From: Actinomycetes bacterium
GTDB lineage: Bacteria; Actinomycetota; Thermoleophilia; Gaiellales; F1-60-MAGs149
NCBI GenBank assembly: GCA_025360225.1
Contig: JANYCN010000041.1
Location: forward strand, 1 to 41,529
DNA length: 41,529 nucleotides
Reading direction: 5' to 3'
Part shown: in pieces, positions 1 to 41,529 of the stretch
How the letters are laid out: each line of letters starts with the position of its first letter
How positions within the stretch are numbered: position 1 is the stretch's first letter
Notes under the pieces: generated by a model
The model's input: the letters and a program-made list of their open reading frames with translations, nothing else
What the model was told of the DNA's origin: nothing
Database searches by the model: none
Translations under genes and position numbers: made by a program

Positions 1-390
1 TCCCGACTGGCTCGTTCGGGTGGGTCGAGCAAGTGCACGGCGCGTTCCGTGCACTTGGACGACCGGTGCGTCGTCGCTGAGTGGTTGCTCGGTTGGTTGA
101 AGCGGTCGTGTCGTCGTCGGTCGCCAGCCGTCGCGTAGCGATGGGCGAAACGGACGCGGTGTCCCGACTGGCTCGTTCGGGTGGGTCGAGCAAGTGCACT
201 GCGCGTTCCGTGCACTTGGTCGGGTGGGTGCGTCGTCGCCGGGTGGTTGCTCGGTTGGTTGAAACCGGTCGTGTCGTCGTCGGTCGCCGGCCGCCGCGTA
301 GTGATGGGCGAAAGGGACGCGGTGTCCCGACTGGCTCGTTCGGGTGGGTCGAGCAAGTGCACGGCGCGTTCCGTGCACTTGGACGACCCC
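1..390. repeat. Tandem direct repeat array, ~162 bp unit
   Basis: Near-identical units begin at 2, 163 and 326, giving periods of 161 and 163 bp; the third copy breaks off near 390. The array probably continues left of the window. Each unit carries an inverted repeat (arms caagtgcacgg and ccgtgcacttg, 6-nt loop) at 30-57, 191-218 and 354-381; the middle copy has one arm mismatch. No open frame here looks like a real protein, because the translations simply repeat an Arg/Ser/Val-rich string. Function unknown; a protein-binding array or a minisatellite are both possible. Confidence 0.85.
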
Positions 391-456
391 CCCGCCGAAC
401 GAGAGCAAGGTGGCGACGGGGACGCCGGAGTGCAAGGGGGCTAGGGTTCCGGGTCA

Positions 457-1104
457 GTGTCGTCTTCGGGTGAGATCTTCCTGCTGAGCGCGCCGTTGCT
501 GCTGGTGTCGTTGATGCTGCACGAGCTGGCGCACGGGTTCGTGGCGCAGCTGTTCGGTGATCCGACGGGTCGGATGCTTGGCCGGCTGTCGTTCAACCCG
601 GTGCGTCATCTTGATCCGCTCGGCACGCTGGCGCTCCCGGTCACCTATGCGCTCTCCGTCTCGGCGCTCGGGGCGAACTTTGGCTTTGGTTGGGCGAGGC
701 CGATGCCGGTCGTCGAGGAGTACTTCCGGTCGCGTCGCCGCGCGATGGCGTTCGTCGCGGTGGCGGGGCCCGCGGCGAGCCTGCTCGTCGCCTACCTCTT
801 CGAGCTCGCGCTCGTCCACGTGACGCTGCACGACCGGGTGCTGCGGGTCGTGGCGCTCGTCGTCGGCATGAACCTGTCGATCGCGCTCTTCAACCTTCTG
901 CCGATCCCGGGGCTCGATGGGTCGCGGCTCGTCGGCGCGTTGCTTGATGATCGGCGGGCGGCGGCGTGGGCCGGGTTCGATCGTTACGGGATGCTGGCGG
1001 TCCTTGGGCTCGTGCTGTTTGCGAGCGGGCCGGGAGCGGCGTCGGTGTCGTCCGCCTTGATCGATGTGGCGACGGCGCTTCGTTCGCTCGCCGGCGGCAG
1101 CTGA
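457..1104 (+). CDS. Site-2 protease family (M50) membrane metalloprotease
   Basis: A 215-residue polytopic membrane protein of the minimal SpoIVFB/Rip type. The zinc motif HELAH lies at residues 22-26 inside the first membrane segment. The second metal-ligand motif, NLLPIPGLDG (about 146-155), supplies the Asp. No PDZ domain is visible, unlike the RseP homologue at 37026. Such proteases cut substrates within the membrane; the substrate here is unknown. The GTG start has TAGGGT at 442-447, 9 nt upstream, which fits a leaderless transcript. The tandem repeat array lies directly upstream and the converging PilZ gene downstream. Confidence 0.88.
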   Translation: MSSSGEIFLLSAPLLLVSLMLHELAHGFVAQLFGDPTGRMLGRLSFNPVRHLDPLGTLALPVTYALSVSALGANFGFGWARPMPVVEEYFRSRRRAMAFVAVAGPAASLLVAYLFELALVHVTLHDRVLRVVALVVGMNLSIALFNLLPIPGLDGSRLVGALLDDRRAAAWAGFDRYGMLAVLGLVLFASGPGAASVSSALIDVATALRSLAGGS

Positions 1105-1113
1105 CCGTTCGCG

Positions 1114-1701
1114 TCAGGCGGCGACGAGGCGAGACACGACGTCGCCGACCGAACGCGGGTCGTCGAAGGCGCAGCTGACCAGGCGTCGTCCGTCCGGTCT
1201 GTCGGTCAGGTGGACGACGCGTGCTGCGACGTTCGTCAAGAGCGGCTCGGCCATCGGCTGCCCAAGGGTGATCATGACGGTGTCACCGAGATGGACGCTG
1301 CCCGTGGTGAGAAACGCGAGGCCTCCGAGCGAGATGTCGTGCAGCGCGCCACGCATCGTCAAGCGTTCGCGTTGACCTGGTCGTGCGACAGGGTTCGCGG
1401 TCACGGCGAGCGCTCGGTCAGGGCGTGCGCGTAGGAGCGTGCGGCGCTCCGCCGCGGAGATCGCGCCGAGCTCGACGCAGAGCCCTCCGGCGCCGGGTCG
1501 CGCGACGACCGACGCGTCGGCGCCCACCGCGCCCTGACGCCCAGCCCACACCAGCTTCAGCGTCGCTCCGGGGGCGAGCACGGAGGGCAGGTTCAGCTCG
1601 AGGACGCTGCCGTGGACTGCAACGACGGAGGTCGGTATCTGGCGACCGGCGCGGAGGTTGATCGCGACGGCGTCGCCGGTTCCAGGCTGCTCCATGGGCA
1701 T
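1114..1701 (-). CDS. PilZ domain protein (probable c-di-GMP receptor, YcgR-like)
   Basis: 195 residues. The C-terminal half holds the PilZ signature DISLGG (residues 122-127), preceded by an Arg-rich stretch (R107, R111, R113) where the RxxxR c-di-GMP-binding motif would sit, although the exact spacing is not canonical. The N-terminal ~100 residues resemble the beta-rich YcgR N-domain in layout only. PilZ proteins bind cyclic di-GMP and often act on flagellar motors or envelope synthesis. A sigma-28-like promoter immediately upstream supports a link to motility. Start ATG at 1701; a second ATG lies two codons downstream. Confidence 0.82.
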   Translation of the reverse strand: MPMEQPGTGDAVAINLRAGRQIPTSVVAVHGSVLELNLPSVLAPGATLKLVWAGRQGAVGADASVVARPGAGGLCVELGAISAAERRTLLRARPDRALAVTANPVARPGQRERLTMRGALHDISLGGLAFLTTGSVHLGDTVMITLGQPMAEPLLTNVAARVVHLTDRPDGRRLVSCAFDDPRSVGDVVSRLVAA

Positions 1702-1737
1702 GTGGTTGCTTATCGGCCAACCGGCTCTGAGCCTTGA
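1702..1737 (-). promoter_or_regulatory. Sigma-28 (FliA/WhiG)-type promoter of the PilZ gene
   Basis: Reading the minus strand, TCAAG (1737-1733), a 15-nt spacer and GCCGATAA (1717-1710) match the flagellar sigma-28 consensus. The -10 element ends 8 nt before the ATG, so the message would be leaderless or nearly so. The match is seen directly; use by a sigma-28 factor is inference, as no such factor is encoded in the window. Confidence 0.6.
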
Positions 1738-1858
1738 GAGCCCCTGTTAACCGGCGTCAGAGGATGGTGCGACGACGACGGCCGGGCAACGCGGCGGCCC
1801 GAGAGGCCCGGTGGTCGTCGAGACGAGGCGTGCGTCCCGGGCGGCTACGCTCCCAGCG

Positions 1859-2626
1859 ATGCTGGTCTGGGAGGAAGCGCTCGGCGTACCGCTCCTTCGC
1901 TGGCATGCGTTGCCGGGAGTCGTTGCCGCGTTCACCTCGCGTGGTGGCGGCGTCTCGGATGGCGCCTTCGCGTCGCTCAACCTGGGGCTTGCGGCGGGCG
2001 ATGACCCGGCCGACGTGTGCGAGAACCGACGGCGCCTGTGCGCCGCGGTCGGGATCGAGCCACAGCGCACCAGTGGTTGTCAGCAGCGTCACGGCGCGGT
2101 CGTCCACGTCGTCTCGACGGTACCGGAGCGCGCCTTCGATGACGCGCTCGTGACGCCGCCCCACGGCGACGGGTTGGTGACGACGACGGCTCGTCGCGGG
2201 ATCGTCGCGCTTGCGGCCGACTGCGTGCCGGTGATCGTCGCCCGTTGTGATGGCACGGGGGTCGCCGTGTGCCACGCGGGCTGGCGCGGCCTTGTCGCCG
2301 GTGTCGTCGGTGCGACCGTTCGGGCGCTTGGTGGTGGCGATCTCGTCGCGGCCGTCGGCCCGTGTGCCGGGCCGCGGGAGTACCGCGTCAACGCCGACGT
2401 TGCTGATCCGCTTCTGGAGCGGTTCGGCGTAGGCGTCGTCCGTCAGGGCACCGTTGATCTCGCGCTCTGTGCCGAGATCGCGCTGCGTGCCGCGGGCGTC
2501 GGCGACGTCGAGCAGGCCCGCCTCTGCACGATCGAAGGACGCGAGCGGTTCTTCTCACATCGCCGCGACGGGGTGCCCGGTGGGCGTCAGGGTGCGATCG
2601 TCTACCTCGGTGGACGCGATGGTTGA
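1859..2626 (+). CDS. pgeF: Peptidoglycan editing factor PgeF / YfiH family (DUF152)
   Basis: 255 residues from the ATG at 1859. The family's His/Cys/His metal site is visible: QRHG, ADC followed by VPV, and HAGWRG. A C-terminal FFSHRRDG matches the usual FFS-R-DG block. E. coli YfiH hydrolyses misincorporated residues in UDP-MurNAc peptides; older annotations call the family multicopper laccase or purine nucleoside phosphorylase. The frame stays open upstream, but TACGCT at 1846-1851, 7 nt before this ATG, favours it as a leaderless start. The stop overlaps the next start by 8 bp, and pgeF-yggS-sepF is the standard order behind ftsZ in actinobacteria. Confidence 0.9.
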   Translation: MLVWEEALGVPLLRWHALPGVVAAFTSRGGGVSDGAFASLNLGLAAGDDPADVCENRRRLCAAVGIEPQRTSGCQQRHGAVVHVVSTVPERAFDDALVTPPHGDGLVTTTARRGIVALAADCVPVIVARCDGTGVAVCHAGWRGLVAGVVGATVRALGGGDLVAAVGPCAGPREYRVNADVADPLLERFGVGVVRQGTVDLALCAEIALRAAGVGDVEQARLCTIEGRERFFSHRRDGVPGGRQGAIVYLGGRDG

Positions 2627-3314
2627 CGCCGCGTTCGTCCGCGACGCGCTCTCGGAGGCCCGTTCTCAGATCGCCGCTGCCGAGCTTCGGGGTGGACGGG
2701 TGCAGGGCAGCACGTCGATCCTCGCGGCGGTGAAGTACGTCTCCCGCGACGACCTTGCCGCCCTCGCTGACGCGGGCGTCACGCGGGTCGGCGAGAACCG
2801 CAGCGACGCGCTGCTCGCCAAGCAGCCTGGCTATCGGTCGGTGTTCACCTGGGACTTCATCGGACACCTTCAGAGCCGAAAGGTGCGTGACGTCGTCGAC
2901 CGCGTCGAGCTGATCCACGCGCTCTCGAGCGAGTCGGCGGCGCGGCAGATCGATGAGCGTGCGACGCGACCCCAGCGGGTCCTGATCGAGGTCAACGTCG
3001 CCGGTGACCCCGGCAAGGAGGGCGTCACGCCCGACCAGCTTGACGCGTTCTGCGAGCTCCTTGCGGGCCTCGAGCAGGTCGTCGTCTGCGGACTGATGAC
3101 GATGCCGGCGTTCGCCCCCGACCCCGGCGCATCGCGCCCGGCGTTCGCAGCGTTGCGCGTGCTCGCCGAGCGCAGCGCCGAACGATGGTCCGGCGTGCAC
3201 ACGTTCGCTGAGCTGTCGATGGGAACGAGCCAGGACTTCGTCGTCGCCGTCGAGGAAGGGGCGACGGTCGTGCGCCTTGGCGGCGCGCTGTACGGCGGGC
3301 GCCCGACGCCGTAG
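2619..3314 (+). CDS. yggS: YggS family PLP homeostasis protein
   Basis: 231 residues, the usual size of YggS/PROSC (COG0325). The PLP lysine is in AAVKYV near the N terminus. GENR, FIGHLQSRK, GLMTMPAF and the SMGTSQDF block are the family landmarks, the last binding the cofactor phosphate. It binds pyridoxal phosphate and keeps B6 pools balanced; no enzymatic reaction is established for the family. The ATG at 2619 overlaps the pgeF stop by 8 bp, which implies translational coupling. An upstream in-frame extension exists only inside pgeF and is unlikely to be used. Confidence 0.92.
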   Translation: MVDAAFVRDALSEARSQIAAAELRGGRVQGSTSILAAVKYVSRDDLAALADAGVTRVGENRSDALLAKQPGYRSVFTWDFIGHLQSRKVRDVVDRVELIHALSSESAARQIDERATRPQRVLIEVNVAGDPGKEGVTPDQLDAFCELLAGLEQVVVCGLMTMPAFAPDPGASRPAFAALRVLAERSAERWSGVHTFAELSMGTSQDFVVAVEEGATVVRLGGALYGGRPTP

Positions 3315-3349
3315 CGAACGTCCGACGCGCCCGGTACACTTGCACCGGC

Positions 3350-4003
3350 ATGGCCGTCCGTGACATCTTTCACCGTACGCTGGTGTACTTCGGCCTTGCC
3401 GAAGACGAGTCGACCTACTACGAGGACGAGGACGTCACCGCCGCGCACTCCGATCTCGAACGTACGTACCGTGAGCGCCCGAACGTGCGGCGCATCGAGC
3501 GCGACCGCGAGCCGCAGCGCGCCGGCCGCCGGCGCTCGTCGAGCGATGAGCTCTTCCCCGAGGCGCCGGACGTCGTGCGTCGCTCGCGTGGCGCCTCGTC
3601 GTACGACAACCGCGACTCCGGTGCGGCGGCGACCGCTGTTCTTCGTCCCCAGGGCGCTGCGACGCCGCTGCGTGACGCGATCCGCGAGCCGGCTCGCGAC
3701 GGTGGCCGCGATCCGGTCACGACGGCGGTCAAGGTCCACCTGATCGCGCCTCGCTCCTTCAACGACGCGCAGCAGATCGCCGACCGGTTCAAGAACGCGA
3801 TCCCGGTGATCATCAACATGCAGAGCGCCGAGCCCGAGCTCGCCAAGCGCCTGATCGACTTCGGCTCGGGGTTGACCTACGCCCTCGACGGCGGCATGCA
3901 GCGCATCGCCGAGAAGGTCTTCCTGCTGACTCCCCGCAACGTCGAGGTCTCCGCCGAGGACCGTGCCCGGCTCGTCGAGCAGGGCTTCTTCAACCCCTCC
4001 TGA
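3350..4003 (+). CDS. sepF: Cell division protein SepF
   Basis: 217 residues. The N terminus (MAVRDIFHRTLVYFGL) looks like the membrane-binding amphipathic helix. A long acidic/Arg-rich linker follows (about 20-125), then the SepF core (about 128-212) with RSFNDAQQIADRF and the block ending in DFGSGLTYALDG. SepF anchors FtsZ to the membrane, and most actinobacteria lack FtsA. TACACT at 3335-3340 lies 9 nt before the ATG. The linker is longer than in B. subtilis SepF but normal for actinobacteria. Confidence 0.95.
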   Translation: MAVRDIFHRTLVYFGLAEDESTYYEDEDVTAAHSDLERTYRERPNVRRIERDREPQRAGRRRSSSDELFPEAPDVVRRSRGASSYDNRDSGAAATAVLRPQGAATPLRDAIREPARDGGRDPVTTAVKVHLIAPRSFNDAQQIADRFKNAIPVIINMQSAEPELAKRLIDFGSGLTYALDGGMQRIAEKVFLLTPRNVEVSAEDRARLVEQGFFNPS

Positions 4004-4016
4004 CGGCGACCTCTCT

Positions 4017-4035
4017 CAACCTCTCGTTGAGGTTG
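4017..4035 (+). terminator. Possible weak terminator after sepF
   Basis: Arms caacctc and gaggttg around a 5-nt loop start 13 bp after the sepF stop. There is no clear T-run, and a second small hairpin (arms gcccatt/aatgggc) follows at about 4039-4060. The rest of 4036-4255 holds a possible -10 (TATAAG, 4062-4067) but no -35 at a convincing distance and no gene I can support. Confidence 0.35.
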
Positions 4036-4255
4036 ACCGCCCATTTGGGAACGAATGGGCCTATAAGTCTTCGTAAAGCTCCTGTTAGCTACGACGATAC
4101 GTGCGCAGGGGGGGGATCGCTTTCGACTCTCTCTTGTCGATGCGTGTTCTCGTGGCCTCGTCGTCCGAGCTCGTCCGTGCCGTGCCTTCGGGCGCGGGAT
4201 CGGACGGCGGGCAAGCACCACGCTCAGTCTTGACCAGCGTTCAGGGGGTATCGCA

Positions 4256-7200
4256 GTGATCAGGTTCTCGTTCCGGAAGGTCGCGACGTGCGCGGTGATC
4301 GCCCTTGGCGCGCTCGCCTCGGCGCAACCGGCGCTAGCGGCGAAGATGCCAACGGTGAACGGCGTGATCGTCGCGCAGACATCACCGAAGGCCGTCGTCG
4401 TCTCGACGCCGAACGGACACCTGTTGCGGGTCGTGCTGTTTCGCGCCGCGAGCGGCGTCATCGGCCGGCGTCTGCGGGTGACCGGCGTGATCGACGGGCT
4501 CGGGATCATGACGGCCTACAGCTCGGCGCTCGGCGCACGGGCAACCTCGGCGCCGTTCAGCGGCACGGTGATCGCCAACGACGCCGGCATCGACTACCTC
4601 GCCGACGGCGGCGTCGTCCTGACGCTCCACGCCGGCGTGCCGCACGCCCCGGGGCGGCTGCTCAGCGGCGTCATCGACGTCACGGCGAGCGGGCTGACCG
4701 AGCGCACGGCAAAGGTTGGCGTTCTCGGTGGAGCGCTGAACATCTCCGGCATCGTCTCCGTGATCGCGGGCGACGGCATCGCGATGCGCCTTGCCGGTGG
4801 CGCGAACGTCTGGGTCGGGTTCAAGCCGAAGGTCGTCGTCGACGTCTCCACGCTGTGGCCTGGCGCTGCAGCGATCCTCAAGGCCGAGATCGCCGGTTCC
4901 GTCGACAAGCCGGTGTTGCAGTTCACGAACGACGCCGTCCTGACCGGCCCGCGGGCGATCAAGGCAGCGCGGAAGCTTGAGACCCAGGGAACCGTCAAGA
5001 GCCTCTCGGGCCAGCGGATCGCCGTCGCGCCGCTCGGCTCCGCCGCCGTCCAGATGGTGATCGGCCCGGGCGTCTCGGTCGATGGTGTCGGCACCGACGA
5101 CACCGTCCTCGTCGACGCGCACCAGGCGAACGGCAGCATCGTCGCCGACCACATCGTCCTCGTTGCGCGCTCCGTCCCGGCCGTCAAGGCCCAGGCGACG
5201 TGGACGTCGACGCCGCCGACCCACACGACGGCGCGCACCGCGACGTTCGACTGGTCGCTGATCGTGAAGGCCGACCTCGTCGCCTGCTACCTCGACCTCG
5301 ACACCTACACGCCGTGCGCGGCGCCGTTCACCACGGGGACGCTGACGCCCGGCGCGCACTCGTTCACGGTGTGGGCGCGCAACGCGAAGGGGATCGCCAC
5401 CTCCCACATCGCCTGGCGCGTCGACGACCCGATCCAGGTGCAGCTCGTCTCCTCGCCGACGCCGACGACGACCGCCACGAGCGCGACGTTCGTCTACAAG
5501 GTGACCGGCACGACGACGCACTTCAAGTGCGCGCTGAGCGACGGCACGCCGAACCAGCTGCCGCTCGTGCCGTGCACGCCGGTGCAGGTTCCCGGCAAGA
5601 CCGACCAGTGGTCGGTCACCTACGGCTCGCTGTCGCTTGCGACGCACTCCTTCGCGTTGCAGGCCTCCAACGACACGACGGACGTCGTTAGCGACAACTT
5701 CCTCTGGTCAGTTGTTCCCGTCGCCCCGGTCGTCACCGTCACGGCGCCGGTCAGCGACACGTTGACGTCGAGCACGGTCCGGTTTACGGCGACGAACGCC
5801 CCGACGGGCTTCACCTGCGCGCTCGATGGCGCACCGGCCACGGCGTGCTCGGGCGGGTCGTGGCCGGTCACCGGGCTGTCGCTTGGCGCCCACACGGTCA
5901 CCGTGAAGGCGTCAAACAGCGGTGGCACGGGCACCAGCACGGGAAGCTGGACGGTGTCGGCGCCGCCGGTGCCGGTCGTCACGCTGCCTGGCGCCCCCTC
6001 GGGCTCCGTCGCGACGACGGCGGCGACGATCTACTGGTACGCCTCCGGCAGTCCAGACAGCGAGACGTGCAAGGTCGATGCCGCCCCGGCAGCGTCGTGT
6101 CCGGGCCTCGTCGCCTCGGGTGCGCTCGCCGCTGGGTCGTTCGCCTTGAGCGCGCTCGCTCCGGGATCCCACACCGTTGTGGTGTCCGCGACGAACTCGT
6201 CGGGCACCAGTTCGGCGAGCGCGACGTGGACGATCGCGCAGGCGCCGGTCGTCGCGATCATCGCATCGCCGGTGACGGGCACGGCGACGACGGGTGCCGT
6301 CTACTTCTCCGCCTCGAACACGCCCACCCTGATCACCTGCCAGCTCGACACGGCAGCGGCGGTCGTCTGCACGAGCCCGTACAACCTGATGGGCCTATCC
6401 CTTGGCCAGCACACCCTCACCGTCACTGCCTCGAACGTCGCCGGCACGGACCAGAAGACGACCGCCGCGTGGACGGTGAACGCGGCCGCCGCCGGCGTGC
6501 CGGTGATCACCGTCACCAGCGCGCCGTCGGGGACGATCGCGCCACCGACGCCGACGATCACCTGGACGGTGACGAACACGCCGACCTCGGTGACCTGCCA
6601 GCTCGACGGCGGCGCGATCCCGTGCACCACGACTTCCTACGTGCCATCGGCCGGCTTGGCCGCAGGCGCGCACACGCTGCTCGTGACGGCGGCGAACGGC
6701 ACAGGGTCGGGAACGGCGACCGTCGCCTGGACGATCGCCGCGACGCCGGCGGTCTCGTTCACGGCCTCGCCCTCGAGCGGCACCGCGACGACCGGCAGCG
6801 TCTCGTTCACGGCCTCCAGCAGCCCGACGGCGATCACCTGCGCCGTCGATGCCGGTGTCGCCGCTCCCTGCGCGAGCCCGTACAGCCTGACCGGCCTGAC
6901 CCTCGGCGCGCACTCCGTCACCGTCTCCGCGTCGAACGTCGCCGGAACGGGTTCGGCGACCACGCCGACGTGGACGGTGCAGGGCCCATCGCCGGTCGTC
7001 TCCCTCACGAGCCCGCCGACCGGGTCGACGACGACGACGAGCGCGACGATCGCCTGGACGGCGACGAACAGCCCGACGGGCACGAGCTGCAAGCTCGACG
7101 CGGCCCCCGTCACCTGCACCACCTCGCCCTTCGCCACGGGCCTGCTCGGTTTTGGCCCGCACACCTTCGTCGTCACCGCGACGAACGCCACGGGCTCCGG

Positions 7201-8101
7201 GTCGGCGACGGCGAGCTGGACGGTGACCGCCGTCGCGCCCACCGTCGCGTTGACGACGGGCGCCGCCGGCTTCCCGCCGCTGACGAACGCCACCCCGAAC
7301 GCGACGTTCACCTGGACGGCAGGCGGTGGCGCGCCGACGTCGATCACCTGCCAGCTCGATGCGACCGCTGCCGCCGCATGCACCTCGCCGAAGGCCTACA
7401 CGGCGCTCGGCTCGGGCACGCACTCCTTCACCGTGACGGTGACGAACACCGGTGGCACGGCGACGGCTACCTACACCTGGGCGGTCGCCGCCGGTGCGGT
7501 GCCGACCGTCTCCTTCACCCAGGCACCGCCGACCTCGACGACCGCGACGACGGCGACGCTCGCCTGGTCGACGACGAACGGCCCGACGACCGACACCTGC
7601 ACGCTTGACGGCGCCACCTACACGCCGTGCACCGCAGCGGTCGTCAACCTCTCCGGCCTCGCCGTCGGTACGCACACCTTCATCGTCGTCGCCGCGAACG
7701 CCAGCGGCAGCGGCCAGGCAACGGCGAGCTGGACGGTGTCGGCCAGCACCACGGGCACCCCACCGGTGAACACCGCTCTGCCGACGCTGTCGGCGTCGGC
7801 AACGGCGCAGACGACGTGGAAGCCGCGATCCGGCCTCGCCGGTACGAACGGTTACATCCTCACCAATCTCCTTCCGACCACAACGGACTGGACGGGAGCG
7901 ACGACGTTCAGCTACCAGTGGTACACCTGTTCCTCGACGACGCTCGCGACCTGCACCGTGATCTCCGGCGCGACGGCGAGCATGTATCACGCGACGGCGG
8001 CCGACATCGACCGCTACCTGATCGGTAGCGTGATCGCCTCGAACGCCAGCGGCTCGACGACCGCCTACACCGTCGCGTCCGCCAAGACGCAGCCCTCGTG
8101 A
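4256..8101 (+). CDS. Large secreted protein with ten Cys-paired Ig-like repeats
   Basis: 1281 residues from a GTG start. A Sec signal peptide is clear, with probable cleavage after QPALAA near residue 29. Residues 30-310 contain beta-rich segments resembling DUF5666-like modules. From about residue 313 (DNA 5194-7746) ten tandem modules of ~80-95 residues follow the pattern TATFxW...C-x-LD...C...L..G.HTFxVxAxN..G....A.WTV. Each holds one Cys pair, mostly 8-9 residues apart and wider in module 2. The C-terminal ~110 residues form a different Ig-like module (FSYQWYTC...AADIDRYLIGSVIASNASG) common in actinobacterial surface proteins. No LPXTG motif or membrane anchor is visible, so it is probably released or loosely wall-bound. 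Likely an adhesin or matrix protein; the ligand is unknown. Confidence 0.85.
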   Translation: MIRFSFRKVATCAVIALGALASAQPALAAKMPTVNGVIVAQTSPKAVVVSTPNGHLLRVVLFRAASGVIGRRLRVTGVIDGLGIMTAYSSALGARATSAPFSGTVIANDAGIDYLADGGVVLTLHAGVPHAPGRLLSGVIDVTASGLTERTAKVGVLGGALNISGIVSVIAGDGIAMRLAGGANVWVGFKPKVVVDVSTLWPGAAAILKAEIAGSVDKPVLQFTNDAVLTGPRAIKAARKLETQGTVKSLSGQRIAVAPLGSAAVQMVIGPGVSVDGVGTDDTVLVDAHQANGSIVADHIVLVARSVPAVKAQATWTSTPPTHTTARTATFDWSLIVKADLVACYLDLDTYTPCAAPFTTGTLTPGAHSFTVWARNAKGIATSHIAWRVDDPIQVQLVSSPTPTTTATSATFVYKVTGTTTHFKCALSDGTPNQLPLVPCTPVQVPGKTDQWSVTYGSLSLATHSFALQASNDTTDVVSDNFLWSVVPVAPVVTVTAPVSDTLTSSTVRFTATNAPTGFTCALDGAPATACSGGSWPVTGLSLGAHTVTVKASNSGGTGTSTGSWTVSAPPVPVVTLPGAPSGSVATTAATIYWYASGSPDSETCKVDAAPAASCPGLVASGALAAGSFALSALAPGSHTVVVSATNSSGTSSASATWTIAQAPVVAIIASPVTGTATTGAVYFSASNTPTLITCQLDTAAAVVCTSPYNLMGLSLGQHTLTVTASNVAGTDQKTTAAWTVNAAAAGVPVITVTSAPSGTIAPPTPTITWTVTNTPTSVTCQLDGGAIPCTTTSYVPSAGLAAGAHTLLVTAANGTGSGTATVAWTIAATPAVSFTASPSSGTATTGSVSFTASSSPTAITCAVDAGVAAPCASPYSLTGLTLGAHSVTVSASNVAGTGSATTPTWTVQGPSPVVSLTSPPTGSTTTTSATIAWTATNSPTGTSCKLDAAPVTCTTSPFATGLLGFGPHTFVVTATNATGSGSATASWTVTAVAPTVALTTGAAGFPPLTNATPNATFTWTAGGGAPTSITCQLDATAAAACTSPKAYTALGSGTHSFTVTVTNTGGTATATYTWAVAAGAVPTVSFTQAPPTSTTATTATLAWSTTNGPTTDTCTLDGATYTPCTAAVVNLSGLAVGTHTFIVVAANASGSGQATASWTVSASTTGTPPVNTALPTLSASATAQTTWKPRSGLAGTNGYILTNLLPTTTDWTGATTFSYQWYTCSSTTLATCTVISGATASMYHATAADIDRYLIGSVIASNASGSTTAYTVASAKTQPS
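5194..7746 (+). repeat. Ten in-frame Ig-like coding repeats
   Basis: Ten diverged repeats of roughly 240-285 bp within the secreted protein gene. DNA identity between modules is patchy, highest around the gcgacgacgg and acctgccagctcgac segments. The array is old rather than freshly amplified, although recombination between modules is possible. Confidence 0.8.
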
Positions 8102-8117
8102 TCTGAGCGAGTTCGCG

Positions 8118-8150
8118 AACCGGGGCGGCCCGTGCTGGGCCGCCCCGGTT
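8118..8150 (+). terminator. Strong hairpin terminator after the Ig-repeat gene
   Basis: A perfect 14-bp stem (aaccggggcggccc against gggccgccccggtt) with a 5-nt loop (gtgct) begins 17 bp after the stop codon. It lacks a U-tract, which is common for actinobacterial terminators. Confidence 0.75.
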
Positions 8151-8159
8151 GCTCGTGCA

Positions 8160-8350
8160 CCGTCTCGAAACCACGTGGCGGTTCGAGCGCTGCGCAGCGG
8201 CGTCTGAAACGTCGCCCGACAGGTCGGGACGAGAGCTGGGCAAGCAATGCTTGCGCAGCGTGCGGGTCTCCAGCTCGGTCGCGTGCGAGCGGGCGTGCTA
8301 TCCAGCACGTCCGCGATCAGCGAGCTCCTTCGCTGTCGCTTGTCAGACGT
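8160..8350. repeat. Dispersed hairpin element, copy A (partial)
   Basis: About 30 bp at 8280-8310, including a hairpin with arms gcgggcgtgct and agcacgtccgc around atcc, are almost identical to 34170-34205. The flanking part of copy A differs but is also hairpin-rich: gcaagc/gcttgc is nested inside gagctgg/ccagctc. No credible gene lies in 8151-8392. Confidence 0.6.
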
Positions 8351-8404
8351 GCTCCTCACGACGAACCACCAAGTCTCTACAAAACGGTGCGCTAGCCTCC
8401 AGCA

Positions 8405-9748
8405 ATGCTGACGATTGACGAGCTGCGCGCTGAGGTCGAGTCCGGGGCGATCGACACGGTCGTGATGGCGATGACCGACATGCCGGGGCGGCTGATGGGC
8501 AAGCGCCTCGACGCCCGGAGCTTCCTCCGCGACATCTGGAAGCACGGCGCGGAGGGCTGCAACTACCTGCTTGCCGTCGACGTCGAGATGAACCCGCAGC
8601 CGGGCTACGCGATGTCGTCGTGGGAACGCGGATACGGCGACTTCGTCTTCCGCCCTGACCTGCAGACGATCCGCCGAGCGACGTGGCTCGAGGGGACGGC
8701 GATCGTCATCTGCGACCTCGAGTGGCACGACGGCACCCCCGTGCGGCCCTCGCCCCGGCAGGTGCTGAAGGCGCAGCTCGCGCGGCTCGCCGAGCGTGGC
8801 TGGAGCGCGAAGGTCGGCTCCGAGCTCGAGTTCATCCTCTTCCGCGAGACGTACGAGGGAGCACGCGCGAAGGCCTACCGCGGCCTGAAGCCGGCGAACG
8901 AGTACAACGTCGACTACTCGATCTTCGGCACGACGATCGTCGAGGACGTGATCCGCCCGATCCGCCGGCACATGGCGGCGGCTGGCCTGACGGTTGAGGA
9001 CTCGAAGGGCGAGTGCAACCTCGGCCAGCACGAGGTGAACTTCCGCTACTCCGATGCGTTGAAGATGGCTGACGACCACGTGATCTACAAGAACGCCGCG
9101 AAGGAGATCGCCTGGCAGCAGGGCGCGGCGCTGACGTTCATGGCGAAGTACAACGAGCGCGAGGGCAACAGCTGCCACATCCACTGCTCGCTCTGGGACG
9201 GGGAGGCGAGCCTGTTCCCGAGCGACGATGGCCATCACCGCACGCCGCTGTTTGAGAGCTTCATCGCCGGCCAGATCGCGCGAACGCCGGAGATGGCGTA
9301 CTTCCTGGCGCCGAACGTGAACTCCTACAAGCGCTACGCGTACGGGTCGTTCGCGCCGACGGCGATGGCGTGGGGCGTCGACAACCGCACCTGCGCGTTC
9401 CGCGTCGTCGGGCACGGCAAGGGGATGCGCGTCGAGTCGCGCCTTGCCGGCGGCGACTGCAACCCGTACCTGGCGTTCGCGGCGACGATCGCGATGGGCC
9501 TGGATGGCATCGACCGCGGGCTCGCGCTCGAGCCCGCGCTCGTCGGGAACGCCTACGACTCCGACAAGCCGCGGATGGCCGGGAGCCTGCACGCCGCATT
9601 GGCGCAGCTCGAGGCGTCGGCGTTTGCCCGCGCGGCGTTCGGCGATGACGTCGTCGAGCACTACCTGAACGCGGGTCGCCTCGAGCAGCAGGCCTACGAG
9701 GCCGCCGTCACCGACTGGGAGCTGCGTCGCTCCTTCGAGCGGATGTAG
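8405..9748 (+). CDS. Glutamine synthetase family protein (gamma-glutamyl-amine ligase-like)
   Basis: 447 residues with the glutamine synthetase catalytic fold. Visible motifs are the metal-binding GSELEFILF, HEVNFRY, the ATP-site region GNSCHIHCSLWD and the R-rich NRTCAFRVVGHGKGMRVESR. The N-terminal domain is short and the adenylylation-loop region is absent, as in the GlnA3/GlnA4/PuuA group that ligates glutamate to amines such as putrescine or ethanolamine instead of ammonia. The PuuD-like hydrolase 5 bp downstream favours polyamine or amine catabolism. TAGCCT at 8393-8398, 6 nt before the ATG, is a likely leaderless promoter. The substrate cannot be assigned from sequence alone. Confidence 0.85.
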   Translation: MLTIDELRAEVESGAIDTVVMAMTDMPGRLMGKRLDARSFLRDIWKHGAEGCNYLLAVDVEMNPQPGYAMSSWERGYGDFVFRPDLQTIRRATWLEGTAIVICDLEWHDGTPVRPSPRQVLKAQLARLAERGWSAKVGSELEFILFRETYEGARAKAYRGLKPANEYNVDYSIFGTTIVEDVIRPIRRHMAAAGLTVEDSKGECNLGQHEVNFRYSDALKMADDHVIYKNAAKEIAWQQGAALTFMAKYNEREGNSCHIHCSLWDGEASLFPSDDGHHRTPLFESFIAGQIARTPEMAYFLAPNVNSYKRYAYGSFAPTAMAWGVDNRTCAFRVVGHGKGMRVESRLAGGDCNPYLAFAATIAMGLDGIDRGLALEPALVGNAYDSDKPRMAGSLHAALAQLEASAFARAAFGDDVVEHYLNAGRLEQQAYEAAVTDWELRRSFERM

Positions 9749-9753
9749 GCCGC

Positions 9754-10477
9754 GTGCGACCGCGGATCGGCATCACCTCCTACTGGCGCGCGGCGAGCTG
9801 GGGCCCGTGGACGGACTTCCCTGCGACGCTCGTGCCGCAGGGGTACGTCGAGGGCGTCCGGGCAGCCGGCGGCCTCGCGCTGCTCGTGCCACCCGACCCG
9901 GAGCTCGTCAACGACGCCGCCTCCGTGCTCGAGGCGGTCGACGGTCTGATCCTCGTCGGTGGCGAGGACATCGGTGCCTCGACCTATGGCGCAGCCTCCC
10001 ACCCGCGTGCGGACAAGCCGAACGTACGACGCGACACCGCTGAGCTCGCGCTCCTGAAGGCCGCGATCGACGCCGACGTTCCGGTGCTCGGCATCTGCCG
10101 TGGGTTCCAGCTGATGAACATCCTCTACGGCGGCGACCTCGTGCAGGAGATCGCGGAGGTGACCGAGCCGGCGCCACACCGCGAGCGCCTCGGGGCGTTC
10201 GGGCGCCATCCCGTCGCCGTCTCCGGCGGGCGCTTGCGCGACCTCGTCGGGGACGGGGTCGCCTCCGTGCACTCCCACCACCACCAGTCGCTCGGCCGCG
10301 TGGGGGAGGGACTCCTCGTCACCGCGACCGCGCCGGACGGGCTCGTGGAGGCCGTCGAGGACCCGACGCGCAGCTTCTGCGTCGGCATCCTCTGGCACCC
10401 GGAGGAGGCGCCACACGGCGACGGCGCGCCGCTCTTCCGCGGGCTCGTGGACGCGGCCAGGGTGCGAGTTACCGGGC

Positions 10478-10491
<14 letters not shown>
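9754..10491 (+). CDS. Gamma-glutamyl-gamma-aminobutyrate hydrolase family (PuuD-like, class I amidotransferase fold)
   Basis: 245 residues. The nucleophile elbow is GICRGFQLMN (Cys in ICRG). The His-Glu pair sits in GILWHPEE near the C terminus, and HSHHHQS is a family hallmark (peptidase C26). PuuD removes glutamate from gamma-glutamyl-GABA in the putrescine route, so pairing with the preceding glutamine-synthetase-like ligase is coherent. The GTG start is 5 bp after the upstream stop, so the two are probably co-transcribed. The last few codons overlap the first recognisable codons of the downstream pseudogene, so the C terminus may be altered by the deletion that truncated that gene. Confidence 0.85.
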
Positions 10492-12132
<1,641 letters not shown>

Positions 12133-12155
12133 CGGGTGAGCGCCCGATCGCCGTG

Positions 12156-12175
12156 GTGCAGCACGGTGCTACACT
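12156..12175 (+). promoter_or_regulatory. vapBC promoter with overlapping palindromic operator
   Basis: TACACT (12170-12175) lies 6 nt before the antitoxin GTG. An imperfect palindrome, gtgcagcac-g-gtgctacac (8 of 9 arm positions pair), spans 12156-12174 and covers the -10. Autorepression by the VapB or VapBC complex at such a site is the rule for the family; here it is inferred. Confidence 0.5.
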
Positions 12176-12181
12176 GAGGAG

Positions 12182-12448
12182 GTGCCCACCAGCCACCCAC
12201 GTCACTCGGTTACCGAGACGCCGGCGGTCGCTGCGGTGCTCGCGCCGCTCCGCGAACGGCTGGGGGCGAGCGTTCCCTCGTTCGGCGAGCTGGTGATCCG
12301 AGGCGCAGAGGCGACGTTGCGCGAGATCGAGGGGCAGGACGCCGCGCGCGCGAGCCGCCTCGAGACGTTCGTCGCGCGCCTGCAGACGCCGTCGCTGCCG
12401 CAGCTGGCGGAGGCGCACGCCGTCAGGCATGCAACCCGGGTTCCGTGA
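12182..12448 (+). CDS. Putative antitoxin of a VapBC-type pair
   Basis: 88 residues from GTG. I do not recognise a named DNA-binding fold. The role is inferred from position: a small gene immediately before a PIN-domain toxin, sharing 4 bp (gtga) with it. The N-terminal third includes VPSFGELVIRGAEATLREIE, which could be a helical DNA-binding or dimerisation unit. The C-terminal half is Leu/Arg/Ala-rich and would be the toxin-wrapping tail. GAGGAG abuts the GTG too closely for a ribosome binding site, so a leaderless message from TACACT is more likely. Confidence 0.6.
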   Translation: MPTSHPRHSVTETPAVAAVLAPLRERLGASVPSFGELVIRGAEATLREIEGQDAARASRLETFVARLQTPSLPQLAEAHAVRHATRVP

Positions 12449-12867
12449 CCCCGGCGCGCCCGTTGCTGCTCGACGCCAGCGCGTTCTGGCGGCTCGCAAG
12501 CCCGACGCTTGCGTCCGATCGGCGCTCGGAGGTCGCTGGTTGGATCGCACGAGGCATCGTGCACTCGAGCACGCCGCTCCTGCTCGAGACACGCGCCGGT
12601 CGGCTCCCGCCGCCGGTCGATCCCGGCGACCTGCCGTTGCTCTGGATCACCGAGCGCGCCGAGCGTCGGGCGACCGAGCTCCAGCAGCAGCTGCGTGCCG
12701 TCCACCAGCAGCTCGGAATCCCGCCGCTCGACTACCTGATCGCGGCAATCGCCGAGGACCACGGTGCGACGCTTCTGCACTACGACGGTGACTTCGAGCG
12801 TCTCGCCTCGCGGACCGACCTGCGGGCGCCGGTCGAGCTGCTTGCGCCGCTCGGATCGCTTGGCTAA
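12445..12867 (+). CDS. PIN domain ribonuclease toxin (VapC-like)
   Basis: 140 residues. PIN acidic residues are visible: LLLDASAFWR at the N terminus (first Asp), and PPLDYLIAAIAEDHGATLLHYDGDFERLA toward the C terminus, with the later Asp residues that complete the Mg site. This layout matches actinobacterial VapC toxins, which cleave tRNA or rRNA. The GTG start overlaps the antitoxin stop by 4 bp. The 3' end overlaps the converging VKOR gene by 4 bp. The conserved mid-protein Glu is probably in LLLETRAG. Confidence 0.8.
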   Translation: MTPARPLLLDASAFWRLASPTLASDRRSEVAGWIARGIVHSSTPLLLETRAGRLPPPVDPGDLPLLWITERAERRATELQQQLRAVHQQLGIPPLDYLIAAIAEDHGATLLHYDGDFERLASRTDLRAPVELLAPLGSLG

Positions 12868-13280
12868 GCGTCGGCGGTCGCCCGCGCCGCGCCGATGCCG
12901 GTGAGGACGGCGGCGGCGATCCAGAGCGACGCGCTCGTGAGGCACCACGCGCAGTAGGCGTGGATCCGGAACGCCTCCGTCCACGTCAGGTAGAGGGAGA
13001 AGGCTGCGCCGGCGCAGGCGAGCGCGAACGCTGCCACCGCCGCCGGCGGCCGGCGGATCAGCGCGTTCGCCAGCAGAAGGGTCGAGCCGATCAGCCCGAA
13101 CATCGAGACCGGCACGCCGAGGAGCTTCCCGTAGCTCGACTGCTGCACCGTTGTGCAGCTCGACCCACCGATCGGACAGGTGATCGGGCGGCCCTTGAGG
13201 CGCTCCCAGACGAGGAACGCCGCGATCGCGAGCGCACCAGCGGCGACCGCGATCACGGCCGTGCGCAGGCGCCCGGTCAC
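12864..13280 (-). CDS. Vitamin K epoxide reductase (VKOR) family protein
   Basis: 138 residues with four predicted membrane helices. Two Cys pairs typical of bacterial VKOR are present: C35 and C42 in the periplasmic loop before the conserved Ser/Tyr (SSYGKLLGVPVSMFG), and the active-site C110-A-W-C113. VKOR replaces DsbB in actinobacteria by reoxidising DsbA-type proteins at the expense of menaquinone. The start overlaps the stop of the DsbA-like gene by 4 bp, so the two are translated as a unit. Confidence 0.92.
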   Translation of the reverse strand: MTGRLRTAVIAVAAGALAIAAFLVWERLKGRPITCPIGGSSCTTVQQSSYGKLLGVPVSMFGLIGSTLLLANALIRRPPAAVAAFALACAGAAFSLYLTWTEAFRIHAYCAWCLTSASLWIAAAVLTGIGAARATADA

Positions 13281-14008
13281 CTGCCGCCGACCGAGAGGGC
13301 GCTGCTCGTGAGCGCCGCGAGGTCAGGGATCGAGTCGAGCGTGACCTCGCCTTTCGGGCCCTTCACGACGATCGTCGGCGTCCCCTGGAACCCGCGCGTC
13401 GTGGCGTCCGCGTCGACCGCGGCGACGTAGGCGGTGGCGGCCGGCGAGTCGCGCGCGGCGTCGAACGCCTTCACGTCCATGCCGACGGCCGTCGCGGCGG
13501 CGTCCGAGAACGCGGCGTCGAACCAGCCGGTCGTCTCGTCTCCCTGGTTCGCATAGGTCACGAGCGCGTACGCCCAGAGGTGGTTCTGCTGCATCGCCGC
13601 GTACGCGCTCTGGCCGGTGATCGGGCTGTCGGTCTGGATGATCAGCCAGTGCTTGAACGCGATCTTGATGCGGTGGGTCGCGACGAGCTGGCTGACCACG
13701 TCAGGCATCACCTGCAGGTCGAACTGGCGGCAGATCGGGCAGCGCAGGTCGCCGTACTCGGTGACCGTCACGGGGGCGTCAGGGAAGCCCAGGACGCCGG
13801 CCGTCTCCGGGATCCCGGTCAGCTCGGCCGTGACCTCGGCGACGTTCTGGAGCCCCGACGCTGCGGGCGTCGTCCCGCCGGTCGTTGCGCCTCCGGTCGT
13901 GCCCGTTCCGGGCGTCGAGGAGGAGGATCCGTTCGCGATCACGAGGCCAACCGCGACGAGCAGGGCAACGACGGGGATCGCGATCAGGAGGAGACGCCGG
14001 TTGTTCAT
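13277..14008 (-). CDS. DsbA-like thiol-disulfide oxidoreductase, membrane-anchored
   Basis: 243 residues. An N-terminal membrane segment (about 6-26) is followed by a Ser/Gly/Thr-rich linker (27-50) and a thioredoxin_4/DsbA domain. The catalytic CPIC is at 90-93 and the cis-Pro loop GTPT is near 209-212. It would oxidise cysteines of exported proteins and be recharged by the adjacent VKOR. A plausible client is the Ig-repeat protein at 4256-8101, with its many Cys pairs; that link is inference. Confidence 0.92.
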   Translation of the reverse strand: MNNRRLLLIAIPVVALLVAVGLVIANGSSSSTPGTGTTGGATTGGTTPAASGLQNVAEVTAELTGIPETAGVLGFPDAPVTVTEYGDLRCPICRQFDLQVMPDVVSQLVATHRIKIAFKHWLIIQTDSPITGQSAYAAMQQNHLWAYALVTYANQGDETTGWFDAAFSDAAATAVGMDVKAFDAARDSPAATAYVAAVDADATTRGFQGTPTIVVKGPKGEVTLDSIPDLAALTSSALSVGGR

Positions 14009-14069
14009 GCCCGCATTCTCGTCCGCATCGGCTCATCGGACGTTCAGCTCGCGTTACCCTACGCCTCCG

Positions 14070-14648
14070 ATGCGACTCCCACGACTCCCGGAAGGCTGGA
14101 GCCTGCGGACGATCGCCCTTGGTCTGGGCGTCGCCGTTGGACTCGGCCTCCTCATGTACCTCTTCAGCTGGTATGCCGTGATCGGGCTTCTCGTGCTCGT
14201 CGCGCTGCTCGGTATCTTCAGCCTCTTCGTCGCGAAGACCGCGGCCGGCAAGAAGGTCGGCGAACGGATCGGCATGTGGCTCTTCAAGCGGAGGTTCGGA
14301 CAGCGTCTGATGCGCTCCCAGATGCACGCCGCCGCGCGCAAGCAGGGCGTTGCGCTGCGTGACGCTACGGGCCGCAAGCGCTCCGACGTCGAGCTGCAGC
14401 TCGACCTCTACGACACGCCCGAGACGCAGATGATCAGGCAGCAGCTTCGCGGGATGAACCCCGTGCAGCGCGCCCAGTTCCTGCGCATGCTCGAGGCGCA
14501 GTCCGAGGCGCAGCGACGCGGCGAGGCACCGCCGCTGCCGGGCGCCGGCTCGCCGGCAGCCGTCCGACCGATCGGCCCGCGACCTTCCGGGCGGCCGGTC
14601 ACGGGTCCGCCGCGATCGTCGCGCTCGCCGAAGCGGCGCAAGAAGTAG
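14070..14648 (+). CDS. Small membrane protein of unknown function with basic C-terminal tail
   Basis: 192 residues. Two adjacent hydrophobic segments (about 10-30 and 32-52) form a membrane hairpin, followed by a highly basic cytoplasmic domain (KKVGERIGMWLFKRRFGQRLMRSQMH) and a Pro/Arg-rich tail ending SPKRRKK. I do not recognise the family. The ATG at 14070 is preceded by TACCCT (14055-14060, 9 nt), which supports it over the longer upstream frame that overlaps the DsbA gene. The last 50 bp overlap the converging MFS gene. Confidence 0.7.
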   Translation: MRLPRLPEGWSLRTIALGLGVAVGLGLLMYLFSWYAVIGLLVLVALLGIFSLFVAKTAAGKKVGERIGMWLFKRRFGQRLMRSQMHAAARKQGVALRDATGRKRSDVELQLDLYDTPETQMIRQQLRGMNPVQRAQFLRMLEAQSEAQRRGEAPPLPGAGSPAAVRPIGPRPSGRPVTGPPRSSRSPKRRKK

Positions 14649-15792
14649 CCTCCCGCGACCGCCAGCGCAGCGTGAAGCCGGCGACGATGAGGCACAGGAC
14701 GACGTCGATGATCCAGGTCGCCGCGTGGCCGACGTGGTCGTCAAGGGCACCGGCAGCGAGCGGGCCAGCGATCGCCGCGACCGCCCACAGCATGTTCATC
14801 AGCCCGAGCACCGCGGCCTGCGCCACGCCCTGACGCCGCGCACCGGCGTTCGTCAGCGGCACCGAGATGGTGAACAGCACGGCGATCGGCACGGCCCGGA
14901 CGAGCAGGAAACCCTCCAGCGCGGGCGGAGCGGTCGTCAGGAGCGGCAGCGTGAAGATCACCGCGACGGCGACCATGCCGGACGCCGCTGCTCCGAGCGA
15001 GGCGGCGCGGGTCACGAGTGCGGTCGTCGTCATGCTCGTGACGAAGAACACCGCCGCACCCGCGGCGAGCGCGAGGCCGATGCGCGTGTCGGACACGCCC
15101 TGCTCGTGCAGCCGGAGCGGTAGGAGCAGGTGCACGGTGTTCGCGACGAACCCGGGGAGGACCATGCAGAGCATGCCGACGATCGCCAACGGCTCGCTGG
15201 CGAGCCGGCGGAGCGCGGTCACAAGGTGCATCGCCTCATCCTGGGTGGGGCGTGCGTCCGGCCCGGTGAGCAGCAGACCGAGGAAGGCGACGGCGAACGC
15301 CGCGGTCGCGCCGAAGGGGACGGCGAGGCCGTAGCGCTCCGTCAGGAGACCGCCGATGACCGGGCCGATCGTCGTGCCGAGACCCGCAACGACGATCGAC
15401 GACGACAGGAGCCGCGCGCGCAGCCGCTCGTCGGCGACGCCCGTGAGGTATGCAAGCGCCGCCGGCCAGAGCGCGCCGAAGCCGAGGCCGAAGAGCACGC
15501 GGACCGCGAGCAGCGTCGGGAAGCTTGACGCCACGGCGTGCCCGGCGGCGCTCGCCGCGACCGCTGCCGCTGCTCCGATCGTCATCCGCCGAGCACCGAT
15601 GCGGTCGGTCAGGAGACCGGCGGGGATCGACACCACGAGGATCGCGAGGCTCGCGGCGGCCGCGATCGCCCCTGTCTGCGTCGCGTCCAACGCGAAGCGG
15701 TCGTGGTAGTACGGACCGAGGGGGAACACCGCCGACCACAGCACCTCGCCGACCAGGAGCAGGCTGTAGACGGAGACGGCGAGGCGACGCAC
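14599..15792 (-). CDS. MFS transporter
   Basis: 397 residues from a GTG start, with twelve predicted membrane helices in two halves. The MFS loop-2/3 signature is present as GLLTDRIGARRMTIG. Topology and length fit drug- or sugar-type efflux permeases; the substrate is not predictable. The frame is open far upstream into proC, but TACGCT (minus strand, 15804-15799) lies 6 nt before this GTG and the hydrophobic N terminus starts here. Its -10 overlaps that of the divergent proC. The 3' end overlaps the converging membrane-protein gene by 50 bp. Confidence 0.85.
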   Translation of the reverse strand: MRRLAVSVYSLLLVGEVLWSAVFPLGPYYHDRFALDATQTGAIAAAASLAILVVSIPAGLLTDRIGARRMTIGAAAAVAASAAGHAVASSFPTLLAVRVLFGLGFGALWPAALAYLTGVADERLRARLLSSSIVVAGLGTTIGPVIGGLLTERYGLAVPFGATAAFAVAFLGLLLTGPDARPTQDEAMHLVTALRRLASEPLAIVGMLCMVLPGFVANTVHLLLPLRLHEQGVSDTRIGLALAAGAAVFFVTSMTTTALVTRAASLGAAASGMVAVAVIFTLPLLTTAPPALEGFLLVRAVPIAVLFTISVPLTNAGARRQGVAQAAVLGLMNMLWAVAAIAGPLAAGALDDHVGHAATWIIDVVLCLIVAGFTLRWRSREATSCAASASATIAADP

Positions 15793-15798
15793 GGCCTC

Positions 15799-15808
15799 AG
15801 CGTAGAAT
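15799..15808. promoter_or_regulatory. Overlapping divergent promoters of the MFS gene and proC
   Basis: In the 10-bp string agcgtagaat, TACGCT on the minus strand (15804-15799) serves the MFS gene (6 nt to GTG). TAGAAT on the plus strand (15803-15808) serves proC (9 nt to GTG). The two -10 hexamers share their TA, so the polymerases could not bind together. The starts are only 25 bp apart. Confidence 0.6.
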
Positions 15809-15817
15809 GGGTGAGCG

Positions 15818-16630
15818 GTGGGAACCCCAGCCAGCACCATCGGGATGATCGGCGCCGGCAACATGGCTCGGGCGATGATCGAGGGCTGGGTGCGCGCCGA
15901 TCCGGCCCGGGCGTCTTCGATCATCGCTACCGATCGCGGGTCAGGAAAGGCCGAGGCGCTAGCGGAGCGGCTCGGGATTGTCGCGGTCGCGACGAACGAG
16001 GAGCTGGTCGAGCGCGCCGACATCGTCGTGCTCTGCGTCAAGCCGATCGACGTCGAGCGCGTGTTGCGCTCCGTCGGCTCGCTGATCACGCCGGCGAAGG
16101 CGCTCGCGTCGGTCGCGGCAGGCGTTCCGACGGTGACGATGGAGTCGATCCTCGACGACGACGTGCCGGTGTTCCGGCTCATGCCAAACGTCGGCGTTCA
16201 GGTGTGCTCGGGCACCGTCTGTTTCGCGTCGGGCCGGTTCGCTCACACGGCGGCGGCGGATCGTGTGACGGAGTGGATGCGCCTCCTCGGCGCCGTGGTG
16301 CCGCTGATGGAGCGCCAGTTCGATGCTGCCACCGCGCTGTCTGGCTCCGGGCCGGCGTTCATCGGCCTGATCGTCGAGGCGTTCGAGGACGCCGGCATCG
16401 TCGCCGGGCTGTCCCACGTCGCTGCGCGCGAGCTGATCCTCTCGACGATGCTCGGCACCGTCCAGCTCCTGCAGGAGCACGAGCTCTCCTGTTCCGACCT
16501 GCGGCGCATGGTCACGTCTCCTGGCGGAACGGCGGCGACGGGCCTTGCGGCGCTCGAGCGTGGCGGCGTCCGCGGTGCGATCATCGACGGCGTCCTCGCA
16601 GCGATGCGTCGCGCCGCCGAGCTTGGGTAA
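15818..16630 (+). CDS. proC: Pyrroline-5-carboxylate reductase
   Basis: 270 residues. An N-terminal Rossmann motif, IGMIGAGNMARAM (GxGxxA/M), binds NAD(P)H. Middle blocks CVKPIDVERVL and VFRLMPNVGV are typical. The C-terminal dimerisation domain carries the ProC signature region SGSGPAFIGLIVEAFEDAGIVAGL and MVTSPGGTAATGLAALE. It reduces P5C to proline. In actinobacteria proC often sits between sepF and yggT, as it would here if the 4-15.8 kb block were removed. Confidence 0.95.
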   Translation: MGTPASTIGMIGAGNMARAMIEGWVRADPARASSIIATDRGSGKAEALAERLGIVAVATNEELVERADIVVLCVKPIDVERVLRSVGSLITPAKALASVAAGVPTVTMESILDDDVPVFRLMPNVGVQVCSGTVCFASGRFAHTAAADRVTEWMRLLGAVVPLMERQFDAATALSGSGPAFIGLIVEAFEDAGIVAGLSHVAARELILSTMLGTVQLLQEHELSCSDLRRMVTSPGGTAATGLAALERGGVRGAIIDGVLAAMRRAAELG

Positions 16631-16687
16631 CGCGCGTGCCTCGTTTCGTCGTCGGGCGGCTCGGGAGCGACGTAGTACTGTGAGCCC

Positions 16688-16951
16688 GTGATGCTGACCT
16701 CGCTGCTCGACTCTGCCGTCTGGGTCTACACGATCATGATCATCGCGTGGATCATCGTCGCGATGCTCGACCTGCCGTACAACCGCCAGCTCGCCCAGGT
16801 GCGCGACTTCCTCGATAGCGTCTGCCGCCCGTACGTCGCGCTGTTTCGTCGTTACATCCCGCCGGTCGGTCCGCTCGACCTGTCGCCGCTCGCGGCGATC
16901 CTCGCTCTGCGCGTGGCGCGCTACCTGTTCGCGACCTTCTTTGGCGTGTAG
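16688..16951 (+). CDS. yggT: YggT family membrane protein
   Basis: 87 residues with two membrane helices (about 8-30 and 62-85). The family-typical loop NRQLAQVRDFLDSVCRPYVALFRRYIPPVGPLDLSPL lies between them. YggT members cluster with sepF and divIVA and are implicated in division or envelope homeostasis; the biochemical role is unknown. TACTGT (16676-16681) is 6 nt before the GTG; an ATG follows as codon 2. Confidence 0.9.
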   Translation: MMLTSLLDSAVWVYTIMIIAWIIVAMLDLPYNRQLAQVRDFLDSVCRPYVALFRRYIPPVGPLDLSPLAAILALRVARYLFATFFGV

Positions 16952-16982
16952 GTGGAGTGATCGCGAACTGCGCCGTTCGTTC

Positions 16983-17180
16983 GGTGTCTTGAGCGAGCGG
17001 GAGCGTTGCGCGTTGCGCAGGGCGTGCTGGGGCATGTTCAGGTGGTGTGCGACGCTCTCGCGAAGCCGATGATCCGGTGCGTAGAGCGGGACGGATCGTG
17101 GGCGCCGCAGCTGGCTGGCGCAGCTACCCGGCGGGTGGGCGCAGCCGGCCAGCGCAGGACGATCCAGGCAGCCGCACGGG
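16983..17180 (-). repeat. Dispersed hairpin element, copy B (minus orientation)
   Basis: The reverse complement of this interval aligns with copy C at about 34003-34255. Shared blocks include gcctggatcgtcctgcgct, the gggt-agctgcgcc-agc-agctgcggc stretch, the cacgatccg hairpin, and the terminal gcgcaacgctcccgctcgct. The middle hairpins of copy C are shortened or replaced. It fills the gap between yggT and divIVA; no gene is supported here. Confidence 0.75.
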
Positions 17181-17234
17181 CTCCTGGAGCGGTGCGGGAA
17201 GGAGACGCGGGCCGCGTCGCGAAGACCGCTGCCG

Positions 17235-17720
17235 GTGTCGATTAGCCCTGCAGAGGTTCGTCACGTCCGGATCAAGCGCGCGATCTTCGGGCTGCGAAAG
17301 AGCGAGGTCGAGCGAACGCTTGACCGGATCGCAGACGCGTACGCCGAGACGTGGGCGCAGCGCGCGTCGATGGAGGAGCGAAACCACGAGCTCGCGATCG
17401 AGCTGAGCCGTCACCAGGAGGCGGAGGCGATGCTGCGAAAGACGCTCGTCACCGCGGAGCGCAGCGCTGACGTGCTGCGTGCCGACGCGCGTCGCGACGC
17501 GGAGCGGATCATCCGCGAGGCCGAGCAGCGCGCTCGCGAGCTCGTCGGCGAGTCCCATCACGAGCGCGAGCGGATCCGGCACGAGATCATCCGTCTCGAG
17601 GAGCGCGAGCGCGAGTTCCGTGCGCGCTTCAAGGCGATGATCCAGGCGACCGCGAGCATCGTCGAGGACTACGAGGGCGACCGCGCGCCGGCTCGACCCC
17701 AGGTGGCCTCCGCAAGCTGA
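17235..17720 (+). CDS. DivIVA domain protein
   Basis: 161 residues. The N-terminal 35 residues (SISPAEVRHVRIKRAIFGLRKSEVERTLDRI) match the DivIVA membrane-targeting domain. The remainder is a long Glu/Arg-rich coiled coil (about 40-145). DivIVA/Wag31-type proteins mark curved membrane and organise division or polar growth. Here it is short with few tail residues. Its place after yggT is the conserved dcw arrangement. The GTG start lacks a clear Shine-Dalgarno or -10 within the repeat-rich upstream DNA. Confidence 0.82.
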   Translation: MSISPAEVRHVRIKRAIFGLRKSEVERTLDRIADAYAETWAQRASMEERNHELAIELSRHQEAEAMLRKTLVTAERSADVLRADARRDAERIIREAEQRARELVGESHHERERIRHEIIRLEEREREFRARFKAMIQATASIVEDYEGDRAPARPQVASAS

Positions 17721-17737
17721 GCGTCGCCGTCGCCGGG

Positions 17738-18352
17738 CTACGGCCCCGACCAGGCGATCGAGCAGATCTCGGCGCTGCGCCCCTCGAAGTCCCACACACG
17801 CCCGAACGCTCGTACCCGTCCCTGGTCGGCGCGGGCGACGGTGATGTCGGGCCCCATCCAGTAGGCCGAGTTCGTGACCTGCACTGGCTCGCCGCCCGCC
17901 TTGCCGGCGATCGGCGTCACCGCTCCCTGGATCCGCTTGCCGACGGTCAGCCGCCGGGTCTCGCCCTCCGTCTCGAACGTGACGGGCTGACGCTCAGCGC
18001 CGAGAAACGTGCCGACGAGGATCGAGAAGAGCCCGGTTGAGCCGCGCGCCTTGCCGCTGAAGATGCTGACGAGCGCGTCGTAGGCGGCGTCACTGGCGCG
18101 CTCGTCGATGTAGGCGCCGACCGTCCAGTTGCCGCGTGCCATCAGGCCCGGGATGTCGAGCAGCAGCCCGACGTTCAACCCTGATAGGTCAACGTCGCCT
18201 GACCGGCCGTCGTCGATCCGCACGCCGGCCCACGCCTGGCAGTATCCCTCGGTCGGCGGGTGCTGTCCGAGCGACACGACGCACGGACAGAAGACGGTGC
18301 AGTTGCAGTTCAGGATCAGCTCGCCGTTGATCCGCCAAGGCTCGATTGTCAA
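17738..18352 (-). CDS. DUF1326 domain protein
   Basis: 204 residues, soluble, with the N-terminal Cys cluster NCNCTVFCPCVVSLG typical of DUF1326 (COG5588). The remainder is a beta-rich domain. Function is unknown; the Cys cluster suggests metal or iron-sulfur binding. The TTG start at 18352 is chosen because AGGAG lies 9 nt upstream and the frame follows the DUF2182 stop by 12 bp. DUF1326 and DUF2182 are habitually adjacent across bacteria, so a joint role is likely. Confidence 0.85.
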   Translation of the reverse strand: MTIEPWRINGELILNCNCTVFCPCVVSLGQHPPTEGYCQAWAGVRIDDGRSGDVDLSGLNVGLLLDIPGLMARGNWTVGAYIDERASDAAYDALVSIFSGKARGSTGLFSILVGTFLGAERQPVTFETEGETRRLTVGKRIQGAVTPIAGKAGGEPVQVTNSAYWMGPDITVARADQGRVRAFGRVWDFEGRSAEICSIAWSGP

Positions 18353-18364
18353 CGTGATGCTCCT

Positions 18365-19084
18365 TTAGAGGGTGGCCATGACGGCAGTGAGCAGCCCAGC
18401 GCCGACGAGCGCGCCGCCGAGCGGGAGGGTGACCCGGTGTCCGATCGTCGGCAGCTTCTCGACGCCCATCAGCACCATCGCCAGCGTCATGAAGGCCGGG
18501 TCCATCACGCCGCTGACGAAGCCGAGGCCCATCAGCGCCCAGCAGCATCCGACGCAGTCGACGCCGTGTCGGGCCCCGAGCGCAAGCGCCCCGCGGTGGC
18601 CCTCGCGCCAGCGGGACAGGAGAAACGCCATCGGCGTGCGGCAGCGGCTGGCGCAGTCCGCCTTGATCGGCGTCAGCTGGTAGGCGCCGGCGACGAGCAG
18701 GATGGCGGCGCTCAGCGCGAGGCTCGAGCTGCGACCTGTCTGCGAGACGAGGGTCGACCGGGTGAGCGCGAGCTGGGCGAGGCCGGCGACGGCGGCGAAC
18801 CCGAGCCAGACGACCACGTAGCCGCCGACGAACGCGACCGTCGTCGTCGGCGCGATCCGACCGCGGCCGGCCGCGACGACGTCGACGAACGCTCGAACCA
18901 TCGGGATCGCGGTCGGCAGCATCATCGCTGCGACCATCAACCCCCAGAGCGTCAGCGTCGTCGTCGGCGTCGCGATCGCCTGCGTGTGATGGAGGACGAG
19001 CATCGCGACCCACGCTGCGCCGGCGACCGTGAGGAGGCCAGGAACGGCAAGCGCGCGGCCTGGGGTAGGGTGGGCATCGATCAC
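18365..19084 (-). CDS. DUF2182 integral membrane protein
   Basis: 239 residues with about six to seven membrane helices. The AAMMLPTAIPM motif and a later Cys-rich, His-containing segment (HGVDCVGCCWALM) are the DUF2182 (COG5486, predicted metal-binding) signatures. Two further Cys occur in ADCASRCRTP. Function unproven. The GTG start has TAGACT on the minus strand (19098-19093), 8 nt upstream, consistent with leaderless transcription. It is first gene of a two-gene operon with the DUF1326 gene. Confidence 0.85.
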   Translation of the reverse strand: MIDAHPTPGRALAVPGLLTVAGAAWVAMLVLHHTQAIATPTTTLTLWGLMVAAMMLPTAIPMVRAFVDVVAAGRGRIAPTTTVAFVGGYVVVWLGFAAVAGLAQLALTRSTLVSQTGRSSSLALSAAILLVAGAYQLTPIKADCASRCRTPMAFLLSRWREGHRGALALGARHGVDCVGCCWALMGLGFVSGVMDPAFMTLAMVLMGVEKLPTIGHRVTLPLGGALVGAGLLTAVMATL

Positions 19085-19174
19085 GCCGCGTCAGTCTAAC
19101 GAGCCGTCCGGTGTCGCCGTCGGCGAGCGCCGTGCGCCGTCGGGGACGCGCGGGCGGAGCTGGTCGTCAGACAC

Positions 19175-19372
19175 CTACCCGTGCTGACGGAACCGATCCT
19201 CCAGCTCGTAGTCGCGGCGGAGGTGGCGCAGACGCTCGGTCGCGTGCCCCTCCTTCGCCGGATCAGGCGCCTGCGCGCCTGTCGGCAGCGTCCGCGTCAG
19301 GTGGTGGCGCGTGGACTGCATGCGGCCGCTGTGCATTCCATGGTGGATCGCTGCGTGGCTGCGCGAGGGCAC
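19175..19372 (-). CDS. Possible small protein of unknown function
   Basis: Up to 65 residues; start uncertain, with GTG at 19372 or one of two internal ATGs. Third codon positions are almost all G or C through the C-terminal half (DPAKEGHATERLRHLRRDYELEDRFRQHG), unlike the chance frames nearby, which suggests a real charged, helical small protein. No homologue is recognised and no clear ribosome binding site is seen. It sits between the DUF2182 gene and the SAM riboswitch, an otherwise empty ~350 bp. Confidence 0.4.
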   Translation of the reverse strand: MPSRSHAAIHHGMHSGRMQSTRHHLTRTLPTGAQAPDPAKEGHATERLRHLRRDYELEDRFRQHG

Positions 19373-19412
19373 ACGACAGGTATCGGCACGGCCCTGCCCG
19401 GGGCAGAGCGCG

Positions 19413-19421
19413 TGCTAGGAT
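19413..19421 (+). promoter_or_regulatory. Extended -10 promoter of the met operon
   Basis: TGC-TAGGAT forms an extended -10 about 12 nt upstream of the first riboswitch stem. No good -35 is visible at 16-18 nt, which an extended -10 can tolerate. Confidence 0.5.
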
Positions 19422-19433
19422 GCCGCCGCGTTT

Positions 19434-19549
19434 CCATCTCGAGCGGGGGAGGGAACTGGCCCGTTGATCCCGCAGCAACCGGGGCGAGAGCCCGGCAGGT
19501 GCTCCATCCAGCGCGGCTCGGTCCGTCCCGGGCGAGTCGCGGAAGATGG
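19434..19549 (+). ncRNA. SAM riboswitch (SAM-I / S-box type)
   Basis: Stem P1 is closed by ccatct (19434-19439) with agatgg (19544-19549). The conserved core follows in order: gagggaactggccc, then gttgatcccgc, GCAACC, a P3 hairpin around ccggggcgagagcccgg, GGTGCTCCATCC, and the 3' cgcggaagatgg. This matches the SAM-I core rather than SAM-IV. Placement ahead of metY/metX is canonical. Binding of S-adenosylmethionine should favour the terminator just downstream. Confidence 0.92.
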
Positions 19550-19554
19550 ATCGT

Positions 19555-19575
19555 CGGTCGTGCCCACCACGACCG
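19555..19575 (+). promoter_or_regulatory. Hairpin between riboswitch and terminator
   Basis: Arms cggtcgtg and cacgaccg (8 bp) around cccac. It lies between P1 and the terminator and may take part in the anti-terminator switch. Which strand of P1 it competes with cannot be settled by eye. Confidence 0.4.
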
Positions 19576-19577
19576 AG

Positions 19578-19611
19578 AAGGCCCTCCGGGACGCGATTCC
19601 GAGGGCCTTTT
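19578..19611 (+). terminator. Riboswitch-controlled intrinsic terminator
   Basis: Stem aaggccctc (19578-19586) with gagggcctt (19601-19609), followed by T residues to 19611. It stands 47 bp before the metY start, the expected expression platform for transcriptional OFF control by SAM. Confidence 0.85.
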
Positions 19612-19657
19612 CCGTACCCGGGGCAGGACCGGCGCCAGATGGCGCAGGAGCAACACC

Positions 19658-20956
19658 ATGAGCGGACAGCGGCAGGAGACCATCGCGCTCCACGGCGGAT
19701 ACTCGCCGGACCCGACGACGCACGCGCGGGCCGTGCCGATCTACCAGACGACGTCGTACGTCTTCGACGACACCCAGCACGCAGCCGATCTGTTCGCGCT
19801 GAAGGTGCCGGGCAACATCTACACGCGCATCATGAACCCGACGCAGGACGCGTTCGAGCAGCGCGTCACGCAGCTCCAGGGCGGCCTCGCGGCAGTCGCG
19901 ACAGCGTCCGGGCAGTCGGCGGTGGCGTACAGCGTGCTGAACATCGCGCGCGCCGGAGACAACATCATCTCGGTTGCCACCCTGTACGGCGGCACGTACA
20001 ACCTCTTCGCTCACACCCTGCCGCAGTTCGGCATCGAGGTGCGCTTCGCCGATCCGGATGATCCCTCGGCGGTCGCACGCCTCGCGGACGGCAACACCCG
20101 CGCGGTGTTCGCCGAGACGATCGGCAACCCGAAGCTGAACGTCGTCGATATCCGGGCGTGGGCGGACGCTGCGCACGCTGCTGGCCTGCCGCTGATCATC
20201 GACAACACCGTCGCGACGCCGATCCTCGGCGACGTGTTCGGACAGGGCGCGGACATCGCGGTGCACTCTGCGACGAAGTACATCGGCGGGCACGGCACGT
20301 CGATCGGCGGCGTCGTCATCGACGCCGGCAGCTTCCCGTGGGGCGAGCACGCTGAGCGCTTCCCTGGCCTGACGAAGCCCGACCCGTCCTACCACGGGGT
20401 GGTGTGGGCGGACGTGCTCGGGCCGGCGGCGTACATCGGTCGCGTCCGCACGGTGCTGCTGCGCAACCTCGGCTCGGCGATCACGCCGTTCAACTCGTTC
20501 CTCTTCCTGCAAGGCCTGGAGACGCTGCCGCTGCGGATCGAGCGTCACAGCACGAACGCTCTCGCCGTCGCTCGCCACCTCGAGGGGCACGGCCAGGTGA
20601 AGTGGGTCTCCTACCCGGGGCTCGAGTCGAGCCCGTGGCACGACGTCGCAAGGCGTACGCTGAAGGGCGGTTTCGGCGGGCTTGTGACGTTCGGGATCGA
20701 GGGTGGCCGCGAGGCCGGGCAGACGTTCATCGAGAGCCTGAAGGTCTTCTCGCACCTTGCGAACATCGGCGACGCGAAGTCCCTCGCGATCCATAACGCG
20801 TCGACCACGCACTCCCAGTTGAACGAGGAGGAGCTGGCCTCCGCCGGCGTCACGCAGGACACGGTGCGCCTCTCGGTCGGCATCGAGCACATCGATGACA
20901 TCCTCGCGGACGTCGACCAGGCGCTCGCCGCGACGCGGAGCCTCGTCACCGCGTAG
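19658..20956 (+). CDS. metY: O-acetylhomoserine sulfhydrylase (MetY family)
   Basis: 432 residues, fold-type I PLP enzyme of the Cys/Met metabolism family. The PLP lysine is K207 in VHSATKYIGGHG. Other landmarks are YTRIMNPTQDAFEQR near the N terminus, ATASGQSAV, and DNTVATPI. It makes homocysteine directly from O-acetylhomoserine and sulfide, so this organism probably uses direct sulfhydrylation. The ATG at 19658 has GGAG 7-8 nt upstream. The frame is open further upstream but that part is the riboswitch. It is followed without a gap by metX. Confidence 0.93.
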   Translation: MSGQRQETIALHGGYSPDPTTHARAVPIYQTTSYVFDDTQHAADLFALKVPGNIYTRIMNPTQDAFEQRVTQLQGGLAAVATASGQSAVAYSVLNIARAGDNIISVATLYGGTYNLFAHTLPQFGIEVRFADPDDPSAVARLADGNTRAVFAETIGNPKLNVVDIRAWADAAHAAGLPLIIDNTVATPILGDVFGQGADIAVHSATKYIGGHGTSIGGVVIDAGSFPWGEHAERFPGLTKPDPSYHGVVWADVLGPAAYIGRVRTVLLRNLGSAITPFNSFLFLQGLETLPLRIERHSTNALAVARHLEGHGQVKWVSYPGLESSPWHDVARRTLKGGFGGLVTFGIEGGREAGQTFIESLKVFSHLANIGDAKSLAIHNASTTHSQLNEEELASAGVTQDTVRLSVGIEHIDDILADVDQALAATRSLVTA

Positions 20957-22105
20957 GTGTCCCACGAGCTCGGACACGTCGTCACGGAGTGGGTCGTCCT
21001 CTTCACCGAGGACGACCCGCTCGTGCTCGACTCTGGTGAGACGATCGCGCCCGTCGAGGTCGCGTTCGAGACCTACGGCACGCTGAACGCGGCGGCCTCG
21101 AACGCCGTCTTCATCTGCCACGCCCTCACCGGCGACGCGCACGCCGCTGGTCACCACGGTGATCCGGAGCGCCCAGGGTGGTGGGACGTGATGATCGGTC
21201 CGGGCAAGGCGGTGGACACCGACCGCTTCTTCGTCGTCACGCCGAACCTCCTCGGCGGCTGCCAGGGGACGACGGGGCCGTCGTCGGTGAACCCCGCTAC
21301 CGGAGAGCCGTACGGGCTGCGCTTTCCGTTGTTCACCGTGGCCGACCTCGTCCGTGTCCACCGCCGGCTCGCTCGTCACCTGGGCATCGCCCGGCTGGCG
21401 GCGGCGATGGGCGGCTCGCTCGGTGGGATGCAGGTCCTGCAGTGGGCGATCGATCACCCTGACGACCTGCACGCCGGCATCATGGTCTGCGCAACGGCGC
21501 GTCTGACGGCGCAGAACATCGCCTTCTCCGCTGTCGCGCGCGAGGCGATCATGCGCGACGAGCACTTCCACGACGGCGACTACTACGCGAAGGGTGAGCG
21601 CCCGGAGGTCGGGCTCACGATCGCGCGGATGATGGCGCACATCACGTACCTGTCCGAGGAGTCGATGCGGGAGAAGTTCGGCCGCCGGATCCAGGACGCG
21701 CTGACGCCACGCTTCCGTTTCGGCGTCGACTTCGAGGTCGAGAGCTACCTCGCGCACCAGGGCGAGGCGTTCCTGAAGCGATTTGACGCCAACTCCTACC
21801 TCTACCTGACGCGGGTGATGGACTACTTCGACCCCTTCGGCGACCTTCCGGTGGCGATCGCTCGGCTGCGCGACGTGACGACACGGTTCCTGGTGCTGTC
21901 GTTCGACACCGACTGGCGCTTCGACACGGCGCACTCTCGCGACGTCGTCCGGGTGCTGTCGTCAGCGCACGTCGCGGTGACCTCGCGGGAGATCGCGTCG
22001 CCGTACGGGCACGACTCGTTCCTGCTCGACCTGCCGGAGTACCTGGCGACCGTCGCCGCGTTCCTCGACCGGGTCGCTCAGGAGGTTGGTGGTCGTGCGT
22101 CCTGA
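20957..22105 (+). CDS. metX: Homoserine O-acetyltransferase (MetX family)
   Basis: 382 residues, alpha/beta hydrolase fold. The nucleophile is S154 in GGSLGGMQ. NLLGGCQGTTGPSS forms the oxyanion/substrate region, and HDSFLLD near the C terminus carries the catalytic His. It acylates homoserine, feeding MetY. Some MetX homologues prefer succinyl-CoA, and that cannot be told here. The GTG start begins immediately after the metY TAG, and the 3' end overlaps metW by 11 bp, giving a tightly coupled operon. Confidence 0.93.
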   Translation: MSHELGHVVTEWVVLFTEDDPLVLDSGETIAPVEVAFETYGTLNAAASNAVFICHALTGDAHAAGHHGDPERPGWWDVMIGPGKAVDTDRFFVVTPNLLGGCQGTTGPSSVNPATGEPYGLRFPLFTVADLVRVHRRLARHLGIARLAAAMGGSLGGMQVLQWAIDHPDDLHAGIMVCATARLTAQNIAFSAVAREAIMRDEHFHDGDYYAKGERPEVGLTIARMMAHITYLSEESMREKFGRRIQDALTPRFRFGVDFEVESYLAHQGEAFLKRFDANSYLYLTRVMDYFDPFGDLPVAIARLRDVTTRFLVLSFDTDWRFDTAHSRDVVRVLSSAHVAVTSREIASPYGHDSFLLDLPEYLATVAAFLDRVAQEVGGRAS

Positions 22106-22685
22106 CCTCGACGTCGTTGCGGGGCTGGTCGCGGCTGGGTCGCGCGTCCTCGACCTCGGCTGCGGCGATGGTGAGCTGCTCGCCCATCTGATCGAGCGCC
22201 GCGGCTGTCTCGGCTCGGGGATCGAGGCCTCCGGCGAGGGGTTCATGGCATGCGTTGCTCGAGGGGTGCCCGTCCAGCAGGCGGACATCGACGCTGGGCT
22301 TGGTGACGTCGCCGACGGCGCGTTTGACGTCGTCGTGCTGTCACAGACGCTGCAGGCGGTACGTCACCCGGCTCGCGCGATCGCCGAGCTCGTTCGCGTC
22401 GGCTCAACGGGGATCGTCTCCTTCCCGAACTTCGCTCACTGGCGCCATCGCGTCGACCTTGGCCTGCGCGGCCGGATGCCCGTGTCCGACGTCATCCCGT
22501 ACCCGTGGCACGAGACGCCGAACATCCACCTCTGCACGATCACGGATTTCGAGTCGCTGCTTCAGGCGCTTGGCGTCCGTGCTCTACGACGGATCCTGCT
22601 CGACCGAACCGGTGCCCCGGACGAGCGTGCGGCCCGTCGGCCAAACCTGCTCGCCGCGGGCGCCGTGTACGTCCTGACCGCCTAG
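22095..22685 (+). CDS. metW: Methionine biosynthesis protein MetW
   Basis: About 196 residues, a SAM-methyltransferase-like fold with motif I VLDLGCGDGELLAHL. MetW landmarks follow: GSGIEAS, DVVVLSQTLQAVRHP, FPNFAHWRHRVDLGLRGRMPVSD, and PYPWHETPNIHLCTI. MetW works with MetX in many bacteria and is needed for full homoserine acylation. The GTG at 22095 is preferred because GGAGG lies about 9 nt upstream; TTG at 22086 and GTG at 22089 are alternatives. It overlaps the metX stop. Confidence 0.9.
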   Translation: MRPDLDVVAGLVAAGSRVLDLGCGDGELLAHLIERRGCLGSGIEASGEGFMACVARGVPVQQADIDAGLGDVADGAFDVVVLSQTLQAVRHPARAIAELVRVGSTGIVSFPNFAHWRHRVDLGLRGRMPVSDVIPYPWHETPNIHLCTITDFESLLQALGVRALRRILLDRTGAPDERAARRPNLLAAGAVYVLTA

Positions 22686-22716
22686 CGGCATCGCCGCCGC
22701 CGCTACGCTCCGACCG

Positions 22717-22986
22717 ATGGATGTCGCGCTGGTAGCTGACGGGTTGGAGCGCGAGCGCGAGCGCCTCGTCGGCGATCGCCGACGGCTGCTCGGGGCGCTG
22801 CTTGAGCACGATCTCGCCCCTGGGCGACTCGACGACGTGCTCGGACAGATCGATGCTGCGCTGACCGCGATCGACGACGGCACGTACGGGCGCTGTCGCC
22901 AGTGCTCGGCCGAGATCACGACCTTGCGGCTTCGCGCGCTCCCTCACGCCACGACCTGCGCGTCGTGCGCGCGCGGCGCCCGCTGA
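22717..22986 (+). CDS. TraR/DksA-type zinc finger protein
   Basis: 89 residues. An N-terminal helical part (ERERERLVGDRRRLLGALLEHDL) is followed by a C4 zinc finger: CRQC ... CASC in the block YGRCRQCSAEITTLRLRALPHATTCASC. The DksA_TraR fold binds the RNA polymerase secondary channel in proteobacteria; the role of short actinobacterial versions is unclear. TACGCT (22704-22709) lies 7 nt before the ATG, giving a leaderless start. Its stop overlaps the lspA ATG by one base, so it leads an operon with lspA and rluD. Confidence 0.82.
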   Translation: MDVALVADGLERERERLVGDRRRLLGALLEHDLAPGRLDDVLGQIDAALTAIDDGTYGRCRQCSAEITTLRLRALPHATTCASCARGAR

Positions 22987-23537
22987 TGGCCGAGCCAGCG
23001 ACGCACCGACCGATCAGCCCGATCTTCGAGCTGCCCGAGCCGCCCCGGACGTCGTTTCGCGCTGGCGCGCTGCAGTGGGTGGGGCTCGTCGCGATCGCGC
23101 TCGTCGCGATCGTCGCTGACCAGGTGACGAAGGCGATCGCGACCTCCTCGCTCACGCTTGGTGACCCTCGCGTGCTCGTCAGCGGCTGGTTCGACCTGAC
23201 CTACATCCACAACACCGGGATCGCGTTCGGCCAGTTCACCGGCCAGCAGTCGATCGTGATCGTCCTCGAGCTCGTCGCGATCGTCTGGATGGTCGTGTTC
23301 TTTGCCCGTACGGGGGCCCGGCATGCAGCCTTCCCCGTTGCCATTGGCCTGCTCGTTGGCGGCGCCTCGTCGAACCTGTTTGACCGGCTGCGCTCTGGTT
23401 CGGTGACCGACTTCCTGCACGTCCATCACTGGCCGATCTTCAACCTCGCGGACGTGTGCGTCGTCGTTGGTGTCGGGCTCCTGTTGCTCGGGTTGTCGGG
23501 CCACGATCGCACCGCCAGCGCCGCGACGGCGTCGTGA
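22986..23537 (+). CDS. lspA: Lipoprotein signal peptidase (signal peptidase II)
   Basis: 183 residues with four membrane helices. Conserved blocks are DQVTKAIA, NTGIAFGQF, and the two catalytic Asp motifs GGASSNLFDRL and FNLADVCVVVGVG. It removes signal peptides from prolipoproteins. The N-terminal extension of ~30 residues before the first helix is Pro-rich. ATG overlaps the preceding TGA by one base; the stop overlaps the rluD GTG by 4 bp. Confidence 0.95.
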   Translation: MAEPATHRPISPIFELPEPPRTSFRAGALQWVGLVAIALVAIVADQVTKAIATSSLTLGDPRVLVSGWFDLTYIHNTGIAFGQFTGQQSIVIVLELVAIVWMVVFFARTGARHAAFPVAIGLLVGGASSNLFDRLRSGSVTDFLHVHHWPIFNLADVCVVVGVGLLLLGLSGHDRTASAATAS

Positions 23538-24442
23538 TCGAGCTCGTCGTCGACGACGCGATGCGTGGCGCGCGTCTCGATCGTTTCCTTGCCTCCGCCT
23601 CCGAGATCGCGTCGCGCACCCTGGCAATGCGCCTCGTGGAGGAGGGACGAGTCCGCGTCGACGGTGCGGAGCGCCACAAGAGCTTCCGGCTCCTGCCCGG
23701 CATGGTGGTGCTCGTCGACGCGGAGCCGCATGCAGACCAGCAGATCGCGCATGACAGCTCGGTGCCGTTCACGATCGTCTACGAGGACGCCGCGCTGATC
23801 GTCGTGGACAAGCCCGCTGGCGTGGTCGTGCACCCGGCGCCGGGACAGCGTGACGCGACGCTCGTGCACGGGCTTCTCGATGAGGGGATCGGCGGCGGCG
23901 ACGATGACGATCGGCCGGGCATCGTCCACCGGCTCGACAAGGACACCTCCGGGCTGCTCGTCGTCGCCCGCAGCGATGAGGCGTTTCACGCGCTCGGCCG
24001 GCAGATGCGCAGGCGAGAGATCGTGCGCTCCTACGTCGCGCTCGTCCATGGTCGGCCCGGCGCGCGGGCCGGGCGGATCGACGCGCCGATCGGCCGCGAC
24101 CGTGCTCGTGGGCGAATGGCGATCGACGGCACCGCGGCGCGTGAGGCGGTCACCCACTTTGCCATCGCGCAGATGCTGGTGACGACCACGCTGCTCGACG
24201 TGACGCTCGGGACAGGGCGCACGCACCAGATCCGCGTGCACCTCGAGGCGATCGGTCACCCGGTCGTCGGTGACCCGCTGTACTGTCCGTCGACGTCTGA
24301 CCGGCTTGGCCTCGACCGCCAGTTCCTGCACGCGGCGAAGCTCGCGTTCGCGCACCCGACGACCGGCGAGGCGATGTCGTTCGCGAGCGCACTGCCGGAC
24401 GATCTCGTCGCAGCGCTCGAGCGAGCGCGTACCATCGGTTGA
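23534..24442 (+). CDS. RluD/RluA family 23S rRNA pseudouridine synthase
   Basis: 302 residues. An S4 domain occupies about 15-60 (RLDRFLASASEIASRTLAMRLVEEGRVRVDG). The catalytic Asp is D135 in HRLDKDTSGLLV. GTGRTHQIRVHLEAIGHPVVGDPLY is the family C-terminal signature. It isomerises uridines in 23S rRNA. The lspA-rluD pairing is widespread. The GTG at 23534 overlaps the lspA stop by 4 bp. Confidence 0.93.
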   Translation: MIELVVDDAMRGARLDRFLASASEIASRTLAMRLVEEGRVRVDGAERHKSFRLLPGMVVLVDAEPHADQQIAHDSSVPFTIVYEDAALIVVDKPAGVVVHPAPGQRDATLVHGLLDEGIGGGDDDDRPGIVHRLDKDTSGLLVVARSDEAFHALGRQMRRREIVRSYVALVHGRPGARAGRIDAPIGRDRARGRMAIDGTAAREAVTHFAIAQMLVTTTLLDVTLGTGRTHQIRVHLEAIGHPVVGDPLYCPSTSDRLGLDRQFLHAAKLAFAHPTTGEAMSFASALPDDLVAALERARTIG

Positions 24443-24500
24443 GCCAGATTGCCCACGACGACGGGTTGTGCGAGGATCGGTGCGCTCCGATGTACGGGGC

Positions 24501-25732
24501 ATGCACCCGAACACCAGCGGCGCCACGATGCGCATCTCGGACGCGAAGTGGGCGAAGATCGCCGCCCTGTGCAGCCTGATCGAGGCTGACCTCGCCATCC
24601 TCAAGGGGTACGCCTCTTCGATCGGCAAGGAGCACGCCAGGGACGTTGCGGCGAGCTTCTACGGGCACGTTCTGGCGCAGCCCGAGCTTCGCCGGACGAT
24701 CGAGTCGAACTCCTAGGTCGACCGGCTCGCCGGGACGCTCGCGGTGTACGTCGCGTCGGTGTTCTCGGGGGCGTACAACGACGCTGCGGTGGCCGGGCCG
24801 CGAACGATCGGGCAGGTGCACGACCGGATCGACCTGCCGCTGGGGGCCTACCGCGGCGCGTACCTGAAGATCCACGAGGTGGTGATCTCCGCGCTGATCG
24901 CGAAGAACCGCCTTGGCGGCAAGAGCCTCTACCAGGCGATCCTGGCGTACCTCCGCGTCGCGCAGTCCGACATCTCGATCGTGGTGCAGAGTTTCATGGA
25001 TGCCCGTGACCGCACGCAGGAGCTGATCCGCGAGGTGACCACGATGTCGGAGACCCTCGCGGCATCGGCGCAGCAGGCCAGCGCGAGCTCGACGATGATG
25101 TCGCAGACGACGCAGCAGATGGTCTCGCAGGTCGAGGACGTTGCAGCTGGCGTCGAGGAGACCACCTCGATCACGGGCGCGGGGCCCGCGGCGTCGAGGC
25201 GACGGTCGCCGCGGTCGGCGAGACCCGTGAGGCGGTGGAGGAGATCCGCGGCCAGGTCGAGGCGCTCGCTCGCCAGAGCCAGGAGATCGCCCAGCTCGTC
25301 GGCGGCATCCAGGCGATCGCCGACCAGACGAACCTGCTCGCGCTGAACGCTGCGATCGAGGCAGCGCGTGCGGGCGAGCAGGGGCGCGGCCTCGCGGTCG
25401 TCGCCGAGGAGGTGCGCAAGCTTGCCGAGCGTACCCGTGCGAGCCTTGCGGTCATCAGCGCGATCAACCAGAACGCGGACGCGGCGATCACCTCGGTCAC
25501 CTCGGCCGTCGACCGCGCGAACGGTCAGGTCGAGAGCGTCGCGGTGCAGGCGACGGAGATGCGCGCCGGGTTCGGCCAGATCGCCCACGCGATGTCCGCG
25601 ATGTCCGAGCAGATCGAGCAGCTATCCGCCGGGATCCAGGAGATGAGCGCCAGCGCCTCCGAGGCGGGATCGGCGTCGCTCTCCGTCGCGGAGACGGCCG
25701 ACCGGCTCGCTCGCGCGGCGATCGGCGCGTAG
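24501..25732 (+). pseudogene. Broken globin-coupled methyl-accepting sensor (HemAT-like)
   Basis: A soluble chemoreceptor-type gene in three pieces. Residues 1-~70 start a protoglobin domain (ASFYGHVLAQPELRRTIE), then a TAG at 24714-24716 interrupts. The same frame resumes with VDRLAGTLAVYV, the FSGAYNDAAVAG segment and the probable haem-ligand His in IGQVHDRIDLPLGAY. A methyl-accepting helix region follows. Near 25181 the frame shifts: one extra G in the GGGG run would restore [22 protein letters not shown], leading to the signaling tip ([25 protein letters not shown]). No membrane segments or HAMP domain are present. Intact members sense oxygen. Either real decay or assembly error; nearby genes are intact. 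Confidence 0.85.
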
Positions 25733-25753
25733 CCGCCCGGGTAGGCTGTCGGC

Positions 25754-26608
25754 GTGCGCGCTGAGCGGCTCGGGTTGCTGTCGATCGCCGGAGCGGCTGC
25801 GGCGTGGAGCACGGCCGGGCTGTTCACGCGGCTGATCCACGTCGACACCTGGACGCTTCTCGTCTGGCGCAACGTGTTCGGTGGGGCGTTCATGGGCGTC
25901 GTCGTCGCGATGATGTACCGGCGCCGGCTGGTCTCGCTGCGGCTCTCGCGGGTCGGCTGGTTCGCTGCGACGGTGAACGGGCTCAGCATGCTCGCCTACC
26001 TCGGGGCGTTGCGGGAGACGACGGTCGCCCACACGGTGATCATCTACGCGACGATGCCGTTCGTTGCGGCGGTGCTCGCCTGGGCGACGTTGCGCGAGGC
26101 GCCGACGCGTCCGACCCTGCTCGCCGCGTTCGTCGCCCTGCTCGGCGTTGTCATGGCCGTCGGGAGCGGGGGCTCGGGACGGTTCCTCGGTGACGCGCTC
26201 GCGGGTCTGATGACGCTTGGCGTCGCGATCTACACCACCGTCGTGCGCGCACACCGCGACGTGTCGCTGATGCTCGCGGCTGCCGTGTCACCGCTGATCG
26301 GCGCGACGGCGGCGCTGCCACGCGCGCACCCGCTCGGCGTCTCAGCCGCCGATCTCGCGCTGATCGCCGTGTTCGCGACGACGAGCTTCGCGCTCGGACT
26401 CGCCCTCTACACGTATGGCGCGCGCCACGTGAGCCCGGCACGGGCCGGGCTCGTGAGCGCGCTCGACACGCCGCTCGCGCCGCTCTGGGTGTGGCTCGCG
26501 TTCGGCGAGGATCCCGGCGTCGGCACGCTCATCGGCGGAGCCGTCGTGCTCGTCGCCGTCCTCGCAAACCTCCTGCTCGAGCGGCACGCCGGGACGCCTG
26601 CGGGGTAG
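25754..26608 (+). CDS. EamA/DMT family transporter
   Basis: 284 residues with ten predicted membrane helices and two EamA repeats (about 5-135 and 145-280). The second repeat includes GLVSALDTPLAPLWVWLAFGEDPG, the typical helix-9/10 region. It is probably a metabolite exporter of unknown substrate. TAGGCT (25742-25747) is 6 nt before the GTG, supporting an independent leaderless promoter. Confidence 0.87.
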   Translation: MRAERLGLLSIAGAAAAWSTAGLFTRLIHVDTWTLLVWRNVFGGAFMGVVVAMMYRRRLVSLRLSRVGWFAATVNGLSMLAYLGALRETTVAHTVIIYATMPFVAAVLAWATLREAPTRPTLLAAFVALLGVVMAVGSGGSGRFLGDALAGLMTLGVAIYTTVVRAHRDVSLMLAAAVSPLIGATAALPRAHPLGVSAADLALIAVFATTSFALGLALYTYGARHVSPARAGLVSALDTPLAPLWVWLAFGEDPGVGTLIGGAVVLVAVLANLLLERHAGTPAG

Positions 26609-26612
26609 CACG

Positions 26613-26710
26613 GCTCCGGGGCGGGGACGCCGGCCCTGCCGGGATGCGGGCGCGCTCTCTCAAACGCGGCGCGCATCGCGGGGGCCTGGCATCACGCGCC
26701 GCCCCGGAGC
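26613..26710. repeat. Long inverted repeat between eamA-like gene and rpsB
   Basis: Arms gctccggggcg (26613-26623) and cgccccggagc (26700-26710) pair perfectly across 76 nt that themselves hold smaller GC-rich hairpins such as gcgcgc/gcgcgc. It starts 4 bp after the transporter stop, so it may act as a terminator. It may also be another palindromic intergenic element, though no sequence match to copies A-D was found. Confidence 0.55.
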
Positions 26711-26758
26711 GTGTCTGACGAGTGTATGGCTCCTACCGCGCGCCGTCAAGCCCCGCGC

Positions 26759-26897
26759 TGGTAGATTGCGAAGGACGCCGCGTCCTGCGGCGCCATCCCA
26801 CTCCCCCGTCGACCTCGCGTGTCGGACGGTGCCGGGCGTCGCCCGGTTCCGGTGCGCCGCGGCGGGCCTCGTCCGTCCAACCCAGGAGGAACGACCC
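26759..26897 (+). promoter_or_regulatory. rpsB promoter and structured leader
   Basis: TGG-TAGATT (26759-26767) is an extended -10. Transcription from about 26774 gives a ~125-nt leader containing hairpins gccgc/gcggc and ccgggc/gcccgg (26832-26846), ending in a strong AGGAGG 8 nt before the rpsB ATG. Ribosomal protein S2 is known to repress its own operon through the leader in E. coli; a similar role here is inferred. Confidence 0.45.
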
Positions 26898-27863
26898 ATG
26901 GCATCCGCAACCATGCGGGAGCTGCTGGAGGCTGGCGTCCACTTCGGACACCAGACCCGCCGGTGGAACCCCAAGATGCGCCGCTTCATCTTCGGTGAGC
27001 GCGCAGGGATCTACGTCATCGACCTGCAGCAGACGATCCGTCTTCTCGAGCAGGCGCACGACCGTGTCGCTGAGATCTCGGCGCGCGGCGGCACGGTGCT
27101 CTTCGTCGGCACGAAGAAGCAGGCGCGCGACGCCGTCGCCTCGCACGCCGCCCGCGTTGGCATGCCGTACGTCAACCACCGCTGGCTCGGCGGGCTCCTG
27201 ACGAACTTCAAGACGATGTCTGGTCGGATCGAGTACCTGCACGAGCTGCGCCGTCAGCGCACCGATGGCCAGCTCGACCTGCTGCCGGCGAAGGAGCGTA
27301 TCGCCAAGCTGAAGGCGCTGGAGAAGCTCGAGACGAACATTGGCGGCGTCGCCGACATGCGCCGCCTGCCGCAGGCGGTGTTCGTCATCGACCTGAAGGC
27401 GGAGATGCTCGCCGTGCGCGAGGCGCGCCGGCTGCACATCCCGCTGATCGGTCTCGTCGACACGAACTGCGACCCGGACGAGGTCAACCTCGTTGTCCCG
27501 GGAAACGACGATGCGCTGCGTTCCTGCGACCTGATCTGCCGTGTGATCGCTGACGGTGTCGCCCAAGGTCGTGGCATCCAGGCGGCCGCGGCCGCTGCCG
27601 CCGCGGCGGAGACCGCTGGCGAGGAGGCGGACGCGATCGACGAGGGCGTCGCCGAGGCCCTGACGGTTGCCGGGATCGCCGACGTGCCGGCTGCCGACGT
27701 GCCGGCTGCCGACGTGCCGGTCATCGAGGCGCCGGTCATCGTGGCGCCGGTCGCCGAGGCGTCGGCCGCCGAGGCGCCGGTCATCGAGGCGCCGGTCGCT
27801 GTTGCCGTCGCGGTCGCCGAGACCCCCGTGGACGCGGTGGCGGACGCCGCCACCGAGAGCTGA
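26898..27863 (+). CDS. rpsB: 30S ribosomal protein S2, with Ala/Val/Pro-rich C-terminal extension
   Basis: 321 residues. The S2 core is complete (about 1-228): LLEAGVHFGHQTRRWNPKM, KKQARDAV, VNHRWLGGLLTNF, LPQAVFVIDLKAE, and GLVDTNCDP. About 90 extra residues follow, starting with poly-Ala and then a VPAAD/APVIEAPV-type low-complexity acidic tail encoded by short DNA repeats. Actinobacterial S2 tails vary, but this one is long. An ATG with AGGAGG upstream starts the rpsB-tsf-pyrH-frr-uppS-cdsA cluster. Confidence 0.96.
   Translation: MASATMRELLEAGVHFGHQTRRWNPKMRRFIFGERAGIYVIDLQQTIRLLEQAHDRVAEISARGGTVLFVGTKKQARDAVASHAARVGMPYVNHRWLGGLLTNFKTMSGRIEYLHELRRQRTDGQLDLLPAKERIAKLKALEKLETNIGGVADMRRLPQAVFVIDLKAEMLAVREARRLHIPLIGLVDTNCDPDEVNLVVPGNDDALRSCDLICRVIADGVAQGRGIQAAAAAAAAAETAGEEADAIDEGVAEALTVAGIADVPAADVPAADVPVIEAPVIVAPVAEASAAEAPVIEAPVAVAVAVAETPVDAVADAATES
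27579..27863 (+). repeat. Low-complexity repeats in the rpsB 3' end
   Basis: The 15-bp unit gacgtgccggctgcc occurs at 27681-27695 and 27696-27710 and starts a third time at 27711. Copies of gaggcgccggtcatc and relatives follow to about 27800. The array is prone to slippage, so tail length may vary between strains. Confidence 0.75.
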
Positions 27864-27871
27864 GGAGCACG

Positions 27872-28474
27872 ATGAGCGACTACAAGCCGAGCGCAGCCGA
27901 CGTGAAGGCGTTGCGCGAGATGACGGGCGCCGGCATGATGGAGGTGCGCGACGTCCTCGTCGAGACCGCCGGCGACGTCGATGCCGCGAAGAAGGCCTTG
28001 CGCGAGCGCGGCCAGGCGAAGGCCGCCAAGCTTGCCGGTCGGGAGACCAGCGAGGGGCAGATCGGTGCGTACATCCACGGCGGCGGCCTGAAGGGCGTTC
28101 TTGCTGAGGTGCGCTGCAACACGGACTTCGTTGCAAAGAGCGAGGCCTTCCAGGCCTTCGTCAAGGACGTGCTGCTCCAGGTCGTATCGTCGGACGGGAC
28201 CCGCTGGGTCTCGACCGCTGATGTGCCTGCTGATGTCCGCGAGGCCGAGCTTGAGATCTACCGCACCCAGGCGGCTGACAGGCCCGAGGCCGTGCGCGAG
28301 AAGATCGCCGAGGGCAAGCTGCGCAAGTGGTACGAGGAGGTCTGCCTGCTCGAGCAGCCGTACTTCCGTGACGAGAAGCTGACCGTCGAGCAGGTGCGCG
28401 CGGCGCTCGCGCGCGAGACCGGCGAGAACATCGAGATCAAGCGCTTCTCGTCGTACACCGTCGGCGGCGCGTAG
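27872..28474 (+). CDS. tsf: Elongation factor Ts (short form)
   Basis: 200 residues. The N-terminal UBA-like part (VKALREMTGAGMMEVRDVL) and the EF-Tu contact TDFVAKSEAF are intact. The C-terminal region carries EVCLLEQPYFRDEKLTVEQ. It is shorter than the ~270-280-residue form of Streptomyces or E. coli and closer to the ~196-residue Thermus type, so one core subdomain is reduced. It recycles EF-Tu-GDP. An ATG 8 bp after rpsB, with GAGGAG upstream. Confidence 0.95.
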   Translation: MSDYKPSAADVKALREMTGAGMMEVRDVLVETAGDVDAAKKALRERGQAKAAKLAGRETSEGQIGAYIHGGGLKGVLAEVRCNTDFVAKSEAFQAFVKDVLLQVVSSDGTRWVSTADVPADVREAELEIYRTQAADRPEAVREKIAEGKLRKWYEEVCLLEQPYFRDEKLTVEQVRAALARETGENIEIKRFSSYTVGGA

Positions 28475-28490
28475 TACCCTGGACGTCGTT

Positions 28491-29264
28491 GTGACGCCTC
28501 CCGCAAGAGCGGCCTTCGGTCGCGTGCTGATCAAGCTGTCAGGCGAGGCGTTGATGGGTGACCTGCCGTTCGGGCTCGACCCGGGGCGCGTCGCTGCGAT
28601 CGCGACCGCCGTCCGCGACGTGCGCGACCTCGGTGTCGAGGTCGCGATCGTCGTGGGCGGCGGCAACATCTTTCGTGGGATCCAGGAGGCGACGAAGCAC
28701 GGCATGGACCGCGCCTCGGCCGACTACTCGGGCATGCTCGCGACGGTCCTCAACGCCCTCTCGGTGCAGGACGCACTCGAGCGCGTCGGGGTCTTCACGC
28801 GGGTGCAGTCAGCGCTCGAGATCCAGGAGGTCGCGGAGCCGTACATCCGCCGGCGGGCGATCCGTCACCTCGAGAAGAAGCGCGTCGTGATCTTCGCCGG
28901 CGGCACCGGCAACCCGTTCTTCACGACCGATACTGCGGCTGCGCTGAGGGCGTGCGAGATCGGCGCCGAGACGATTCTGATGGGCAAGAACGGCGTTTCC
29001 GGCGTCCTCGACGATGACCCGCGCACGAACCCGAACGCGCGGCTGATCACGGAGATCAGCCACCGGGAGGCGATCGAGCAGGGGCTAAAGGTGATGGATA
29101 CGACGGCGTTGTCGCTGTGCATGGAGAACGACATGCCGATCCGCGTCTTCAACGTCAACGACGAGCGCAACATCGTGCGGGTCACGCAGGGGGAGCGGAT
29201 CGGTACGCTGGTACGCAGCCGGTCTGCGATCGCCGTCGGCGCGCCGCGCGAGCCAGCGGTCTAG
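28491..29264 (+). CDS. pyrH: Uridylate kinase (UMP kinase)
   Basis: 257 residues, amino-acid-kinase fold. Nucleotide- and UMP-binding blocks include VLIKLSGEALMG, VVGGGNIFRG, DYSGMLATVLNALSVQDAL, and FAGGTGNPFFTTDTAAALRA. The C-terminal MDTTALSLCMENDMPIRVFN is typical. It phosphorylates UMP to UDP. TACCCT (28475-28480) lies 10 nt before the GTG, so an extra internal promoter in the rpsB operon is possible. Confidence 0.95.
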   Translation: MTPPARAAFGRVLIKLSGEALMGDLPFGLDPGRVAAIATAVRDVRDLGVEVAIVVGGGNIFRGIQEATKHGMDRASADYSGMLATVLNALSVQDALERVGVFTRVQSALEIQEVAEPYIRRRAIRHLEKKRVVIFAGGTGNPFFTTDTAAALRACEIGAETILMGKNGVSGVLDDDPRTNPNARLITEISHREAIEQGLKVMDTTALSLCMENDMPIRVFNVNDERNIVRVTQGERIGTLVRSRSAIAVGAPREPAV

Positions 29265-29288
29265 TGTCACGCCAGGGAGGAGGACGCC

Positions 29289-29846
29289 ATGCTTGAGGAG
29301 CTGTTGTCGGACGCGAAGGCCCGGATGCACAAGTCCGTCGAGGCGACGCGCCACAAGTTCACGTCGGTGCGCACGGGGCGAGCGTCGAGCGCGCTGCTCG
29401 ATCGCGTGCAGGTCGACTACTACGGCTCGAAGACGCCGCTCAACCAGCTCGCCTCGATCTCCGTGCCCGACGCGCGGATGCTCGTGGTGACGCCGTTCGA
29501 CAAGAGCGCGTTGCGCGACGTCGAGCGGGCGATCATGGAGTCTGATCTCGGGATCACGCCATCGAACGATGGCAAGCTGATCCGGCTGCCGATCCCGGCG
29601 CTGACAGAGGATCGCCGCAGAGAGATGGTGAAGGTCGCGCACAAGATCGCCGAGGAGGGCAAGATCGCGGTGCGCGAGATCCGCCGCGACACGATGCACG
29701 ACACGAAGGAGCTCGAGCGCGATGGTGCCGCCGGCGCTGACGACGTGCGTCGTGCCGAGGAGCGTGTGCAGAAGCTGACGGACGAGCACGTCGCGCAGAT
29801 CGACGCTGCCCTGAAGCTGAAGGAAGAGGAGATCATGGAGGTCTAG
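29289..29846 (+). CDS. frr: Ribosome recycling factor
   Basis: 185 residues, exactly the family length. FTSVRTGRASSALLD, YYGSKTPLNQLASI, and EDRRREMVKVAHKIAEEGKIAVREIRRD cover the two RRF domains. With EF-G it splits post-termination ribosomes. A GGAGGAGG ribosome binding site precedes the ATG, and it lies 24 bp after pyrH. Confidence 0.96.
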   Translation: MLEELLSDAKARMHKSVEATRHKFTSVRTGRASSALLDRVQVDYYGSKTPLNQLASISVPDARMLVVTPFDKSALRDVERAIMESDLGITPSNDGKLIRLPIPALTEDRRREMVKVAHKIAEEGKIAVREIRRDTMHDTKELERDGAAGADDVRRAEERVQKLTDEHVAQIDAALKLKEEEIMEV

Positions 29847-29869
29847 CGGCCTCCGCGTCTCCCGCACCG

Positions 29870-30628
29870 ATGGACGTCCTCGAGCGGATCCGCCGCATCC
29901 GCCGGCTCCGCGCCGAGCCCGGCGAGCCTGCCCTCCCCGACAGCGCACGGCACGTTGCGATCATCATGGACGGCAACGCGCGGTGGGCGCGTCGCCGCGG
30001 CCTGCCCGTCGCCGCGGGCCATCGCGCAGGCACGGCAGCGTTGAAGCGCACCGTCGAGGCCGCGCCCGACCTCGGCGTGCGCTCGCTGTGCGTCTACGCG
30101 TTCTCGACGGAGAACTGGACGCGGCCCGACGACGAGGTTGCTGATCTGATGGACCTCTTTGCGGACACGATCCGCAACGAGTTCGCCGACCTGCACCGCC
30201 AGGGCGTTCGGATCCGGTTCGTCGGACGGCGCGATCGAGCCTCGGCGATGTTGCGATCGCTGATGGTGGGCATCGAGAAGGACACGGCGACGAACGAGCG
30301 CCTCGACCTGTTCGTGGCGTTCGACTACGGCGGTCGCGCGGAGATCGTCGAGGCGTGTCGGCGCGTCGTCGTCGACGGGCTCGCACCCGAGGCCGTCGAT
30401 GCGAACGCTGTCGCGTCGCGTCTCGCCGATCCGGAGCTTCCTGAGCCGGACGTCGTGATCCGCACGTCGGGTGAGCAGCGGCTGTCGAACTTCCTGCTCT
30501 GGCAGTCCGCGTACGCGGAGCTGGTGTTCTCACCGTTGATGTGGCCCGAGTTCGGCGCTGAACCGCTTCGCGACGCGCTCTCCGAGTACGCCGCACGCCG
30601 ACGCCGGTTCGGCGGGCGGCAGGCGTGA
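29870..30628 (+). CDS. uppS: Isoprenyl transferase (undecaprenyl diphosphate synthase family)
   Basis: 252 residues, cis-prenyltransferase fold. The catalytic Asp is in HVAIIMDGNARWA; GHRAGTAAL, YAFSTENWTRP, and the C-terminal RTSGEQRLSNFLLWQSAYAEL are the conserved regions. It builds the C50-C55 lipid carrier for cell wall synthesis from precursors made via Dxr and IspG, encoded downstream. It overlaps cdsA by 4 bp. Confidence 0.94.
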   Translation: MDVLERIRRIRRLRAEPGEPALPDSARHVAIIMDGNARWARRRGLPVAAGHRAGTAALKRTVEAAPDLGVRSLCVYAFSTENWTRPDDEVADLMDLFADTIRNEFADLHRQGVRIRFVGRRDRASAMLRSLMVGIEKDTATNERLDLFVAFDYGGRAEIVEACRRVVVDGLAPEAVDANAVASRLADPELPEPDVVIRTSGEQRLSNFLLWQSAYAELVFSPLMWPEFGAEPLRDALSEYAARRRRFGGRQA

Positions 30629-31434
30629 CGAACCTGATCTCGCGCGTCGTGTTCGGAGTGCCATTGGCAGCCGTCGCGCTTCTCGCGATCTGGCGCGGCG
30701 GTTGGGCGATGGTCGCGTTCGCCGGCGTCGCGGCCGTCATCGGCTGTCATGAGCTGTTCGTGATGGCGCGCCCGTTGCGGCCGATGGTGATCGCGGGCAC
30801 GCTTGGCTCGCTCGGGATGGTCGTCGGGGCGCACGCCGGCGGGCTCGCGTGGGCGCTGCTGCCGATCCCGATCGCGCTCGTCGCGGCGTTCCTGATGGCA
30901 GCCGGCGTGGCGATGCGCGAGTCGGCGACGGTGTCGGTCGCCGTCACGCTCCTCGGGCCCGCCTACGTCGGCGTTGGGCTCGCGAGCCTCGTGCTGCTGC
31001 GCGACGCCGGCGCGGACGCCACCGGCTACAACGTGCTGCTCGCCGTCGTCCTCGGAACCTGGGCGTCGGACATCTTCGCCTACTTCGGTGGGCGTGCGAT
31101 CGGCAGGCACAAGCTCGCGCCGGCGATCAGCCCGAAGAAGACGGTCGAGGGGTTCCTCGTCGGGCTCGTCTTCGGCGCCCTCACGGTCTGGTGGACGTTG
31201 TACGCCGTCGAGCGCCACATCACCCACACCCAGGCCGCCATCCTCGGCGTCGTCGTGGCGCTCGTCAGCCCGTTCGGCGACCTCTTCGAGTCGTTCCTCA
31301 AGCGCGACCTGTCGGTGAAGGACTCCGGCAGGCTGCTCGGTGGTCACGGCGGCGTGCTCGACCGGATCGACGCGCTCCTGTTCGCTGGCCCGGCTGCGTA
31401 CATCACGCTCGACCTCATCGGGCGCGTCGTCTGA
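30625..31434 (+). CDS. cdsA: Phosphatidate cytidylyltransferase
   Basis: 269 residues with about seven membrane helices. The C-terminal CTP-transferase signature is recognisable as ESFLKRDLSVKDSGRLLGGHGGVLDRIDALLF; the usual PGHGG reads GGHGG, while KDSG and DRID are intact. It makes CDP-diacylglycerol, the phospholipid precursor. The GTG overlaps the uppS stop (gtga). In many relatives dxr follows directly; here about 4.4 kb intervenes. Confidence 0.93.
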   Translation: MTNLISRVVFGVPLAAVALLAIWRGGWAMVAFAGVAAVIGCHELFVMARPLRPMVIAGTLGSLGMVVGAHAGGLAWALLPIPIALVAAFLMAAGVAMRESATVSVAVTLLGPAYVGVGLASLVLLRDAGADATGYNVLLAVVLGTWASDIFAYFGGRAIGRHKLAPAISPKKTVEGFLVGLVFGALTVWWTLYAVERHITHTQAAILGVVVALVSPFGDLFESFLKRDLSVKDSGRLLGGHGGVLDRIDALLFAGPAAYITLDLIGRVV

Positions 31435-31463
31435 CGCGCTGGTCAGGCTACTGTCCCTGACCT

Positions 31464-32708
31464 GTGCCTGATCGGTCTCACCTTGCGGCGTACGCGGCTC
31501 TCACGGTTCGAGTCGCGCTCAACGTCCAGCCAGGCCAGCGGGTGTTCGTCGCCGGCCACCAGATGGGGGTGGTGCTCGACGCCGCGCCGTTCGTCCGCGA
31601 GCTTGCCGTGGCGGCGTACGACGCGGGGGCGCGCGAGGTCGTCGTCGTGTGGGAGGACGAGGCCGTTCGTCGGCTCGGCGCGGAGCGTCGGAGCGAGCGC
31701 GCGGACGCCGACTTCCCGGCGTGGCACACCGACGCGATGAACGAGCACGCCCTTGCCGGCGATGCCTTGCTCGTCGTCGACGCGAAGGATCCGCGGCTCC
31801 TCTCCGGCCTGCCACAGGACCGGTTGTCGGCACGCGCGGCCGAGCTGCAACGACGCTGGCGCCCGTCGAGCGAGGTGATCGGCCGGCTCGCGACGAACTG
31901 GGCGTTCGTCACCGCCGCGACGCCGGGGTGGGCGCGTAGCGTGTTCCCGGGCGAGCCCGATGACGTCGCAACCGAGCTTCTGTGGGAGGCGATCCTGCAT
32001 GCAGTGCGAGCCGACCTGCCCGACCCGGTCGAGGCGTGGCGCAGCCACGTCGCCGACCTCGCCGCGCGTGCGCGCTACCTGACCGAGCGAAGGTTCCGTG
32101 CATTGCGGTTCGTCGGGCCCGGGACGGACCTCGACGTTGGTCTCGCCGACGGTCACGTCTGGTGCGGCGGTGCGGCGACAGCCGGTAGTGGCGTCAGCTT
32201 CGTGCCGAACCTGCCGACCGAGGAGGTCTTCACGGCGCCGCATCGACGACGGGTGACCGGCCACGTGCGTGGCACGCAACCGGTGCCGATCCGCGGCGAG
32301 ATCGTCGAGGGCTGGGAGCTGGAGTTCAAGGATGGTCGCGTCGTCGCTGCGACGGCCCAGGCGGGGGAGGAGGCGCTGCTCGCGCTGCTCGCGACCGACA
32401 AGGGCGCGTCGCGGCTCGGTGAGGTCGCGCTCGTTGCAGGCAGCTCGCCGACCCGGGCGACCGGCGTGCGGTTCGAGCATCCCGTGTTCGAGGAGAACCT
32501 CGCGTGCCACATCGCGCTCGGCCGCGCGTACGCGCCGACCGTCGACGGCGGCGCGTCGATGACCGCTGACGAGCTCCTCGCACACGGAGCGAACACGAGC
32601 GACGAGCACGTCGACATCATGTGCGGCTCTCCCGAGGTAACCGTCTCCGGTATCCGCAGCGATGGCGGCGTCGAGCCGCTCCTCGTGGGGGGACAGTGGG
32701 TGTGGTAA
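31464..32708 (+). CDS. Aminopeptidase, peptidase M29 family (copy 1)
   Basis: 414 residues. M29 metal-binding regions are visible: PNLPTEEVFTAP (first Glu pair), LGEVALV (Glu), FEENLACH (Glu/His) and SDEHVDIM (His, Asp). The family is dimeric cobalt/zinc aminopeptidases such as AmpS/AmpT, probably cytoplasmic. TACTGT (31449-31454) lies 9 nt before the GTG. It overlaps the next gene, a clear paralogue, by 7 bp, indicating tandem duplication. Confidence 0.88.
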   Translation: MPDRSHLAAYAALTVRVALNVQPGQRVFVAGHQMGVVLDAAPFVRELAVAAYDAGAREVVVVWEDEAVRRLGAERRSERADADFPAWHTDAMNEHALAGDALLVVDAKDPRLLSGLPQDRLSARAAELQRRWRPSSEVIGRLATNWAFVTAATPGWARSVFPGEPDDVATELLWEAILHAVRADLPDPVEAWRSHVADLAARARYLTERRFRALRFVGPGTDLDVGLADGHVWCGGAATAGSGVSFVPNLPTEEVFTAPHRRRVTGHVRGTQPVPIRGEIVEGWELEFKDGRVVAATAQAGEEALLALLATDKGASRLGEVALVAGSSPTRATGVRFEHPVFEENLACHIALGRAYAPTVDGGASMTADELLAHGANTSDEHVDIMCGSPEVTVSGIRSDGGVEPLLVGGQWVW

Positions 32709-33970
32709 CGATCGGCGAGGGTGCGCTGCCAACCGAGGCGCAGCTTGCCGCGTACGCCCGCCTCGTCGTCGAGGTTGGTGTCGCCGTTCGACCGGGACAG
32801 CGGTTGTTGATCGACGGCATTTCGGGGGGTGCGGCGCTCGAGTGCGCACCGTTCATCCGTCACGTCGCTGCCGCGGCCTACGACGCTGGTGGGAGCGACG
32901 TTGTCGTCGTGTACGACGACCAGGCGCTCCGGCGGCTCGGGTTCGAGCGGATGGCTGACCGTTCCTTGCCAGAACCGGCGAGCTGGTGGGCGGGCTACCC
33001 CAACGAGCACGCGCAGGCCGGTGACGCGATGCTCACCGTCGATGGGTCTGACCCGCGACTCCTGCACGGCGTCGCGGCGACGCGCGTCGCCGCCCGAACG
33101 GCTGCTCGGGGCGCTCGGCTGCGCGTCAGCCAGGACCTCGTGATGCGGGACGCCTTCAACTGGAGCTATGCGTGTGCGCCGACGCCCGCGTGGGCGAGCC
33201 GCGTGTTCCCGGACGACGAGCCGGAGGGGGCGACGGCGCGGCTGTGGCATGCCGTTCTGCACGCCTGCCGGGTCAACGCCGCCGACCCGGTTGCCGCGTG
33301 GCGCAGCCACCTCGCGCAGCTCACGGACCGTGCCGCGCAGCTCACCGCGCGGCGTTTCGTCGCGTTGCGCGCCGAGGGCCCGGGAACGGCGATCGAGATC
33401 GGCCTCGCGGACGGGCACGTGTGGGGCGGCGGTGGCGCGGTGGCGGCCGACGGCCTGCCGTTCGCGCCGAACCTGCCGACAGAGGAGGTGTTCACCGCCC
33501 CGCACCGCCTGCGGGTGCACGGACGCCTTCGTGGCACCGCGCCGGTGGAGATCCGTGGTGAGATCGTCGAAGGCTGGACGCTGGTGTTCCGCGACGGCCT
33601 GATCGTCGAGGCGACCGCGACCGACGGACAGGAGAGCCTTGAGCGCCTTCTCGCCACCGATGACGGCGCCCGCCGCCTCGGCGAGGTCGCGCTCGTCGCC
33701 GGTGCCTCGCCGACGCGGGAGACCGGTGTCTGCTTCCAGAACGCGCTGTTCGAGGAGAACGTCGCCTGTCACGTCGCGGTTGGCGCGGCGTACCCGACGA
33801 CGATCGCGGACGGTCGCGACCGCTCGCGGTCCGAGCTCGAGCGGTCCGGTGCGAACGACAGCCTCGTGCACCTCGATCTGATGTGGGGCTCGCCGGAGGT
33901 CGACGTGTTCGGCGTGCGCGCAGACGGGAGCGAGGATCCGCTCCTCGTAGCAGGGGAGTGGGCTACCTAG
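32702..33970 (+). CDS. Aminopeptidase, peptidase M29 family (copy 2)
   Basis: 422 residues, collinear with copy 1 along its whole length. It shares ADGHVW, NLPTEEVFTAPHR, RGEIVEGW and LGEVALVAG. The metal residues are kept (EEVF, GEVALV, FEENVACH, HLDLMWG), but the DEH of copy 1 reads LVH here, so its second site may differ. The GTG at 32702 overlaps the copy 1 stop by 7 bp; an alternative GTG at 32696 exists. The divergence suggests an old duplication with separate substrates. Confidence 0.86.
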   Translation: MVTIGEGALPTEAQLAAYARLVVEVGVAVRPGQRLLIDGISGGAALECAPFIRHVAAAAYDAGGSDVVVVYDDQALRRLGFERMADRSLPEPASWWAGYPNEHAQAGDAMLTVDGSDPRLLHGVAATRVAARTAARGARLRVSQDLVMRDAFNWSYACAPTPAWASRVFPDDEPEGATARLWHAVLHACRVNAADPVAAWRSHLAQLTDRAAQLTARRFVALRAEGPGTAIEIGLADGHVWGGGGAVAADGLPFAPNLPTEEVFTAPHRLRVHGRLRGTAPVEIRGEIVEGWTLVFRDGLIVEATATDGQESLERLLATDDGARRLGEVALVAGASPTRETGVCFQNALFEENVACHVAVGAAYPTTIADGRDRSRSELERSGANDSLVHLDLMWGSPEVDVFGVRADGSEDPLLVAGEWAT

Positions 33971-34002
33971 CTAGTGGTCTGATTGTGAGATGACCGTGGT
34001 CA

Positions 34003-34255
34003 TCCGACTGCCTGGATCGTCCTGCGCTTGCCGGCTCTGCCACCCGTCGGGTGGCTCTGCCAGCTAGCTGCGGCGGCCACGATCCGGCCCGCTGTTCGTG
34101 CCGGATCGTGGGCTTCGCGGGAGCGTTGCGCGCCGCTTGCACTTAGCGTGTCAAGGCCTTCGCCTTGACACGCGTGCGAGCGGGCGTGCTATCCAGCACG
34201 CCCGCGATCGGCAAGCCCTGCGCGACGCGCAACGCTCCCGCTCGCTCGAGGCACC
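34003..34255 (+). repeat. Dispersed hairpin element, copy C (fullest copy)
   Basis: Between the M29 pair and the next gene (33971-34415 holds no supported gene). Perfect stems, in order: ccaccc/gggtgg (34040-34054), a 12-bp stem 34077-34088/34100-34111, and a 16-bp outer stem 34117-34132/34226-34241. The outer stem encloses a 12-bp hairpin (34146-34173, loop cttc) and an 11-bp hairpin (34180-34205, loop atcc), a three-way-junction layout. Copies A, B and D share blocks of it. A 60-90-residue frame inside is a by-product of the repeat. Confidence 0.85.
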
Positions 34256-34415
34256 CGATGACCATGTCATCTGGCAATCACACCACGAGGCTAGGTGTGC
34301 GCTCCCTCGCCGTGTGCGAAACATGGGCAGTCCCTCCGATGTGTGGCGCGGCGTCCGGTCGTAGCGTGGCGTTTGTCGGTACCCCGCCGACGCCCACGAC
34401 GGAAGGAACCCCCTC

Positions 34416-34952
34416 ATGCACAGCAACCGAACGAGGCTGACCGGCGCCGCGGCTCTCGCCGTGCTCGCCATCTCCGCCTCTGCGGCGATCGCCCGCGAGG
34501 GTGATGGCGGTGGCGTGCGCGCGGTCCGCCACGCGACCGCGCCGTTCCGGCAACTCGCGAAGGCGACGGCGGCCGGCTATGGCCTGCTCAAGGACGCCGC
34601 CGGCATCTCCTGCATCGACAATCCCGCGGGCGGGATGGGCGTGCACCACGTCAACGGCGCGCTGGTCGGCGACGACACCGTCAACGCGCTCACCCCTGAG
34701 GCCCTCGTCTACGAGCCGCAGGCGAACGGGAAGATGCGCCTCGTGGCCGTCGAGTACGTCGTCTTCCAGGCGAGGTGGGACGCGACGCACAGCGCGCCGC
34801 CGTCGCTGTTTGGTCACACGTTCGAGGCCGTCGGGGCAACGAACCGCTACGGCATCCCGCCGTTCTACGAGCTACACGCGTGGATCTGGAAGCACAACCC
34901 GGCCGGCATGTTCGCCGACTGGAACCCGCGGGTGACCTGCGCCCACGCCTGA
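34416..34952 (+). CDS. Secreted protein of unknown function
   Basis: 178 residues. A signal peptide (RTRLTGAAALAVLAISASAAIA) precedes a mature part. Recognisable stretches include GYGLLKDAAGISCIDNP, GMGVHHVNGALV, EYVVFQARWD, LFGHTFE and YELHAWIWKHNPAGMFADWNP. The look is that of a conserved actinobacterial hypothetical family; I cannot name a function. Two Cys (in SCIDN and RVTCAHA) could form a disulfide. A GGAAGGA ribosome binding site lies about 9 nt upstream. Confidence 0.75.
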   Translation: MHSNRTRLTGAAALAVLAISASAAIAREGDGGGVRAVRHATAPFRQLAKATAAGYGLLKDAAGISCIDNPAGGMGVHHVNGALVGDDTVNALTPEALVYEPQANGKMRLVAVEYVVFQARWDATHSAPPSLFGHTFEAVGATNRYGIPPFYELHAWIWKHNPAGMFADWNPRVTCAHA

Positions 34953-34963
34953 CGGGTAGCGGC

Positions 34964-35869
34964 TCAGAGCCGACCGATCGCCGCGAGCACGACGTCCCAG
35001 AACGCTGGGACGTCGATGCTCGTGACGACGGTCGCGTTCGCGGCGCGCCCCATCCGCATGTGGCGGTCGATGACCGTGCGACCGAGCGTGTGACGGCCTT
35101 CCGTCTCGACCTCAACGTACAGCTCTCGCGTCCCGAACAGCTCAGGGTGCGCGACGAAGGCGATCGTGCACGGGTCGTGGACGGGTGGCGACGCGAAGCC
35201 GAAGACGTCCCGGTAGGTGGACTCGAAGTAGCGCATCAGCCCGACCAGCGCCGGGCCGATCGGTGCCCGCAACGCGCCGATCCGGGCGAGGACGTCCTCG
35301 TTCGCGAGCGCCTGGTGGGTGACCTCGAGCGGCACGATGGTGAACGGGATCGCGCTCTCGAGCACGACGGCGACCGCCTCCGGGTCGGCGTAGGCGTTGA
35401 ACTCCGCGGCGGGCGTGACGTTGCCGATGCCGATCGCGCCGCCCATCCACACGACCCGGCCTGGTCTGGCACCACGGCCGATCGCCTCAGCGACGTTTGA
35501 CAGGGGCCCGGTCGCGACCAGCGTCACCTCGCCTGTCGCCTGCTCGACCAGCAGGTCGACGGCGTGGCGCGTCGCCACCGCCACGACGGGCTCTGGCAGA
35601 TCCGCGCCGTCGATCCCGCTCGCGCCGTGGATGTCGGGCGCGATCACCGGCTCGCGCGTCAACGGTCGGTCGCGTCCTGCGGCGAGCGGTACCTCCGTGA
35701 TGCCGGCGAGCGCCAGAACCGAGCGGGCGTTGCGGGTCGTGTTCTCGAGCGTGTGGTTCCCGACGACGGTGGTGATCAGGCGCAGGTCGACCGTCGGCAG
35801 ACCTGCGGCGAGGAGGATCGCGATCGCGTCGTCGTGGCCTGGGTCGCAGTCGAGGATAACGGGAAACAC
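34964..35869 (-). CDS. Inosine-uridine preferring nucleoside hydrolase family
   Basis: 301 residues from GTG. The Ca-binding N-terminal motif DCDPGHDDA (Asp 7, 9, 13, 14) is perfect. GNHTLENTTRNA, a TGPLSNVAEA block, GGAIG...GNVTPAAEFNAYADPEA and the C-terminal HDPCTIAF complete the family. It cleaves N-ribosidic bonds of purine/pyrimidine nucleosides for salvage. It is divergent from dxr, with at most ~29 bp between the starts, so the promoters must overlap. Confidence 0.92.
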   Translation of the reverse strand: MFPVILDCDPGHDDAIAILLAAGLPTVDLRLITTVVGNHTLENTTRNARSVLALAGITEVPLAAGRDRPLTREPVIAPDIHGASGIDGADLPEPVVAVATRHAVDLLVEQATGEVTLVATGPLSNVAEAIGRGARPGRVVWMGGAIGIGNVTPAAEFNAYADPEAVAVVLESAIPFTIVPLEVTHQALANEDVLARIGALRAPIGPALVGLMRYFESTYRDVFGFASPPVHDPCTIAFVAHPELFGTRELYVEVETEGRHTLGRTVIDRHMRMGRAANATVVTSIDVPAFWDVVLAAIGRL

Positions 35870-35898
35870 ACGTGAATCGTGGCATGGTTCGAGGGATG

Positions 35899-37029
35899 AT
35901 GCGCGTGGCAATCCTCGGGGCGACCGGGTCGATCGGGCGCCAGGCCCTCGAGGTCGCGGCCGCGCACGAGGACATCGAGGTCGTTGCGCTGGCAGCTGGC
36001 AGGGATACCGAGGGGCTCCTTCGAGCCGCTGCGGCACATGACGTCCACCTGCTGGCGATCGCAGACGCCACGGTCGCGCGCGCTGCGGGGATCACGCTTG
36101 GCGGGCCGGAGGGCGTGCTGCGTCTGGTGGCGGAGAGCGGTGCTGATCTCGTGCTGAACGCGATCGTCGGCGCCGCCGGGCTCGCCGCGAGCCTCGCCGC
36201 CCTCGCTGCCGGGGCCGATCTCGCGCTCGCGAACAAGGAGAGCCTCGTCGCAGGCGGGCCGATCGTGCTCGACGCCCTCGCTCGCTCGGGTCGGGTGCTC
36301 ATCCCCGTCGACTCCGAGCACTCGGCCCTCGCACAGTGTCTCGCGGGCGCCGAGGATGACGCCGTCGAGTCGGTCGTGCTGACGGCGTCGGGCGGGCCGT
36401 TTCGCGGACGCTCTGTTGCCGAGCTCGCCGAGGTCGGCGTCGCTGACGCGCTCGCCCATCCGACCTGGGCGATGGGCGAGAAGATCACCGTCGACTCGGC
36501 GACGCTGATGAACAAGGGCCTCGAGGTGATCGAGGCCCACTTCCTCTTTGGCCTCTCGTACGACCGCATCGAGGTCGTGGTGCACCCGCAGTCGATCGTG
36601 CACGGCATGGTGCGCTTGCGCGATGGCGCGCTGCTCGCCCACGTCGGGTGTCCGGACATGCGCGTGCCGATCTCCTACGCGCTCACCTACCCGCGGCGCT
36701 CCGCGACCGCCGCGCCGCGGCTCGACCTGACCCGCGCCTTCTCGCTCGACTTCGCTCCGCCCGACACGGACACGTTCCGCTGCCTCGCGCTGGCCCGTGC
36801 CGCGGGGATTGCCGGCGGCGGCGCGCCGTGCGTGCTGAACGCCGCGAACGAGGAGGCGGTGGCGGCGTTCCTCGCCGGGCGCATCCGCTTCCTTGACATC
36901 GCGGCGCTGGTCGAGGACGCCCTTGACGCGGTCGACAGCGGGCTCGTCGTGACCCTCGACGACGTCCTCGCCGCGGACGCGGCAGCGCGTTTGGCCGTCT
37001 CGCGACGCCTTCTGGCGGTCGTCGGATGA
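35899..37029 (+). CDS. dxr: 1-deoxy-D-xylulose 5-phosphate reductoisomerase
   Basis: 376 residues from this ATG; ATG 35896 or GTG 35872 would add 1 or 9 residues. NADPH motif GATGSIGRQAL, ALANKESLVAGG, and the DSEHSALAQCL metal site are intact; SGGPFRG and HPTWAMGEKITVDSATLMNKGLE are typical. It makes MEP, first committed step of the non-mevalonate isoprenoid pathway. Overlaps rseP by 4 bp. Confidence 0.95.
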   Translation: MRVAILGATGSIGRQALEVAAAHEDIEVVALAAGRDTEGLLRAAAAHDVHLLAIADATVARAAGITLGGPEGVLRLVAESGADLVLNAIVGAAGLAASLAALAAGADLALANKESLVAGGPIVLDALARSGRVLIPVDSEHSALAQCLAGAEDDAVESVVLTASGGPFRGRSVAELAEVGVADALAHPTWAMGEKITVDSATLMNKGLEVIEAHFLFGLSYDRIEVVVHPQSIVHGMVRLRDGALLAHVGCPDMRVPISYALTYPRRSATAAPRLDLTRAFSLDFAPPDTDTFRCLALARAAGIAGGGAPCVLNAANEEAVAAFLAGRIRFLDIAALVEDALDAVDSGLVVTLDDVLAADAAARLAVSRRLLAVVG

Positions 37030-38294
37030 GCTATCTGATCGGCGTGGCCGGGCTCCTGTTGCTCGTGTTCATCCACGAGCTCGGGCACTTCGTCGTGGCG
37101 AAGGCGGTCGGCGCGCGCGCGACGAAGTTCTACGTCGGCTTCCCGCCCGCGGTGGTGAAGTTCCGCCGTGGTGACACGGAGTACGGGCTCGGCGCGATCC
37201 CGCTCGGCGGCTACGTGCGCATCCCCGGCATGTCGCGCCCCCAGCCCTCTGACCTCTACCGCGTCGTGGACGCCGCCGACGAGGCGCGTCTCCGGCGCCC
37301 TGACGACGACGATGACAACCTGACGGCTGCTGTTCAGGCCGTCTCCGTCGCGCTTGGCCGGGGTCCGGCCGAGGCGCGTGGCGTGATCGGCGCCGCCCGC
37401 GCCGCCCTCGAGCGCGACCGCGACCTCCTCGTCGACCGCACGTTCCGTCAGGCGGCGAAGGATCTCGACCGGATCACCGACGACGTTGATGTGACGGCGT
37501 ACTGGACGCTCGCGCCGTGGAAGCAGATCGCGATCTCCGTTGCCGGCCCTGCTGCGAACGTGGTCGCTGCGATCGTCATCCTCGCCGCGCTCTTCGTTGC
37601 AGGGACACCGGTCGCGCGCGACACCGGGCTCGTGGCGGGCGTGACGGTCGGGTCGCCGGCCGCCGCCGCGGGAATCCGTGCCGGTGATCACGTCGTCGCG
37701 ATCGGGACGCACGCGGTCGCCGACTCCGTCGGCATCGGGCGCTGGATCCAGGCGTCGCACGGCACGCCGGTCGTCGTCACCGTCAAGCGCGCCGGCGCTC
37801 GTCTCACCCTGCCGGCCGTCGCCGCCGGCTACCAGCCGGCGGGCCGTCGCTACGTCGTTGGCATCTCGCTGCGGATGGAGCAGGTCGGCACCGTGCAGGA
37901 GTCCCCCTTCGCCGCTACCGGCCACGCGCTGCAGGAGTCCTGGCGCTACGTGCGGGAATCGGGAGTTGCGATCACGCAGGTCTTCACGCCGCACGGTCGC
38001 GAGAACCTTCAGGGCCCGATCGGCATCGTTGCCTCGTCTGCTGGCGCCGTTGACCAGGGGTACTACGTGGCCGAGCTCGCGGCGATCTCCCTCGCGCTCG
38101 CGCTCGCCAACATGCTACCGGTGCTGCCGCTTGATGGCGGGCACGTGTTCTGGACGCTCGTCGGCGTCGTTCGTGGTGGTCGGCCGGTGCCAAGGTCGAT
38201 CCTCGAGCGCGTGGCGCTCGTCGGCATCGCCGTGTTCGCCCTGCTCGCGATCATCATGGCGAACCAGGACATCGGGCGGCTGATGGCGCCGTAG
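37026..38294 (+). CDS. rseP: RseP-type site-2 protease with PDZ domain (M50)
   Basis: 422 residues. The zinc motif HELGH is at 17-21 in the first membrane helix. LGAIPLGGYVRIPGM follows, then a ~100-residue charged insertion (about 80-160), a second helix, a PDZ domain (about 200-285), and NMLPVLPLDGGHVFW as second metal motif. It cuts membrane anti-sigma factors or signal peptide remnants. The dxr-rseP-ispG order is conserved in actinobacteria. Confidence 0.93.
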   Translation: MSYLIGVAGLLLLVFIHELGHFVVAKAVGARATKFYVGFPPAVVKFRRGDTEYGLGAIPLGGYVRIPGMSRPQPSDLYRVVDAADEARLRRPDDDDDNLTAAVQAVSVALGRGPAEARGVIGAARAALERDRDLLVDRTFRQAAKDLDRITDDVDVTAYWTLAPWKQIAISVAGPAANVVAAIVILAALFVAGTPVARDTGLVAGVTVGSPAAAAGIRAGDHVVAIGTHAVADSVGIGRWIQASHGTPVVVTVKRAGARLTLPAVAAGYQPAGRRYVVGISLRMEQVGTVQESPFAATGHALQESWRYVRESGVAITQVFTPHGRENLQGPIGIVASSAGAVDQGYYVAELAAISLALALANMLPVLPLDGGHVFWTLVGVVRGGRPVPRSILERVALVGIAVFALLAIIMANQDIGRLMAP

Positions 38295-38327
38295 CGGCGG
38301 CGTGGGACGGCTACTCTAAGCCGTAGG

Positions 38328-39440
38328 ATGCCCGTCACGCGACAGATCCACGTTGGCGGCGTCGCGATCGGCGGTGGCGCCCCCGTCGTCGTGCAGTCGA
38401 TGGCGACGACGAAGACGCATGACGTCGACGCCACCCTCGCCCAGGTGACGGCGCTCGCCGATGCCGGCTGTGAGATCGTCCGCGTCGCCGTCCCCGGCAT
38501 CCCCGATGCCGATGCGCTCGCGCTGATCGTCCGCGACGCGCCGGTGCCGATCATCGCCGACATCCACTTCAACGCCTCGCTGGCGATCCGCGCGATGGAC
38601 GCTGGCGTCGCCGCGGTGCGGATCAACCCGGGCAACATCGGCGGCGAGGTGAAGGTCGAGCAGGTGGTGCGAAAGGCGATCGAGACGGGGACGCCGCTGC
38701 GGATCGGCGCGAACTCCGGCTCGCTGCCGGAGCACCTGCGTCCGCTTGCGACCGCTGACCCGGCCGGTGCGCTCGTGAAGGCGGCGCAGGAGGAGATCGA
38801 GGTGCTCGAGCGCCTCGGCTTCCACGACTTCAAGATCAGCGTCAAGTCGACCTCGGTGCCGGTGATGATCTCCGCCTACCGGCGCCTGTCAGAGCTCGTT
38901 GACTACCCGCTGCACCTGGGCGTGACGGAGGCCGGGACGCTGATCACGGGCGCCGTCAAGTCGGCCGTCGGGATCGGCGCGCTGCTGCTCGAGGGCATCG
39001 GCGACACGATCCGCGTCTCGCTCTCGACCGATCCGGTCGAGGAGGTGCGCGTCGCCTACGAGATCCTGAAGGCGCTCGGGTTGCGGAAGTTCGGGCCCGA
39101 GCTGATCGCCTGCCCGTCCTGCGGTCGCACCAACGTCGAGGTGCACTCCCTCGCCGAGACGGTCGAGGATCGCCTGCGTGCCTACAAGCAGCACTTCGAG
39201 GTCGCCGTGATGGGGTGTGCGGTGAACGGTCCGGGGGAGGCGGGGGACGCCGACTTCGGCATCGCCGGTGGGCGCGACGCCGGGCACATCTACGCCCACG
39301 GCGCGGTGCTGCGTCGCGTCCCGCAGGAGCGCCTCGTTGAGGAGCTGTTCGCGGAGATCGACGGCTGGATCGCGAAGGGCATGCCGCGCCCGACCCGTGG
39401 CCGACGCAAGCTCGACCTACCTGTTCTCACCGGAGGCTGA
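38328..39440 (+). CDS. ispG: 4-hydroxy-3-methylbut-2-enyl-diphosphate synthase
   Basis: 370 residues. TIM-barrel part: VVVQSMATTKTHDV, IIADIHFNASLA, RINPGNIG, GANSGSLP. The C-terminal 4Fe-4S ligands are CPSC in IACPSCGRTNVE and the Cys of MGCAVNGPGEA. It makes HMBPP from MEcPP, the penultimate MEP pathway step. TACTCT (38312-38317) lies 10 nt upstream of the ATG, so it can be transcribed separately from dxr-rseP. Confidence 0.95.
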   Translation: MPVTRQIHVGGVAIGGGAPVVVQSMATTKTHDVDATLAQVTALADAGCEIVRVAVPGIPDADALALIVRDAPVPIIADIHFNASLAIRAMDAGVAAVRINPGNIGGEVKVEQVVRKAIETGTPLRIGANSGSLPEHLRPLATADPAGALVKAAQEEIEVLERLGFHDFKISVKSTSVPVMISAYRRLSELVDYPLHLGVTEAGTLITGAVKSAVGIGALLLEGIGDTIRVSLSTDPVEEVRVAYEILKALGLRKFGPELIACPSCGRTNVEVHSLAETVEDRLRAYKQHFEVAVMGCAVNGPGEAGDADFGIAGGRDAGHIYAHGAVLRRVPQERLVEELFAEIDGWIAKGMPRPTRGRRKLDLPVLTGG

Positions 39441-39441
39441 C

Positions 39442-39624
39442 GTGCAGCTCGACGTCGATCGACAGAAGGGGATCACGGTCGCCGTCGCGGTCGTCGTTTG
39501 CACCTCGATCCTGAAACGGTCACGGCTCGCCCGCCTCGTCGCCGTCGTTGGTGTCGGCGCCGTCGGCTACCACCGGCTCGCCGGCAAGGAGCCGGTCTGG
39601 CACGACGTGCAGGCGCCTCGTTGA
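39442..39624 (+). CDS. Small membrane protein of unknown function
   Basis: 60 residues from GTG, with GGAGG about 7 nt upstream. One to two hydrophobic stretches (ITVAVAVVVCTSIL and LVAVVGVGAVGY) flank a basic KRSRLAR. It starts 1 bp after the ispG stop, and its stop overlaps the next TTG start (ttga), so translational coupling argues it is real. No family recognised. Confidence 0.6.
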   Translation: MQLDVDRQKGITVAVAVVVCTSILKRSRLARLVAVVGVGAVGYHRLAGKEPVWHDVQAPR

Positions 39625-41120
39625 CGACCCTTGCCGAGGTCGAGCAGCAGCTGGCGCCGCTCGAGGCGGCCGCCTACGAGGCGGGCTGGCAGCTCGCGAT
39701 CGACGCGAACGACGCGAACCAGGCGGCCGCGCTCGTCGCGAACCTCGCCTACGAGAAGGCGCTCGGCGCTCCGGCACTGCACGCGGTCGCGCTCGACGCG
39801 GACGACGACGCGCGTCGTGATGTCCTGCGGCTGATGACGACGCCGCGGCAGCGTCCAGCGGCGCTGACGGAGAGCATCGTCACGCTCGAGACCGCGCTCT
39901 ATGCCCGCCTCACGACGTTCCGCGCGCCGCTTCGCGGCAGCGACGTTGGCGACAACGAGCTCGACGCGATCCTGTTGTCGAGCTCCGACGTTGCGTTGCG
40001 CGAGGACGCCTGGCGCGCCTCCCGCGTCGTTGGCGACGTGGTGTCCGACGACCTTCTGACCCTCGTTGGGCTGCGCAACGAGGCGGCGCGGGCGCTCGGC
40101 TTCCGTGACCACTACGCGATGGCGCTCGAGACGCAGGAGATCGACGAGAGCTGGCTCTTCCGGCTCCTCGATGACCTCGATGTCGCGCTCGCGCCGGCCT
40201 GGCTCGCCGAGCGTGCTGCGATCGACGTTGACGTCCGTGAACGGCTCGCCCTGTCGCCGGACGAGCCGATCCGTCCGTGGCACCTGTTCGACCGCTTCTT
40301 CCAGGACGCGCCGACGCCGAGCGCCGACCCGCTCGAGGGCGTGGCGTCGACCGTTGACATCCTCGCGGCGTGTCGTCGCTACTTCGCCGATCTCGGACAT
40401 GACGTCGATCCGATCCTCGCCCGCAGCGACCTGTACCCGCGTGAGGGGAAGAACCAGCACGCCTTCCAGGTCACCGTCGGCCGGGGTGACGACATTCGAA
40501 CGCTCTGCAACATCGAGCCGTCGCTGCGCTGGCTCGAGACGACGCTCCACGAGCTCGGTCACGCCGTCTATGACCAGTCCATCGATCCGAGCCTGCCGTG
40601 GCTTGTCCGCGTCCCTGCGCACATCTTCACGACCGAGGCGATCGCGATGTACCACGGGCGCAAAGGGCGCGACGGCACGTTCCTCGAACGGTACGCGGGC
40701 CTTCCGGCCTCGGTCGCCCACGATCCGCTGAACAGCTCGATCACGCGGCGCAACCTCCACGTCTTCGTTGCGTGGGTGCAGGTGATGGCGCGGTTCGAGC
40801 GTGCGCTCTACGCCGACCCGAGGGCCGACCTGAACGCCACGTGGTGGGCGCTCGTCGAGCGATTCCAGCGCGTCACGCGTCCGGATGGCGATCGCCCGGG
40901 GGAGTGGGCGACGAAGATGCACCTCGTTGCAGCGCCGGTCTACTACCACAACTACCTGCTTGGTGAGATCTGCGCGTCGCAGCTGGCGGCGACCGTTCCG
41001 AGCGCGGAGCTCCGGGAACGGTTTCTCGCGCCGGGACGCTCGCTCCGTTGGGACGCCCTGGTCGAGAAGGTGACTGGGTTGCCACTGGGCGTGGCAGCGT
41101 TCGTTCAGGACCTTTCATGA
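39621..41120 (+). CDS. M2/M3-like zinc metallopeptidase
   Basis: 499 residues from a TTG start that overlaps the preceding stop. Mostly helical. The gluzincin motif is LHELGHAVYD (HExxH), and the third ligand Glu is in FTTEAIAMYHGR about 25 residues on. The block HLVAAPVYYHNYLLGEICASQL near the C terminus resembles the peptidyl-dipeptidase (M2) and oligopeptidase (M3) substrate-binding segment. No signal peptide, so cytoplasmic oligopeptide degradation is likely. Assignment between M2 and M3 is uncertain. Confidence 0.82.
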   Translation: MTTLAEVEQQLAPLEAAAYEAGWQLAIDANDANQAAALVANLAYEKALGAPALHAVALDADDDARRDVLRLMTTPRQRPAALTESIVTLETALYARLTTFRAPLRGSDVGDNELDAILLSSSDVALREDAWRASRVVGDVVSDDLLTLVGLRNEAARALGFRDHYAMALETQEIDESWLFRLLDDLDVALAPAWLAERAAIDVDVRERLALSPDEPIRPWHLFDRFFQDAPTPSADPLEGVASTVDILAACRRYFADLGHDVDPILARSDLYPREGKNQHAFQVTVGRGDDIRTLCNIEPSLRWLETTLHELGHAVYDQSIDPSLPWLVRVPAHIFTTEAIAMYHGRKGRDGTFLERYAGLPASVAHDPLNSSITRRNLHVFVAWVQVMARFERALYADPRADLNATWWALVERFQRVTRPDGDRPGEWATKMHLVAAPVYYHNYLLGEICASQLAATVPSAELRERFLAPGRSLRWDALVEKVTGLPLGVAAFVQDLS

Positions 41121-41136
41121 CAATGTTGTCATGAAA
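41113..41136. promoter_or_regulatory. 24-nt perfect palindrome, candidate operator
   Basis: Arms tttcatgacaa and ttgtcatgaaa around a central tg overlap the stop codon of the metallopeptidase gene. The next ~45 bp are far more A+T-rich than the surroundings, with possible -35 TTGCTG (41138-41143) and -10 TATTCT (41162-41167) 18 nt apart. It looks like a repressor-controlled promoter, but no plausible gene follows in the window. Confidence 0.55.
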
Positions 41137-41185
41137 CTTGCTGAATTCAACGAAATCGTAGTATTCTTGTGGTCTCCCTAGTCGG

Positions 41186-41263
41186 CGTGCCGGGTGGCGA
41201 AGCTGCCCGGCACGTCCAACGCTCCGCCGTCCGGGCGCGGGCGAAGCACTCCTAGTAGTGCTT
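41186..41263 (+). terminator. Two hairpins downstream of the metallopeptidase gene
   Basis: cgtgccggg/cccggcacg (41186-41214) and aagcact/agtgctt (41244-41263, followed by t). Either may end transcription from the left, or, for the second, from the right. No gene is supported in 41137-41529. Confidence 0.5.
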
Positions 41264-41394
41264 TGTGTAGTGGTTATTCGCGGTGGTGGAAGAGGACGAG
41301 TTGGTGGTGGTTGACGGGTTGGTGGCAGCTGCGGCAGTAAGCCGTCCCAGCAGGTGAACGCCGGTTGGAGGAGCCGGACGATCGCGGGGAGGGT

Positions 41395-41480
41395 TAGCGA
41401 CAGGGCTTGCTGGGGCAAGCTCAAGCGGCGCGCGGCGTTCCCGCGAAGCCCACGTTCCGGCACGCAGAGCGGGCCGGGGC
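41395..41480 (-). repeat. Dispersed hairpin element, copy D (partial, minus orientation)
   Basis: The reverse complement of 41420-41480 matches 34085-34145 of copy C through ccggcccgct, tgccgga, cgtgggcttcgcggga and gcgcgccgcttg. Next to it, cagcaagccctg resembles the copy C 3' part. The central hairpins are absent. A short stop-free stretch at about 41279-41395 (minus) encodes AYCRSCHQPVNHHQLVLFHHRE, a zinc-ribbon-like remnant without a start codon. Confidence 0.65.
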
Positions 41481-41529
41481 GTGGTCGCCGCGAGCTCGAG
41501 CAGCATCCGCGTGTTGCCAAGGGTGTTGG

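Follow-up and report, generated by a model that had tools for sequence, protein, structure and literature searches.

The 41,529-nucleotide stretch of DNA analyzed here (hereafter the window) carries a hairpin-rich intergenic sequence, copy C, which a first-pass annotation had bounded at positions 34,003 to 34,255 and grouped with three further copies, designated A, B and D. The locus raises the question of whether such a sequence is a REP/BIME element, a member of a family of structured RNAs or a non-autonomous palindromic element mobilized by a transposase acting in trans. Our analysis argues for the last of these. With a probability of about 0.92, we take copy C to be a MITE, a non-coding 318-bp derivative of a DNA transposon, mobilized by a DDE transposase that acts in trans and is specific for CTAG. 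The mobilizing enzyme would be encoded elsewhere, and is probably of the IS630, IS701 or IS5 type.

The hairpins originally described for copy C, with a 16-bp outer stem and perfect hairpins of 12, 12 and 11 bp, were recovered at the same positions, and all four copies in the window do lie between genes (Table 1). The bounds of copy C, on the other hand, had to be revised: the element extends on both sides to 33-bp terminal inverted repeats (TIRs; CTMGTGGTSTGATTGTSARATGGCRTGGTCAT) that had been missed. Alignment of 30 genomic copies reveals that complete copies start with CTMGTGGTSTGATTG and end in its inverted repeat, and that their flanks are unrelated. On its left side, copy C directly abuts the stop of an M29 peptidase gene, generating the arrangement CTAG-CTAG at 33967-33974, and the Pfam M29 match of the encoded peptidase reaches profile position 406 of 406. 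The region upstream of copy C (window 31464-33970) contains two adjacent related genes, 1262 bp apart and with 74-76% DNA identity, the second of which encodes the M29 thermophilic aminopeptidase.

Table 1. Position, strand and supporting details of copy C, its component parts and the related repeats identified in the window.
Feature	Position	Strand	Details
Complete fam1 MITE, copy C	33971..34289	+	93.4% identity over the full 318-nt consensus
Boundary tetranucleotides of copy C	inside 33971..34289		CTAG left, CGAG right
Left terminal inverted repeat, CTAGTGGTCTGATTGTGAGATGACCGTGGTCATC	33971..34004	+	Copy alignment with sharp boundary; TIR comparison
Right terminal inverted repeat, CTCGTGGTGTGATTGCCAGATGACATGGTCATC read inward	34257..34289	-	Copy alignment and TIR comparison
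12-bp perfect hairpin, arms CCACGATCCGGC	34077..34111	+	
16-bp outer stem around the two-hairpin module	34117..34241	+	34117-34132 paired with 34226-34241
64-bp double-hairpin module (12-bp and 11-bp hairpins)	34144..34207	+	Perfect hairpins at 34146-34173 (12 bp) and 34180-34205 (11 bp)
CTAG with TAG stop of the upstream M29 peptidase gene	33967..33970	+	Adjoins the element's own CTAG (CTAGCTAG)
Copy A, second MITE-like family	8152..8395	+	Ends CTCG then TGCACCGTCTCG and CTAG then CGCACCGTTTTG; shares the second hairpin of the double-hairpin module
Copy B, fam1 member with internal deletion and decayed TIRs	16950..17174	-	
Copy D, internal fam1 fragment (consensus about 95-168), near contig end	41402..41496	-	
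Solo end matching the end of the genome's IS701-type insertion sequence (CTAGTAGTGCTTTGT)	41252..41266	+	Beside copy D

Copy C belongs to a family, fam1, with a 318-nt consensus and 33-bp TIRs that present 3 mismatches between them. Instead of the four loci listed initially, 170 fam1 loci were mapped in 2.50 Mb (77% of the genome), totaling 32.8 kb, and the reversed consensus mapped to 0. A restriction to a handful of copies, which the first-pass annotation named as grounds for refuting its reading, thus does not apply. The TIR pattern yields 283 matches in the 3.24-Mb genome versus 1 for a reversed control, and the genome total is about 200 copies. Full-length matches to copy C elsewhere in the genome show about 90-93% identity, and the mean identity of full fam1 copies is 91%. 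The commonest spacing of paired TIRs is 312, with additional classes at about 251, 213, 185, 148, 112, 88 and 72, and TIR-pair lengths range from 68 to 374, the longest in the 2.5 Mb. No copy in these 2.5 Mb is long enough for a transposase, and neither a transposase ORF nor an autonomous copy was found among them. The length classes look like products of internal deletion from a single sequence. Members of the ~312 class contain the double-hairpin module, which the ~251 class lacks and which recurs in a second family. This 64-bp module is the least diverged part of the element, departing from the fam1 consensus by 1.2% versus 7-11% for the TIRs and left half, which reads as recent acquisition combined with exchange between families; constraint provides an alternative reading. 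With a length below 500 bp, TIRs, many dispersed copies, unrelated flanks and REP-like partial derivatives, fam1 displays the features listed for MITEs (PMC10969869).

The blocks of sequence said to be common to copies A-D were confirmed for C, B and D (90 nt at 80% identity between C and D; 76 nt at 78% and 37 nt at 89% between C and B), whereas copy A has only the hairpin module (consensus 200-252) in common with C. The differences in the hairpins that each copy keeps are explained by internal deletion and decay, copy D being a fragment of 75-95 bp. The second MITE-like family, which is less numerous than fam1, has ends CTMGTGYACCGT and shares with fam1 only the double-hairpin module. Besides copy A, its members were observed at L148 (1922-2213), L034 (1301-1529) and L035 (18971-19224), with hairpins GTGATCTGGTATCCACCAGATCAC and GGCAAGCAATGCTTGCC. 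A third repeat, with ends CTAGGAGCCCGTCAAA...GGTCGGCGATGGCGCGTGGG, was detected at L103 (4459-4482), L082 (2349), L120 (13622-13707) and L151 (10490); fam1 copies often adjoin it, with one CTAG common to both. The window also harbors a SAM riboswitch (RF00162, 64.9 bits; 19431-19552, + strand), located upstream of a gene starting at about 19658, and, at the contig start (1-388), tandemly repeated units of about 163 bp that include a palindrome around GTGCAC.

The bases immediately outside the G of GTGG at fam1 ends are C (93%), T (91%) and A or C (69 and 27%), defining a CTMG context followed by the TIR. CTAG is 8.6-fold depleted in the genome (799 observed vs 6864 expected), and fam1 is found within 60 bp of 195 of these 799 sites, or about a quarter. 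Because the depleted CTAGs cluster at fam1, neighboring elements of different families have a single CTAG in common and no direct repeat other than CTAG was detected at fam1 ends, we take CTAG to be the target. CTAG is present at both ends in 22 of 51 TIR pairs, a count in which duplication and site choice look alike, given that the target is itself CTAG, and nested insertions gave no direct reading of the duplication, being ambiguous or truncated by contig ends. CTCG takes the place of CTAG at about a quarter of fam1 ends, with the two ends varying independently of each other. Within one end type, the C of CTCG is linked to a TIR variant (0/41 vs 13/44, p=9e-5), and these ends look as if the C were carried by the element; simple duplication of TA or CTAG does not explain them. 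An origin of CTCG in the target site was considered and rejected, as CTCG almost invariably faces outward from the end of the element and never forms a direct repeat.

Outside this genome, the exact fam1 TIR has 0 matches in 40 relatives. The 15-mer CTMGTGGTSTGATTG occurs 179 times here versus one in the other 298 genomes sampled from the class, with at most 1 per genome. A search for the TIR pattern across 84,980 species genomes returned one match, in Pseudomonas, which was judged to be due to chance and discarded. A BLAST-type search identified one clear homologous family in the order, in a genome of another genus of the same family (G003). At its 14 places, the G003 family follows the fam1 layout, with CTAG and the TIR, and with a CCTGGATCGTCCTGCGC block and CTGGAGCGAGCGGGAG on opposite sides. 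Its TIR core is different (CTAGTGGTKCGACACGGAAATGGCG) and has been altered at both ends together, a paired change that a single transposase recognizing both ends would require.

Placement with respect to genes was analyzed using gene calls from a custom, simple codon-usage caller. fam1 is intergenic at 81 of 86 loci, versus 3.6% of random placements, and it is enriched in convergent gaps (33/86 loci vs 138/965; p=3e-7) and depleted in divergent ones (6/86 vs 260/965; p=1e-5). The stop of the neighboring gene falls exactly in the boundary CTAG (distance 0) at 50 ends, and no other distance is seen at more than 5. Using a frame scoring that is independent of start codons, an in-frame TAG stop was detected at 47 of 130 CTAG ends vs 4 of 260 control frames (p=4e-21), and boundary stops in G003 at 8 of 16 ends vs 0 of 32 control frames (p=3e-5), p-values that are indicative only, since the two ends of one element are not independent. 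The boundary CTAG constitutes the in-frame TAG stop of the neighboring gene in 26 of 54 complete copies. In two of these it does so on both sides, as expected if, prior to insertion, a single palindromic CTAG had served both convergent genes, and five unoccupied 4-bp CTAG overlaps of convergent genes still exist in the genome.

These boundary stops are natural, and the proteins not truncated, because NCBIfam profile matches run to or near the profile end for leucyl-tRNA synthetase, formate-THF ligase, thiolase, transhydrogenase beta and M3 oligopeptidase. For formate-THF ligase, several relatives from other genera keep the ...GLF stop in CTAG without an element, providing at this one locus the empty orthologous sites that had been proposed as a sign of mobility; in G003, the stop of this gene is TGA. 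Since occupancy is similar for stop and other intergenic CTAGs (26 vs 28 complete copies; 140 vs 206 free sites; p=0.30), CTAG targeting combined with selection against gene disruption is enough to account for the pattern, and a particular affinity for stop codons need not be invoked. Elements are present at 6 of 324 CTAGs within genes. MITEs are known as a kind of element, but their landing on stop codons appears to be undescribed, and a limited literature search turned up no report of CTAG elements being concentrated at stop codons.

The possibility that fam1 comprises structured RNAs (terminators, riboswitch-like elements or sRNAs) copied for their function would be in keeping with a consensus that folds along nearly its entire length and much better than shuffled sequences (z = -13.8 as DNA), with the location of fam1 at gene 3' ends and with inner hairpins that vary least. 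Yet covariation in the stems does not exceed that of shuffles (94.2 vs 94.1% paired; 8 vs 6.5 +/- 1.6 pairs with changes on both sides), so that the compensatory changes for which the first-pass annotation proposed to look are not seen beyond this level; Rfam returned no match for fam1, and copies with deleted hairpins are common, all of which makes a functional RNA family highly improbable. The stems would instead represent inherited element structure, not demonstrably selected, although it is possible that the palindromes act as transcription terminators or 3'-end stabilizers. Still less credible is a REP/BIME spread by RAYT, a Y1 tyrosine transposase acting on single-stranded hairpins. Like REPs (PMC3733652), fam1 is palindromic, intergenic and mostly situated between convergent or co-directional genes, where REPs are enriched, and the genome does encode one Y1_Tnp gene. 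However, REPs are 20-40 bp long, GTAG-tagged, linked to a Y1 transposase and devoid of long TIRs (PMC3733652), whereas a fam1 unit measures about 318 bp, carries a matching pair of 33-bp TIRs, with a CTAG context at both ends, and has no 20-40-nt GTAG-tagged unit, and its TIR is absent near the single Y1/RAYT-type gene. The initial suggestion of a non-autonomous mobile palindromic element served by a transposase in trans, conversely, is well supported by the TIRs, the hundreds of dispersed copies devoid of a transposase ORF, the graded deletions, the fixed CTAG context, the element-free orthologous stops at one locus and the homologous family in a sister genus.

Within this mobile-element interpretation, the identity of the driving transposase can be narrowed to a few types. 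No insertion sequence carrying the fam1 TIR (TGGTSTGATTGTSARATGG) was found in 77% of the assembly, where TIR pairs measure at most 374 bp. The absence of the parent may reflect fragmentation of the assembly at these repeats; in addition, genomes are reported to harbor MITEs but no intact parental element (PMC3119063). Resident matches to DDE_Tnp_1 and DDE_5 were examined as the parent and rejected, as they belong to IS5-type and IS701-type elements with other ends. An IS630/Tc1-mariner transposase, duplicating TA inside CTAG, has a chance approaching even. A preference of IS630 for TA in CTAG is attributed to Tenzen and Ohtsubo 1991, as listed among the references of PMC2170065, and G003 contains an IS630-family element that lies in CTAG, with ends TA followed by GTGTC..., at the very end of a copy of the G003 family. 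Against this candidate, IS630 (DDE_3) has 0 matches in the assembly of this genome, and in G003, a match of the ends to the MITE TIR could not be shown for any of the three IS630 transposases. An IS701- or IS5-type transposase duplicating a 4-bp CTAG/YTAR is a tentative candidate too, somewhat short of an even chance. IS701 generates 4-bp duplications in Thermus (PMC6352166), and MITEPsy1, probably of IS5 type, inserts at CTAG/YTAA (PMC3189936). A resident IS701-type element (DDE_5), split over contigs C35 and C87, ends in CTAG followed by TAGTGCTTTG, and fam1 fragments in L038 (about 2446-2580) and L116 (about 150-200) are fused to IS701-type ends, one of which also lies near copy D (window 41252). 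Nevertheless, the IS701 end is unlike the MITE TIR beyond CTAGT, and the IS5-type copy in contig C26 ends differently (AGTCCGTTTCAG). We also observed a 45-bp IS701-ended element that holds a piece of fam1 and, in L101 (G000:C26, 1-460), an IS5-type transposase end at CTTAG within a fam1 copy, with ends AGTCCGTTTCAGTAGG.

Several described systems resemble fam1 in part. IS630-mobilized MITEs, such as Correia/NEMIS and RUP, are likewise TA-flanked, hairpin-rich and present in high copy number, with TIRs of 20-30 bp, but, unlike in fam1, their parental insertion sequences are known; to our knowledge, a CTAG and stop-codon context is not the rule among them. By target, the nearest known system is MITEPsy1 of Pseudomonas syringae, which like fam1 is non-coding, bounded by TIRs, without a transposase and inserted at CTAG (PMC3189936). 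MITEPsy1 is 100 bp long and occurs in a handful of copies, with a clear 4-nt CTAG/YTAA duplication and a proposed parent, ISPsy2 (PMC3189936), whereas fam1 is about 318 bp long, has about 200 copies and an unrelated TIR, and its parent was not found. In the account given by PMC10969869, Chunjie of Geobacter uraniireducens and QMITE1/2 of Coxiella are, like fam1, hundreds of bp long, mostly intergenic and present in tens of copies, accompanied by many internally deleted or partial ones that are REP-like. Their TIRs differ from that of fam1, as do the target duplications, which in QMITE2 are direct repeats of 7-9 bp, and the parts of that account dealing with them do not report placement on stop codons.

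We propose that a DDE transposase acting in trans would recognize the 33-bp TIRs and insert the element at CTAG, duplicating TA or CTAG, with insertions inside genes presumably being eliminated by selection. CTAG, while rare in this genome, is relatively common in TAG stops and between genes, which, together with this selection, would explain why around half of the complete copies lie exactly on a natural TAG stop. Insertion at such a site would leave the TAG in place and the host gene unharmed, and convergent genes sharing one CTAG would each retain their own stop. On balance, and with some reserve, we favor the view that the CTAG-specific MITEs of this bacterial family use natural TAG stops, including 4-bp convergent CTAG overlaps, as safe harbors. 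The element end would preserve the stop, allowing hundreds of copies at nearly no cost, the hairpin block may act as a two-way terminator, and the depletion of CTAG would channel insertions to these sites. Such a process would explain in concrete mechanistic terms how a non-autonomous element attains about 200 copies in a compact genome that is 91% coding, through a target that is rare in genes and common at stops. It predicts that, in genomes poor in CTAG, TAG stops will also harbor other CTAG-targeting elements, and it makes available natural insertions of strong hairpins, located exactly at gene ends, that would be useful for the study of transcription termination between convergent genes.
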